Notes under the pieces: model-generated | Told to the model about the DNA's origin: nothing | The model's input: the letters and a program-made list of their open reading frames with translations, nothing else | The model's database searches: none | DNA from: a virus | DNA length: 44,452 nt | IMG/VR virus record: IMGVR_UViG_3300034198_013730 | Span: 1-44,452 of that record | Strand: one strand, 5' to 3' | Translations under genes and position numbers: made by a program | Shown here: positions 1 through 44,452 of the stretch, piece by piece | Layout of the letters: each line of letters starts with the position of its first letter | How positions within the stretch are numbered: position 1 is the first letter of the stretch

Positions 1-1
1 C

Positions 2-94
2 ACAGGTGCCAAAGGTGACACTGGCGACTCTGGAGCAAGTGGTTGGACTACTAGTCAAAGTTTTAGTTTAACTGGAACATATCAAACCGTTTAA
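2..94 (+). CDS. C-terminal end of collagen-like tail-fibre protein (partial)
   Basis: The window opens inside a plus-strand frame with Gly-X-Y triplets (GAKGDTGDSGAS) followed by a short Ser/Thr-rich tail ending at TAA (92-94). Collagen-like triplets are typical of phage tail fibres and receptor-binding proteins, where they form a trimeric shaft. Only the last 30 codons are present, so the adhesin domain cannot be judged. The neighbours are minus-strand, so this closes a plus-strand structural operon. Confidence 0.8.
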   Translation, partial: TGAKGDTGDSGASGWTTSQSFSLTGTYQTV

Positions 95-120
95 GTATAA
101 AAATTATTTAATTGCAATGA

Positions 121-327
121 TTAGTCAGTAGTTTTTCTAGTTAATTCTAGACCCATAGAGTGAGCAAACGCCCGAGCCTCATCTGGAGACACAAATGACG
201 CAGCCTTGTAAGAAGTTCCGTTACGCAGACGTAAGAGAATCCACTCATCCACATCTGTTAGTTTCATTACGTGGAAAGAGTCATCGCCCTTAATCTTGAT
301 TCCATCTGATGAAAAATCATAAGACAT
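121..327 (-). CDS. Hypothetical protein, 68 aa
   Basis: Small soluble protein with a central hydrophobic strand pattern (EWILLRLRNG) and a helical C-terminus; family not recognised. AAGGAA lies 6-11 nt before the ATG. The first 11 bases overlap the end of the zinc-motif gene upstream, so the two are probably translated together. It converges with the tail-fibre gene. Confidence 0.75.
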   Translation of the reverse strand: MSYDFSSDGIKIKGDDSFHVMKLTDVDEWILLRLRNGTSYKAASFVSPDEARAFAHSMGLELTRKTTD

Positions 328-571
328 CTGTATTCCTTATCTGTGGGGTATATTTGCCGAAGTATCTAGAGATATCCCTACCCGTGCGGAGGTGGTATTC
401 AATGAGGCTAATTATTGAGTCTTCTATCTCGCGTACTGATTCTTTTAGCGGGTCTTTAATCACTGAGTCTTTAGAGTCTTGATGCACATAACAGAAGTAA
501 GTATTTCCCATTGCGTTGCCTTTGCATTGGTTTCCACTTTTAGTTTTTGATTGGCATATATGCCGTTTCAT
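317..571 (-). CDS. Small zinc-motif protein, DUF5763-like, 84 aa
   Basis: The N-terminal 35 residues carry C-x3-TKSG-x2-C-x3-A followed by C-x2-H, the pattern of small phage zinc modules (DUF5763-like). The rest is a charged amphipathic helix with a basic tail. No enzymatic motif is visible. The start is ATG at 571, just after the stop of the 36-aa membrane gene, with no strong ribosome site, suggesting translational coupling. Confidence 0.8.
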   Translation of the reverse strand: MKRHICQSKTKSGNQCKGNAMGNTYFCYVHQDSKDSVIKDPLKESVREIEDSIISLIEYHLRTGRDISRYFGKYTPQIRNTDVL

Positions 572-573
572 TA

Positions 574-684
574 TTAATCAATACCTTTGCTGTTTTCATC
601 CAGCCATGAAACTATAAAAACAGTGAGAACTCCTATGGACATAGCCATAGTGCATAGCGTAATAAGTGAACTAATAGTTTCCAC
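574..684 (-). CDS. 36-aa single-pass membrane protein
   Basis: GTG start at 684 preceded by a strong AAAGGAGAGG site. The product is one hydrophobic helix (about residues 5-27) with an acidic C-terminal tail (WLDENSKGID). It stops 2 bases before the zinc-motif gene's ATG, so they share a message. The 12-bp palindrome at 699-710 lies immediately upstream. The role is unknown; a lysis accessory or superinfection peptide is possible but unsupported. Confidence 0.65.
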   Translation of the reverse strand: METISSLITLCTMAMSIGVLTVFIVSWLDENSKGID

Positions 685-698
685 TTCCCTCTCCTTTA

Positions 699-710
699 GA
701 TAAATTTATC
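699..710. promoter_or_regulatory. Perfect palindrome GATAAATTTATC (operator candidate)
   Basis: A 12-bp perfect palindrome just upstream of the ribosome site of the 36-aa gene. Near-copies occur at 1167, 1679, 15908, 37173 and, inverted, 43015, mostly at gene starts. This fits a repressor operator; no binding protein is identified. Confidence 0.4.
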
Positions 711-729
711 CGCGACTACCAAGCCGTAT

Positions 730-1122
730 TTATGTATTTGCCCCTAGGTAGGCGTCCATCTGGCCTTTGTACTCAGAGCACAAATATGTCACAGCGCCCC
801 ATACGACAGAGGCAAACAGTTCGTTATCTGACTGAGTTTTTGCGTACTTGCTCAATAATTCAACCACGTAACCGATTGAGTTGCCATTATCGAGAGTCGC
901 ACACACTAGGTCACCGAACTCAATAACCTTGTCCTTACCCATCGTATTTGCCTGACCGGAGTTGTTAAGAACGTGCTCGTAATACTGGTCGTACTTGTTA
1001 ACGACTGGGGCGGCAGCCATTTCGGTCGTGGTAGTAGCCGCCACTTCACGAATAACAGTAGTCGTACCGCAGGCTGATAATGAAAAAACGCTTAGCGCGA
1101 TAAGTGTTGAAAATCGTTTCAT
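730..1122 (-). CDS. DUF732-like secreted lipoprotein, 130 aa
   Basis: The N-terminus is a lipoprotein signal: MKR, a hydrophobic stretch, then a LSAC lipobox with Cys18 as the lipidation site. A Thr/Ala-rich linker follows, then a helical domain with two conserved-looking cysteines (DLVCATLDNG and VTYLCSEY), the pattern of actinobacterial DUF732 proteins. It is likely anchored to the outer face of the host membrane, where it could act in superinfection exclusion (inference). Divergent from the 1193 gene, with an operator-like site between. Confidence 0.8.
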   Translation of the reverse strand: MKRFSTLIALSVFSLSACGTTTVIREVAATTTTEMAAAPVVNKYDQYYEHVLNNSGQANTMGKDKVIEFGDLVCATLDNGNSIGYVVELLSKYAKTQSDNELFASVVWGAVTYLCSEYKGQMDAYLGANT

Positions 1123-1166
1123 GCCTGTACATTACCAGTATCAACAAAAAGAGCAACATAAGTTCA

Positions 1167-1178
1167 GATAAATCTATC
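1167..1178. promoter_or_regulatory. Operator-like GATAAATCTATC
   Basis: Near-palindromic copy of the 699-710 element between the divergent lipoprotein gene and the 1193 gene, about 15 bp before the latter's GTG. Its position fits control of a divergent pair. Confidence 0.35.
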
Positions 1179-1192
1179 CAGAAAGCCAAAGC

Positions 1193-1675
1193 GTGATTAT
1201 TAATTTAGAGCCCTGGGAATATGTCCACGCATCAAATGTGGGTATCGCCCGCTTCGCTGCCAACTGGGGCAAGCAAGATGCTCCGCACTACAAAAAAGAA
1301 CTAATGGAAGACGACCGCACCGCAACGGTCGCAGCAGCAATTTGCGAATTAGCGGTGGCAAAAGCAACAAACCGCTTTTGGTCAGGCCATGTATGGTCGA
1401 AAGCAGAACATAACAAATATCGAGAAGTGCCAGATGTAGGAAGGAACATAGAAGTCCGCCGAGTGCGAAAAGGAACGACAGTAGCCCTACGCCGGCACCA
1501 ACTAGGCAAAGGACTCATACTCTTTGCAGCACAGCCAGTAGCGCCTGAGTTCATGACGGTAGACGTCTGGGGATGGATTAACTACGACCAAGCGTGGGAA
1601 CTAGCCGAACCATCGCACTACGCACCAGAAACGACCCTGCTTCTAGACCGCCTGCACCTGAATACAGAGTGGTGA
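1193..1675 (+). CDS. Hypothetical protein with nuclease-like D...EVR pattern, 160 aa
   Basis: GTG start; no ATG is available near the N-terminus. Mixed alpha/beta protein with DVGRNIEVRRVR near residues 82-93 and LILFAAQPV/MTVDVWGWI strands. The D-x4-E-V-R arrangement resembles PD-(D/E)xK nuclease-fold proteins often found in phages, but a full catalytic set is not certain. Basic composition also fits nucleic-acid binding. It stands alone between two operator-like sites. Confidence 0.7.
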   Translation: MIINLEPWEYVHASNVGIARFAANWGKQDAPHYKKELMEDDRTATVAAAICELAVAKATNRFWSGHVWSKAEHNKYREVPDVGRNIEVRRVRKGTTVALRRHQLGKGLILFAAQPVAPEFMTVDVWGWINYDQAWELAEPSHYAPETTLLLDRLHLNTEW

Positions 1676-1678
1676 TTG

Positions 1679-1690
1679 GATAAATCTATA
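1679..1690. promoter_or_regulatory. Operator-like GATAAATCTATA
   Basis: Copy of the GATAAATCTATC element right after the 1675 stop and upstream of the giant gene. The rest of 1676-1870 holds a weak AGCCC/GGGCT hairpin and no further gene. Confidence 0.3.
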
Positions 1691-1870
1691 TGAAGTGTGT
1701 GGAACCTCATTTATTGTCGTACTGCTCCCCCCCCACTCTCACGCCATCTCGGAAAGAGCCCCGAAAAAAGGGCTTACGGACTTAGAAATCCCAGCCTCCC
1801 TCATCCATCATGCAATTGATATGAATACTTAGTGCCATAGTCGCACACCACAGTGGTAGGACGATTTACA

Positions 1871-4800
1871 ATGGTCTCTATGCCCTTCACTTATGACATA
1901 GACCCTGCTGTCTCTAGCCGCCGTCAGAGACGCTCTGTGACCCCTCTAGACCAAGACATCAAGGCACTAGATAATGATGAGGTCAAAGGCATAGGAGCAT
2001 CGATTGCTAACGTCTCCTTCGACCCCAAGGCGTTTGATGGTGATGGTGATGGCAAGGTCCAAGACAACACATCGTTTGAAAGACCAACCGTCCCCTTCGT
2101 AATGAATAGCCATACAGGTCTGATGAGCGTGAGTGGTGACTACTCAGCATCGTCCTACAAGGATATGACAGTAGAGCAGATGGTAGAGCATGCAGTGCCT
2201 GACTCACCAGAGAAGTTCGTGAAAGCATTGCTTGACATGAGGACAACATCTGACATCAAGACGGATACAGGGACATTCCTTCAAGGCTTTGACAAAGCAC
2301 TTAGAGAAGGTCTAGGAACATCAGAGGCCTTCGACTTCTCACCTGAAGCCATCAAGTCCGTACGGGTGGCATTGGGTAATGCATTGAGAGACCACCCTGC
2401 CTTTGCCGAGGCAGTAAGAGACTTTGGTCTACCACCTATAGTGCGCATGCAACCAGGCATGATGGAGTCAGATGAGGCTGGTGGTTATGAATGGATGTAC
2501 CACTTCATGATGTTCAACCCTCCAGCCCTAGAGGAAGGCGGCATGTACGCACATGTGAAGAACTTCTCTAACGAGGTAAGAAGAGGCATAGGTGCCAAAG
2601 GAACTACCCGGAAGTTAATTGGAGTAGATACCGCTAGCACCTTCACGCATGAGTTTGGTCACTATGTCAACGACATGGCAGCACACCACCTGACAGAAAG
2701 AAGTGGCAACGACCTAGCAATGGTGTACGCCAACCTGGCTTGGGGCGACATGCAGGATGCACGCCCTTGGATTTCGGACCCTGATGCACTGCACCTAGTG
2801 GACAGTGACATAGAGAAGGTAATCAAGAAAGGTAAAGAGACCCCTGATGGTCTCCCTTTCATTAACTCACAGTATGGTCAGTCATCCCCTGCCGAGATGT
2901 TCGCAGAAGCAGTGAACGCAGTGCTTAGTTCAGACAAGAACAACAATGAATCAATCAATGCCACCTTGAAGGCACATGTCATGAAGGTGCTAGGTAAAGA
3001 CTATGCCACCTACCATGTATCACCCGAGAAGGAAGAGCGCATACCTTTTGGACTGAAGTCAGAAGGTCCACGGGTGCCAACGGGTGAAGGCAACGTTCAT
3101 ATGCCTGCCACCATGATAAGCAACGTCTTTGACGTCATACGTGAAGGTGACACAGATGTACAGATGGAACACCGTGACATATTCGGTGGACATAGACCTA
3201 CATCAATAGATTGGCTTAAAGACGCTTCAGATGAAGAGATTGCAACCCTAGTAACACCCATGTCTGCAATGGACCATGCAGTAATGATTATTCAGCAATC
3301 GCACATACATGACTTTGATACATTGTCTAAGGCTCAGATAAATAGCGAGATAGCGACAATATTGCGTTACCTAGTAGGAGAGCATTCAGAATACTCAGTA
3401 CGAAGCGGTATTGACTATGAGGCTAGAGAGCAGGCTCGTGAAGAAGTTATCAATGCACTAAAGAACAAACCGTTTGCATGGTACGTAAGGACCTACGGGT
3501 TCCCTCCTATCACTATTGTCACTCCTGAAAGTGAAAAGAGAGCAAGGGAAAGTAGCCTAGGACCACTCATGGACAACCTCTCTGGTGTTGATGACAATGG
3601 TGAAAAGGTTGGATATGTAGGTGCTTGGTTCTCTCAACTAGGAGGGGAACTGACTACAGGGATAGTTATCAATAGAACACATCATCAAGTAGGTAAAGAA
3701 GCACAAGAGGGAGATATAGGCCATAGGCACGCATTCTCCACTTCTGATGGAAAGATTAGCAACATCGTTAATAACGTGTCTATGTCTAGGGAGTCAACTA
3801 TCAGACATGAGTGGGGTCACTATTTATATTGGAGACTAACTCGTCATTCATCTGATGAGACACTTAATGCTTTGGGTGTTGATAAAGAAAAAGCACAAGA
3901 GCAGAGGGATTACCTGCGTAAGTTGTACGACATCAATAAAGGCATGTCTCTTGGACCACCCAATGTAACACGTGACTTTTGGGGTCAGTCTGCAAACGGT
4001 ATGTACAACCCTTCCGTATTCGAGCAACTACGTAATCAGGGTTTCCCTATTGTTAATAGCGTTTATGGACAACATAACCCACAGGAGAACTTTGCAGAGT
4101 CTTTTGCTGCATTTACTTCAGAATACCCACGGGTGAGAAGTTACTTCCTTGACCGAAACATAAGAAACATAATGGCTCAAGTCACTGGGATTGATACAGA
4201 TATCGTTGATGATAAAGGTAAACCATCACATGACAAACCATGGGAACGTAATGTTAGTGGTCTTGCCTCTCGTTCAGCGACCATCATGGGTAAAGACTTT
4301 GGTCAGATATCAAAAGAACTAGAACTAACAGATAAAGAAGTATCTATAGCAGAAGATGAATTAACTCATAATATGGATGAAGTAACTAGTGGAGAACTAG
4401 CAAAGAGACCAATACATTCAGCAATAGAAAAAGACAAGAAACGACTATTGGATTCCATCCGTGTTGAAGTTGATGATGATGGCATCCCAATGATGATGGC
4501 AGACCCGAACCCACTCATGTTTCAATTCATTCCAGACAAACGAGACTGGTCTAAGGTACGGGTACCTAAGCGTGCGACAGTCAAAGCAGCAGCAAAACAC
4601 ATAAAAGAAAACCAATCCGAAGCAATTTTTAATGATGAGGATACTAAGCAGAGTCTCTTCGGCAGAAACTATGAGCGCCTAGAAGAAAGATTCAGCAACA
4701 GATTAATAGGACTAGTTGAATCACTAACAGAAGGTGCACCAAAAGAAGATATCGGTGATTCGGTGGGCTCTGGTTGGTTGAGTCTCTACCTATCAGGCTT

Positions 4801-6829
4801 GTCTAACCCTGTCAGAAGTTCCTTCGCTGATGGTTCCGGCAGTGTGGAATCAGGCGTACATGATACTTTCGGTCATGCGGGTATCGGTAGAGGTTTTGAT
4901 AGACATGGCGAATGGGCTAACCCATTAGCAGTAATTACAATGCTTGATAATCCAATATTTGACGACTTCACCCCTGACGAAAAAGAAGCCGTTAAGAGAA
5001 GCGTGCTTACTAGATTTGCGATGTCACGTATTGAACAAACTTATGGCACTGGTTTCGGTGATAAATACGATGAAGACATGGATGGAGGACAGTGGAACAA
5101 CTGGATTTACGGATACACGGGTGACATTCAAACTGTCATTGACATGCTTGACGACTCCGACAGAACACAGGTACTTAACAATGATGGTTCACCAATTAGT
5201 GGATTGCGTTCAGGTAAACCATTAAACGGTGTAACTAGAACAGATGTACAAGCAGTTGCTAAACAAGACGCCATACATACGCATGGTCTTGCCTCCGAAA
5301 AAACAGCAATAGAAGTAATTGACGCTCTAGTAAAAGACCCATCTCTGTATGATTTGGCTCCCGAAAAAATACCTGAAGTCATATTTAAGTTGGCAGGCGG
5401 AGACCCTGAACTATTCAGTCGCTTGCGCAATAGAAATGTAACACCACAAGGCATGTGGACAGAAGAAAGAATAAGAGAACTCGTTAATCAGATTCGCATA
5501 GAGCCATCACCGGATGGCATATTCACCATGATTGCTCCACCGGTTCCAGAATTTCAAAAGATTATTGGCTTTGATGGAGACTTCTCTCATGTGAGAATTC
5601 CATCTTCTGAAGCAAGAATCAGAATGTATCAATCCATTCTAGACAACTTGAGAGAGCCAAAACCCGGACTGGGATACACGGATTATTCCGAAACATTCGG
5701 AGAAAAACTAAGTGACGCCGCTGATTCCTTATTAATACCTCGTAGCGCATATAGAAACTTGCGTGAATCTCTTGGCGCAGAGTACACCCCAGGAGGCCCT
5801 ATGGACTCATTTGACACCCTGTACGAGAGGTTCTTAAGGGTTCCATCTGATGCGATGATGCTTGAGGAGCAAGACCAGGGTTCCTTTATACAGGTCATGC
5901 ATGACATTATTGGTCATCTTGGAACGGGTCGTGGGTTTGACAGACACGGAGAGTGGGCAAACTTTTTAGCAATGGTTCATACGAGTCAAAACATTTATGC
6001 AGACAATCCTGAATATAAGGACGCTCTTCCTTTTGATTTATTTCGTAGAATCATGATAATGCAACTTAGGACTTGGGAACAGGCTGATGAGATGCGAGGA
6101 ATCTCAACAGCAAAAGAGGCTTTAGGACTGTTGGAAAAAATACATAAAGCATCTGACAACATGACCATAGACGTGGAAACAATGAGGCAAATCCTACAAC
6201 TGGACAACCCTGACACTTATAGCCCTGTTCAAAACAAATCCCTACTTCAAGAGCCCCCTAAAACGAGAGCGACTGCGTATATACATTCGCTCATAGACAA
6301 CAACATCACGGAGACACGCAAGGCACACTCCTCGTTCGTAGGATACATCAGAGGAAAACCAATAAAACAGCCTGATACCAAGACCCTCCCATGGGTAGAT
6401 ATATCGATTAAGTCATTTGTTCATAGTGCCCCTAAGCACGTGAACCTTTCATTCACTAAACCACAACTACATAGCAAACTGTACAAAGAAGTACTTAATG
6501 GGACTGACGGTGGACCTGCAGGTACATGGACAGCCAAAAAAGCGCTACTGTTAACACGCAAGTATGAAGAACAGGGCGGCTCCTATAGAGGTGGCGTTCG
6601 CAAGATGGAGAGGTCTCTACGGAGGTGGACACGTGAAACTACGACAGGTAAAATTCGTAACGGCAATCTTCGGAGGTATCTCCCTGCTGATGCTTGGAGC
6701 CGGCGCACACTATCGCCTCCAAAAAGCACGGGCTCTAGAACAAGCATCGGACATAATGGAAACAATCCAAAGACTTCAGCGAGCAGGGCTCGCACGACAG
6801 GAAGAAACGTCAGAAGTTATAGAAGGTAG
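1871..6829 (+). CDS. Giant multidomain protein with duplicated metal-binding modules, 1652 aa
   Basis: The start is taken as ATG 1871 with AGGA upstream; GTG 1853 or ATG 1880 are possible. Near residues 48-58 is a Ca-loop-like DGDGDGKVQD. Two zincin-like modules follow: HEFGH at about residue 260 with FAEAV downstream, and HEWGH at about 646 with FAESF. Then come two modules built on HD-x3-GH...GRGFDRHGEWAN, at about residues 997 and 1344. Each pair shares flanking sequence, so both are tandem duplications. The C-terminus (GGPAGTW..KALLL..YEEQGGSY..RYLPADAW) resembles a basic DUF5872-like module of actinophage proteins. Probably virion-associated and possibly injected; function inferred only. 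Confidence 0.85.
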   Translation: MVSMPFTYDIDPAVSSRRQRRSVTPLDQDIKALDNDEVKGIGASIANVSFDPKAFDGDGDGKVQDNTSFERPTVPFVMNSHTGLMSVSGDYSASSYKDMTVEQMVEHAVPDSPEKFVKALLDMRTTSDIKTDTGTFLQGFDKALREGLGTSEAFDFSPEAIKSVRVALGNALRDHPAFAEAVRDFGLPPIVRMQPGMMESDEAGGYEWMYHFMMFNPPALEEGGMYAHVKNFSNEVRRGIGAKGTTRKLIGVDTASTFTHEFGHYVNDMAAHHLTERSGNDLAMVYANLAWGDMQDARPWISDPDALHLVDSDIEKVIKKGKETPDGLPFINSQYGQSSPAEMFAEAVNAVLSSDKNNNESINATLKAHVMKVLGKDYATYHVSPEKEERIPFGLKSEGPRVPTGEGNVHMPATMISNVFDVIREGDTDVQMEHRDIFGGHRPTSIDWLKDASDEEIATLVTPMSAMDHAVMIIQQSHIHDFDTLSKAQINSEIATILRYLVGEHSEYSVRSGIDYEAREQAREEVINALKNKPFAWYVRTYGFPPITIVTPESEKRARESSLGPLMDNLSGVDDNGEKVGYVGAWFSQLGGELTTGIVINRTHHQVGKEAQEGDIGHRHAFSTSDGKISNIVNNVSMSRESTIRHEWGHYLYWRLTRHSSDETLNALGVDKEKAQEQRDYLRKLYDINKGMSLGPPNVTRDFWGQSANGMYNPSVFEQLRNQGFPIVNSVYGQHNPQENFAESFAAFTSEYPRVRSYFLDRNIRNIMAQVTGIDTDIVDDKGKPSHDKPWERNVSGLASRSATIMGKDFGQISKELELTDKEVSIAEDELTHNMDEVTSGELAKRPIHSAIEKDKKRLLDSIRVEVDDDGIPMMMADPNPLMFQFIPDKRDWSKVRVPKRATVKAAAKHIKENQSEAIFNDEDTKQSLFGRNYERLEERFSNRLIGLVESLTEGAPKEDIGDSVGSGWLSLYLSGLSNPVRSSFADGSGSVESGVHDTFGHAGIGRGFDRHGEWANPLAVITMLDNPIFDDFTPDEKEAVKRSVLTRFAMSRIEQTYGTGFGDKYDEDMDGGQWNNWIYGYTGDIQTVIDMLDDSDRTQVLNNDGSPISGLRSGKPLNGVTRTDVQAVAKQDAIHTHGLASEKTAIEVIDALVKDPSLYDLAPEKIPEVIFKLAGGDPELFSRLRNRNVTPQGMWTEERIRELVNQIRIEPSPDGIFTMIAPPVPEFQKIIGFDGDFSHVRIPSSEARIRMYQSILDNLREPKPGLGYTDYSETFGEKLSDAADSLLIPRSAYRNLRESLGAEYTPGGPMDSFDTLYERFLRVPSDAMMLEEQDQGSFIQVMHDIIGHLGTGRGFDRHGEWANFLAMVHTSQNIYADNPEYKDALPFDLFRRIMIMQLRTWEQADEMRGISTAKEALGLLEKIHKASDNMTIDVETMRQILQLDNPDTYSPVQNKSLLQEPPKTRATAYIHSLIDNNITETRKAHSSFVGYIRGKPIKQPDTKTLPWVDISIKSFVHSAPKHVNLSFTKPQLHSKLYKEVLNGTDGGPAGTWTAKKALLLTRKYEEQGGSYRGGVRKMERSLRRWTRETTTGKIRNGNLRRYLPADAWSRRTLSPPKSTGSRTSIGHNGNNPKTSASRARTTGRNVRSYRR

Positions 6830-6857
6830 TCACCACTTGCCAATAGGGCAAGACTGA
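6633..6857 (+). CDS. 74-aa membrane protein overlapping the giant gene in another frame
   Basis: GTG at 6633 has a very good ribosome site (GGAGGTGGACAC). The product has one hydrophobic helix (FVTAIFGGISLLMLGAGA) followed by a charged coiled-coil-like tail. It overlaps the last 197 bases of the giant gene in a different frame and the last 28 bases of the convergent zinc gene. Both readings look protein-like, so this is either a true overlapping gene or the sign of a frameshift in the giant gene's 3' end. Confidence 0.5.
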   Translation: MKLRQVKFVTAIFGGISLLMLGAGAHYRLQKARALEQASDIMETIQRLQRAGLARQEETSEVIEGSHHLPIGQD

Positions 6858-7006
6858 GATTTTACCTTCACCTTTAATTGAAGGAAGCATCCACACTCTT
6901 TACACTGTTTAGTAGGTGAAAAGAAATGCTCACATTCAGTACAGATTAAGTACCTCTGAGATGGGGGCGTCTCCCACTCTTCTTGCTTCTTCTTAAAGAT
7001 TGTCAT
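6830..7006 (-). CDS. Zinc-ribbon protein, DUF6171-like, 58 aa
   Basis: Contains C-x2-C at residues 22-25, C-x2-C-x-C at 35-40 and a CPIGKW end, the layout of small phage DUF6171-type zinc proteins. ATG at 7006 overlaps the upstream stop as TAATG, so it is translationally coupled to the RHH gene. Its stop abuts the giant gene's stop. Likely a structural zinc module; partner unknown. Confidence 0.8.
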   Translation of the reverse strand: MTIFKKKQEEWETPPSQRYLICTECEHFFSPTKQCKECGCFLQLKVKVKSQSCPIGKW

Positions 7007-7371
7007 TAGCCACGAAGTCTATTGCCACACGCTAAGCAGAATTCTGCCCACGGGTAGTAGCGACGTTGATTAATAGGATGATTACAGTCAAGAACGTTTG
7101 CAGCAGCATCGTTTAGAACCTTACGCATGAACTCAGACACGCTTACACCACGGGCTTCTGCTGCTTGCCTCCACCGGTCTTTGTCATGTTCTGTCGCACG
7201 AATAAGTACCTGCTTATCTGCAGGTCCACCATCAGGACTAATGGCAGTTGGTACAGCCATGTCTTTAAGCGTGGTTTCAGCCTCGTTGATAATGGCAGCC
7301 TTTAGGTTGTCCTGTGGGTGATGGACAATTGAATCTGCCCTGTTATTCACTTCTACTTCGTTATTCTGCAT
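7006..7371 (-). CDS. RHH-like DNA-binding protein with C-terminal zinc motif, 121 aa
   Basis: The middle section (KQVLIRATEHDKDRWRQAA followed by GVSVSEFMRKVL) is a ribbon-helix-helix pattern: one strand and two helices. The last 30 residues hold C-x-H...C-x2-C, a possible zinc site. The start is placed at ATG 7371, where GAGGA is well spaced; ATG 7383 would overlap the HTH gene. Probably a repressor or DNA-architecture protein. A similar RHH plus zinc arrangement occurs at 38932. Confidence 0.8.
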   Translation of the reverse strand: MQNNEVEVNNRADSIVHHPQDNLKAAIINEAETTLKDMAVPTAISPDGGPADKQVLIRATEHDKDRWRQAAEARGVSVSEFMRKVLNDAAANVLDCNHPINQRRYYPWAEFCLACGNRLRG

Positions 7372-7372
7372 T

Positions 7373-7975
7373 TTATTCCTCAACTATTTCCGCATCCTGT
7401 ATCTCGTTACCTGAACCAAGTATTCCACGAACTGTCTCTAGAGGTAATACTCCAGATGTTCCCATTATTTCTAGCAGACGTTTGGCCTCAAACTCGGCAT
7501 TAAACTCTTCTAAAGCGTTCGACTGTACGTGGCCGGCGAGGGTTGCTTTGACTGGGTTGGCATCTCTGACGTCCATATTGATGTTCACAACGTTCTGTTC
7601 CATGCCCATTAACTTAGAACGCCTATCCATAATCAGCAGAACTTGCTGTATTGCCTTTAGGTCAGGCTCTACTGCCACCTCTGTCCCATCATCCATCGTC
7701 ACCTTGCGGTGTTGGGTCATGGGCCATATTGCTGACTGCAGGTTGTCTAGTCTCTCTAGTTCCATTCTAAGAACTTCAGGATAAGCAAGAAAGGCTTCAT
7801 TGTTGAGTTTAGATAGTTGGCGCTGTACTGCCTTATTTACATTGCTTGATGACACGCCGAACCTACGGGCTATCTCAGTAGTTGATACGCCCGCCTGTCT
7901 CATCTTAAAGATGCGCAAGTCCCTCTCAGCAAGAAACTCTCTTGACAGGGCTTTGCCTGCTTTGTCATCACTCAT
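7373..7975 (-). CDS. HTH DNA-binding protein, terminase-small-subunit-like, 200 aa
   Basis: Residues 18-55 form a helix-turn-helix (MRQAGVSTTEIARRFGVSSSNVNKAV), followed by helical regions with acidic and hydrophobic heptads. This layout is common in phage small terminase subunits, but the large subunit is not in the window, so a regulator is an alternative. ATG overlaps the primase stop (ATGA), placing it in the SSB-to-RHH side operon. Confidence 0.65.
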   Translation of the reverse strand: MSDDKAGKALSREFLAERDLRIFKMRQAGVSTTEIARRFGVSSSNVNKAVQRQLSKLNNEAFLAYPEVLRMELERLDNLQSAIWPMTQHRKVTMDDGTEVAVEPDLKAIQQVLLIMDRRSKLMGMEQNVVNINMDVRDANPVKATLAGHVQSNALEEFNAEFEAKRLLEIMGTSGVLPLETVRGILGSGNEIQDAEIVEE

Positions 7976-9705
7976 GTTGACACTTTCATAAATTCTATTA
8001 CCTCAAATGGTAGCCGAGTTCCACGCTTCATCTTGGTAGGCCATTGACGTTCGTCACGGGCTCCTCGGAAGTGCCTGACGTCATATACATATTGTCCCAC
8101 TGCTGCTGGGTCGGGAGTTAATGAAAGACCGAACTCTGGCCACCTAGACCATACGGCAGAACCGAAAGGGCGAAGGTCACGGTTTGACATCGTTGTCCCC
8201 AAAGGGGCATGGTGTTCCAGCCATAACGCACAGTTGTAGTTAGTGCGTAAGTCATCAAGATATCTCGCCACTTCCACAGCAATTGCTTCAGAAGTCCTGC
8301 CACCCGGGTCTACAAAAGACTTATACAGAGGACCCATCACTAGAAGTTCTGGCTGAACCTCATCCATTGCTTTCTCTAGAACCATCCTGTCGGAAGATTC
8401 AAGAAGGTTAAAGCCGTTGGGTTTAATAAGAATCTGTGCATCAACCTTTGTGTTGTAGTTGAGACGCTTAACTTCAGCAATGATATTTCTAGAACTGCGT
8501 CTAATAATCTTCTCTGGGTTCTCAAGGTCTACTGTCAGCGTGCGTATTGGCTTCATGCGTTGATAGGTGAATGGATGTATTCCTCCAGCAGAACATAATG
8601 CAACTTGACGGGCAAGCATTGTCTTTCCTACGCCTTCAGCGGCAACGATAATAACTCTCTCACCACGCTCTAATAGTCCTGGGATTACCCAATCGTAAGT
8701 ATCCCTATCAGCCTCTCCAATGAAATCTTCCCAAACAACAAGACGACCAAAGTCAACGGGTCGCTCAGAACGAACACTAGTAATAATTTGAGACGACTTT
8801 ACAACTAATTGCTCAGGAGTTAAGTCGGTGCGTAGTAGCAACTGGCTCAACTTGTTCGCTGCTTCACTAAATGGTGACACTACTGGCGGGACTATCTCTA
8901 CCGGTGTGTCTTCTTCAGGTAGTTCATCAAGTTCAACTAGTTCCGAGAGAGTTAGACCGCCAGCAATATGGTCACTAACATCCTTAAACTTTGGAGACAC
9001 CCATGCAGCAACATCGCATCCAGCGCTTGTTAGTTCAGCCATTACTTTATGAGCATGTGCTATTCCCGGCTCATCTCTATCAGCAATGATGTCTACCGTT
9101 GCTCCAGCAAGAGCATCTGTATGAATCTGTAGCCATTTTCCTGCTCCGTTAGGTGGAGTAGTAGCAACAAAACCCATCTGAGTAAGAGTGTCTGCGTCTT
9201 TCTCTCCCTCTACCAACCAAATAGGAACACCATCTGCTTTGGCTTTAAGAACTGATGGAAGATTATAAAGAACCTTGGGGGTATCTTCAAGTTTGTAGTC
9301 CCATTCGTCTTTCTTGCCAGTAGGGCGACGCTGCAGAAACTTCTTCTTACCTTCGGAAGTTATATATCTACACTTCTGAAACAATAATGTGCCATGTTCG
9401 TCAATGTAGTCATAAGTCTTAGTAAGGGTGTTCTTTTCTTTCTTTTCACTCTTATCGTTCTTTGGAGCAAAGAGTGCGCTTATGGGTAAATCAACGGCCT
9501 CACAAATCTGTTTAGCACTACATGGTGAACCACGATGACAAGTAACAAGTATGTTTCCATTGCGCTCATCTTCTGATATCGCTAGAGAAGGATTATCGTC
9601 ATCATTCCTACATGGACACCGTGCTTCCCATCCATTAGGAGTGTCATGTACTCCATTGAGTCTGGACAAGAACTCCTGTGTATGTTCGTAGGCAGGAGAA
9701 CTCAT
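7972..9705 (-). CDS. TOPRIM primase / RecA-like ATPase (replicative primase-helicase type), 577 aa
   Basis: A CHC2-like zinc module is seen at C30, C32, C56/H57 and C62. A TOPRIM domain follows, with E166 in WLVEGEKDAD and ADRDEPG at 208-214. The C-terminal half is a RecA/AAA_25-like ATPase with Walker A AAEGVGKT (355-362) and a Walker B-like LLVMGPLY. This order is that of phage primase or primase-helicase proteins that prime and unwind DNA at the fork. Coupled to WhiB upstream and the HTH gene downstream by 4-base overlaps. Confidence 0.85.
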   Translation of the reverse strand: MSSPAYEHTQEFLSRLNGVHDTPNGWEARCPCRNDDDNPSLAISEDERNGNILVTCHRGSPCSAKQICEAVDLPISALFAPKNDKSEKKEKNTLTKTYDYIDEHGTLLFQKCRYITSEGKKKFLQRRPTGKKDEWDYKLEDTPKVLYNLPSVLKAKADGVPIWLVEGEKDADTLTQMGFVATTPPNGAGKWLQIHTDALAGATVDIIADRDEPGIAHAHKVMAELTSAGCDVAAWVSPKFKDVSDHIAGGLTLSELVELDELPEEDTPVEIVPPVVSPFSEAANKLSQLLLRTDLTPEQLVVKSSQIITSVRSERPVDFGRLVVWEDFIGEADRDTYDWVIPGLLERGERVIIVAAEGVGKTMLARQVALCSAGGIHPFTYQRMKPIRTLTVDLENPEKIIRRSSRNIIAEVKRLNYNTKVDAQILIKPNGFNLLESSDRMVLEKAMDEVQPELLVMGPLYKSFVDPGGRTSEAIAVEVARYLDDLRTNYNCALWLEHHAPLGTTMSNRDLRPFGSAVWSRWPEFGLSLTPDPAAVGQYVYDVRHFRGARDERQWPTKMKRGTRLPFEVIEFMKVST

Positions 9706-10037
9706 TTATTACCTAATACCAATCCATTAGCATTACGCAGTCCTATGCCACTGAAGTTAATCCGACCATCACGAGAAAGAAATATGTTTTTACGTGAGCG
9801 CAGATGTGCTCGTTGTTCTTCATCAAGGCCACCCCATATACCCCACGGTTCGTGACGTAACGAGTATTCCAAACACTCGACCTTTGACTTGCAGCAGTTG
9901 CATATCTCTACTGCTTTTTTAACATTCAGTTTTACAGCGGCCAGTTCGTTTTTCTGTAATCCATAATAAGTGGGAAACCACCAATCAACTGGGTTCCCCT
10001 TGCAGTCACCATCTTCAGGTGCAAATTCTCCAGCCAC
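9702..10037 (-). CDS. WhiB-family Fe-S transcription factor, 111 aa
   Basis: Four cluster-ligand cysteines (C12, C46, C49, C55) and the GIWGG turn (66-70) identify a Wbl protein, a family restricted to actinobacteria and their phages. Wbl proteins bind a 4Fe-4S cluster and the primary sigma factor to change promoter choice. A basic RSRK segment follows the turn. It sits in front of the primase; a second WhiB lies at 39270. Confidence 0.92.
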   Translation of the reverse strand: MAGEFAPEDGDCKGNPVDWWFPTYYGLQKNELAAVKLNVKKAVEICNCCKSKVECLEYSLRHEPWGIWGGLDEEQRAHLRSRKNIFLSRDGRINFSGIGLRNANGLVLGNK

Positions 10038-10052
10038 ATACCCTCCCAGTTG

Positions 10053-10475
10053 TTACGCTTGCGTGCGTCCCGCAATCATACGTGCTTCGTAAGCAGAAAG
10101 AAACACCAACACGTGTTGTACTTCTAATTTTCCACCAACATCTTTTACAACAATATCAACTGCTTCTATGTTTACTTTGAGAGCGTTTGATATTGATGCA
10201 CGAAGAGACTGAACATCATGTTCGTAATTTGCAGTGTTAACTTCTTCACGAACGCGCAATGGTGCTTGTACTAATGCAAGCATTTCTTGTTCTTTAGATT
10301 CTGCCCTAAGACACCACGCACATGCAAGTTTTGGCGCTCTTGATGCTCTTGGTCGTATCTCAATGTGACCACACGATAAAACATGATGATATTCAATGTT
10401 CCCCCATGTACCAACTTTTTTGATTTGTACTATTTCTTTTCGTGGAGAACGTCTATGTTCTGTTGAGCCGGCCAT
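10053..10475 (-). CDS. Hypothetical protein with CGH...C-x2-C motif, 140 aa
   Basis: Residues 35-55 contain SCGH and CAWC, a likely zinc knuckle set between basic N-terminal residues and a C-terminal alpha/beta region. Family not recognised. There is no clear ribosome site before the ATG at 10475. A bidirectional terminator separates it from SSB, so it probably has its own transcript. Confidence 0.75.
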   Translation of the reverse strand: MAGSTEHRRSPRKEIVQIKKVGTWGNIEYHHVLSCGHIEIRPRASRAPKLACAWCLRAESKEQEMLALVQAPLRVREEVNTANYEHDVQSLRASISNALKVNIEAVDIVVKDVGGKLEVQHVLVFLSAYEARMIAGRTQA

Positions 10476-10501
10476 GCAACAACATTACTTCATGGGTAAA
10501 T

Positions 10502-10538
10502 AAAAAAGACCCACCCATGATTAGGGCGGGTCTTTTTA
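10502..10538. terminator. Bidirectional intrinsic terminator
   Basis: AAAAAGACCCACCC pairs with GGCGGGTCTTTTT across an 8-nt loop, with A and T tracts on both sides. It ends the SSB transcript on the minus strand. Confidence 0.85.
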
Positions 10539-10584
10539 TCTTTAGAGTTAATATTGTGTACCAATGGCAACTCTTAAGAATTTG

Positions 10585-11031
10585 CTAGAACGGTTCGTCC
10601 TCTGGTGCTCCAACTGATGCTGGTGCACGGCGCTTTGCTGCTGCTGGACGCTGTTGTGCCGGCGAATCACCTTGTGTGCGCTTCTTGCGTTCGAATGATT
10701 CGATAGAACGTGTTTGGATACCGATGGAATCAGCAACCAACTCTACGGTTGAACGCTTATTGCCTTCTTTATCTTCCCATGAACGTTGCTCAAGACGACC
10801 AGTCACGATGACTCCAACGCCCTTTTCAAGCACTGACGCTGTATCTTCAGCAAGGAATCGCCATGCGACTACGTTGAAGAACGATGCCTTCTCTTGCTTC
10901 TCACCTGAAGCATCTGTGTATGAGTAATTGGCAGCCATGCTAAAAGACAACTTACCAATTCCGCTAGTGGTGTATGTCAACTCAGGGTCCTGTGTGACAT
11001 TGCCGGTTATTGTTGCGGGTGATTGTGACAT
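10585..11031 (-). CDS. ssb: Single-stranded DNA-binding protein, 148 aa
   Basis: OB-fold SSB: N-terminal TITGNVTQDPEL, then FFNVVAWRFLAED and VIVTGRLEQRSWED. The linker is Gln/Ala/Pro-rich and the end is the acidic EDEPF tip that recruits replication partners. Length fits bacterial and phage SSBs. AGAAGG is well placed before the ATG. It binds exposed ssDNA at the replication fork together with the primase-ATPase encoded just downstream. Confidence 0.95.
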   Translation of the reverse strand: MSQSPATITGNVTQDPELTYTTSGIGKLSFSMAANYSYTDASGEKQEKASFFNVVAWRFLAEDTASVLEKGVGVIVTGRLEQRSWEDKEGNKRSTVELVADSIGIQTRSIESFERKKRTQGDSPAQQRPAAAKRRAPASVGAPEDEPF

Positions 11032-11063
11032 TATGTACCTTCTATTCTCGTGTATCCCGTATG

Positions 11064-11092
11064 TTGAACTCTAGTATCAATACTGATAGATT
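11064..11092 (+). promoter_or_regulatory. Promoter for leaderless gene 11100
   Basis: TTGAAC, 17-bp spacer, TAGATT; the ATG follows after 7 nt. It lacks the ATAGCC spacer core of the later promoter family. Confidence 0.6.
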
Positions 11093-11099
11093 GCAACTC

Positions 11100-11363
11100 A
11101 TGAACAACCCTTTTGAAAAGCGTGCCGAAATCAATGAATACATAGCAGAAATGCTCATGAACATGACTGACCCAGATGATGTGGGCCCCGGTCAAGAAGA
11201 AGAGTTCATGGATAACTTCAGGGTTCTAGCCCTTCATTTGCTTGGTTCTCTGCAGTTTACGGCTATTTCCGAGGATGAAAATGGCATTATTACTGCAACT
11301 ATTCAACCTATGGACCAAAAAGAATATATGAAAAAAATTATTGATGGGGATGACATTTTCTAG
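11100..11363 (+). CDS. Hypothetical acidic protein, 87 aa
   Basis: Acidic, helical N-terminus (FEKRAEINEYIAEMLMNM) and a short beta-rich C-terminus; family not recognised. The ATG lies 7 nt after a TAGATT -10 and has no ribosome site, so the message is probably leaderless. It is divergent from ssb. A hairpin with a T-run follows its stop. Confidence 0.75.
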   Translation: MNNPFEKRAEINEYIAEMLMNMTDPDDVGPGQEEEFMDNFRVLALHLLGSLQFTAISEDENGIITATIQPMDQKEYMKKIIDGDDIF

Positions 11364-11384
11364 CCCTTTATTTGCAAGGGTTTC
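11364..11384 (+). terminator. Short terminator hairpin
   Basis: CCCTT, a 7-nt loop, AAGGG, then TTTC, directly after the TAG at 11361. A second weak CCC/GGG hairpin follows at about 11405-11425. Confidence 0.45.
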
Positions 11385-11433
11385 ATAAAATTAATCCCAT
11401 ATAACCCTTTGTTTATAGGGGTTTTAGGTATGG

Positions 11434-11461
11434 TTGACGTTCGGTTGCTGTTTGATAAACT
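11434..11461 (+). promoter_or_regulatory. Candidate promoter for the muralytic gene
   Basis: TTGACG, 16-bp spacer, TAAACT, leaving a leader of about 75 nt before the TTG start. The leader shows no clear riboswitch. Confidence 0.5.
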
Positions 11462-11544
11462 GGTACTACTCAATAAGTGAGCCGACATAGGCAGACAATT
11501 ACTAACAGGTCTGTTGCCTTATCCGCCGAACATAGGAGAAACCC

Positions 11545-12483
11545 TTGAAAAACCCCGTACGCCTTTTGGCTATATCCCTATCTATCCTTTCCATAATTGG
11601 ACCGATGACAAAAGCCGAGGCTACGGATTCAACTCCGATAGTTGTAACAACATCCACTGCCGACGTGCAGCCGGTGAGTCCCGCTATGCAAAACAAAGTT
11701 AAACAGATGACGCTGAGTACAATGAACCCCGAACTCGTTACTCAGTTGCGTTCACATAAGGGCGGTTCTATTGCCTTTTGGGAAGCAGTGTCTTGGTGTG
11801 AAACCAATCACGATTGGACTAACGGTGGATATTTTTCTGGTGGGTTAGGTATGGCTCAATCAGTATGGGAAGGTTATGGCGGTCGTGAGTTTTCTAAGTC
11901 ACCGAAGAAAGCAACCAAAGAAGAACAAATAATTGTTGCTAATCGCATGGCGTTCTTTGGGTATCAAACCAAAAACGTATTTAGAACCATGGATGACAAA
12001 ATAAACAACAGACCTTTCTTTAGACCTGCTGTTGGTTGGCGTAGTGCAAGCAACTGGGGCAAGCACTGTGTTAACTGGAAAACACGCAAGCCGAATCACC
12101 TCAAGTTTACAGAGTCAAAACCAATGGTGCATAAAAATAAAGTTTCTATAATGAGTCTTAAAGTAAATAAGAGTTGCCCTCAATGGGAAACAGAACTTAA
12201 AACACATGGGTTACCTGTGAAGAAGTTTTCATATATTGCATGGAGAGAGTCCCGCTGCACCCCTTCAGCAGTCTCCAAACTAAACTCAAATCGCACAAGA
12301 GATTACGGGTTAGTGCAGATTAATAGTTCTTGGAAGAAAGTGACAGCCAAAGTATGCCACTCTAAGTATGGAGACATGAAAGCCTTGCTTGTTGTTTCTT
12401 GCAACTTAAAGGTTGCCAAGTGGCTCCTTGAGAATACTTCTTCGGGTATAGGTAACTGGTCTACTAGTAGCGGTAATAACTGA
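11545..12483 (+). CDS. Secreted Rpf/lysozyme-like peptidoglycan hydrolase, 312 aa
   Basis: TTG start with AGGAG 6 nt upstream. Residues 1-26 form a Sec signal peptide ending AEA. The first domain (about 75-180) has the transglycosylase/Rpf layout FWEAVSWCETN, with E86 the likely catalytic acid. A second lysozyme-like domain has YIAWRESRC (E235) and DYGLVQINSSW. Two muralytic domains in one secreted protein would cut glycan strands of the host wall, at entry or lysis. It sits before thyX, away from the right-hand lysis cassette, so it may be a second or exported lysin. Confidence 0.82.
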   Translation: MKNPVRLLAISLSILSIIGPMTKAEATDSTPIVVTTSTADVQPVSPAMQNKVKQMTLSTMNPELVTQLRSHKGGSIAFWEAVSWCETNHDWTNGGYFSGGLGMAQSVWEGYGGREFSKSPKKATKEEQIIVANRMAFFGYQTKNVFRTMDDKINNRPFFRPAVGWRSASNWGKHCVNWKTRKPNHLKFTESKPMVHKNKVSIMSLKVNKSCPQWETELKTHGLPVKKFSYIAWRESRCTPSAVSKLNSNRTRDYGLVQINSSWKKVTAKVCHSKYGDMKALLVVSCNLKVAKWLLENTSSGIGNWSTSSGNN

Positions 12484-12490
12484 CACTTGC

Positions 12491-12496
12491 TAGTAT
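12491..12496 (+). promoter_or_regulatory. -10 box TAGTAT for leaderless thyX
   Basis: TAGTAT lies exactly 6 nt before the thyX ATG; no convincing -35 is seen 17 bp upstream. Confidence 0.45.
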
Positions 12497-12502
12497 TCCA
12501 TT

Positions 12503-13186
12503 ATGGATTCAAACTATGTAGATGTACTTGATGGCTTCGTCCGTCTAGATGATTCAATGGTCAGCGACCTCTCTGTTGTCAACTCGGCACGGGTGTCGTT
12601 TGGAAAGACATCAGACGAACTAGACGATGCTGGTATTGGCCTAATAAACTTCTTGATGCGTGAGCGACATGGAACACCTTTTGAGCACAACGCTTTCAGG
12701 TTCCACATTAAGTGTCCTGTGTTTGTTGCTCGTGAATGGTTCCGTCACCGTATTGGTTCTTTCAATGAGTTCTCCGCCCGCTACTCGGAAGTTCCGAACG
12801 AGTTCCACGTACCAGATGTTGAGCATGTTCGCCGTCAGACAGGAAAACCTGGTGCTTACCTGTTTGAGCAGATGCCTAAAGAAGATGCCGAGAGCGTGGT
12901 TGACATCATTAGTGAAGCAAATCAGTTCGCCTATGGTGCTTACCTTGACCTGCTTGAAGCGGGTGTCGCTAAAGAACTGGCCCGCACCATTCTGCCTATG
13001 TCCATGTATACACAGTTCTACTGGACTGTTAATGCGAGGGCTTTGATGAACTTCTTATCTTTACGTACGCATTCTACTGCACAAGAAGAAATACGTCAAT
13101 ACGCACATGTAATTGAGGATATCTTTGCTGAATCTATGCCTGTAACTTACGAGGCGTGGGTTGTTAACGCAAAAGTCTGCCCTTGA
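12503..13186 (+). CDS. thyX: Flavin-dependent thymidylate synthase, 227 aa
   Basis: Carries the ThyX signature RHR-x2-S-x-NE-x-S-x-RY at residues 81-94 and the downstream LRTH...AQEEIR region. ThyX makes dTMP from dUMP with FAD, NADPH and methylene-tetrahydrofolate, raising the thymidine supply for phage DNA synthesis. Full length for the family. The start is ATG 6 nt after a TAGTAT box, consistent with a leaderless message. The next gene overlaps its stop. Confidence 0.97.
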   Translation: MDSNYVDVLDGFVRLDDSMVSDLSVVNSARVSFGKTSDELDDAGIGLINFLMRERHGTPFEHNAFRFHIKCPVFVAREWFRHRIGSFNEFSARYSEVPNEFHVPDVEHVRRQTGKPGAYLFEQMPKEDAESVVDIISEANQFAYGAYLDLLEAGVAKELARTILPMSMYTQFYWTVNARALMNFLSLRTHSTAQEEIRQYAHVIEDIFAESMPVTYEAWVVNAKVCP

Positions 13187-13413
13187 TGTGGTCTTGGCTA
13201 CTTAGTGGTCTGGGTGTCACGGGACTCTGGCTCGTCGGAAAGAAGCACTGGTGGGCTTGGGGCATTGCTTTCACTAACGAGTGCTTGTGGATGGTCTACG
13301 CAATCGTCACCAAACAGTATGGATTCATCTTTGGAGCACTTGCTTACGGTTGTGTTCATGCAAAAAATGGAATACAATGGCGTAATGATTCTACATTCAA
13401 AGAAAAAACTTGA
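13186..13413 (+). CDS. Small membrane protein, 75 aa
   Basis: Two to three hydrophobic helices rich in Trp and Gly (LLSGLGVTGLWLVG, WWAWGIAFTNECLWMVYAIV, FIFGALAYG), then a polar tail. It resembles small phage membrane proteins of the PnuC-like hydrophobic type but is much shorter than PnuC. ATG overlaps the thyX TGA (TGATG); TTG 13183 is an alternative. Confidence 0.75.
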   Translation: MWSWLLSGLGVTGLWLVGKKHWWAWGIAFTNECLWMVYAIVTKQYGFIFGALAYGCVHAKNGIQWRNDSTFKEKT

Positions 13414-13528
13414 CATTATTGCTCGCTCACTGACTCGTTGCGGTATCCCTTTATGGCACGGCATGCCTGAAATGATTGTCAAAGACCTCAAAGCAAATGG
13501 TTATGTCATTAAAAAGAAGCGTAAGTGA
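13385..13528 (+). CDS. Small basic hypothetical protein, 47 aa
   Basis: MILHSKKKLDIIARSL... ends in KKKRK, suggesting nucleic-acid contact. It overlaps the membrane gene by 29 bases; a longer start at ATG 13367 is possible, and neither has a strong ribosome site. The stop overlaps the next GTG (GTGA), which supports expression as part of the thyX operon. Confidence 0.6.
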   Translation: MILHSKKKLDIIARSLTRCGIPLWHGMPEMIVKDLKANGYVIKKKRK

Positions 13529-13707
13529 GTCGCAAATCTCTTACCGATACATGGGGTGTTGAAGTAATCCTTTCCTGCAAATGTGGAGAAGTACCATCAC
13601 ACGCAATGGACTGGCGGCCGGCCAGATGCCCCGTGTGTCGAGAGACCATGGAGGTCGTTGTTCAAAACCACGACAAATATTATGGAGCAAACAATGGAAA
13701 TGCCTGA
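13525..13707 (+). CDS. Zinc-finger-like protein, 60 aa
   Basis: Contains C-x-C at residues 19-21 and C-x2-C (CPVC), with H26 between, a rubredoxin/zinc-ribbon pattern. GTG start overlaps the previous stop by 4 bases. Family not recognised. Confidence 0.72.
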   Translation: MSRKSLTDTWGVEVILSCKCGEVPSHAMDWRPARCPVCRETMEVVVQNHDKYYGANNGNA

Positions 13708-14056
13708 CCTTCCACCTGAAGAAAAAGCAATAGAACAACGTAGAGTTTTAAAATGGTGGATTCAACACAGCCATGTCCAGGAGGACAAGATTGAAGCGAT
13801 GCGTCAGAGTATGCGTGAGATGCTTCCGATTGTGATGAAGTATTACTCCGAGGAAATCTGGTGTGCTGGTTGGATGCAGAACCTAGAAGGCTTGCTTACT
13901 AACGAAAATCGCTCCTCCCGCGTTGGTGATATAGCACGTGCAGCGGGACTTCTCGGAGAGATTCCTTTCTGGGACGATAATTCTCCCGAAGATGAGGACG
14001 GAATGAATATCGGATGGCGCAACTATCCATTAGAGGAACAAAAAGACCTCAATTAA
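13694..14056 (+). CDS. Hypothetical protein, 120 aa
   Basis: Acidic helical protein with two Trp-rich patches (LKWWIQHS, EEIWCAGWMQNLE). GGAG lies 7 nt before ATG 13694, which decides the start. Last gene of the thyX operon; its end overlaps the convergent gene by 8 bases. No domain recognised. Confidence 0.78.
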   Translation: MEMPDLPPEEKAIEQRRVLKWWIQHSHVQEDKIEAMRQSMREMLPIVMKYYSEEIWCAGWMQNLEGLLTNENRSSRVGDIARAAGLLGEIPFWDDNSPEDEDGMNIGWRNYPLEEQKDLN

Positions 14057-14405
14057 AGTTCTTACCCCAGAAATTATCTTTAGTAAAAGGTTGCTTTAAC
14101 CCTTTATAGACTGTAGTCTGAAGGTATGGATAAGGAAGTTCTTCAGTACGACCAAGAGAAATCATCGATTTTTCGTACACTTCCCAACTAACTGGTTGCG
14201 GTAAAGTTCCACACGGGTACTTAGCATCTTCGGTTGTCAATAACACTTTGCAATCAGAACAGCGAGTTTCCTCTACATTCTCTCTCGGAGAGATGAAGAC
14301 GGGGAATTGCTTCCAGTTGTGACCCAAGAAGTTCTTTTGCTCTTGATTGACCGTTCCATCAAATGGGGGTGTCCATTCTTGGTAAGCCCACCAGCGAATA
14401 CTCAT
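14049..14405 (-). CDS. Hypothetical protein with C-x2-C...YPCG motif, 118 aa
   Basis: Trp-rich N-terminus and RCSDCK...KYPCG near residues 48-66. The same C-x2-C...YPCG...P pattern is in the 60-aa protein at 19574, so the two are likely paralogous metal-binding modules. It overlaps the upstream gene by 4 bases and the convergent gene by 8. Confidence 0.75.
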   Translation of the reverse strand: MSIRWWAYQEWTPPFDGTVNQEQKNFLGHNWKQFPVFISPRENVEETRCSDCKVLLTTEDAKYPCGTLPQPVSWEVYEKSMISLGRTEELPYPYLQTTVYKGLKQPFTKDNFWGKNFN

Positions 14406-14818
14406 TTTGCAGACTCCTGAGCCCCGTCGCTAACAATTTCATCAACAATCAACTTGGCATATTTTTTGCGTAAACGCCACAGTTTTGTATTCATTTCAGC
14501 CATCGCCTTAGTATAGCGAGCCTTCTTGGCTATCTGAGCGTCATAAATGCCGTACTTGGTGAAAGCAATGTCCTCTAGGTCAGGGGATTCAAAGAGAATA
14601 TCGGAAATCCATTCACCCTTTTTATCCAAAGCAACCATCAACTCGCATAAGCCTTCTGCCCCAAACTCGTCATAGATTCTTCCAGCGACCACATCACAAA
14701 ATGCCTTACGGTACAAACCCTCTGCAAGGGCAGCGGAACTCATAAAGGTACTTATGAACTCAGCCAGCACTTCTGGCGGGACTTCAACGTCGTCAAAATC
14801 TTCTTCGTTCGGCTCCAT
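14402..14818 (-). CDS. Hypothetical helical protein, 138 aa
   Basis: Strongly acidic first 20 residues, then an all-helical region ending in a basic segment (LWRLRKKYAKL). AGAAGGGG precedes the ATG. Family not recognised. Cotranscribed with the downstream YPCG protein by an ATGA overlap. Confidence 0.78.
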   Translation of the reverse strand: MEPNEEDFDDVEVPPEVLAEFISTFMSSAALAEGLYRKAFCDVVAGRIYDEFGAEGLCELMVALDKKGEWISDILFESPDLEDIAFTKYGIYDAQIAKKARYTKAMAEMNTKLWRLRKKYAKLIVDEIVSDGAQESAK

Positions 14819-14866
14819 ATGTTGCCCCCTTCTAATTGGGTGAACTAATTATCTCACCCGCCTGTG

Positions 14867-15892
14867 TCAAAGCAGGGAAAGGATTCTTGCTTCTGCTTCT
14901 ATCTTCTTGCGTGATACCCATGAATTGAGGTCCATTGAAGACATTGCTCTATCATCTTTAGTTCCAGCACGGTAATGGTCTAAGTATTCGGCTATTGCGT
15001 TATATGTAGACCAGCCGTTGAGACCGTAACCGCCAGCATTCTTTTTGTTGAGGTAGAGGCCCCGAACAGCCAGGTGCACTTCTTCACGGTTCTTCATCTG
15101 ACGTTCCGTTTCTCCGCTCTTTTTGGGGAATACGGAGTTAATTACTTTGTCAAGTTGAGGTGAACTTGCAGGCACAGAAATACTGAGCATTTTTTCTGCA
15201 ATATTCTTAAAGTTGGTTGCCCATTCAGTTGAGATGTTTAATACTGCTTGCGCATCATCAATAACCGAATCGGCATTACGTGTGTGTCGTGCGGTGAAGA
15301 CGCGGGACGCCTGACCCATCCCCATGATTACTGTGTTCTTACAAACAGCACGGATAGATGTGTTCGCATAAGTAATGGCTGTTTTGCCGTCATGACCGTT
15401 ACGCACGAGTAGATATCTGTCAATCTTATCCCCAACCCCATTTGGGTCAATAACAAGCGAGCCAAGGTCTAGTGATGAAAAGAACTCACGACCACCATTT
15501 AGAACCCCACAAGTATCTACGATTGCGTCGCCGCTCGATGCCCCGACAATCGCCAGAGCACGTTCCAAGCATTCACGGTTTTGTTGGACTACAAACCTTG
15601 TTCCAACTGTGGCTAAACCATCAAATGTCCCATCGGGGTTGACCCTGATTGTTGCCCTGCTGTCATCTACAAATACTGGCGTTCCATTCGGGTTGAGGAT
15701 AAAATTGCCTGAATCGTCTACCGCTGCCACGCGGGACAGTACAACGTCAAAATCCGCCTGAGCGGCTTCCAGCATCGCCTCTACTGTTTGCAAGCCCTTC
15801 ATCGGCTTCCCAAGCCTGTGCCACGGCACCTCACGGTCGGCATACGCCATTCTTGCTGCTCCGTTTGCGCTCATCTCTATTTCGTGTGCCAT
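14867..15892 (-). CDS. DUF932 (plasmid/phage-like) protein, 341 aa
   Basis: The start is set at ATG 15892 because AAAGGTAGAGG precedes it and the product opens with the family pattern: M-A-H-E-I, then PWHRLG near residue 26. Later blocks (NRECLERAL, SIRAVCKNT, WSTYNAIAEYLDH) match DUF932 proteins of phages and plasmids. The biochemical role is not established; the family is often seen near plasmid/phage maintenance genes. An operator-like site overlaps its leader. Confidence 0.88.
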   Translation of the reverse strand: MAHEIEMSANGAARMAYADREVPWHRLGKPMKGLQTVEAMLEAAQADFDVVLSRVAAVDDSGNFILNPNGTPVFVDDSRATIRVNPDGTFDGLATVGTRFVVQQNRECLERALAIVGASSGDAIVDTCGVLNGGREFFSSLDLGSLVIDPNGVGDKIDRYLLVRNGHDGKTAITYANTSIRAVCKNTVIMGMGQASRVFTARHTRNADSVIDDAQAVLNISTEWATNFKNIAEKMLSISVPASSPQLDKVINSVFPKKSGETERQMKNREEVHLAVRGLYLNKKNAGGYGLNGWSTYNAIAEYLDHYRAGTKDDRAMSSMDLNSWVSRKKIEAEARILSLL

Positions 15893-15907
15893 GCCTCTAC
15901 CTTTTTG

Positions 15908-15919
15908 GATAAATCTAAC
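15908..15919. promoter_or_regulatory. Operator-like GATAAATCTAAC
   Basis: Copy of the GATAAATYTATC element 16 bp upstream of the DUF932 start, in the position of an operator overlapping a leader. Confidence 0.35.
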
Positions 15920-16014
15920 TAAACGCATAGTAGAGCACAGACCTTCTTTTGTGGGGAGGTTTTACGTGCTACTGGGTGCCCCGGGTTTTAACGTGGCGAG
16001 ATGAATCGGGGAAT

Positions 16015-16047
16015 ACAAAAGCCCCCGTCGGAGGGCAACGGGGGCTT
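16015..16047 (-). terminator. Intrinsic terminator
   Basis: GCCCCCGT pairs with ACGGGGGC, with TTTTGTATT following on the minus strand. It ends the 16068-16199 transcript. Confidence 0.8.
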
Positions 16048-16067
16048 CGTGTGGATTGTGGGGAGGG

Positions 16068-16199
16068 TTATTCTTCTTCCCACAAATGTAGTTTATCGTC
16101 AATGCACTGCATGTCGTAAACTAACCACGTTTGGTAAGTGATACCGCACTTGCAAGTTTCTTCGCAATCAATTTTCACGTTTGTCTCCTCTCCACTCAT
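16068..16199 (-). CDS. 43-aa Cys-rich protein, leaderless
   Basis: ATG lies exactly 6 nt after the TAAGAT -10. The product has C12, C16 and C18 (DCEETCKCG) and an acidic end, so metal binding is possible. Its first 15 bases encode MSGEE and are shared with the gene at 19346; they read as a Shine-Dalgarno GGAGAGGAG for an internal GTG at codon 8. Either start could be used. Confidence 0.7.
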   Translation of the reverse strand: MSGEETNVKIDCEETCKCGITYQTWLVYDMQCIDDKLHLWEEE

Positions 16200-16205
16200 A
16201 ATTTC

Positions 16206-16234
16206 ATCTTATCTGCTATTAAGGGTAAAAGCAA
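16206..16234 (-). promoter_or_regulatory. ATAGCC-family promoter (variant ATAGCA)
   Basis: TTGCTT, 17-bp spacer with AATAGCA, TAAGAT; drives the 43-aa gene. Confidence 0.8.
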
Positions 16235-16236
16235 CC

Positions 16237-16320
16237 TTAACGGCTCCATTCTTTTACGTGCTTGTGAATGCTGATAAGTACCGTTAATGCCATAATGCTG
16301 ATGATGATTATTTCTTCCAT
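16237..16320 (-). CDS. 27-aa membrane peptide, leaderless
   Basis: ATG 6 nt after the TAGTAT -10. The sequence is an acidic start (MEE), a hydrophobic run (IIIISIMALTVLIS), and a basic end (IHKHVKEWSR): a minimal single-pass membrane peptide. The stop sits next to the -35 of the next promoter. No family known; its dedicated promoter argues that it is real. Confidence 0.6.
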   Translation of the reverse strand: MEEIIIISIMALTVLISIHKHVKEWSR

Positions 16321-16326
16321 ACACCC

Positions 16327-16355
16327 ATACTATGGGCTATTAAGAGTAAAAACAA
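16327..16355 (-). promoter_or_regulatory. ATAGCC-family promoter
   Basis: TTGTTT, 17-bp spacer with AATAGCC, TAGTAT; drives the 27-aa membrane peptide. TGACAAAAGTCA lies just upstream. Confidence 0.8.
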
Positions 16356-16452
16356 CCTTTATGACAAAAGTCACATATTTCTCAGGAAATGTTATTGTTT
16401 CTGGCACCAGACCCGGGGCTAGGAACGCCCGGACGTAAGATGAAAAAAACTT

Positions 16453-18375
16453 TCAAGAAGTAGTGACGGTGGCGGAAAGCAGACTCATAATAAGAGAACC
16501 AACATTTGCTTCTTCGTCTTCAGTCCCGTCAACAGCCTGATTGACCACTCCACGCTTTCGTTCAATTAAAGAGTAGATTTCCTCATCAATCGTTCCAGCA
16601 CACAGCATGTATGTTGCTGTGACAGAGGATTTCTGCCCCAATCTATGGCACCTACTATAAGTTTGGTCTACATCAGCAGGTGTCCACGGAAGTTCCACAA
16701 ATAACACATCTTGTGCTACCTGCAGGTTATGCCCAGTTTTGGCGGCTTGAATGCTGAGCACTATGCACGGGGCCTCGATGGCCGACGCCGTCATGAAGAT
16801 ACGTTTTTGTTCTTCAATGTCCGCTATATCCATGCCTCCTTGAATTCGCAAATTACCAAATTTTTTAGCCAGTTCATCAACAACATCACGATGATGCGCT
16901 GCGATGACAACTTTCTTCCCTGCGTCTATTCGGGACTGGACCCACTCCTCAACAGCGGGCATCTTTGCTTTTGCACTCAAACGGCGAAGGACAGAAAGAC
17001 GAACGAGGTGTTGGTTTGATTCGGCTTTGATGCGAGCAATCACAGCAGCGGAGTTGGGTGACTGTCCAAGTTCTAAAGCAATGTCCTTTGCCCTCTGCAC
17101 TAAGTACTCAACAATATCTTTTTCTGCTTTTTTGTACTCACGTAGGCCGGCGGCAGTCCCGTCGACAACTACCGGGTCATGCCTAATTGGAGGAAGGTCT
17201 GTAAGAACTTGCTCCTTAGTGCGCCTTATGTAACAGGTGGAACGCAATCTCTCGTTTAATTCATCAAGATGCGAGTGACCTTCAAGATGCCATTGCCCCC
17301 ATCTATCTTTGAACGCAGCGCAGTACCTTCTGTAGAAACCCCATTCACCACCGAACTTGTCCAACTGACCAATGATTTTAAGTTGGCTTGCATACTCTGC
17401 TGGTCTATTTGTTACGGGTGTTCCAGTCAGACAAAGAACCAATCCTTCTGGCGGGGCGGTCTTAGCAATCTTCACGGCACTCTTCGTTCGCTGAGCGGTT
17501 GGGGTCTTGCAGTAATGAGATTCATCAAAAACATACGAGCGATGATTTGACAACTGCTTCTCCCATGTAGTAAGGTTTGGATATCCAACAACAACTACGT
17601 CGTAGTCTGTCGGGAACTCTTTGCGGTCTGTTACTACAGCAACTTTTCTATTTGGTAGCCATCTATTGTATTCGGCTTTCCAGTTAAGAATGAGAGTCGC
17701 TGGACATACGACAACTGCTGGGTAAGAGTCGTGAACATACTCTATTGTTGCAATCGCCTGCAATGTTTTCCCTAATCCCATTTCATCGGCTATGAATGTG
17801 CGCCGTGCGTTGGAAGCATAAGCAACACCAGCCCTCTGGTACGGAAGCATCGTGCCGGTTAGTCCCGCCACTTCTATGTCGGCATCCACCATGCGTGACG
17901 CATCTTTGAGTTCACTAAGAGAATCTTGCACTTTTGACGAGTAGGCAATAACCTCTGCATCTATCTTCTGTTTGAAGGTTTCCCCCCACTTAACAACTTC
18001 TTCAATGGACGTTGTCGGGGCTCTCCAAGCCTTGGAATTTGCGTGCCATGTTATCCCTGCTATTTGTTTCACCGAGCGAACACGAACTGGGTCGTAGTCA
18101 AATGCAAGATATATCCAGTTGCCTTTGATATATATGCCGCTTGTGTCTGAGTTCTTATGTTTTGGCAGGGTGAAAACCATTACTTCTGGGGAAATACTGA
18201 AGTTGTGATTGCCGGCAAAGTCCCGCGCTTCATCAAGCGAAGTCATCGGGAGTCTCCAAATGCGACCAACCTTGTCCCATTTTGCACCTTTAATGCGTTT
18301 TATCTCTGCAACCTGCTCTGCGTCGTACGGAAAGTCAAATACGAGGTGGTCGTCATCAAGATAAAGGTGTGTCAT
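16453..18375 (-). CDS. SMARCAL1-like SNF2 helicase with two HARP-like repeats, 640 aa
   Basis: Residues 5-62 and 84-138 are two similar modules (hydrophobic strand, D-Y/F-D, IK-x2-GA/GI-x-W, W-R-P/A-P) that resemble HARP domains. A full SNF2 motor follows: DEMGLGKT (197-204), DESH (284-287), LTGTPVTN, and motif VI SRCHRLGQ near the end. HARP-SNF2 proteins anneal or remodel ssDNA-dsDNA junctions, so fork repair during phage replication is likely. Its last codons (SATVTTS) run through a copy of the 13-bp repeat. Confidence 0.87.
   Translation of the reverse strand: MTHLYLDDDHLVFDFPYDAEQVAEIKRIKGAKWDKVGRIWRLPMTSLDEARDFAGNHNFSISPEVMVFTLPKHKNSDTSGIYIKGNWIYLAFDYDPVRVRSVKQIAGITWHANSKAWRAPTTSIEEVVKWGETFKQKIDAEVIAYSSKVQDSLSELKDASRMVDADIEVAGLTGTMLPYQRAGVAYASNARRTFIADEMGLGKTLQAIATIEYVHDSYPAVVVCPATLILNWKAEYNRWLPNRKVAVVTDRKEFPTDYDVVVVGYPNLTTWEKQLSNHRSYVFDESHYCKTPTAQRTKSAVKIAKTAPPEGLVLCLTGTPVTNRPAEYASQLKIIGQLDKFGGEWGFYRRYCAAFKDRWGQWHLEGHSHLDELNERLRSTCYIRRTKEQVLTDLPPIRHDPVVVDGTAAGLREYKKAEKDIVEYLVQRAKDIALELGQSPNSAAVIARIKAESNQHLVRLSVLRRLSAKAKMPAVEEWVQSRIDAGKKVVIAAHHRDVVDELAKKFGNLRIQGGMDIADIEEQKRIFMTASAIEAPCIVLSIQAAKTGHNLQVAQDVLFVELPWTPADVDQTYSRCHRLGQKSSVTATYMLCAGTIDEEIYSLIERKRGVVNQAVDGTEDEEANVGSLIMSLLSATVTTS
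16465..16477 (+). repeat. GACGGTGGCGGAA repeat, copy A
   Basis: First of 11 copies, all on the plus strand, preceded by TTTCAAG. It overlaps the 3' end of the helicase gene. Confidence 0.7.
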
Positions 18376-18414
18376 TTGTATTCAGTCTATCGCGGGACAT
18401 GACTATGCGCAAAG

Positions 18415-18450
18415 AAAAACCCCTGCGCTGAGTAAGACGCAGGGGTTTTG
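18415..18450. terminator. Bidirectional intrinsic terminator
   Basis: AAAAACCCCTGCG pairs with CGCAGGGGTTTT over a 10-nt loop. It ends the winged-helix gene's transcript on the minus strand. Confidence 0.85.
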
Positions 18451-18461
18451 GGGGGGTGATG

Positions 18462-18776
18462 TTACTTGACTGCCCACACTCGGCTAGGGCGACCCCTGCC
18501 TCCTGCGTGGAGAGCCTTGTTTGTCAGTTTGATTCGCTTATTCGCTAGTAGTTCTTCTAGTCTGCGACCGACATTGCTTCTGTCCTGACCTACATATTGT
18601 GCTATCTCATCGGTCTTTGCTTCTCCTAGAAGTGTCACCGCTAAGTACACAGCCTCTGTGGCTGGTAGGATTGCTAGTAGGGCATCTCGTAGTGCCTCAA
18701 ACGCATTGGCGTTCTTTATGTTTGCTACGGGCTTGCCGTCTACTTTGATGTGCGTATCTGTAATAGTGATTGCCAT
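18462..18776 (-). CDS. Winged-helix DNA-binding protein, 104 aa
   Basis: N-terminal beta region, then a helix-turn-helix (AKTDEIAQYVGQDRSNVGRRLEELLANKRI) and a basic wing ending GRGRPSRVWAVK, a MarR/ArsR-like fold. It has its own promoter with ATG 6 nt after TAGAGT, so it is leaderless. A plausible regulator of the accessory array; target sites unknown. Confidence 0.8.
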   Translation of the reverse strand: MAITITDTHIKVDGKPVANIKNANAFEALRDALLAILPATEAVYLAVTLLGEAKTDEIAQYVGQDRSNVGRRLEELLANKRIKLTNKALHAGGRGRPSRVWAVK

Positions 18777-18782
18777 AAGTTC

Positions 18783-18813
18783 ACTCTACGGGCTATTGGA
18801 CGATTTTACTCAA
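18783..18813 (-). promoter_or_regulatory. ATAGCC-family promoter (19-bp spacer)
   Basis: TTGAGT, 19-bp spacer with AATAGCC, TAGAGT; drives the winged-helix gene. Confidence 0.7.
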
Positions 18814-18875
18814 TTTGCGCTAAAAAAGTTTTCCACAGGGGCAAGTTGTTCCCATCTGGGGTGGGGCCCCGCCGC

Positions 18876-18881
18876 TACTCT
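18876..18881 (+). promoter_or_regulatory. -10 box TACTCT for gene 18888
   Basis: TACTCT exactly 6 nt before the ATG; no -35 is recognised at 17 bp. A lone TTTTCCACA (DnaA-box-like) lies at 18829-18837. Confidence 0.4.
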
Positions 18882-18887
18882 GAAGTC

Positions 18888-19112
18888 ATGAGCGAAGAAA
18901 ATAAAAATGACATAGGCGAAACAGATGAACTCCACGAACAGCGAATCATTCGGCTGGAGGTTCGTCTGCAACAACTGGAGAAAGCACTCCAAGATGTGGG
19001 GCGACAGATGAAGTCTCTGGAGAACGGGGCTGCAGGCATCAAGTGGGACGAGCAAAAGGGTACATTGGGCGCACAACTCAAGAGTATCTCCGAGTGGAGA
19101 GCAGACCTCTGA
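18888..19112 (+). CDS. Coiled-coil protein, 74 aa
   Basis: Acidic N-terminus, then a clear heptad region (IIRLEVRLQQLEKALQDVG). Family not recognised. It is a plus-strand gene inside the minus-strand array, and the ATG 6 nt after TACTCT fits a leaderless transcript. The downstream 80 bp are very G+C-rich. Confidence 0.65.
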   Translation: MSEENKNDIGETDELHEQRIIRLEVRLQQLEKALQDVGRQMKSLENGAAGIKWDEQKGTLGAQLKSISEWRADL

Positions 19113-19159
19113 CGGGTGGCCCCGAGCCCTTCGCCTGAAGGGAGACCCCAAGCCCCCCG

Positions 19160-19184
19160 CCCGAGGGGTGGGGCGGAGGGGGGT
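19160..19184 (+). other. G-quadruplex-capable tract
   Basis: Runs of G4, G4, GG and G6 within about 20 bases downstream of the coiled-coil gene, in a strongly G+C-rich spacer. It could fold as a quadruplex on the plus strand. Confidence 0.35.
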
Positions 19185-19193
19185 GCTGGGTGA

Positions 19194-19346
19194 TTATTTC
19201 CCAGTAATCAGTTGGTAGATATGTACCGCCCAATGCGCTGCACAAAGCCTCTGCCCGTCTCTGCGGGTGTGAGCCTTGCCTTCGCAATCTAAGTACACAT
19301 CTCCGTGACTTTCACACTTTTTCATTTTCACCTCCTCTCCACTCAT
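19194..19346 (-). CDS. Cys/His-rich protein, 50 aa
   Basis: ATG 6 nt after TACGAT. It has C11, H14, C21, H26, C35 and H39, a likely zinc site. The first codons (MSGEE) match the gene at 16199, and GGAGAGGAGG within them could act as a Shine-Dalgarno for ATG codon 8 at 19325. The true start is therefore uncertain by 7 residues. Confidence 0.72.
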   Translation of the reverse strand: MSGEEVKMKKCESHGDVYLDCEGKAHTRRDGQRLCAAHWAVHIYQLITGK

Positions 19347-19352
19347 AATTTC

Positions 19353-19381
19353 ATCGTATAGGCTATTAAGGTAAAAACTAC
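19353..19381 (-). promoter_or_regulatory. ATAGCC-family promoter
   Basis: Weak GTAGTT -35, 17-bp spacer with AATAGCC, TACGAT. A TGACAAATGTCA palindrome sits just upstream, as at 16327. Confidence 0.75.
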
Positions 19382-19492
19382 ACTTTATGACAAATGTCAC
19401 ACCAATAGGCAAAAACGGTAAATGTACAAACTCGCAGCGGCGGGACTAGGGGCCCCAGGTGAAACAAGAAAAGAAAGTGTTTTTCTATTGGT

Positions 19493-19505
19493 GACGGTGG
19501 CGGAA
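19493..19505 (+). repeat. GACGGTGGCGGAA repeat, copy B
   Basis: Intergenic, plus strand. It lies 40 bp after a GGGGCCCC box and just before the terminator of the 19574 gene. Confidence 0.7.
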
Positions 19506-19522
19506 AGGAACCCGTATATGCG

Positions 19523-19552
19523 AAAAGACCGAGACCCTAAAGTCCCGGTCTT
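19523..19552 (-). terminator. Intrinsic terminator
   Basis: AAGACCG pairs with CGGTCTT, followed by TTTTC on the minus strand; it ends the 60-aa gene's transcript. Confidence 0.7.
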
Positions 19553-19573
19553 CGCTCTGAGTGGAGATTTTTT

Positions 19574-19756
19574 TTATTCGGTTACGAAAATACGAGGCGG
19601 TTCCTCACCGCACGGATAAGCAGACGCCGTGTGCCAAGGTTTGCAGTCGCAGTCACCGCATCTAAAATCATCATCATTACCAAAACGGTGAGTTTTGAAG
19701 TTTGCTTTTGCTTGCTCTGTTGTTCCTTTAAAAGGTGCTGGTATGTTTATACTCAT
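19574..19756 (-). CDS. 60-aa protein with C-x2-C...YPCG motif
   Basis: RCGDCDCK...AYPCGEEPPR in the second half matches the motif of the 118-aa protein at 14049, suggesting a shared small metal-binding module. Leaderless: ATG 6 nt after TAAGAT. Confidence 0.78.
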   Translation of the reverse strand: MSINIPAPFKGTTEQAKANFKTHRFGNDDDFRCGDCDCKPWHTASAYPCGEEPPRIFVTE

Positions 19757-19762
19757 GCTTGT

Positions 19763-19791
19763 ATCTTATAGGCTATAAGGTGTTAATGCAA
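19763..19791 (-). promoter_or_regulatory. ATAGCC-family promoter
   Basis: TTGCAT, 17-bp spacer with TATAGCC, TAAGAT; drives the 60-aa gene. Confidence 0.85.
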
Positions 19792-20045
19792 CCCCACCAG
19801 TTGTTAATTGCAAACTGATGTGTTTCTTTTGTTACTTCTTCTTTTTGGAATGGGTCTAGCGCAGTCCCGCGTATCTTCTCAGTAAGGTCTGGTCGGTACT
19901 TGTCTAACATATTGAAGTACAACTGACCGTAACGATACTTACTAGCAGATGGGTGCTGGAACGCTTTATCAACAGCCTCAAGAAACTCGTTGTATGAATT
20001 GAAGTTCTGGAATAGCGGGGCTACATTATTCATCGTAATTGCCAT
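19773..20045 (-). CDS. Hypothetical protein, 90 aa
   Basis: Aromatic-rich helical protein (FNSYNEFLEAVDKAF, YRYGQLYFNMLDKYRP, NNWWG). It resembles small actinophage proteins of unknown role. AAGGA precedes ATG 20045; the gene overlaps the upstream frame by 20 bases. Its 3' end contains the spacer of the promoter for 19574. Confidence 0.75.
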   Translation of the reverse strand: MAITMNNVAPLFQNFNSYNEFLEAVDKAFQHPSASKYRYGQLYFNMLDKYRPDLTEKIRGTALDPFQKEEVTKETHQFAINNWWGCINTL

Positions 20046-20223
20046 CTAACATTCCTTCCATTATTACTCCTACGATTTTTTCATCGCTCATCTCTTTGCT
20101 TTTTTCGGCTGGAGAATAAACCCACACACCGTCTTCTCGCATGAAGATATCAAGCAACCCCTGCTTTACCAAGAACGCCAAGTCTTTGTCTAGGTCTTCT
20201 CGGTTGTAGTTTTCAAGTGCCAT
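20026..20223 (-). CDS. Hypothetical acidic protein, 65 aa
   Basis: The start is set at ATG 20223 because GGAGAAGAAATAACT precedes it; ATG 20253 would add 10 residues. Helical with LAFLVKQGLLDIFMREDGVWVYS, a possible winged-helix-like half. It follows the previous gene's stop by 2 bases, so it is co-translated. Confidence 0.72.
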   Translation of the reverse strand: MALENYNREDLDKDLAFLVKQGLLDIFMREDGVWVYSPAEKSKEMSDEKIVGVIMEGMLDGNYDE

Positions 20224-20225
20224 AG

Positions 20226-20519
20226 TTATTTCTTCTCCCAATGGTTGCGCCATTGACTTGGGGAGTGCCCCGCTTCTGCTTCCGCCTTTGCTTCAGGAGA
20301 ATCAAACAAACGAATCACATGGATACAAGGGTCATGCCCTTCTTCCAGTTCTGTTTCTTCTTCGTTCGTGTAGGGAAGACCATCGTGAGTTTCACAAAGA
20401 GGTGGACTACACCAACCTTGTTCCATTCCGATAACAATCCATTCATCAAAACTCATAGGCTCTGCCATTCTGTCCATCATTGACTGAGGGTCAAAACCCG
20501 GGGCGTCGTGACCCGCCAT
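20226..20519 (-). CDS. Conserved actinophage-type protein, 97 aa
   Basis: Pattern FDEWIVIGMEQGWCSPP..CETHDGLPYT...DPCIHVIRLF, recognisable from many actinobacteriophage proteins of unknown function. Cys and His residues may bind metal. ATG overlaps the previous stop (TAATG). Confidence 0.8.
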   Translation of the reverse strand: MAGHDAPGFDPQSMMDRMAEPMSFDEWIVIGMEQGWCSPPLCETHDGLPYTNEEETELEEGHDPCIHVIRLFDSPEAKAEAEAGHSPSQWRNHWEKK

Positions 20520-20794
20520 TATTCCGCTTCCGCCTTTACGAGGAAGTGGTGGCAAGCCGTTCCGATTTCAGGTGTAGGGCAATCGCCTTTTTGACCCATC
20601 GCCCAACGAATCCACTTTAGAGCCTTATCCATCTCTACATCGCCTGCGATTTCTTCAGGCATATAAGTAAGGGCTGACTTTAGTGTCTTGATGCCGAGTC
20701 TATCCATTATGCCTGCAAGGGTGATGAATAAAGAACCGAAGCCATCGTTAGCGTTGGCTACAACTTCCATTTCTTCTGCTGTTAATTTGTTCAT
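20519..20794 (-). CDS. Hypothetical protein, 91 aa
   Basis: All-helical (NKLTAEEMEVVANANDGFG, LAGIMDRLGIKTLKSAL) with an HH pair near the end. Leaderless start at ATG 20794, 6 nt after TACATT; an upstream in-frame start would include the promoter. First gene of a four-gene unit running to 19773. Confidence 0.78.
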   Translation of the reverse strand: MNKLTAEEMEVVANANDGFGSLFITLAGIMDRLGIKTLKSALTYMPEEIAGDVEMDKALKWIRWAMGQKGDCPTPEIGTACHHFLVKAEAE

Positions 20795-20800
20795 AAGAGC

Positions 20801-20829
20801 AATGTATAGGCTATTAGGGACAAACACAA
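20801..20829 (-). promoter_or_regulatory. ATAGCC-family promoter
   Basis: TTGTGT, 17-bp spacer with TAATAGCC, TACATT; starts the four-gene unit 20794-19773. Confidence 0.88.
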
Positions 20830-20830
20830 C

Positions 20831-21076
20831 CTATAGAGTCCAAGAAACTTTGTTACTTAGGTGACGGTTGTATGAGTTGTGGTAAGTAAAGGTCATGCCG
20901 AAAAGGTCACCCACTCGGCAGTTACGGGGCTGCTGCGGGCTGGCAACCATATCCCCACCTTTATGACAGGTTTCGCAGTCTCTTGGTTCCCACCAGTAAT
21001 CGCCACATACGTGGCATGCCCATAGCCCCGACCCAGAAGGGATGCGGTTTAACGTAGAGATAGATACTTTCATCAT
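20831..21076 (-). CDS. Zinc-motif protein, 81 aa
   Basis: Two C-x2-C pairs (CHVCG and CETCH) around Trp-rich residues, a zinc-ribbon pattern. The start is ATG 21076 or 21073, overlapping the 39-aa gene's stop. The stop lies next to the following promoter. Confidence 0.72.
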   Translation of the reverse strand: MMKVSISTLNRIPSGSGLWACHVCGDYWWEPRDCETCHKGGDMVASPQQPRNCRVGDLFGMTFTYHNSYNRHLSNKVSWTL

Positions 21077-21192
21077 CTGCAACCACCGCACTTTGGGTGT
21101 CCGAACAGTCTTTGCACGAACTGTGGTCTATTTTCCTTTTTAGGAGCAGGTATTGGCTCAGTAGGTTTGTCGTCTTTAGGTTTTTGTTCCAT
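21073..21192 (-). CDS. 39-aa Pro/Lys-rich protein, leaderless
   Basis: Low-complexity N-terminus (EQKPKDDKPTEPIPAPKKE) and a C-terminal FGHPKCGGCR with two cysteines. ATG lies 6 nt after TATGAT. It overlaps the zinc-motif gene's start, so they form one unit. Confidence 0.65.
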   Translation of the reverse strand: MEQKPKDDKPTEPIPAPKKENRPQFVQRLFGHPKCGGCR

Positions 21193-21198
21193 TAACTA

Positions 21199-21204
21199 AT
21201 CATA
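21199..21204 (-). promoter_or_regulatory. -10 box TATGAT without the ATAGCC core
   Basis: Correct 6-nt distance to ATG 21192, but no clear -35 and no ATAGCC core. A GGGC-T5-GCCC hairpin lies just upstream. Confidence 0.45.
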
Positions 21205-21237
21205 CATTGCTGTGCATAAGCGCGGGGCAAAAAGCCC

Positions 21238-21474
21238 TCACCCACCAATCATCTTGTTTAGTACGTTCTCGCTAGCCCATTTTACGGCAAGGCGGTTTAC
21301 GGTTGCAAGGAACTCGGCTTCGGTTACTTCTTGTTCGGCAAAAAAATACACAAGGCGACCTTCGTTATAGTCATCAAGCATATTGACGAGTGCCTGAGCC
21401 CCGTTTACGCCGAGGCTGTAATACTCCATATCTAGGAGTCCTTGTAATGTGTCGCAGTATTTAATATCACTCAT
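21238..21474 (-). CDS. Hypothetical protein, 78 aa
   Basis: Acidic mixed alpha/beta protein (LLDMEYYSLGVNGAQALVNML, RLVYFFAEQEVTEAEFLATVNRLAVKW). Start ATG 21474, 6 nt after TAGAGT; GTG 21480 abuts the -10 and is unlikely. Family not recognised. Confidence 0.75.
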   Translation of the reverse strand: MSDIKYCDTLQGLLDMEYYSLGVNGAQALVNMLDDYNEGRLVYFFAEQEVTEAEFLATVNRLAVKWASENVLNKMIGG

Positions 21475-21480
21475 ATACAC

Positions 21481-21509
21481 ACTCTATAGGCTATAAGAGA
21501 TAAACGCAA
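21481..21509 (-). promoter_or_regulatory. ATAGCC-family promoter
   Basis: TTGCGT, 17-bp spacer with TATAGCC, TAGAGT; drives the 78-aa gene. Confidence 0.85.
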
Positions 21510-21621
21510 CCTGTCAAAAAAGAAACTTCCATGCAATAAAACTGAAGAAAACATCGCTGCCCGTCCCCGGGGTCCCGCGCCACGTTCGGGGGGTGTAAAA
21601 AAATGACTTTCTTCAAGTAGT

Positions 21622-21634
21622 GACGGTGGCGGAA
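21622..21634 (+). repeat. GACGGTGGCGGAA repeat, copy C
   Basis: Intergenic, preceded by TTCTTCAAG and a CCCCGGGG box about 50 bp upstream, followed by CGGGACTAA. Confidence 0.7.
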
Positions 21635-21670
21635 AGCAACTGCAGCAGCGGGACTAAAGTCTTCTGGCAC

Positions 21671-21710
21671 AAAAAAGAACCCCACCACAATCGCCAGACT
21701 GTGATGGGGC
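21671..21710 (-). terminator. Strong intrinsic terminator
   Basis: CCCCATCACA pairs with TGTGGTGGGG and is followed by TTCTTTTTT on the minus strand. It ends a transcript from the promoter at 21885, about 200 nt long. Confidence 0.85.
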
Positions 21711-21726
21711 TCTAGTTCTCTGTGAT

Positions 21727-21846
21727 TCACCATCGACCCTCGGAGAGACGAGGGAGGTTTCTGGTCGTGAAACAATCCAACAGGTAGGGCTTCTCTGCAT
21801 ATTTGTGGCACTCCCAATCGCCGAGTAGCCTTAGGAGTTCACTCAG
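21727..21846 (-). pseudogene. Possible frameshifted small gene
   Basis: Between a family promoter and a strong terminator lies a frame reading LLRLLGDWECHKYAEKPYLL, which looks protein-like but has no ATG/GTG/TTG start. The upstream frame (ELSVKDTEWKPKTE) stops at TGA 21 bases before the overlap would be needed. The codon 6 nt after the -10 is ATC rather than ATG. This may be a small broken gene, a frameshift, or a non-coding RNA. Confidence 0.3.
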
Positions 21847-21884
21847 TCTTTGGTTTCCACTCGGTGTCCTTTACCGATAACTCC

Positions 21885-21913
21885 ATCGTACAGGCTATGT
21901 CTATTGTTTGCAA
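21885..21913 (-). promoter_or_regulatory. ATAGCC-family promoter without a good start codon
   Basis: TTGCAA, 17-bp spacer with CATAGCC, TACGAT. The expected leaderless start position holds ATC. Confidence 0.75.
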
Positions 21914-21963
21914 CCCGTAATGTGTGCTGCCATCCGAAGCCCCGATGCGCTAGTCTTCTTCGC

Positions 21964-22227
21964 ATGCCTTCAACATGGGGAACAACAGAAAAAACGTTAG
22001 CCACAAGCGGGCATGACATCGCTCAATTTACAAAGTGGTTTGACCTTATGGGTCTTGACTTTGAGATACTGCGGCAAGCGGGGCGGTGGAACGTTACGTG
22101 TTGGACTCGTGCAGACATGAAGTTTATTGCATCATCTAACGAACATGAACTTGATGATGCGCTGGTTGTCATCTATAGAGAAGTAACTAGGCTACGTCGC
22201 CGGCCGGCGAGCCCCGTGGCGGACTGA
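21964..22227 (+). CDS. Hypothetical protein, 87 aa
   Basis: Plus-strand gene within the minus array. TAGTCT lies 7 nt before ATG 21964, so it is probably leaderless. Alpha/beta pattern (FTKWFDLMGLDFEILRQAGRWNVTCWTRADMKF, broken by turns) with a basic C-terminus. Family not recognised. Confidence 0.65.
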   Translation: MPSTWGTTEKTLATSGHDIAQFTKWFDLMGLDFEILRQAGRWNVTCWTRADMKFIASSNEHELDDALVVIYREVTRLRRRPASPVAD

Positions 22228-22238
22228 ACAAGGGCAAG

Positions 22239-22265
22239 AAAAAACCCCAACCCGAAGGCTGGGGC
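22239..22265 (-). terminator. Intrinsic terminator
   Basis: GCCCCAGCC, TTCG loop, GGTTGGGG, then TTTTTT on the minus strand: a canonical terminator. Confidence 0.9.
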
Positions 22266-22336
22266 AATTCCCGTTTCCGTTAGCGAAACTAATTGTTCGT
22301 AGACTCTCTCCACCAAATCGGCTTTCGCCTCATCTG
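22239..22336 (-). ncRNA. Small RNA candidate (or 14-aa peptide message)
   Basis: A full ATAGCC-family promoter and a canonical terminator enclose only about 100 nt. The sole reading frame with a standard start is ATG 22333 to 22289, 14 codons (MRRKPIWWRESTNN), 9 nt after the -10. A small regulatory RNA or a micro-peptide would both fit. Confidence 0.5.
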
Positions 22337-22342
22337 TCTTCT

Positions 22343-22371
22343 ACTGTACAGGCTATTGTCGGTAATAGCAA
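22343..22371 (-). promoter_or_regulatory. ATAGCC-family promoter
   Basis: TTGCTA, 17-bp spacer with AATAGCC, TACAGT; drives the 100-nt transcript. Confidence 0.85.
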
Positions 22372-22375
22372 CCTG

Positions 22376-22582
22376 TCAAATACTCACTCCGTAGTTTTTG
22401 GCAAAATACTCAGTGCCCCAGTCGTAGCAGAGGTCAAGTGTTTCCCATTCGCCAGCAGAAAGTGTTTTTTCTCCAACGTTGATTGTGGCTTCGTACGTCC
22501 CGCCGTCTGTCTCCCAAACCACGAACATGGCTTGCTCTCCCACTTCGGGGAGATACATCGCCTGTATGTCTATGCACTTCAT
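22376..22582 (-). CDS. Hypothetical beta-rich protein, 68 aa
   Basis: Short strands and acidic residues (AMFVVWETDGGTYEATINVG, then GEWETLDLCYDWG). ATG 22582 lies 7 nt after the upstream stop with no strong ribosome site, so re-initiation is likely. Family not recognised. Confidence 0.75.
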   Translation of the reverse strand: MKCIDIQAMYLPEVGEQAMFVVWETDGGTYEATINVGEKTLSAGEWETLDLCYDWGTEYFAKNYGVSI

Positions 22583-22589
22583 GACGTTA

Positions 22590-22811
22590 CTACTGCTTCA
22601 CCCACAGTAGTTCCCTGCGGGCAATTTCATTCTTTTCCATGAAGTCTCTGCATTGAGCCAGCGACCCCGTGAACAATGTTTCTTTTCCTGCGTTCTGAAC
22701 ATGGAAGGAAACCTTTAGTTCTAGTTCGTCTTGGGAGAGGCAGTAAGCGCACTCTCCGTTGCTACTGCAATGGCAATAGTCGGGCATTTCTGGTATTTCG
22801 TATTCACTCAT
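22590..22811 (-). CDS. Cys-rich N-terminal protein, 73 aa
   Basis: CHCSSNGECAYC near residues 13-24 is a likely zinc or Fe-S binding patch; an alpha/beta tail follows. Leaderless: ATG 6 nt after TACAGT. First gene of a two-gene unit with 22376-22582. Confidence 0.78.
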   Translation of the reverse strand: MSEYEIPEMPDYCHCSSNGECAYCLSQDELELKVSFHVQNAGKETLFTGSLAQCRDFMEKNEIARRELLWVKQ

Positions 22812-22817
22812 AATTAC

Positions 22818-22846
22818 ACTGTATAGGCTATTAGGAGTAATCACAA
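22818..22846 (-). promoter_or_regulatory. ATAGCC-family promoter
   Basis: TTGTGA, 17-bp spacer with TAATAGCC, TACAGT. Confidence 0.88.
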
Positions 22847-22849
22847 CCT

Positions 22850-23263
22850 TTAGTCGTCAATCTTTTTCCAGCCACCATCAGCCGTACCGAAGTACGTCTC
22901 ATACTCGGACTTCCCCTCGGGGCTAACAGTCTTCTTCCAAGTCCATGCCCACTGACAACAAGGTGGAGTTAGCGTTCCGTCATCAGAATCGTGCTCGTTA
23001 ATGTTCGGGTGACCACCGCCGTCTTGTGGGAAAATCAACTTGGCGAGTCCCGGCAGCACGTTCAACATTTTAATACAGCAGTCGTGACAAAGATGGGCGA
23101 GATAACGGGGACTATCTAATTCGTAGGCTCGTTCAGGAATACAGTCCGTAAAGCCACCGTAGTGACCAAGAGCAAGCCAGTTTAGCGACCAGCCGTAGTC
23201 AATGTGGCTTCCTTGTTGTTGGGAGTCCGGGGCTTCAACCCCGCAGTTATCGCAGCATTTCAA
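22850..23263 (-). CDS. Cys-rich hypothetical protein, 137 aa
   Basis: Starts with CCDNCG, has HLCHDCC in the middle and PPCCQWAW near the C-terminus, so several metal ligands. The start is placed at TTG 23263 because GAGGAAGAAG precedes it; TTG 23284 is an alternative. It overlaps the end of the upstream gene by 17 bases. Last gene of the KTSC-led operon. Confidence 0.7.
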   Translation of the reverse strand: MKCCDNCGVEAPDSQQQGSHIDYGWSLNWLALGHYGGFTDCIPERAYELDSPRYLAHLCHDCCIKMLNVLPGLAKLIFPQDGGGHPNINEHDSDDGTLTPPCCQWAWTWKKTVSPEGKSEYETYFGTADGGWKKIDD

Positions 23264-23636
23264 GTTCTTCTTCTTCCTCGTCAAACGGAGTGTTCAGCCA
23301 TTCACGAAACTCGTCGTAGGTGGGCAACTTGTCCCACTCGTGTTGTTCGGCATCTTTCTTCTCGCCCCATGCTAGACCAGCGAGCCATGCGTCTTGGTGA
23401 AGTGGGTCAAAGCCAGCCATGAGAGCAGGCGCATCTACGACAACAGTGTTGGGATTGTAGCCGGCGAGAGCCCCGTCAACGAACTCCATGATGAGGTCAG
23501 AGTCGTCAAAGGCGTTCTCTCCAGCAATGAGGGCTAACTCCACGAATACACGAGGTGGGTGGAAGTCTCCGTACTTGTGGTTCGCTAGGACATAGCCAAA
23601 CAAACGAGAGCGACACTCAGCAGGTGAGAGACTCAC
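23247..23636 (-). CDS. Hypothetical protein, 129 aa
   Basis: GTG start preceded by AGGGGG. Mainly helical with a Trp/Glu-rich centre (HQDAWLAGLAWGEKKDAEQHEW) and a Glu-rich end. Family not recognised. The GTG overlaps the 28-aa gene's TGA. Confidence 0.75.
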   Translation of the reverse strand: MSLSPAECRSRLFGYVLANHKYGDFHPPRVFVELALIAGENAFDDSDLIMEFVDGALAGYNPNTVVVDAPALMAGFDPLHQDAWLAGLAWGEKKDAEQHEWDKLPTYDEFREWLNTPFDEEEEELEMLR

Positions 23637-23719
23637 TTGTCACCCCCTGCGAGAACGACAGCCATGAAGATGACGGCCCCGAGAGGGAGACTAAGAATAA
23701 TTGCGAGCAGTTCTTTCAC
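23633..23719 (-). CDS. 28-aa membrane peptide
   Basis: GTG 23719 overlaps the KTSC gene's stop (GTGA), with GAGGTGG just upstream. The product is almost entirely one hydrophobic helix (LLAIILSLPLGAVIFMAVVLA) with a GGDK tail. Its stop overlaps the next GTG, so it is locked between two genes, which supports it being real. Confidence 0.6.
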   Translation of the reverse strand: MKELLAIILSLPLGAVIFMAVVLAGGDK

Positions 23720-23997
23720 CTGACCACCTCTCGTGCTTCGTAGTTGGGCTTGATGACCGAGTTGGCGAACTTGCCGAGACTATCTGCGCTCAACATTTCG
23801 TGGATAACGCTGTAAGGCACTCCCTTATAGAAGTAGCCTCTGCCATTCCAAGACAGTTTGAGTGCTTGGCTCGTAGGGCTGTACCACCATTCAGTAATAA
23901 CTTTGCTATTGGTGTCTAAGCACATGAGGTTCCCTTCGTTGAAAAGGATAACTTCGCCAGTAGGGGTTGATATTTTCGGGTTGATTGGATAACTCAT
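23716..23997 (-). CDS. KTSC-domain protein, 93 aa
   Basis: Residues 40-85 match the KTSC pattern: SPTSQALKLSWN, then YFYKGVPYSVIHEMLSADSLGKF and a final NSVIK. The domain is found in phage and lysyl-tRNA-synthetase-linked proteins; its function is not defined. Leaderless: ATG 6 nt after TAAAGT. First gene of a four-gene operon down to 22850. Confidence 0.82.
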   Translation of the reverse strand: MSYPINPKISTPTGEVILFNEGNLMCLDTNSKVITEWWYSPTSQALKLSWNGRGYFYKGVPYSVIHEMLSADSLGKFANSVIKPNYEAREVVR

Positions 23998-24003
23998 AAC
24001 TTC

Positions 24004-24032
24004 ACTTTATGGGCTATTAGGCATAATGACAA
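24004..24032 (-). promoter_or_regulatory. ATAGCC-family promoter
   Basis: TTGTCA, 17-bp spacer with TAATAGCC, TAAAGT; drives the KTSC operon. Confidence 0.9.
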
Positions 24033-24045
24033 CCTGCCCAAATCG

Positions 24046-24115
24046 TTTTTTTTTATTTTTATTTATCCACAGGGCTGTAACTATGACACACCCTTTATCC
24101 ATAGGTTTATTCACA
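24046..24115. other. Candidate replication origin: AT tract and DnaA-box cluster
   Basis: A T-rich tract (24046-24066) leads into TTATCCACA (24063-24071), an exact consensus DnaA box, followed by TTATCCATA (24095-24103) and TTATTCACA (24107-24115). Three same-orientation boxes within 53 bp beside a meltable tract are the classic layout of a DnaA-dependent origin. The 120-bp region has no gene. Confidence 0.55.
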
Positions 24116-24151
24116 CCTTGTGAATGGCGGTGACAAAATAGCCCCGGGGGG

Positions 24152-24646
24152 TTACGAGGCGAGGTGCAATAAAGAAGAAAGTTTACTCAAGTGGCGACGG
24201 TGGCGGAAAGGACTTGCACCGGGACTAACTCCTACTCGGTTGTTGTTCCAAGCATCTCTTATTGCTTCGGCAAGTGCGCCTTGTGCTGTCCCTTCATCTG
24301 TCTCTATTTCATCAGGTGAATCTTGGAACGCCATAGCGTGACCTGCGAACTCACCATCATTACAAGTAACTAACTTCACACGGCGACGCTCAGGGTGCTG
24401 ACTTGGCATACCTTCCATCTCTCCGTCTTGATTGAGTGGCGCAGCCCAGCCAGGTGTTGTTACCAGTATTGCTACTGCCTTCTTAGGTATGACAACACTT
24501 TCCAACGCTTCATAGACATTCTCGTTACCAGTAAGTAACTTAAACTTGCCATTCTTTTTCATGAAGAACACTTGTGCTTCCGCCATTGCGAAAGTGTCTC
24601 CGCTTTCTTTTAACAACTTAGTTGCGTAATAAACTGGGTGTTTCAT
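24152..24646 (-). CDS. Conserved phage hypothetical protein, 164 aa
   Basis: Contains ILVTTPGWAAPLN...PSQHPERRRVKLV, a pattern seen in several actinophage proteins, and an acidic C-terminal helix. Start ATG 24646 has AGAGGAAAA and a leader of about 25 nt. Its last 25 residues (PFRHRRHLSK...) are encoded by repeat copy D, so the original stop may have been lost. Confidence 0.78.
   Translation of the reverse strand: MKHPVYYATKLLKESGDTFAMAEAQVFFMKKNGKFKLLTGNENVYEALESVVIPKKAVAILVTTPGWAAPLNQDGEMEGMPSQHPERRRVKLVTCNDGEFAGHAMAFQDSPDEIETDEGTAQGALAEAIRDAWNNNRVGVSPGASPFRHRRHLSKLSSLLHLAS
24196..24208 (+). repeat. GACGGTGGCGGAA repeat, copy D
   Basis: Preceded by CTCAAG and, 54 bp upstream, GCCCCGGGG; followed by CGGGACTAAC. 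Overlaps the 3' coding end of the 164-aa gene. Confidence 0.7.
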
Positions 24647-24675
24647 TTTTCCTCTTAGTAGTAGTAGGTAGTTTT

Positions 24676-24704
24676 ATCTTATTGGCTATTAGGCACAATG
24701 ACAA
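24676..24704 (-). promoter_or_regulatory. ATAGCC-family promoter (SD-led gene)
   Basis: TTGTCA, 17-bp spacer with TAATAGCC, TAAGAT; the ATG is 29 nt downstream with a ribosome site. Confidence 0.88.
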
Positions 24705-24714
24705 CCTCGGTAAA

Positions 24715-24870
24715 TTATTTTACGAGTATTGTTTTGAGAGTTTTCCACCCGTAGTAGGCACTCATAGCAAATGGAATAACTGCGAGCGGGACGTCAAGGA
24801 CAAGCACCAAGCAGGCGTTCCATAACATAAGTCCGCAATGAATAAACTTCTGCTTTTCTATTTCCTTCAT
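24715..24870 (-). CDS. 51-aa membrane protein, leaderless
   Basis: Charged start (MKEIEKQK), then two hydrophobic helices (CGLMLWNACLVLVLDVPLAV and PFAMSAYYGW) and a basic end. ATG 6 nt after TACAAT. Function unknown. Confidence 0.75.
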   Translation of the reverse strand: MKEIEKQKFIHCGLMLWNACLVLVLDVPLAVIPFAMSAYYGWKTLKTILVK

Positions 24871-24876
24871 ACTTGT

Positions 24877-24905
24877 ATTGTATGGGCTATAGGGCGTAAT
24901 TGCAA
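24877..24905 (-). promoter_or_regulatory. ATAGCC-family promoter
   Basis: TTGCAA, 17-bp spacer with TATAGCC, TACAAT. Confidence 0.85.
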
Positions 24906-24907
24906 CT

Positions 24908-25033
24908 TTAAACAAAGAGTTTCATGAGGCAAATAAAACAAATAACTATTGCAGGGTAAAACATGATGGTCGGCCCCGCTGCTACTGCTACCAAAGAAAG
25001 GATAAATAACCATGTGTATTTTATTTTTGCCAT
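24908..25033 (-). CDS. 41-aa two-helix membrane protein
   Basis: MAKIKY then WLFILSLVAVAAG and MFYPAIVICFICLMKLF: two membrane helices with a short turn. ATG overlaps the upstream stop (TAATG). The stop lies 3 bp from the next promoter's -35. Function unknown. Confidence 0.65.
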   Translation of the reverse strand: MAKIKYTWLFILSLVAVAAGPTIMFYPAIVICFICLMKLFV

Positions 25034-25236
25034 TAGAACAATGTCTCCGTCTGTGCGCTTACTGGGTCTTTGCAACAAATCTCATGTCGGTAGCGATAAC
25101 TCTTGTCCTCAATGGACAGAATACTCCGGCTTCCGCCGCCCCGCATCCATGCTGAGACAAGTTGCACCGTTGTTCTCCCCGATGGGTCTAAAGAATATCC
25201 GCAGACTTCGCAGGTAAAGAGGCTTGGCATTGACAC
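25033..25236 (-). CDS. Zinc-motif protein, 67 aa
   Basis: FTCEVCGYS near residue 8 and HEICC near residue 52, with a Ser/Gly/Arg-rich middle: a four-Cys zinc module of the kind common in actinophage small proteins. GTG 25236 with AGGG upstream, or ATG 25230. Cotranscribed with the membrane gene downstream. Confidence 0.7.
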   Translation of the reverse strand: MSMPSLFTCEVCGYSLDPSGRTTVQLVSAWMRGGGSRSILSIEDKSYRYRHEICCKDPVSAQTETLF

Positions 25237-25246
25237 GGGGCTAACC

Positions 25247-25465
25247 CTACCAAGTTTTTACGCTGGTGCGATACGCATCACAATAAACATCACACAGATT
25301 GTTGAGCATCTCATCATCTGGGTCTTCCGCAATTTCGTACAGCCACTCAACAACGTTCTTTCCCCAAACAATGTTGGCAAGAGGTTCGTAGGTTTTAGTG
25401 CCTGCTTCTTTGTCACGCTCGCCATCTAGGTGGCCCCGTTTCTCAACTGTGTCGTGAATGTTCAT
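25247..25465 (-). CDS. Hypothetical acidic protein, 72 aa
   Basis: The start is ATG 25465, preceded by AAGGAGAAACCA. Polar N-terminus and an acidic helical C-terminus (WLYEIAEDPDDEMLNNLCDVYCDAY). The ribosome site is immediately downstream of a terminator hairpin, so expression depends on read-through or processing. Confidence 0.75.
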   Translation of the reverse strand: MNIHDTVEKRGHLDGERDKEAGTKTYEPLANIVWGKNVVEWLYEIAEDPDDEMLNNLCDVYCDAYRTSVKTW

Positions 25466-25480
25466 TGGTTTCTCCTTACT

Positions 25481-25525
25481 AAAAAAGGAGGGTAGAGGAA
25501 TATCCGTAACCCTGCCCTCCTTTTT
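25481..25525. terminator. Terminator-like hairpin upstream of a ribosome site
   Basis: GGAGGGCAGGG.../...CCCTCC with A6 and T5-6 tracts on either side. It lies between 25537 and 25465 in the same transcription direction. Confidence 0.75.
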
Positions 25526-25536
25526 CAGAACTGTGC

Positions 25537-25959
25537 TCACTTGATGAAGCGAGCAACTCCCTTGTAGGTGTTTGTATTGACGGTTTCTTCGTCAGTCATT
25601 TTTAGGACTGCGATAGCGTTTTCCAGTTCCTCAATGTCGGACTTCATACCCCAATCATTTAGGTTCTCTGGCTCTGTGGGTGCTTTGATAGAAGCAGGGA
25701 ACTCAATGACAAGTTCGTACCTGTTTGTATCTTCTTGATAACGGAAGTTGTGTGCCTTGCTTACGCTAGTAACTTTTCCTTTTCCGCTACGGAATAAATC
25801 AGCAAGGTTGTTTCGGAAATCCGTAACTTCCTTTTCGTATTCCTTTTTTGCTTTTTCGTTGTCAGCAATTTGCTTCTTCTTGTCAGCAAGTGCTGTTTCC
25901 AATGCCTTTACAACTTTCGCCGTACTGACTTTGACGCTAATGGTTTTAGTAGTAGCCAT
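25537..25959 (-). CDS. Coiled-coil hypothetical protein, 140 aa
   Basis: Residues 20-55 form a Lys/Glu-rich coiled coil (ALADKKKQIADNEKAKKEYE), followed by an alpha/beta part. AAAGGGG precedes ATG 25959 and the leader is about 34 nt. Similar in style to the 129-aa gene at 28636. Role unknown. Confidence 0.78.
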   Translation of the reverse strand: MATTKTISVKVSTAKVVKALETALADKKKQIADNEKAKKEYEKEVTDFRNNLADLFRSGKGKVTSVSKAHNFRYQEDTNRYELVIEFPASIKAPTEPENLNDWGMKSDIEELENAIAVLKMTDEETVNTNTYKGVARFIK

Positions 25960-25997
25960 TATGTACCCCTTTCGGTGGGTATTAGTAGGTGTAACCC

Positions 25998-26026
25998 ATT
26001 GTAATGGCTATTAGAGATAATGACAA
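25998..26026 (-). promoter_or_regulatory. ATAGCC-family promoter (SD-led gene)
   Basis: TTGTCA, 17-bp spacer with TAATAGCC, TACAAT. Confidence 0.9.
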
Positions 26027-26028
26027 CC

Positions 26029-26127
26029 TCAGTCTTTATCTTTATCTTTGTAATTCTTCTCATAAGGAATGAGACTACAAAGACGAGCAAAGGCGTAGCC
26101 GATTAGTATTACGACAACAATGTTCAT
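26029..26127 (-). CDS. 32-aa membrane peptide
   Basis: Hydrophobic N-terminal helix (NIVVVILIGYAFARLCSLI) and a Lys/Asp tail (KDKDKD). ATG overlaps the upstream TAA (TAATG); the stop abuts the next promoter. The tight fit between two features supports it. Confidence 0.6.
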   Translation of the reverse strand: MNIVVVILIGYAFARLCSLIPYEKNYKDKDKD

Positions 26128-26279
26128 TATGCTTCCCCGAACGCAGGACTGAAGCCCCGACACGCTTGACGGTTTATCGCCTTGCGCTTATCGGGTATTC
26201 GCTGGGCTTTGAGAATGTTGCGGTCAGCAAAAAGTTGCCTATCTTCGGCACTCCAAGAGGTTGGTTTTCTTTTTCTCAT
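26127..26279 (-). CDS. 50-aa basic protein, leaderless
   Basis: Very basic (MRKRKPTSWSAEDRQ...RIPDKRKAINRQ), a likely nucleic-acid binder. ATG 6 nt after TACGAT. Family not recognised. Confidence 0.72.
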   Translation of the reverse strand: MRKRKPTSWSAEDRQLFADRNILKAQRIPDKRKAINRQACRGFSPAFGEA

Positions 26280-26285
26280 AATTAC

Positions 26286-26314
26286 ATCGTACAGGCTATA
26301 AGCGGTAATGACAA
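26286..26314 (-). promoter_or_regulatory. ATAGCC-family promoter
   Basis: TTGTCA, 17-bp spacer with TATAGCC, TACGAT. Confidence 0.9.
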
Positions 26315-26323
26315 CCTTTATTC

Positions 26324-26536
26324 TTAGTCGTACATGAAGTCGTCGTCGGGATGCGGGGCTCGTTCGGTCCACATATCCTCTCCTGCAACTAGAGAAAGGC
26401 TGGAACCATCGTCCCATGCTACGTCTATCAAATCACCCCAAGGGTCTTTACGTCTGCCACGTAGGACGCCCCGGGAACCTCTCTTAAGTTTCGTGTACGG
26501 GTCGGTCGTGTGGACCAGTTCGATAATCGTGGTCAC
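26324..26536 (-). CDS. DUF4314-like protein, 70 aa
   Basis: The pattern IELVHTTDPYTKLKRGSRG...DVAWDDGSSLSL matches DUF4314, a small beta-barrel-like domain common in actinobacteria and phages. GTG 26536 overlaps the upstream stop and has GAGGAGG in front. Function of the family is not known. Confidence 0.85.
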   Translation of the reverse strand: MTTIIELVHTTDPYTKLKRGSRGVLRGRRKDPWGDLIDVAWDDGSSLSLVAGEDMWTERAPHPDDDFMYD

Positions 26537-26766
26537 TGTGCCTCCTCTACTTCCCACATCCTGCGCCGTTCATCTTTGAGGGCGTCAATCGCAGCCTGTC
26601 TCTGAACTAGTGGGGTCAGGGCTTGCGCTATGCAAGAAGTGAGGTGACCGTCAAGTCCGTTCTCTTCTGCCAGTTTCACTACTTGGAGAAAGTCTTTCCA
26701 CAAGTAGTGGAGCGCATTCGTCTTTTCGTCTATGTGTTGGTCAATGTATCTTAGGTGATTACTCAT
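26533..26766 (-). CDS. Hypothetical helical protein, 77 aa
   Basis: Helical throughout (LHYLWKDFLQVVKLAEENG, ALTPLVQRQAAIDALKDERRRMWEVEEA). Leaderless: ATG 6 nt after TACAGT. Coupled to the DUF4314 gene by a GTGA overlap. Confidence 0.78.
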   Translation of the reverse strand: MSNHLRYIDQHIDEKTNALHYLWKDFLQVVKLAEENGLDGHLTSCIAQALTPLVQRQAAIDALKDERRRMWEVEEAQ

Positions 26767-26772
26767 GACATC

Positions 26773-26801
26773 ACTGTATAGGCTATAGGGGTTAACGACA
26801 A
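26773..26801 (-). promoter_or_regulatory. ATAGCC-family promoter
   Basis: TTGTCG, 17-bp spacer with TATAGCC, TACAGT. The parS site begins 25 bp upstream. Confidence 0.88.
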
Positions 26802-26825
26802 CCTGTCACCAAAGTTTTATTTGGA

Positions 26826-26841
26826 TGTTTCACGTGAAACA
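26826..26841. promoter_or_regulatory. parS: parS site (ParB binding site), exact consensus
   Basis: TGTTTCACGTGAAACA is the exact 16-bp palindromic consensus of bacterial chromosomal parS. ParB binds it, loads as a CTP-dependent clamp and spreads. No ParA or ParB gene was recognised in the window, so host ParB is the expected ligand. Intergenic, upstream of the 26766 promoter. Confidence 0.85.
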
Positions 26842-26842
26842 A

Positions 26843-26856
26843 TTAGGTATACCTAA
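26843..26856. promoter_or_regulatory. Perfect palindrome TTAGGTATACCTAA
   Basis: 14-bp perfect palindrome one base after parS. An operator or recombination site is possible; the ligand is unknown. Confidence 0.5.
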
Positions 26857-26954
26857 CATATTTGTATCAACTTATCTTGATGAAACTGACTCGCAACTTT
26901 CCGGCTCGAGGGCCCCGCTGCCGAAGTTCAATAATTTATCTTTCCTCAAGAGGC

Positions 26955-26967
26955 GACGGTGGCGGAA
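26955..26967 (+). repeat. GACGGTGGCGGAA repeat, copy E
   Basis: Preceded by CCTCAAGAGGC and a GGGCCCCG box 46 bp upstream; followed by CGGGACTAAC, which contains the stop of the next minus-strand gene. Confidence 0.7.
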
Positions 26968-26976
26968 GACCCGGGA

Positions 26977-27132
26977 CTAACGGAGCCCTTCCGTCTTGTT
27001 CCTGTCTTTACCGCATACATAACAATGGTCGTTTCGCCATGCGTGTGTGCAGTCAATTTCATTTTTCAACAGGTCACTCCAGTCATGTCTGCCGATGTAC
27101 ACGCCGAGAATGAACCAGTAGATGAACCACAT
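26977..27132 (-). CDS. 51-aa membrane protein with Cys motif
   Basis: N-terminal membrane helix (MWFIYWFILGVYIG), then CTHAW and HCYVCGK, a zinc-like set on the soluble side. ATG overlaps the previous stop (TAATG) with GGAGACAA upstream. Function unknown. Confidence 0.75.
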   Translation of the reverse strand: MWFIYWFILGVYIGRHDWSDLLKNEIDCTHAWRNDHCYVCGKDRNKTEGLR

Positions 27133-27500
27133 TAGATTGTCTCCTTCATTCCAACACGGAAGTTCTCGGGCTGTGTCTCCCACAGGAAGTTGAAGTGATT
27201 AGCCATTACAACTACAGAGGGGTCAATGGAGTGTTCGTAACCGTCATACTCGCCTTTTGCGCTGAACGAACCGAATACGATGCAGTCACCTGCGAGTACC
27301 TGACCGAACATAATAGAGGCAACGGGGTTGAGTTCAAGACCGATAAGCAGTCCTTCGTCATTTACATAGCCATGAAATGTTTCAGAGCGAACGCAGTCAA
27401 ACCAACCGCCTACGGTCTTGTTGATGAAGTCGCCTTCGGGGTGGGCAACCATAACTGTGTATGGTGAACCTTTTGCTGGGATAATAAGTGCTCTATTCAT
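27132..27500 (-). CDS. DUF3846-like protein, 122 aa
   Basis: Central YVNDEGLLIGLELNPVAS followed by MFGQVLAGDCIVFG is the DUF3846 pattern seen in many phages and plasmids. The biochemical role is unknown. Leaderless: ATG 6 nt after TAAAGT. Confidence 0.85.
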   Translation of the reverse strand: MNRALIIPAKGSPYTVMVAHPEGDFINKTVGGWFDCVRSETFHGYVNDEGLLIGLELNPVASIMFGQVLAGDCIVFGSFSAKGEYDGYEHSIDPSVVVMANHFNFLWETQPENFRVGMKETI

Positions 27501-27506
27501 AGTTTC

Positions 27507-27535
27507 ACTTTATAGGCTATTAGCGATAATGACAA
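27507..27535 (-). promoter_or_regulatory. ATAGCC-family promoter
   Basis: TTGTCA, 17-bp spacer with TAATAGCC, TAAAGT. Confidence 0.9.
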
Positions 27536-27555
27536 CTTGCCGTTGAGATTTTTCG

Positions 27556-27750
27556 TCATCGGAATTCCGCCCAAGGGTCACGCCCCGCTTTTACTTCATC
27601 CTGCTCCCAATCAAGGAGAGCATAAGCCCATATCTCACATTCGTTACATGGGCATTTGCTTTCATGTTCTTCGGGTTGTAGCGGTCGTGGGGGCGCAACG
27701 CGGGACAACCGGCTCACCTCTTTGGTGACTAGGTCTGAAATTTTCTGCAT
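27556..27750 (-). CDS. Cys-motif hypothetical protein, 64 aa
   Basis: Basic, Pro-rich N-terminal half, then KCPCNECEIWAY, a tight three-Cys patch, and an acidic end. ATG overlaps the upstream stop (TAATG). Family not recognised. Confidence 0.72.
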   Translation of the reverse strand: MQKISDLVTKEVSRLSRVAPPRPLQPEEHESKCPCNECEIWAYALLDWEQDEVKAGRDPWAEFR

Positions 27751-27944
27751 TATAGAGTTGCCCTTGCATCTCGTAGTTGTACCTGCGCTACGTCCAATGC
27801 AAAATTAAGAACGGATACAACAACCTTGCGGTCATCCCCTTCTCCAATAGCGTGGTCAATAATTTTCCAAGCGCTTCTTAAGTTGCTGATGTGGTCTTCT
27901 AGAAGAAGAATATTCTTTTCTAGTTGTGTTAGTGGATTACTCAT
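27750..27944 (-). CDS. Hypothetical helical protein, 64 aa
   Basis: Leu-rich helices (LTQLEKNILLLEDHISNL and VSVLNFALDVAQVQL) suggest a helical hairpin. Leaderless: ATG 6 nt after TAAAGT. Confidence 0.75.
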   Translation of the reverse strand: MSNPLTQLEKNILLLEDHISNLRSAWKIIDHAIGEGDDRKVVVSVLNFALDVAQVQLRDARATL

Positions 27945-27950
27945 GACACC

Positions 27951-27979
27951 ACTTTATGGGCTATAAGCAACAATAGCAA
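27951..27979 (-). promoter_or_regulatory. ATAGCC-family promoter
   Basis: TTGCTA, 17-bp spacer with TATAGCC, TAAAGT. Confidence 0.88.
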
Positions 27980-28087
27980 CCTGACAGACCGGGTTTTATT
28001 ATGAAAAAAATAGATACTGCTCGACTTGCCTGGAAGCCCCGACGTATCCCTGATTGTGTAATTAAAAAAATGCTTTTCTCAAGAGGC

Positions 28088-28100
28088 AACGGTGGCGGAA
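28088..28100 (+). repeat. GACGGTGGCGGAA repeat, copy F (AACGG variant)
   Basis: Preceded by TCTCAAGAGGC; GCCCCG lies about 65 bp upstream. The 200-bp gap 27980-28181 also has a GGCTC/GAGCC hairpin at about 28114-28155 that may end the 28182 transcript. Confidence 0.68.
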
Positions 28101-28181
28101 GAGAAAAGTGAAGGCTCCCCCAAACGAGTGGAAAGGAGAAAAAGGAGAGCCCTCACGAACTTTGATGGTAGTGCGGGACCG

Positions 28182-28574
28182 CTACTCCGCTAGGGCAATA
28201 ATCGCACTAGCGATTTCGCTATTACTGTAGCCTTCTTCATCTACCATCGTTTCGCCAGTAGCGAGGAAGCGCATGATGCTAGACCTCACGCCATCTCGGC
28301 TAACGGCTACCAGCATACGAACTCGGCTAGGTGGTTCATCTTCTGCCATGTTTACAGCCAACCCATGAGCAACAATTACTGCGTGACCGAATGTGTCAAT
28401 AGTAAGCCGTGTCATTGGGTCATCTAGTAGGTCTTGCATATCTTCTGCTTCGCACATCATCGTTGGATTCTTTGCACCTTCCGCTTTGGCGAAGACGTAA
28501 ATAGCCCCGATGTTCTCCTCAGCGAGACTATTGTCCACGCTCTCTACGAGTGCCGTAATTTCTTTTTGTTCCAC
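28182..28574 (-). CDS. Hypothetical protein, 130 aa
   Basis: GTG start with GGAGAAATAA. Alpha/beta protein with DPMTRLTIDTFGHAVIVAHG and RVRMLVAVSRDGV; related in style to 24152 (both have a VxV...G...A strand pattern). No domain recognised. The leader is about 25 nt. Confidence 0.78.
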   Translation of the reverse strand: MEQKEITALVESVDNSLAEENIGAIYVFAKAEGAKNPTMMCEAEDMQDLLDDPMTRLTIDTFGHAVIVAHGLAVNMAEDEPPSRVRMLVAVSRDGVRSSIMRFLATGETMVDEEGYSNSEIASAIIALAE

Positions 28575-28605
28575 TTATTTCTCCTTATCTAGTGGGGTAT
28601 TACCT

Positions 28606-28634
28606 ATTGTATGGGCTATAGGGGATAATCGCAA
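28606..28634 (-). promoter_or_regulatory. ATAGCC-family promoter (SD-led gene)
   Basis: TTGCGA, 17-bp spacer with TATAGCC, TACAAT. Confidence 0.88.
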
Positions 28635-28635
28635 C

Positions 28636-29025
28636 CTAGACTGCGATTGCCACTTCTGCCTCTACAACCTCTGTGGTCGTGATGCGTGTGTAGGTGGTTC
28701 CCGTCATTACTTGCGCTTCCACTTCGGGAGCGATTGTTCCAGCCTTGACAGCCTTGTCAAACGCTTTCGGCTCAACGGTGGTCTTGGTAACTGCATCAAA
28801 AGTTGTAGCAACGATTAGACCTCTAAGAGCCTCTGCATTGAAGTTTCGGCGTGTTGCCTCTACTACAGATACCTTGACACCATCTACGGTGACTTCGGTA
28901 ATGCCCTGCTCGGCGTATGCGTCCTCTAGCATTTGCTTGGCTGTCGCCATAGCCTTCTCTGCCATTTCAACAGCCTTCTTTGCGTTCATGTATTGAACCG
29001 CAATTTTTTCTTGGATAGTAGCCAT
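28636..29025 (-). CDS. Hypothetical protein with N-terminal coiled coil, 129 aa
   Basis: Residues 15-40 form an Ala/Lys/Met helix (KKAVEMAEKAMATAKQMLED), followed by Thr/Val-rich strands. AGGAGAAA precedes the ATG. It is the first minus-strand gene of the divergent accessory array. Role unknown. Confidence 0.78.
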   Translation of the reverse strand: MATIQEKIAVQYMNAKKAVEMAEKAMATAKQMLEDAYAEQGITEVTVDGVKVSVVEATRRNFNAEALRGLIVATTFDAVTKTTVEPKAFDKAVKAGTIAPEVEAQVMTGTTYTRITTTEVVEAEVAIAV

Positions 29026-29056
29026 GTGATTTCTCCTTCACTTAGTTGGTATAGCC

Positions 29057-29085
29057 ATCTTATGGGCTATTGGGGACAATGACAA
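29057..29085 (-). promoter_or_regulatory. ATAGCC-family promoter, left arm of the divergent pair
   Basis: TTGTCA, 17-bp spacer with AATAGCC, TAAGAT; back-to-back with the plus promoter at 29109. Confidence 0.9.
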
Positions 29086-29108
29086 CCTGAGAAAATATTT
29101 TTTAGAGG

Positions 29109-29138
29109 TTGTGTCTTATAGGGCATAGCCTATACATT
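29109..29138 (+). promoter_or_regulatory. ATAGCC-family promoter, right arm of the divergent pair
   Basis: TTGTGT, 18-bp spacer with CATAGCC, TACATT; ATG follows after 6 nt. Confidence 0.85.
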
Positions 29139-29144
29139 GAACTC

Positions 29145-29300
29145 ATGAACGAATTGCTCATCACAGAAAACACACCCGAAGAGACTAACTGGTGCTCTTA
29201 CTGCGACAACTACAGCGAAGTAGGGGAAACAGTATACGACTACCCCGATAGAGGTGGTTGGGTTTGCTCTGAGTGCAACGACAGGCATCCGTGGAAATGA
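29145..29300 (+). CDS. 51-aa zinc-ribbon protein, leaderless
   Basis: CSYC near residue 17 and CSEC near residue 41 form a two-knuckle zinc ribbon in an otherwise acidic protein. ATG lies 6 nt after TACATT. First gene of the plus-strand half of the array. Confidence 0.78.
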   Translation: MNELLITENTPEETNWCSYCDNYSEVGETVYDYPDRGGWVCSECNDRHPWK

Positions 29301-29302
29301 TG

Positions 29303-29331
29303 TTGTCATTACGGCTAATAGCCTATACGAT
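29303..29331 (+). promoter_or_regulatory. ATAGCC-family promoter (SD-led gene)
   Basis: TTGTCA, 17-bp spacer holding the palindrome GGCTAATAGCC, TACGAT. Confidence 0.92.
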
Positions 29332-29364
29332 TAAATCATCTACTAACAAAGGAGTACACCCACT

Positions 29365-29832
29365 ATGGGATTAGACCAATACCTCTATGCCAAGTGCTAC
29401 ACAAGTTCTGGCGATTGGCTCGGAAAAGAGCGAACAGAACTGTTTGAAAAAGTTGTGGAAGCAACTGGCGCACAGAAGTTCATGACCAAAGAGATGCCTA
29501 GCGCACAAATACAAATCAAGGTCGGACAATGGCGCAAGTCAAACCAAGTTCACCAATGGTTTGTAGACAACTGCCAAGACGGCGTAGACGATTGTCGTGA
29601 GGCTTATGTGTCTCGTGACCATCTAATTGCACTTCGTGACATCTGTCAGAAGGTTCTCGCCGACCACGGGCTCGCTGATGAGTTACTACCAACCGCTAGT
29701 GGTTTCTTTTTTGGGAACACACAATATGACGAGTGGTACTTCTCAGACCTAGAAGATACGGTGCTCATGATAAATGAGGCACTAGTGAACGTCCCAACCG
29801 ACTACGACTTTACATATCAAAGTTCTTGGTAA
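29365..29832 (+). CDS. Conserved phage hypothetical protein, 155 aa
   Basis: Begins MGLDQYLYAK and has QWRKSNQVHQWF and LLPTASGFFFG...DEWYFSDL, a recognisable family found widely in phages with no assigned function. AAGGAG is well placed before the ATG. It probably carries the following 85-aa gene on the same message. Confidence 0.85.
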   Translation: MGLDQYLYAKCYTSSGDWLGKERTELFEKVVEATGAQKFMTKEMPSAQIQIKVGQWRKSNQVHQWFVDNCQDGVDDCREAYVSRDHLIALRDICQKVLADHGLADELLPTASGFFFGNTQYDEWYFSDLEDTVLMINEALVNVPTDYDFTYQSSW

Positions 29833-29836
29833 CGAC

Positions 29837-30094
29837 ATGGCATTAGAAATCGTCCCCACCCCAGCAATCGCTAGTCCCGGATATCGTATCCGCAACCTAG
29901 TAAACGAACTTGCAGAACAACCGAAAGGGACATGGGCAGTATCCCACCGTTTCAAAGACGGAGAATACAAGACTTACGTGAGTGCTAGTTCAGTTGTCCA
30001 CCGCCTTCGCTATCGCTACTCACACCTTGAGTGGCGCATTAGTAAGGACGAAAACGGACACTATTTCATAGCAGGGTGTTTCCCAGCCGAGTAG
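29837..30094 (+). CDS. Hypothetical protein, 85 aa
   Basis: ATG 4 nt after the previous stop, no strong ribosome site, so coupled translation is likely. Mixed alpha/beta with KGTWAVSHRFKDGEYKTYVSA broken by basic residues. Family not recognised. Confidence 0.72.
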   Translation: MALEIVPTPAIASPGYRIRNLVNELAEQPKGTWAVSHRFKDGEYKTYVSASSVVHRLRYRYSHLEWRISKDENGHYFIAGCFPAE

Positions 30095-30127
30095 GCCCCG
30101 TCGCTCTGAGTGTGACAAGTTTCAATG

Positions 30128-30156
30128 TTGGTATTACGCCTAGTAGCCGATACATT
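30128..30156 (+). promoter_or_regulatory. ATAGCC-family promoter (GTAGCC variant)
   Basis: TTGGTA, 17-bp spacer with TAGTAGCC, TACATT; a leader of about 25 nt. Confidence 0.8.
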
Positions 30157-30187
30157 GAATACACCCCCTACAAAAAGGAAAAACAAA

Positions 30188-30514
30188 ATGGCATTGGTAG
30201 ATACACCTAAGACCGACAAAACTAAATATGCACTTGCACCCGATGGCAAGATTGACTACGAAATCTACAAAGGATTGACTGGTACTATCGAAGAGACGGG
30301 ACTGTTTGTTGATGTGCGCATCCTTGATACTCGTCGTCGTTACGGACATCTTGACTTTCTGTGCGTCCCTGTTTCTGGACATGGTGAGCGCTGGACGGAA
30401 TTCAAGAATGTAACACTTCATGATGACCCTGCAGCGGGACCTCCGACACACATCGCCGATACTTACGCAAAGAAATTTGTTACTCACTGGAGCGAAACTA
30501 AGTCAATCCTGTAG
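30188..30514 (+). CDS. Hypothetical beta-rich protein, 108 aa
   Basis: AAAAAGGAAAAA precedes the ATG. Beta-rich middle (TGLFVDVRILDTRRRYGHLDF) with DDPAAGPP and a helical end. Family not recognised. Single-gene unit with its own promoter. Confidence 0.77.
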   Translation: MALVDTPKTDKTKYALAPDGKIDYEIYKGLTGTIEETGLFVDVRILDTRRRYGHLDFLCVPVSGHGERWTEFKNVTLHDDPAAGPPTHIADTYAKKFVTHWSETKSIL

Positions 30515-30515
30515 G

Positions 30516-30544
30516 TTGTCATTATGGCTAATAGCCATTAGAGT
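30516..30544 (+). promoter_or_regulatory. ATAGCC-family promoter (SD-led gene)
   Basis: TTGTCA, 17-bp spacer with a 15-bp palindrome ATGGCTAATAGCCAT, TAGAGT. Confidence 0.92.
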
Positions 30545-30578
30545 TTACTTATCGGACCTACTAACACCGAGGAGAAAA

Positions 30579-31178
30579 ATGCCAAACTGGAATAACACAA
30601 GTCTTGTTGTTGAAGGAGACCCTGCAGAAGTACAACGCTTCATTGAGGGAATCAAAGACAGCAAGATAATTGAATCCTATTATCCATGCCCTGACGAACT
30701 CAATATCTTGAGTGGTCATATGGCTGAAGATAACCCTGAGTACGCCCAATGGGTTGCCAAGACAGAAGAGAACATCGTGAAGTACGGCGTTCCCAACTGG
30801 TACGAATGGCAATACCAGTATTGGGGAACCAAGTGGGGCGATGTTCGCACCGAGATTGACGAACCATTTACGCAAGAGAATGGCAAGGCTCAATGCCTTA
30901 TTCAGTTTGAGACCGCTTGGGGACCAGCAGACGGAGCATGGATACACATCAGCAAGATGTTCCCTGCCCTTACATTCGAGTTTTATTACACGGAAGAGGC
31001 TGGATTCTTTGAGGGTTACCACATCGCCCGTAATGGTGAATGGGTATTCGAGGCGCAGTATGAGCCTTGCGAAAATCCTTTCGATTGTGACGAACAAGAA
31101 GAAGAATACGAGAAATGGGAAGAGGCTCAGCGTGGAAAAATCGAAACCGAATGGATGGCATGGAAGGAAAAAGTATGA
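30579..31178 (+). CDS. Api92/YubB-like ferredoxin-fold protein, 199 aa
   Basis: MPNWNNTSLVVEGD at the start and LIQFETAWGPADGAWIHISK followed by FEFYYTEEAGFFEGY are hallmarks of the phage Api92-like (YubB) ferredoxin-fold domain, which occurs in mobile elements; biochemical function is not settled. CGAGGAG precedes ATG 30579. First gene of a five-gene run to 32115 joined by 4-8 base overlaps. Confidence 0.85.
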   Translation: MPNWNNTSLVVEGDPAEVQRFIEGIKDSKIIESYYPCPDELNILSGHMAEDNPEYAQWVAKTEENIVKYGVPNWYEWQYQYWGTKWGDVRTEIDEPFTQENGKAQCLIQFETAWGPADGAWIHISKMFPALTFEFYYTEEAGFFEGYHIARNGEWVFEAQYEPCENPFDCDEQEEEYEKWEEAQRGKIETEWMAWKEKV

Positions 31179-31360
31179 AAAAGTTTTTAGTTCAAGTAAC
31201 AGAAAGCGTTAATCACATGTATGAGATTGAGGCTGAGTCAGCAGAAGAAGCAGTTGACGCTTATCACCGCTACGACGATAAACAAATAAAAGAACTTGAC
31301 CTTGACGGTCAGGGCGAATGGGATTCATTCCCGTGGGATGTTGAGGAAACAAATGACTAA
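31175..31360 (+). CDS. DpnD/PcfM-like small protein, 61 aa
   Basis: KKFLVQVTESVNHMYEIEAESAEEAVDAY is the strand-strand-helix pattern of DpnD/PcfM-like proteins (one hydrophobic V-x-V strand, E-A-x-S-A-E-E-A). ATG overlaps the previous stop, with GGAAGGA upstream. Function unknown. Confidence 0.78.
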   Translation: MKKFLVQVTESVNHMYEIEAESAEEAVDAYHRYDDKQIKELDLDGQGEWDSFPWDVEETND

Positions 31361-31559
31361 GTACCGAGTACAAGTAATGGTCGGAGTAGATGTAGACGCT
31401 AATAGCGACGCAGAAGCAATGACTAGAGCAATCATCAAAGTGAGGGACGGGGTCGGAGAAGACCCAGAGGCCCCGCATCCAAAACCATTCTGGGTAACTG
31501 GAATCGCAGAAGATAGAAACGGCGTCACAATGTGTTTTGAGCAAGTGGGTCAAGAATGA
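31353..31559 (+). CDS. DpnD/PcfM-like paralogue, 68 aa
   Basis: KYRVQVMVGVDVDANSDAEAMTRAI repeats the fold pattern of the preceding gene, so it probably arose by duplication. TTGAGGAAA precedes ATG 31353, which lies inside the end of the previous frame. Ends in an alpha/beta tail. Confidence 0.75.
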   Translation: MTKYRVQVMVGVDVDANSDAEAMTRAIIKVRDGVGEDPEAPHPKPFWVTGIAEDRNGVTMCFEQVGQE

Positions 31560-31837
31560 GCACCATCACAATCATGTGGAAAGCATTCGCTCATGAACCT
31601 TTCGGGAATTCAACATCAGCGACACTGCAGTGGGAAACAGAAGAAAGCCCACTGGAACTTTGCAACCGAGTGTTCCGTGAGACCAACCGTTACGAAGGTG
31701 ACCTATGGGACGCACTGGAACCGCTTCTATCGGAAGAGCGAACACACACAGCGCTCTCGGTCGGAGACGAAGTGGAAGTAGACGGAGAAACATACCGATG
31801 CAAAAGCGTTGGTTGGGAAGTTGTGAGCATCAGATGA
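31556..31837 (+). CDS. Hypothetical protein, 93 aa
   Basis: N-terminal half is beta and acidic; the C-terminus has VGDEVEVDGETYRCKSVGWEVV, a small SH3-like barrel pattern seen in several phage proteins. ATGA overlap with the previous gene. Confidence 0.77.
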   Translation: MSTITIMWKAFAHEPFGNSTSATLQWETEESPLELCNRVFRETNRYEGDLWDALEPLLSEERTHTALSVGDEVEVDGETYRCKSVGWEVVSIR

Positions 31838-32115
31838 GTATGTCATTCACTAGTTTAACTGAACTACGATACCCAAATTTAAAAGGCAAGGTCCCGCTTA
31901 AGTGGGATTACTTCCTCATAGAAGATGAGACTCTCATCCCTCCGACATGGAGCAAACTATCCATGAGCGAGAAGTATGACTTCCTAAATGAGGCTGGCTA
32001 CTGGACAAAAGGTTGGACAGAAATAACTCCAGAACAAGAAGAATTAATTGAAAAAATGCAAATAGCAGGAGCACAAGACGAAGTCGTTGTGGTTTTAAAC
32101 CAAGAGCGCTTCTAA
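31834..32115 (+). CDS. Hypothetical protein, 93 aa
   Basis: Mixed fold with PLKWDYFLIEDETLIPP and an acidic helix (ITPEQEELIEKMQIA). ATGA overlap upstream. Last gene of the Api92-led operon; repeat copy G follows its stop directly. Confidence 0.75.
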   Translation: MSMSFTSLTELRYPNLKGKVPLKWDYFLIEDETLIPPTWSKLSMSEKYDFLNEAGYWTKGWTEITPEQEELIEKMQIAGAQDEVVVVLNQERF

Positions 32116-32130
32116 ATTCTTACAAGCCGC

Positions 32131-32143
32131 CACGGTGGCGGAA
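32131..32143 (+). repeat. GACGGTGGCGGAA repeat, copy G (CACGG variant)
   Basis: Here the flanks make a perfect inverted repeat CCGCCAC-G-GTGGCGG. Between convergent gene ends at 32115 and 32155. Confidence 0.7.
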
Positions 32144-32154
32144 AGCAAATTTAA

Positions 32155-32427
32155 TTACCGAAGGTAAGGCACTGAGTCATCTGGCTCTGGTGCCTTTTCT
32201 TCTTTTACTGGCTCTTCTTCTGCGGCCGGCGGGACTACTTCAGGTTCAGCCTCTACTGCTGGTTCTTTCTTGACCTTCTTCACCGGGGCTGGGGCCGGTA
32301 CCGGCTCTTCTGGCTTTGTGTCTGGAAGTACGGGAATAGCCTTAGTGAATGACACTGGTGCAACCTTGTCTGCTTCTGTTGCTTTACTGCCGATAAAAGT
32401 CTTTGGAATATTGTCGTTGTGGGTCAT
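32155..32427 (-). CDS. Pro/Glu/Lys-rich low-complexity protein, 90 aa
   Basis: The C-terminal two thirds are repeats of PE, PVPAPAPVKK and EEEPVKEEKAP, probably disordered. AGGAGGCGGGACT before ATG 32427 is a strong ribosome site, so it is real despite low complexity. It is antisense within the plus-strand array, with its own promoter at 32452. Confidence 0.7.
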   Translation of the reverse strand: MTHNDNIPKTFIGSKATEADKVAPVSFTKAIPVLPDTKPEEPVPAPAPVKKVKKEPAVEAEPEVVPPAAEEEPVKEEKAPEPDDSVPYLR

Positions 32428-32451
32428 AGTCCCGCCTCCTGGAAAGTTGTA

Positions 32452-32480
32452 AAAATAAGTCTAACATTTATGCGGGGCAA
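32452..32480 (-). promoter_or_regulatory. Promoter for the Pro/Glu-rich gene
   Basis: TTGCCC, 17-bp spacer, TATTTT; lacks the ATAGCC core. Confidence 0.45.
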
Positions 32481-32582
32481 CGTTGGCACAACCGGGCAAT
32501 AGCCTGTTGAATAGAATGTTGGAAAGTACCGCGTTGTACCGGAAGACCCGTCAAAAAAATCAATAAAATCATTTACTAAAAG

Positions 32583-32611
32583 TTGTGATTACCCCTAATA
32601 GCCAATAAGGT
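32583..32611 (+). promoter_or_regulatory. ATAGCC-family promoter
   Basis: TTGTGA, 17-bp spacer with TAATAGCC, TAAGGT; ATG follows after 6 nt. Confidence 0.9.
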
Positions 32612-32617
32612 GGACAC

Positions 32618-33127
32618 ATGCCATTGAAGCAAGAAATAACAATCGACCTAATCAACGAAGTACATCAGAACCTATGGGAAGATGCTTTGTCTGTTCATGG
32701 AGACAAGTTCAAAGTCCCTTACGACGAACTGTCCCGCATCAACGAGACTGTCCGAGGGTTGTATGTCCTACAGAGGTGGCAGAACGATGGAGCATCAGGC
32801 AATCCTGCCAAGTTCCTTTCTTCTTATTCCGTGTACCACGACATCCTTATAGACCTAGTACGCAATCACTGCAGTATGGAAATAGATAGCGTCACGGATG
32901 TAGCCAAGACCGAGAAGCGGGCAGACAAATACGACGCTTTCCTAGAGTGGGCGCAAGACCATATCTTTGAGCAGTTCACTACAGAGCAACTCGTAGAGAT
33001 TGCCGGATTCTCTTACCCAACTACTCTTAAGTTCATTACTGAATCACAGACATTCCGCAAAGTCAAAAAAGGCTTATGGGAAATACGTGACGAGAAGGCT
33101 GACAGAAAAGCAGAAAAAAATCTCTGA
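32618..33127 (+). CDS. Hypothetical protein with C-terminal winged-helix-like region, 169 aa
   Basis: Leaderless ATG. Helical N-terminal two thirds, then a helix-turn-helix-like stretch (FTTEQLVEIAGFSYPTTLKFI) and a short wing (FRKVKKGLWEI) with a Lys/Asp tail. A DNA-binding role is plausible. It sits just before the MoxR gene but on a separate promoter. Confidence 0.75.
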   Translation: MPLKQEITIDLINEVHQNLWEDALSVHGDKFKVPYDELSRINETVRGLYVLQRWQNDGASGNPAKFLSSYSVYHDILIDLVRNHCSMEIDSVTDVAKTEKRADKYDAFLEWAQDHIFEQFTTEQLVEIAGFSYPTTLKFITESQTFRKVKKGLWEIRDEKADRKAEKNL

Positions 33128-33133
33128 CCTAGG

Positions 33134-33162
33134 TTGTCATTGTGCTTAATAGCCTATAAATT
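33134..33162 (+). promoter_or_regulatory. ATAGCC-family promoter for the MoxR-VWA operon
   Basis: TTGTCA, 17-bp spacer with TAATAGCC, TAAATT; about 35-nt leader. Confidence 0.9.
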
Positions 33163-33201
33163 TAAATTATCAACTAAACCACACCGAAAGGGCTTACTAC
33201 C

Positions 33202-33930
33202 GTGGAAACAGAAACAGAAAAAACAACATTGCCAAATTGCTGGCAAGAACTAGAAGATGCTTTCCGAGCAGGAATTGACCGTGTCATTCTATTCGGACCT
33301 CCAGGAACTGGTAAAACATTCGCTGGTCTCACTATCGGCAATACAGATGGTGGCGCTCATCGTCTCGTCTGCACAGAGGACATGACCAACATGGACGTCA
33401 CTGGCGCTTTCATGCCTGATGCCACTGGAAAGTTCTCGTGGGTTGCTGGTAGCGCACTAAAGGCTTGGGAAGGCAACGGCACCATTGGTGGTCGTCTCGT
33501 CGCTGACGAAATCGATAAAGCCTCAGGAGATGTTTCCTCAACGCTTCTAGCAATGATGGATTCTCCTGAATCAGCATCATGGGAACACCCTGAGACTGGA
33601 ATGATGCATCGTCCTCGCCAAGGGTTCAGTGCAGTTATGACCACAAATGTGGAGAACATGGACGAACTTCCGACAGCACTTGCTGACCGATTCCCTGTTC
33701 GTATCAGAATTAATCAGCCTCACCCTGACGCAGTTGCTCGTCTCAGCAAAGACCTACAAGAGTACGCAGTCAAAATGGCTGATGCTGGTCCTCGTCGTAT
33801 CTCGCTCCGTGCGTTTATGGCGTTTGACCAAATGCGTAAAGAACTTGGTGCGCCTCGTGCTGCTCACATTATCTTTCGTGACCGTGCCGAGAGCATTCTT
33901 GATGCAATCGCTATCAACACCGTACGATAA
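33202..33930 (+). CDS. MoxR-type AAA+ ATPase, 242 aa
   Basis: Walker A GPPGTGKT (32-39), Walker B RLVADEIDKA (98-107), sensor TTN (147-149) and the arginine-finger region ALADRFP (160-164) define a compact MoxR AAA+ protein. Such ATPases act with VWA proteins to insert metals or remodel complexes. GTG start with AAAGGG. The VWA gene follows with an overlapping stop/start. Confidence 0.9.
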   Translation: METETEKTTLPNCWQELEDAFRAGIDRVILFGPPGTGKTFAGLTIGNTDGGAHRLVCTEDMTNMDVTGAFMPDATGKFSWVAGSALKAWEGNGTIGGRLVADEIDKASGDVSSTLLAMMDSPESASWEHPETGMMHRPRQGFSAVMTTNVENMDELPTALADRFPVRIRINQPHPDAVARLSKDLQEYAVKMADAGPRRISLRAFMAFDQMRKELGAPRAAHIIFRDRAESILDAIAINTVR

Positions 33931-35432
33931 TGAGCGATACACAAATCATCGCTGAACCTGAATGGCTTTCTCGTAAAGACACAGACAGTGGTCAGTGGAC
34001 TGTTGAGTCATGCGAACCTCGTAGAGGAATACCGCAGACTTCCATCGTTGACCGTGTTATGCGTGTTCCTACTTCACAAAATGATATGGAGCGTTGCGTT
34101 CGTGCGCACGAGATGATGCATGCAAAAGTTTCTCCAGCAGGAGAATGGGAGCAATGGCAAAAGCGTGGCATCGCAAGTATTGATGCAATGGTTGCCTGTG
34201 AAGAGTTGCGTGTTAACTATCTTTGTCAGAAGGCTGGATTCCCAATGGATGAGTTTCTTTCTGATGGTGGTGAAACTGCAGATGGAGAAAGAATTGCTGC
34301 TCAGGATAAATGGGATATTGCAGTACGCATGGCTATCGCCACTGCTGGTACAGCGTCTAGCAAAATTTATTTAAATGGTATTCGTCGCCACAATCGTTTG
34401 TGGGGCAAAGTACTTCTTGATATCAGCAAGCGAGCAATAAAAGAAATGGATAGCGCTCATCGTCGTGGAAACTTAGCGTCAACTGAGAAACACACTAGTG
34501 GTCTCGCTCCTTATGGATTCCATTACACAGAGCGACTTGCTGAATGGGTTGACCGTCTTACTGGTATGGAACCACCAAAAGAAGAAGAAGAAAAAGAAGA
34601 ACCAAAAGGTTCTAGTTCTGAAACTTCTGAAACAAAATCAGAAGAAGGCAAAAACGAGACTGGTAGTCACACTAATGTTAATCTCGGTAAACCAAAAGAC
34701 CCGAAAGAAGAAGCAGAACGCTTTAAAGGAATTACGCCCGACAAGATGAATGGTGGAATTCCTTATTGGGGAGAACTTGTTATTGAAAAACTTCCGATGC
34801 CAAAACAAACTAGAGGCAATATCGGTAAGACTCGTATCGCTTCTAATGTTGGTCGTGCGCCTCGCCGTTTACATCGCATCGCCACTGACCCTGAGCGTCG
34901 CATATTCGATAAAACTTCTCGTGGTATCGGTGGCGTCGTAATTATTGATGGTTCAGGTTCCATGTCTTTCACTCATGACCAAATTCGCCAAATTGTTGAA
35001 GCAAGTCCGGGCGCTACTGTTGCAATTTATTCCGACATGCAACGCTCGGGTGACAAAACAAATATGTGGATAGTCGCTGACAAAGGCAAGATGGTTGACG
35101 AACTTCCAAATGTTGGGGGTGGCAACAGTGTTGACTTCCCTGCAATTGAATGGGCAGTTAAGAATCGTCAGCGCTCTCGTTCTCCAATCGTATGGATAAC
35201 AGATGGTGGAGTCTGTGGACCTAATCAGGGATACAGCGAAACACTGGCGATGCAGTGCATCAACTTCTGCAAGAAGAATCGGATTGTTGTTCTCCCTCAT
35301 GTAGAAGAGGCAGTAAAGCAATTAAAGAAATTGCAGATGGGTCAGCCAGCATCACGCCAGTGGAGTTCAATGTTCAGGCACACTTACAAAGATAAGACTG
35401 GCACTCCGCTACTGAACGATGAAGTGCGCTAA
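33930..35432 (+). CDS. VWA protein with N-terminal metallopeptidase-like domain, 500 aa
   Basis: HEMMH at residues 60-64 resembles the zinc motif of the DUF2201-type metallopeptidase region. A highly charged linker (about 210-260) follows. The C-terminal VWA domain has an intact MIDAS: DGSGS at 340-344, YSDMQ, and WITDGG. MoxR-VWA pairs work as chaperones; with HExxH this could be a metal-dependent modifier of a host or phage target (inference). ATG overlaps the MoxR stop. Confidence 0.88.
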   Translation: MSDTQIIAEPEWLSRKDTDSGQWTVESCEPRRGIPQTSIVDRVMRVPTSQNDMERCVRAHEMMHAKVSPAGEWEQWQKRGIASIDAMVACEELRVNYLCQKAGFPMDEFLSDGGETADGERIAAQDKWDIAVRMAIATAGTASSKIYLNGIRRHNRLWGKVLLDISKRAIKEMDSAHRRGNLASTEKHTSGLAPYGFHYTERLAEWVDRLTGMEPPKEEEEKEEPKGSSSETSETKSEEGKNETGSHTNVNLGKPKDPKEEAERFKGITPDKMNGGIPYWGELVIEKLPMPKQTRGNIGKTRIASNVGRAPRRLHRIATDPERRIFDKTSRGIGGVVIIDGSGSMSFTHDQIRQIVEASPGATVAIYSDMQRSGDKTNMWIVADKGKMVDELPNVGGGNSVDFPAIEWAVKNRQRSRSPIVWITDGGVCGPNQGYSETLAMQCINFCKKNRIVVLPHVEEAVKQLKKLQMGQPASRQWSSMFRHTYKDKTGTPLLNDEVR

Positions 35433-35482
35433 AGTGCATCACAAGGTTGCGCATTGTTGCCCCCCAGCATGCGCACCGCTGA

Positions 35483-35525
35483 GCCCACGGGTTGAGGAAT
35501 ACTTTCGGTTCCTCCCTGTGGGTTT
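35483..35525 (+). terminator. Long hairpin after the MoxR-VWA operon
   Basis: CCCAC pairs with GTGGG and an inner GAGGAA with TTCCTC, followed by TTTAG; a probable terminator of the operon. The gap 35433-35570 holds nothing else. Confidence 0.55.
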
Positions 35526-35570
35526 AGCACTTTCTGGGAAAAGTTCCTTGACCCCTGGAGGTCAAAAAAA

Positions 35571-35690
35571 ATGAAAAAAAATGACCTTGCTGCAGCCCTA
35601 CGTGGCAAGTACAAAGTGCGACGGTGGCGGAAGAGGTTGGCAAAACTAATTGCTGCCGGTAAACTAACAACTACTACTAAACAAGGATGA
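35571..35690 (+). CDS. 39-aa basic peptide
   Basis: ATG preceded by GGAGG at 8-nt distance. Very basic (KYKVRRWRKRLAKLIAAGK), amphipathic, Lys/Arg-rich; a nucleic-acid or membrane binder. Its RRWRK codons are repeat copy H, so coding and repeat overlap. It precedes the zinc gene at 35695 by 4 bases. Confidence 0.6.
   Translation: MKKNDLAAALRGKYKVRRWRKRLAKLIAAGKLTTTTKQG
35620..35632 (+). repeat. GACGGTGGCGGAA repeat, copy H
   Basis: Inside the 39-aa peptide gene, plus strand; preceded by ACAAAGTGC. Confidence 0.68.
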
Positions 35691-35694
35691 CAAA

Positions 35695-35901
35695 ATGAAC
35701 GTCCCACATATATGCCCACGTTGCAATGACAACTTCATTCCAACTAATCAACAACCAGGCGTCTATCCTGGTGCACTCTCGCGTGCTGATAATAAATCAG
35801 AAATTTGTTCACCATGCGGAGAAGACGAAGCGATGATGGATTTTTCTGGAGGCGGATGCCAGCCAGTGGCCCAGTGGCCAATAAAAAAATCGTTTTTTTA
35901 A
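35695..35901 (+). CDS. Zinc-ribbon phage protein, 68 aa
   Basis: CPRCND, PGALSRADNKSEICSPCGEDEAM is the layout of a widespread small zinc protein of actinophages (CPRC...GALSR..N..ICS.CG..EA). AAGGATGACAAA precedes the ATG. The last 15 residues look appended. Function unknown. Confidence 0.82.
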   Translation: MNVPHICPRCNDNFIPTNQQPGVYPGALSRADNKSEICSPCGEDEAMMDFSGGGCQPVAQWPIKKSFF

Positions 35902-36173
35902 TTAGTGCGCCGCCGGTACGTGAACCGGTCGAGCACACGAATAAAATTAAAAATTGTTACAACTGCGTAAGACGCAGACCAACCCAGAGTTACCGGCAAG
36001 AAATTTGCTTCTGACAATATTCGCAAAATTGCGAATACGCCGGCCGCCTCGATAAGCGTAGAAATTAGAAAAAAAGTGAAACCCAACCGGATGGCATTCC
36101 ATGCCAAAGACAAGTCTTCTACTTCCCCGAACTCATCTTCATCCCAAGGCTGTGGAGCCTCCCAGTTATGCAT
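35898..36173 (-). CDS. Membrane protein, 91 aa
   Basis: Acidic N-terminal 20 residues, then two hydrophobic helices (IRLGFTFFLISTLIEAAGVFAIL and TLGWSASYAVVTIFNFI) and a basic tail. ATG lies inside the end of the upstream HTH gene. Function unknown. Confidence 0.75.
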   Translation of the reverse strand: MHNWEAPQPWDEDEFGEVEDLSLAWNAIRLGFTFFLISTLIEAAGVFAILRILSEANFLPVTLGWSASYAVVTIFNFIRVLDRFTYRRRTN

Positions 36174-36537
36174 GCAGTTTCTTTACAATCTGGTGGATGC
36201 GCTGGCGGCTGAGGTCAAAAGAATCAGCAATTTGACGAAGAGTCATTCCCTGGCTGCGCATCTGGATAATATCCAAATTTCTGGAATTATTAGTTGCGGG
36301 CCCTGGCTTCAGAGGTCCCCATTCCCAGCCGGCGATAGAATTCAAACGTTCAGCGCGGGACTCTGGAAGAATACCCTTCTTACGGCGCTGCCTAGTGTAA
36401 CCCACCCAAGCCCCAACGTGCACTTCAGTTCCGTCTACGACTTCGACATGTACTGCAGGGATGCGGGAGTGCCCTTCTCGGATGGCGAATTGTTCAATGG
36501 CTCGTGTATAAAGTTCAAAACGTGTAGTGTTATCCAT
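36166..36537 (-). CDS. Helicase-associated (HA) domain plus HTH protein, 123 aa
   Basis: The first 80 residues fit a helicase-associated domain (EGHSRIPAVH, VGAWVGYTRQRRKKG, LNSIAGWEWGPL). The end is a sigma-70 region-4-like HTH (MTLRQIADSFDLSRQRIHQIVKKL). It is not attached to a helicase, so likely a DNA-binding regulator. Start ATG 36537, 7 nt after a TAAAGT box; no ribosome site is present. Confidence 0.8.
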   Translation of the reverse strand: MDNTTRFELYTRAIEQFAIREGHSRIPAVHVEVVDGTEVHVGAWVGYTRQRRKKGILPESRAERLNSIAGWEWGPLKPGPATNNSRNLDIIQMRSQGMTLRQIADSFDLSRQRIHQIVKKLHA

Positions 36538-36544
36538 GGAGCGA

Positions 36545-36550
36545 ACTTTA
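36545..36550 (-). promoter_or_regulatory. -10 box TAAAGT for the HA-HTH gene
   Basis: 7 nt before ATG 36537; no -35 seen. Confidence 0.4.
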
Positions 36551-36642
36551 TTACAAGAAAAGTTTGCACGCGCGAACAATCGACCATTTTTTAAAGTTTT
36601 TTTTATTATCAGTTATCACTTGACAAATTGCTCTTAAGCCGC

Positions 36643-36655
36643 TACGGTGGCGGAA
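36643..36655 (+). repeat. GACGGTGGCGGAA repeat, copy I (TACGG variant)
   Basis: CTTAAGCCGC precedes it. The GGAAAGGAAA at its end forms the ribosome site of the 36664 gene. Confidence 0.7.
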
Positions 36656-36663
36656 AGGAAACC

Positions 36664-37092
36664 ATGGAAGACGACCCATTTGAAATTAGTGGCGATTACA
36701 CCAAAGAAGAGGCCCTGGAGGGTTTGCGAGAATTCGCAAAAAAATATCCCTCGACACGCGCAGCCATTAATGAGATAACTCCTCAAGAACTAGGAGCGTT
36801 CTTATTCATCGGAGCCGGCCCCGACATCGTCATCCAGGGGATGCATTATCCGGACAGTGCACTAAACGAAGATACATGTCCTAATATTTTTCCCGGCCTT
36901 GAGGCGGGGCAAATCATCGCAGCGTTTCCGGATTCTTTGGTAACAAAGATTATGGAAAAACTTGATACCGCTTACGAAAAAGAGTATCGCGACTATCTAT
37001 GGCAAAAGGTCTTGGGCGCGATGCTTGAATCTGTTGTTGAGATGCTTGAAGGCAATCCAGTGTCTAGGGTTAACTGGGATAATATTTTATGA
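36664..37092 (+). CDS. Hypothetical protein, 142 aa
   Basis: ATG follows GGCGGAAAGGAAACC, part of repeat copy I. Helical N-terminus (TKEEALEGLREFAKKYP), a Gly/Pro-rich central loop and helical end. Family not recognised. It stands alone between two repeat copies. Confidence 0.77.
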   Translation: MEDDPFEISGDYTKEEALEGLREFAKKYPSTRAAINEITPQELGAFLFIGAGPDIVIQGMHYPDSALNEDTCPNIFPGLEAGQIIAAFPDSLVTKIMEKLDTAYEKEYRDYLWQKVLGAMLESVVEMLEGNPVSRVNWDNIL

Positions 37093-37172
37093 AAACCCCA
37101 GAGTGCACTCGAGGGCCCTGGAATAAATTCAAAAAAATTGATTTTATTTTCCCGGCAGCGGCTTCAGGTCAG

Positions 37173-37182
37173 ATAAATCCGT
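37173..37182. promoter_or_regulatory. Operator-like half site GATAAATCCG
   Basis: Weak copy of the GATAAATYTATC element upstream of the 39-aa gene at 37249. Confidence 0.2.
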
Positions 37183-37248
37183 TGAAAAAATTTCAACTCG
37201 TGAACCTGCACTACACATTTTGCGGAGAGCAGAGCGACCAGTAGCGTA

Positions 37249-37368
37249 ATGAAACTCATTACAAGCAGTGACGGTGGTGGAAGACTAGCGAAAGCGCCCC
37301 CGGCGGACGAGAAACGCGCCACCTACTACAACATCCTCAAATCACACCGGGGGCTACGACCGGGATGA
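37249..37368 (+). CDS. 39-aa peptide overlapping repeat copy J
   Basis: ATG to TGA frame with protein-like content (DEKRATYYNILKSHRGLRPG) after SSDGGGR encoded by the repeat. No good ribosome site, so weakly supported. Confidence 0.4.
   Translation: MKLITSSDGGGRLAKAPPADEKRATYYNILKSHRGLRPG
37270..37282 (+). repeat. GACGGTGGCGGAA repeat, copy J (GGTGGTGG variant)
   Basis: ACAAGCAGT precedes; one C-to-T change in the core. Confidence 0.65.
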
Positions 37369-37673
37369 AAGGAGGAAAGGTCCCGGCCGCTTTGACTACA
37401 GTACACTATCCTCCGCAGAAATCGTGAAACTTGAAATCGCCGGCAGGAAAATGTTTTCTACTTGACTTGTGTTTATAGAAAATTGCTGGTAAGTTTCTTG
37501 GCAACAACCTATGGCGCGCCAATGCTCTAGAAAAAAATCGTCTAAGAATTAGATGGTCTTTTTGTGGTGCCCTAAAATAAAAATGAATTTTGAAAAGGTT
37601 CCCCCAGACCCCCTCCAAAGTATTCAATCAACATCCTTATGTTCTTTGGCTATGTTATTTACATTGCTCTAAG
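37369..37673. other. 305-bp stretch with no gene seen
   Basis: AT-rich after 37430. It holds a possible TTGACT -35 without a matching -10, a GGCGCGCC palindrome at about 37513, and C-rich runs near 37603. No coding frame with a start and ribosome site stands out on either strand. Confidence 0.5.
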
Positions 37674-37702
37674 TTGTTGATTAAGAGAGATGGGACTATA
37701 GT
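37674..37702 (+). promoter_or_regulatory. Promoter for 37710
   Basis: TTGTTG, 17-bp spacer, TATAGT; ATG follows after 7 nt. No ATAGCC core. Confidence 0.6.
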
Positions 37703-37709
37703 GAAACTC

Positions 37710-38069
37710 ATGACTGAACCTACTAAACGAGGTAGACCAAAATCACCTCACAAGATTTCTCAGGCTTCTAAAGCAGCATCGGTGGCGGAAGACCAAATCC
37801 AAGAGGTCTTTAATTACTGGAAAGCCTCCTGCTCAAAGCCACGCTCAATCCTTGATGACAAACGCAGGCTATGTATAGGCGCAGCAATTCATGACTATGG
37901 ATTAGAGCAATGTAAGAATGCCATAGAGGGCTGTACTCTCAGTGACTTCCATATGGGTAGGAACAAGAGCAACAAGAAGTACAACGACGTAGAACTAATC
38001 TTACGTGACGCCCGTCACATCGAGCAGTTCCTTGATATGTTCGATAGTACCGGAAAGGCCCCCTGGTGA
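37710..38069 (+). CDS. Replication-linked hypothetical protein, 119 aa
   Basis: Basic N-terminus (TKRGRPKSPHK), then a domain with RRLCIGAAIHDYG, AIEGCTLSDFHMG and YNDVELILRDARHIEQF, the pattern of a domain found in actinophage replication modules next to helicase loaders. It overlaps the loader-like gene by 4 bases. The codons for SVAED coincide with repeat copy K. Leaderless start assumed; GTG 37701 overlaps the -10. Confidence 0.75.
   Translation: MTEPTKRGRPKSPHKISQASKAASVAEDQIQEVFNYWKASCSKPRSILDDKRRLCIGAAIHDYGLEQCKNAIEGCTLSDFHMGRNKSNKKYNDVELILRDARHIEQFLDMFDSTGKAPW
37778..37790 (+). repeat. GACGGTGGCGGAA repeat, copy K (diverged)
   Basis: ATCGGTGGCGGAA within the coding region of 37710; the most diverged copy and possibly chance. 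Confidence 0.4.
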
Positions 38070-38551
38070 GTAAAGAAGAATTAGAAGACCTGGTACGCCA
38101 GATATTTGCATCGTACAATCAACAGTTCTTTGAATCAGACAGGAAGGTTATCTTACGCGCTTGGTACGAGATATTGCACGACCTTCCCCTCGTCGGCGCT
38201 AAACGAGCATTCCTCTCGCTTGTAACAACGGGCACATACATGCCTAAGCCAGCAGAGATACGAAAGGCCTACATAGATACCCACACAAAAGTTGCCCAAC
38301 AACCCACACCCCAAATTGCTTGGGCAATTTTAATGGGGATAATAAAGAACACCAACTCAGGTGTCCCAACTGAAGTTGCCCCACCAGAAGCACTACAGAT
38401 TACACTGGCACAGATGGGCGATTCGGTATATGGTTTACACACGAACGAAGACCAACGGAATTTTACGAAAATTTACGAAAAAAATCTGCTTGACTTTCAA
38501 CGACAACTCTACGAAATTCCAGAAACAGACACGCAGGCGCAAACAAAATGA
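38066..38551 (+). CDS. Replicative helicase loader-like protein, 161 aa
   Basis: GTG start (GTGA overlap). Helical N-terminal 75 residues with ILRAWYEILHDLPLVGAKRAFLSLV and YMPKPAEIRKAY, the fold pattern of phage G39P-type helicase loader/inhibitors. These proteins load the replicative helicase on origin DNA. The acidic C-terminal tail is likely flexible. Partner helicase is not in the window unless it is the primase-ATPase. Confidence 0.7.
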   Translation: MSKEELEDLVRQIFASYNQQFFESDRKVILRAWYEILHDLPLVGAKRAFLSLVTTGTYMPKPAEIRKAYIDTHTKVAQQPTPQIAWAILMGIIKNTNSGVPTEVAPPEALQITLAQMGDSVYGLHTNEDQRNFTKIYEKNLLDFQRQLYEIPETDTQAQTK

Positions 38552-38778
38552 CCAATATTTCAACATCAAGCCCCTTGAGCGAGAATGTATCCGTCTCTTG
38601 GGAAATAAGCACCCCGAATAATACGGCAAGCAGTCCTCCCTGTACTACCTGTCGTTACTTTGAGCCGAACCTCTACGCTGACCACGGAACCTGCCATAGA
38701 TTCCCCCAAGCAGTTATCGTCGCCAACCTCTATTGGTGCGGAGAATACCGTCGTTCTTCTGTAATGGAGACCAAATGA
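38548..38778 (+). CDS. Cys-motif protein, 76 aa
   Basis: After a Ser/Thr-rich start, CTTCRYF, GTCHRFP and YWCGEYR form a four-Cys/His metal-binding pattern common in small phage proteins. ATGA overlap with the loader-like gene. Confidence 0.78.
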   Translation: MTNISTSSPLSENVSVSWEISTPNNTASSPPCTTCRYFEPNLYADHGTCHRFPQAVIVANLYWCGEYRRSSVMETK

Positions 38779-38948
38779 GGCGCAATATGGGTCGCCCTGC
38801 TACTGAGCCAACCAAACCAGTAGTTACCCTGACCCTTAGAGTTCCTGCTAATTTCAAGCGTTCCCTTATGGCTCAATCAGAAGCAGTCGGAATGACGATG
38901 ACTGAATACCTCATGACCCTAGTAGAGCGTGATGGGCCGAAAGCCTAA
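38775..38948 (+). CDS. Ribbon-helix-helix protein, 57 aa
   Basis: VVTLTLRVPANFKRSLMAQSE followed by GMTMTEYLMTLV is a textbook RHH: one strand, helix, turn, helix. Basic N-terminus. ATGA overlap with the previous gene. Likely a dimeric repressor. Confidence 0.82.
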   Translation: MRRNMGRPATEPTKPVVTLTLRVPANFKRSLMAQSEAVGMTMTEYLMTLVERDGPKA

Positions 38949-39273
38949 GCGTTCCAGAACTCCCCAAGCAGTTCATACCCTTGCGGTAAAGGTAACTGGG
39001 GCAGAGAAGAACTCCCTAATTAAAGCCGCCGACTCTATGGGGATGTCCCTGTCCTCATTCGTCTCTTATGTTCTCTTTGAGTATGTCCAGTCTGAAAAGG
39101 GCATGATTCCAGCCCCCGCCCCTAATCCTCGCCCGACTCCGGCCGACTATCTCCACTCATATCTAGCCGGCGATAGGGTTCTAATGCCTTGCGGCAAAGA
39201 AGAGTGCGATATGAAAATCGTGGAATTCGATAATGCTCAGTTCTGTCGCACTTGCTCTTTTAGAGTCTCTTAG
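38932..39273 (+). CDS. RHH protein with C-terminal zinc motif, 113 aa
   Basis: RTPQAVHTLAVKVTGAEKNSL and GMSLSSFVSYVL form a second RHH domain in tandem with the preceding gene. The C-terminus has CGKEECDMK...CRTC, like the RHH/zinc protein at 7006. Start ATG 38932 (GTG 38929 possible). It converges with WhiB, overlapping by 4 bases. Confidence 0.8.
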   Translation: MGRKPKRSRTPQAVHTLAVKVTGAEKNSLIKAADSMGMSLSSFVSYVLFEYVQSEKGMIPAPAPNPRPTPADYLHSYLAGDRVLMPCGKEECDMKIVEFDNAQFCRTCSFRVS

Positions 39274-39608
39274 GTGTAGTTCCATAACTGGCTAAGTGTC
39301 GGTCTAGTAGGCTTGACCTTCCTACGTCTTTGTTCAGCCGCCAGTTGTCTTGAAGTCAACCCTGCCCAAACCCCATGCATATCTGCAGGTGGAAACTCTA
39401 GTGCATATTCCAAACAGTGATTCCTTACTGGGCACGACTTACATATAGACCTCGCCTCTGCGATGTACGTAATGTCCTTATGTTCTTTGGGGAACATTAG
39501 TTGGGTTCTACCTTTGCATGCAGCGTGGTCAAACCAGTCCTTTTTGGGTATATCTAGTATCCCATCTAGTTGGGTAACTTTTTTCTGGGTATTGTTATTA
39601 GGAGCCAT
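39270..39608 (-). CDS. Second WhiB-family Fe-S regulator, 112 aa
   Basis: Cluster cysteines C31, C56, C59 and C65 and the GVWAGL turn (79-84) place it in the Wbl family; a basic RRRK tail follows, as in DNA-contacting Wbl proteins. AAAGG precedes ATG 39608. It is unlike the first WhiB in length and tail, so the two may act on different promoters. Confidence 0.92.
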   Translation of the reverse strand: MAPNNNTQKKVTQLDGILDIPKKDWFDHAACKGRTQLMFPKEHKDITYIAEARSICKSCPVRNHCLEYALEFPPADMHGVWAGLTSRQLAAEQRRRKVKPTRPTLSQLWNYT

Positions 39609-39747
39609 ACAGGCCTTTCTGTGGTCTGTAGGTGGCAAATAAAGTGGTCTTACCCTCTATGGGTCTTTCTCTTCTCTCTATAGGTGTATAGGAGAGTCTT
39701 GTACGTTTTGCGGAAACATGGCTGACATATTTGGGGCGGCAGTTCAT

Positions 39748-40383
39748 CTATTTGTCGTTCTTTTCAACCTTGGCCGGCGCTTCTTGAACGAATGTTTGGA
39801 AAGGGCCACCCGTATAAGGGTCGAACTTGGCAGATGTAGTAAGCGCTTTCAAGATGGTATTCCTGGCTTGAGAAGCGGTTAGTTTCTTCCCCCCAGAGAG
39901 AACGCTTAAAGCACCTAGTGCATATGACGAACCACTACCAGTTGCGTACATAGAGTGGTTCTCTGACACCCAAGAGTAGTCACTGTCCACGATATAGATA
40001 GTTGCATTAACAACTACAACAATTGAGGAACCCTGTTCGGCTATATGGTCTTTATCGTCTTTGCCATCAGGTGCTGAGTATCCCTGAGATTCAAAACATG
40101 AACGTAAGGATGGGATAAATTTAACTGTAATGAAGGAGTCCAGTTTCTTTCCTCTTAATCCCGGTGTAGGGATTGGAGGTTGGAATACGTGATGAAGGAT
40201 ATTTATAGCCCTCATGTCTCCGGCAGCACCTAGTAGGTATTTACCATTAGGAGCAATCTTTGAGGAACCAGGTCCCAGGGTTGAGATTTGGTACACCCCA
40301 CCGGAGTCGTCAAAAGATGAGATTCTAGTATCACACCCTATGACGGCGTATCCGTCTCCCTGGATTCCTATGATTGTTGTCAT
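39748..40383 (-). CDS. Proteasome/HslV-like Ntn hydrolase, 211 aa
   Basis: After Met removal the chain begins TTIIGIQGDGYAVIGCDTR, where Thr at position 2 or 3 would be the nucleophile and D18 the conserved aspartate. Also seen are GAAGDMR and YATGSGSSYALGAL, typical of proteasome beta and HslV folds. No alpha subunit or unfoldase is adjacent. It might form a self-compartment or interfere with the host proteasome (inference). ATG overlaps the phosphoesterase stop. Confidence 0.78.
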   Translation of the reverse strand: MTTIIGIQGDGYAVIGCDTRISSFDDSGGVYQISTLGPGSSKIAPNGKYLLGAAGDMRAINILHHVFQPPIPTPGLRGKKLDSFITVKFIPSLRSCFESQGYSAPDGKDDKDHIAEQGSSIVVVVNATIYIVDSDYSWVSENHSMYATGSGSSYALGALSVLSGGKKLTASQARNTILKALTTSAKFDPYTGGPFQTFVQEAPAKVEKNDK

Positions 40384-41564
40384 TGCTTTGCGGCATATTC
40401 CTTGCCACGGAACATGGACCAACCGTTATAAATGGTGGCCACTTCGTATGAGAACTTATGGTCTCCCGAATCTTGATAGGTAACCACACCAACACCTTGT
40501 TGCCAGTTTTCATGGCGTGTTAGTGGTCGTCCGTCTAGGTCTACTCCACCACGAGTGCTAGGAATAGCCCCATCAATACGAGCAAGACACCCAGGAGATG
40601 CAGCCATAATGGTTCTAGCACCATCATAATCTTCGCGCGTTTTGAAAGCCGTTTCAATACGGTGAATATGTCCATAAATAACCGATACTTTCTCTGCGTT
40701 TAAATATACATGTGCTGTTGAACCAGATGACTTAACTCTGTCTCCATGGATAATCTTTAACTTGTTATTTACCCAAAAGTCTGATGCTGGATATCCTGGC
40801 TTGTACTCAACACCATACTCGTCCATGCGACAAAGGTAAGGCACGGATAACACTGGCCATGATTCTGGAGTGTTACCCTTACGTAATCCATAAGCAGCAG
40901 CAGCATTGGTAAGTAAATACTTAGGCATGCGCTCTTCATGGTTTCCTGCAAGCCAAACAATCTTTGCATTTGGTGCAGCGGCACGCATTTGTGCACAAAA
41001 GACCGTTGCTCTGTCAATTGATGCTTGAGTAGTTTGTGCGTATGCTGGATAAGTAAGATACTTTCCCATTTCAGGGAAGTCTAAGTTATCTCCTACACAT
41101 GCAATTACTTCAGGTTTTAACTGTTTAATCATTGCTAAACATATATCGATGGCTGCTTCATCGTGTGTAGGCTCAAGTGAACCATCAAAGTTTTTATAGA
41201 AACCTATTTGTATATCAGGCACCACAACGCATGTCTTGAAGTCTTTTGGAGGTTCCGCTTTTGTTGTTGACTTTGGTAGTTGTACGGATGGTCCTTGTGT
41301 AATTACAGGCCACTCAGGTCCAGATTCCCATGAAGGAGAGAACTGAATGGCGGTAAGGTCTTGAATCTCCGCTTCACCCATGTCGTTTTTGATAACAGAC
41401 TGATAAAGAGAGACACGTTTAATGTCTCCGATTTCAGCAATATCAATATTTTTACGCGCCAACATGTCGGCAATAGAGCCAAGAACCTTCTTGTTCGCCT
41501 CGGCCCTAGCGTCTTGTGTTGAAATTTCGGTCAACTTATCATTCAAAGATTTTTTAATTGACAT
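40380..41564 (-). CDS. Calcineurin-like metallophosphoesterase, 394 aa
   Basis: Motifs in order: D117-x-Q119 (VVPDIQIGF), GDN 158-160, GNHEER 207-212, HGD 273-275 and GHIHR 298-302, the full metal-binding set. N-terminal 110 residues are helical and may bind DNA. AGGAGG precedes ATG 41564. Paired with a HTH gene upstream and an Ntn hydrolase downstream; substrate unknown (DNA, nucleotide or protein). Confidence 0.88.
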   Translation of the reverse strand: MSIKKSLNDKLTEISTQDARAEANKKVLGSIADMLARKNIDIAEIGDIKRVSLYQSVIKNDMGEAEIQDLTAIQFSPSWESGPEWPVITQGPSVQLPKSTTKAEPPKDFKTCVVVPDIQIGFYKNFDGSLEPTHDEAAIDICLAMIKQLKPEVIACVGDNLDFPEMGKYLTYPAYAQTTQASIDRATVFCAQMRAAAPNAKIVWLAGNHEERMPKYLLTNAAAAYGLRKGNTPESWPVLSVPYLCRMDEYGVEYKPGYPASDFWVNNKLKIIHGDRVKSSGSTAHVYLNAEKVSVIYGHIHRIETAFKTREDYDGARTIMAASPGCLARIDGAIPSTRGGVDLDGRPLTRHENWQQGVGVVTYQDSGDHKFSYEVATIYNGWSMFRGKEYAAKQ

Positions 41565-41817
41565 TTTTGCCTCCTGATATACACATGCAAGGCCTGTCAA
41601 TAGAGAAACATTTCTTTCTGACACGCCCAATGGTTGAGTCGCTTGTAGACATTCCTTCAGAAATCAAGATTTCAGCAATTTTTATGTTGCTGATTTTTGA
41701 ACGCATAATATCAATAAACACTTCCTTAGTGTCTTTATCCATTTTTTCCATAAAGTCTCCAACTGAACATATTTTGTTTTTGGATTCCTTTAATTTAAGA
41801 AGTTCTTCTTTTAGCAC
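41554..41817 (-). CDS. HTH-like protein, 87 aa
   Basis: GTG start with AAAAGGA. Helical; residues 43-70 (ISNIKIAEILISEGMSTSDSTIGRVRKKC) fit a helix-turn-helix. It overlaps the phosphoesterase by 11 bases, so the two are made together. A DNA-targeting partner is likely. Confidence 0.72.
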   Translation of the reverse strand: MLKEELLKLKESKNKICSVGDFMEKMDKDTKEVFIDIMRSKISNIKIAEILISEGMSTSDSTIGRVRKKCFSIDRPCMCISGGKNVN

Positions 41818-41901
41818 TATGATTCCTTTTCGTAGGGGTTGGGGATAAAGTACACCTAATACACATAGAACGCAAGAGTGCTATGGTGGGTTTTGAGAAT
41901 C

Positions 41902-42330
41902 ATGAAAAATGAAAATAAGTCATCCGAAGTTCAAAAAGCGCTATCCGGTATCTACCAGATAAAAAATAACAAAGACCTACTGAATGATGTTATGCAGGTT
42001 CTAGACAGTCAACGTTTACTGCATTATTCTATTGGGGACGAGGTAAGCCTTTTCTCTACGGCGGGAAGAGTTCTTTACACCCTTATGCAGGAACCAACAA
42101 TAACATTACGTGCTTTAGCGGTGTATTTGGATTTAAGTGAAAATATGATTGAACGCACTATTAAAACCCTTATGGTGCAAGGTTTAATTACAAAGACAAA
42201 AGTTGAACGCAAAAATGTCTATAGTTTTAATATTAATCAACTAGAAAAACACCCTGATATACGTCGCCTTGAGACAGTTATCACACTCATAAAACAACTA
42301 AAAGAGGTTGGGGAAGAAGAGCCCTTTTAG
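41902..42330 (+). CDS. MarR-like winged-helix protein, 142 aa
   Basis: Helical start, then LRALAVYLDLSENMIERTIKTLMVQGLITKTKVERKNVYSF (helix-turn-helix with wing), as in MarR-type regulators. ATG 41902 lacks a strong ribosome site; a GTG at 41878 is in frame. Divergent from the HTH-phosphoesterase operon. Confidence 0.75.
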   Translation: MKNENKSSEVQKALSGIYQIKNNKDLLNDVMQVLDSQRLLHYSIGDEVSLFSTAGRVLYTLMQEPTITLRALAVYLDLSENMIERTIKTLMVQGLITKTKVERKNVYSFNINQLEKHPDIRRLETVITLIKQLKEVGEEEPF

Positions 42331-42345
42331 TAGAATATCTACCTA

Positions 42346-42666
42346 ATGCCAAGTAAATCAATGGGTCCTCCAGCAAAAAATAAGCCAGTATTGGCCGCCC
42401 CTACTTTTCGTTACGGGAGTAGTTCTTACGTGGCACTCGCTTATGCCAAAACAAAAAACAAAACACCATTTGGTATCGACAACTTATTAAACTTCAGTTC
42501 TAGATTTTCTAACAATAGAGACATAAAGCGGACATTGGAAGTTTTGATAAGCAACGGGTCAATCAAAGAGGTTGAAAAAGACTTATGGCTTATAACCCCT
42601 AAAGGACGTCAACATATACTTGATTTTGCATCACGACGTAAGATTACGTCACAAGGCGTTAATTAG
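42346..42666 (+). CDS. Winged-helix-like protein, 106 aa
   Basis: Basic N-terminus, then NRDIKRTLEVLISNGSIKEVEKDLWLIT, a helix-turn-helix with a wing. It starts 15 bases after the MarR-like gene, likely the same message. It overlaps the convergent gene by 8 bases. Confidence 0.7.
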   Translation: MPSKSMGPPAKNKPVLAAPTFRYGSSSYVALAYAKTKNKTPFGIDNLLNFSSRFSNNRDIKRTLEVLISNGSIKEVEKDLWLITPKGRQHILDFASRRKITSQGVN

Positions 42667-42985
42667 TCTTACTTACAAACCATGCATTAAAGACTTCGTC
42701 TGTTACTGGCATGAACCATAATTGAGCCTCGTCTAGGTCTCGTCTGCTTCCATTGAGTGTCCAGCAGACTTGTATGGATTCAGCCGCAGGGCACGAACCA
42801 ACATTGCATTCCATTCCAAAACGTTCTGCAAACCACACAACAACACATCCATAATCTGGGATGAAGCATTCTCCGCTTTCTTCATTTGGGCATTCAACGG
42901 ACACGATTTCAAGTTCAGACCTAACTATTTTTAGTTTTACTATATGGCCGTCACTATGCCACACCATCTCTTGAATGTTTGTCAT
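42659..42985 (-). CDS. Cys-rich hypothetical protein, 108 aa
   Basis: Cysteines at VECPNE, GECF, YGCV, MECN and GSCP form a possible metal or disulphide cluster in a beta-rich protein ending with a Trp-rich stretch. Leaderless: ATG 6 nt after TAGTAT. Confidence 0.74.
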   Translation of the reverse strand: MTNIQEMVWHSDGHIVKLKIVRSELEIVSVECPNEESGECFIPDYGCVVVWFAERFGMECNVGSCPAAESIQVCWTLNGSRRDLDEAQLWFMPVTDEVFNAWFVSKTN

Positions 42986-42991
42986 AAGTAG

Positions 42992-42997
42992 ATACTA
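42992..42997 (-). promoter_or_regulatory. -10 box TAGTAT
   Basis: Exactly 6 nt before ATG 42985; no ATAGCC core. An inverted GATAAATCTATC-like site lies at 43015-43024. Confidence 0.45.
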
Positions 42998-43048
42998 GCG
43001 CATATTGATTATCAGATAGATTTAGAAAAATTAATACATTCTATAGAC

Positions 43049-43080
43049 GCGGCATTTCCTCATGCCGTATATATATTTTA
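43049..43080 (+). terminator. Hairpin with T-rich tail
   Basis: CGGCAT and ATGCCG around a 6-nt loop, then TATATATATTTT. Orientation fits the plus strand. Confidence 0.5.
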
Positions 43081-43085
43081 CATCC

Positions 43086-43319
43086 TCAGATGGATGACTT
43101 CTTGTCAACTTTATTGAAAACCTCATTGATTTCATGAACAGATAGTTTTCCATCATCCATGTACGCACGGGCAAGCCCCTCTATTACGGTTGCTACGCCG
43201 GCGATTCCAGCCATTAGGCAGGCTTTCCATAATTGCACACCAGCGATTGCTCCAGCACCTATTACGGAAAGACCAGAAGCAGCAAACACTGCAAATATTC
43301 TCATTATTATTGTTTTCAT
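43086..43319 (-). CDS. Holin-like membrane protein, 77 aa
   Basis: Two hydrophobic helices (IFAVFAASGLSVIGAGAIAG and ACLMAGIAGVATVIEGLARAY) and a tail DDGKLSVHEINEVF, the arrangement of r1t-type phage holins of actinobacteria. Holins form membrane holes that release endolysin. It sits in the lysis cassette with the M15 peptidase. Confidence 0.8.
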   Translation of the reverse strand: MKTIIMRIFAVFAASGLSVIGAGAIAGVQLWKACLMAGIAGVATVIEGLARAYMDDGKLSVHEINEVFNKVDKKSSI

Positions 43320-43340
43320 GTTGGCCCCCCAGCATGTTAA

Positions 43341-43547
43341 TTATTTACAAGCACACCCTATTGAGCAATAAAATTCCTCAGACTTTAGGCGCATCATCCC
43401 TCTTACTACAGACTTCCCGCAAACTTTGCATCGTGCAGGACTTGAGTTATCTCCGTAGTACTTAATTTGTACTCCATAAATAGCAGGGTCAAGAATCTGT
43501 TGTTTTGCTTGACTAGCCATTGCTTTAGCAGGTTTTTTTCCAGCCAT
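43341..43547 (-). CDS. Zinc-ribbon protein with basic N-terminus, 68 aa
   Basis: Lys/Ala-rich start, then CKVCGKSVVRGMMRL and YCSIGCACK: a four-Cys ribbon. ATG overlaps the upstream stop (TAATG). Unusual member of a lysis cassette; role unknown. Confidence 0.75.
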   Translation of the reverse strand: MAGKKPAKAMASQAKQQILDPAIYGVQIKYYGDNSSPARCKVCGKSVVRGMMRLKSEEFYCSIGCACK

Positions 43548-43774
43548 TAGATATCTCCCTTTAGGTGGTCATTAATATGTTGGTCCAGTTTTACTTCATT
43601 GCGAATAACTGTTTCTTCTACCCGGTCTATTGAGCGACCAAGACTTTTTCCAATAATGTCAAGTTTGTCTGAAACAACACCATGGTCAGATTTATTTTCT
43701 CTTCGCCCTTTTTCTATAAGTGCAACAAGAATTGTTCCTAACATGGCAATTAATGCAACCGTAATTGCTTGCAT
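43547..43774 (-). CDS. DUF2746-like membrane protein, 75 aa
   Basis: N-terminal membrane helix (VALIAMLGTILVALIE), then a polar coiled coil ending LDQHINDHLKGDI, as in small DUF2746-type phage proteins often next to endolysin genes. A second holin-like or anchoring role is possible. Confidence 0.78.
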   Translation of the reverse strand: MQAITVALIAMLGTILVALIEKGRRENKSDHGVVSDKLDIIGKSLGRSIDRVEETVIRNEVKLDQHINDHLKGDI

Positions 43775-43779
43775 AAAAG

Positions 43780-44292
43780 TTATGCTCCGGGATTAGGAAG
43801 TGAGCGCCACGCTGCTTCAAACTTTGCAGCATCTTTTGCCATTGCTGGAGAAATTTCTACATGCAACCACATGGGGTTGCCCTGATATGAACCAGCATTG
43901 TCATCCTTGGTAAACAATTTGATACCCGATTTCCCTGGACCACGAGAACAGCGATACCCCGCACCAAAGTCTCCATGCGCATACCAGTGAACTTCTTCAA
44001 TTTCAAGAACTTCAGAGTTGATAACCAAGAAATCCCACATCTCACGGGCTACAGCCTCGGATGGGTACTGAATATCTGCGGCTGCACCCGTGGCATGGGT
44101 ACTCATCCACTTGCCCGCTTCAGGGTCAGTCAATTTCATCCCAACAGTGTGGTCATTTTTCATCAATCTAACTTGATAAATCCCCAACGACTTTGTTTTC
44201 CACCTAGCCGCACAAAGCGCAACTAATTTTTCAGTGCCTGGTTGAGGCCCTTTTCCATCAAAACTGGGGTAATATGAGTATTTTCTGACCAT
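43780..44292 (-). CDS. M15-like peptidase, probable endolysin, 170 aa
   Basis: H66 (STHATGAAADI) and D73 plus H144 (MWLHVEIS) are the zinc-ligand pattern of M15/VanY-type D-Ala-D-Ala or L-Ala-D-Glu peptidases. AAAAGGA precedes ATG 44292. No cell-wall-binding domain is attached. It would cut peptide cross-links of host peptidoglycan after release by the holin encoded downstream. Confidence 0.82.
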   Translation of the reverse strand: MVRKYSYYPSFDGKGPQPGTEKLVALCAARWKTKSLGIYQVRLMKNDHTVGMKLTDPEAGKWMSTHATGAAADIQYPSEAVAREMWDFLVINSEVLEIEEVHWYAHGDFGAGYRCSRGPGKSGIKLFTKDDNAGSYQGNPMWLHVEISPAMAKDAAKFEAAWRSLPNPGA

Positions 44293-44326
44293 GACAATTC
44301 CTTTTAAAAGCGAATAGTCAATTTTA

Positions 44327-44452
44327 TCATTCTTCGTTATTGGGGGTAAGCAGAATGCCCAATAGGTGAATGACAAGGGCTATTGCGCTAATTACTAAAC
44401 CCTTTTGCTTTACGTCACCAGACAATGTAATAAGAACAAGGGCCGTGCCCGC
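44327..44452 (-). CDS. Membrane protein, C-terminal part (partial)
   Basis: An open frame runs off the right edge with 41 codons (AGTALVLITLSGDV and KGLVISAIALVIHLLGILLT), one or two membrane helices, stopping just upstream of the M15 gene. Position suggests another lysis-cassette membrane protein. Confidence 0.65.
   Translation of the reverse strand, partial: AGTALVLITLSGDVKQKGLVISAIALVIHLLGILLTPNNEE

Follow-up and report, generated by a model that had tools for sequence, protein, structure and literature searches.

The 44,452-bp stretch of phage DNA analysed here (the window) carries an exact chromosomal-type parS site, and comparison with relatives shows that this site is kept by selection, beyond what chance or conservation of the flanking DNA would give. 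The phages concerned infect Actinomycetota and appear to encode no parS-reading ParB of their own. To the reading that these are genuine, selected parS sites onto which host ParB loads, with a benefit in placement, retention or partition of phage DNA, we give about even chances; both the binding of the window copy by host ParB and its benefit to the phage are what we infer from sequence comparison.

An exact parS site between phage genes

The window is a 44-kb viral record that encodes a helicase, a primase/helicase and a thymidylate synthase (Table 1). Its parS, TGTTTCACGTGAAACA, fits the 16-bp palindrome that defines chromosomal sites, TGTTYCACGTGRAACA, and is the sole match at up to three mismatches across all 44,452 bases. 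The original prediction, which had been made from the letters of the window, called this a canonical and exact ParB site, and a motif scan bears that out. It had also held a perfect 16-mer to be improbable by chance in 44 kb, in agreement with the roughly 2e-5 copies expected (2.6e-5, 2.3e-5 and 0.9e-5 under Markov models of orders 1, 2 and 3). Identity as a Noc binding site (NBS) was considered and rejected, as the palindrome does not fit the NBS consensus TATTTCCCGGGAAATA (PMC7383237). The site is intergenic, with the start of a 77-aa ORF on one side and minus-strand genes from about position 26977 on the other.

Among the 2.9 million viral contigs of IMG/VR, the background against which an exact match has to be judged, parS occurs in at least 120 stretches and a scrambled palindrome of equal composition in 33. 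A single exact match in one contig is for that reason no proof by itself, and conservation in relatives is therefore the real test.

Table 1 Features of the window (positions in the 44,452-bp stretch)
Feature	Position	Strand	Basis and remarks
Exact chromosomal-type parS, TGTTTCACGTGAAACA	26826..26841		Sequence match; conserved in relatives
Second palindrome, TTAGGTATACCTAA	26843..26856		1 bp from parS
Promoter -35 hexamer, TTGTCG	26796..26801	-	24 bp downstream of parS on the minus strand
Probable -10 hexamer, TACAGT	26773..26778	-	17-bp spacer, spacing as in L122; putative assignment
77-aa ORF of no known family	26533..26766	-	ORF list, family search; downstream of parS and promoter
Phage DNA helicase	16453..18375	-	Homology search; query for relatives and tree
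WhiB-like protein	9801..10013	-	Profile match; actinobacterial phage marker
Second WhiB-like protein	39345..39536	-	Profile match

The site is kept while its flanks change

In IMG/VR, 372 relatives of the window's helicase were found, on contigs of up to 151 kb. One of them, the sister-clade genome G021 (148,355 bp), has direct end repeats and is therefore taken as complete. A search for further parS copies among relatives, which the original prediction had proposed, found a parS-like site (two mismatches or fewer) in 18 of 50 records. In a tree built from the helicase, almost all members of the window's own clade (clade A, 12 lineages) have a site, sites also occur in two related sub-clades, and the outgroups have none; this distribution takes at least four changes of state.

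We then took a census of palindromes, scoring every possible palindrome of 16 bp by the number of lineages that have it with one mismatch or none. In clade A, parS came first, with 11 of the 12 lineages, followed by one of its own variants (4 of 12); the next unrelated palindrome, GTTAGGCATGCCTAAC, which is the neighbour of parS, reached 3 of 12. Thirteen sites at one mismatch or fewer were observed in clade A versus 0.0096 expected, and clade-A variants differ from parS at no more than one of the four central positions. In the sister clade (five lineages) the leading palindrome was TGTTCCACGTGGAACA, found in three; the complete genome G021 has three exact copies of parS and one variant within 16 kb. 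Neither form was found in the 13 lineages (244 kb) of the outgroup clade.

Between the window and its nearest relative, L122, a 33-bp block of palindrome plus parS is 97% identical, whereas identity over the 60 bp on either side of it falls to 60% and the genes downstream bear no relation to each other. The position of parS relative to the helicase is not syntenic, and gene order around the site is fluid. The original prediction had named loss of the site from relatives with conserved flanks as the finding that would count against it; what we see is the opposite, a site kept while its flanks change. Lineages L124/L125 and L151 (with the 119-kb record G024), which lie inside parS clades, had no site in the sequence examined, and parS is therefore dispensable.

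A second palindrome and an early promoter adjoin parS

The second palindrome of the window recurs in relatives of the clade: as TTAGGYRYRCCTAA it abuts parS at a spacing of 0–1 bp in L122, L126, L129, L134, L136 and L139. It is operator-like. The promoter near the window parS consists of GGTTGTCAT followed by a -10-like hexamer, a type repeated across the region: promoter-like sequences of the family GGTTGTCATTNNNNCTAATAGCCNATANNNT lie in the small-gene region of the window at 24034, 24706, 26028, 26316, 26803 and 29087 on the minus strand and at 30514 and 33132 on the plus strand.

In relatives, parS is likewise found upstream of promoter-like sequence, mostly 0–34 bp off and typically just 5′ of an early promoter. 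The gene 3′ of parS is homologous in eight lineages (gene X) and absent from that place in the window and L122; no gene uniquely linked to parS was found, the downstream genes varying among the lineages compared, the window's included. At G021 position 130456 and L135 position 4249, parS or a one-mismatch copy falls within the first codons of small genes, where it encodes NVSRET or NVSHET. Outside the window's family, matches to the composite of palindrome plus parS are mostly due to chance. An odd exception is L290, a contig of 65% GC with no match to the window's family, which has TTAGGCGCGCCTAA directly beside TGTTTCACGGGAAACA (positions ~922–952), a composite that reflects either chance or convergence.

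Chromosomes of the host group carry the same two forms

WhiB was found in 22 of 22 records of the phage family. Because it is, to our knowledge, restricted to Actinomycetota and the phages that infect them, the host is an actinomycete. G021 encodes a large terminase and a contractile-tail sheath, the latter closest to sheaths of Gordonia, Arthrobacter, Streptomyces and Brevibacterium phages. Host assignment through metagenome-assembled genomes (MAGs) with a related helicase was rejected, the bins being discordant (Oxalobacteraceae, Actinomycetota, archaeal and gammaproteobacterial). Because of this inconsistency, the host phylum rests on WhiB and on tail-sheath kinship with Gordonia, Arthrobacter and Streptomyces phages. 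A GC content of mostly 42–48%, together with MAG L260, makes a low-GC freshwater group of Actinomycetota a plausible host. A tyrosine integrase (PF00589) was not found in 17 records, from which we infer that the window's phages are virulent. No cultured phage matched 24.5 kb of the window by megablast.

In Actinomycetota, chromosomes have TGTTTCACGTGAAACA, TGTTCCACGTGGAACA and mixtures of the two, in some cases next to each other, and TGTTTCAC and TGTTCCAC are the two half-sites that occur naturally in chromosomes; the TGTTCCAC form is listed for Pseudomonas and Myxococcus in a review (PMC7022226). The phage sequence is thus one that chromosomes of the host group use as parS, the host being known to phylum. 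The phages follow the same two-form alternation as the chromosomes, which speaks for ParB as the reader and against a phage operator. In the candidate host order, that of a freshwater Actinomycetota MAG with a related helicase, most matching genomes have one or two parS sites, ~600 bp apart where there are two, so that the one to four copies of a phage equal or exceed the host's own number. Sites in this order vary mostly at the outer positions, in contrast to the central four bases in clade A, a difference that counts against reading of the phage site by host ParB.

No HTH-ParB found in the phages

Profile searches of the window found neither ParB (PF17762, PF02195) nor ParA (PF13614), and for the window the original statement that neither gene is present holds. 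HTH-ParB (PF17762) exceeded the cut-off in none of 34 records, namely the window and 33 relatives with the complete 148-kb G021 among them; a parABS cassette, with its own HTH ParB next to the site, was accordingly seen in none of the 34. For the relatives the statement needs amending, since they include phages with a ParB_N-only protein and, in part of the sister clade, with a ParA-like ATPase.

The former is a protein of ~265 aa that nearly complete relatives encode near a PAPS reductase and the terminase; in L231, the ParB_N-only protein (6486–7292, minus strand) and the PAPS reductase (4957–6096, minus strand) lie in the terminase region. Its match to Noc/ParB is limited to the N-terminal domain (residues 14–137), and the protein has a conserved C-terminal end of its own and occurs equally in parS-less relatives, for which reasons it is not a likely reader of parS. 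The AlphaFold model has low confidence beyond residue 80 (pLDDT 58) and was used only alongside the sequence match. The protein's place beside PAPS reductase perhaps points to a role in DNA modification, and, because it exists, a phage contribution to reading the site is conceivable.

The ParA-like ATPase exceeded the cut-off in G026 and scored weakly in G021 and G022; none was found in the window or clade A. These P-loop proteins of 193–198 aa, from two sister-clade lineages (G026; G021/G022), have the deviant form of Walker A motif that is typical of ParA. Small orphan ParA-like ATPases (KGGxGxTT) of parS-bearing sister-clade phages are encoded at L266:1192–1773 (minus strand) and L268:1474–2070 (plus strand), and in G021 the ParA-like gene lies 2.3 kb from a parS. 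Taken together, the conserved site, the absence of HTH-ParB from 34 records and the sequence shared with host-group chromosomes lend support to the original suggestion that a phage without its own ParB may use that of the host.

Host-type parS sites in other cultured phages

Searching 50,697 records of cultured phages for exact matches gave TGTTTCACGTGAAACA in 286 records and TGTTCCACGTGGAACA in 58; three control palindromes gave 5 (one Erwinia clade, coding), 0 and 0. Redundancy of records inflates these counts (87 are Listeria), so lineage counts are to be trusted over record counts. The bearers include phages of Gordonia, Arthrobacter, Microbacterium, Clavibacter, Lactobacillus, Bacillus, Roseobacter, Butyrivibrio, Vibrio and Listeria, microviruses and an inovirus. 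It is in Pseudomonas phages that the TGTTCCAC form turns up most often, in agreement with the chromosomal site of Pseudomonas. Phage KoPa-4 of Pseudomonas putida has sites at 61012, 63044 and 66560, and phage Hello of Gordonia terrae 3612 at 70752 and 71173. Most of the sites examined lie in short intergenic gaps.

Among 20 sampled parS-bearing records, none had HTH_ParB over the cut-off and 15 had at least two sites at one mismatch or fewer, up to six each. The unrelated phages MK450435, NC_047924, PP496414, KT870145, MH884508, PQ288046, MZ605293 and others (L326–L346) carry one to four exact host-type parS, mostly intergenic, and no HTH-ParB. The 5.9-kb inovirus bajarodino virus 6 (L332, PQ006149.1) has six exact copies, at 635, 662, 1414, 2857, 4096 and 5628, mostly intergenic; a chronic filamentous phage of this kind would profit from host-driven partition. 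In phages of the Quhwahvirus type, as in Microbacterium phage Quhwah (L343, 1001–1016), the exact parS falls within a gene annotated as a DNA-binding protein.

We lean slightly towards the view that capture of host segregation through a minimal cis site is a widespread and repeatedly evolved strategy in non-sporulating hosts. Tailed and filamentous phages with one to six host-matched parS and no HTH-ParB would have their genomes placed, retained or regulated by host ParB, ParA and SMC.

How the site may act

ParB proteins in general nucleate at parS, spread, and interplay with ParA and SMC. Upon infection, host ParB with CTP would nucleate on the phage parS, and its clamps would slide onto the adjoining phage DNA. 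Host ParA would handle a phage genome marked in this way as cargo, and host SMC would load onto it there. The likeliest gain is that the genome would be placed and retained together with the origin region of the host's nucleoid, and would be partitioned should division precede lysis, as in slow, deferred or carrier infection. A ParB complex beside an early promoter may also dampen that promoter. In Caulobacter, the host machinery segregates parS on a plasmid instead of the chromosome, and viability falls ~1000-fold (PMC5815017); virulent phi29 uses Spo0J, the ParB of B. subtilis, for entry into or entrapment in spores (Meijer 2005, as cited in PMC9437464).

The main rival is control of a promoter by ParB, a real though minority possibility in our estimate. 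The site would then be a host-sensing operator, at which host ParB on parS and a factor on the abutting TTAGG-N4-CCTAA palindrome repress or time an early promoter, with expression following ParB state or copy number. Proximity to promoter-like sequence, mostly 0–34 bp downstream of the site, is equally expected of a regulatory site, the second palindrome abuts parS in clade-A members, and the downstream gene is homologous in eight lineages. There is precedent as well, since a parS placed ahead of a promoter represses it and, in P. aeruginosa, parS3 and parS4 repress adjacent genes (PMC7022226), and Spo0A in phi29 and CtrA in alphaproteobacterial phages are analogues (PMC9437464). However, downstream genes differ among lineages, the window's included, some sites fall within the start of a coding sequence (G021 at 130456), and promoter adjacency is weak evidence for an operator because nearly all free intergenic space of compact genomes is promoter-adjacent.

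A role as a ParB sink, in which replicated phage genomes with one to four sites each draw ParB and SMC off chromosomal parS and disturb host segregation and origin function, strikes us as unlikely. The candidate host order has only one or two sites per genome and extra plasmid parS is strongly toxic in Caulobacter (PMC5815017), but with one site per genome little ParB would be drawn off early in infection, a selected decoy would be expected to form arrays, which were seen only in a few other phages, and the phage has no clear gain. That the site is the operator of a phage-encoded regulator and resembles parS by accident is improbable: clade-A sites do drift in the central four bases, an operator-like palindrome lies adjacent and the phages encode small proteins of no assigned role, yet two clades carry precisely the two natural chromosomal forms, and unrelated phages of many hosts share the 16-mer in host-matched form while controls are nearly absent. 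Chance or host contamination has a very slim probability. The scrambled palindrome in 33 IMG/VR stretches speaks for chance, but only 2e-5 copies are expected in the window, and conservation in relatives already refutes it; against contamination, genes for phage replication proteins and WhiB lie in the window, and those for terminase and tail sheath in its relatives.

Comparison with known systems

Phage use of host ParB is already known from phi29. What is apparently new, as judged from sequence, is a host-type parS without HTH-ParB that is conserved in an actinophage family and convergent across phage groups with host-matched half-sites; a literature search, mostly of papers accessible without subscription, turned up no description of host-type parS in phages other than those of Bacillus. 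Should host ParB load onto the phages described here, a highly conserved bacterial DNA-handling system would also be a common phage resource. The sites would then be a readable predictor of host group and of where phage DNA is placed in the cell, and ParB loading would explain how virulent phages of slow-growing bacteria could persist through division.

With the chromosomal parS of ParABS (consensus TGTTTCACGTGAAACA), the phage sites share the identical palindrome, the same half-site variants and, in G021, clustering within ~16 kb; unlike them, they sit beside early phage promoters, on a carrier with no parA or parS-reading parB in the window sequence. Phi29 and its relatives are virulent phages that use host ParB, as the window's probably virulent phage would: the window has a host-type parS, a tyrosine integrase and an own HTH-ParB were not found, and the phi29 relative B103 has two parS-type sites and likewise no HTH-ParB. 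They differ in that phi29 uses host ParB for spore entry, whereas sporulation is not known in the candidate hosts here; the phage type is unrelated, and the site here is intergenic. The parABS cassettes of extrachromosomal actinobacteriophage prophages likewise place a parS-type centromere on an actinophage, but with their own ParA and ParB, whereas HTH-ParB and tyrosine integrase were not found here and ParA-like proteins only in some sister-clade phages. Phage sites for CtrA and LexA, finally, also recruit a host DNA-binding protein to phage promoter regions; those proteins are classical transcription factors, whereas the reader proposed here is a segregation CTPase.
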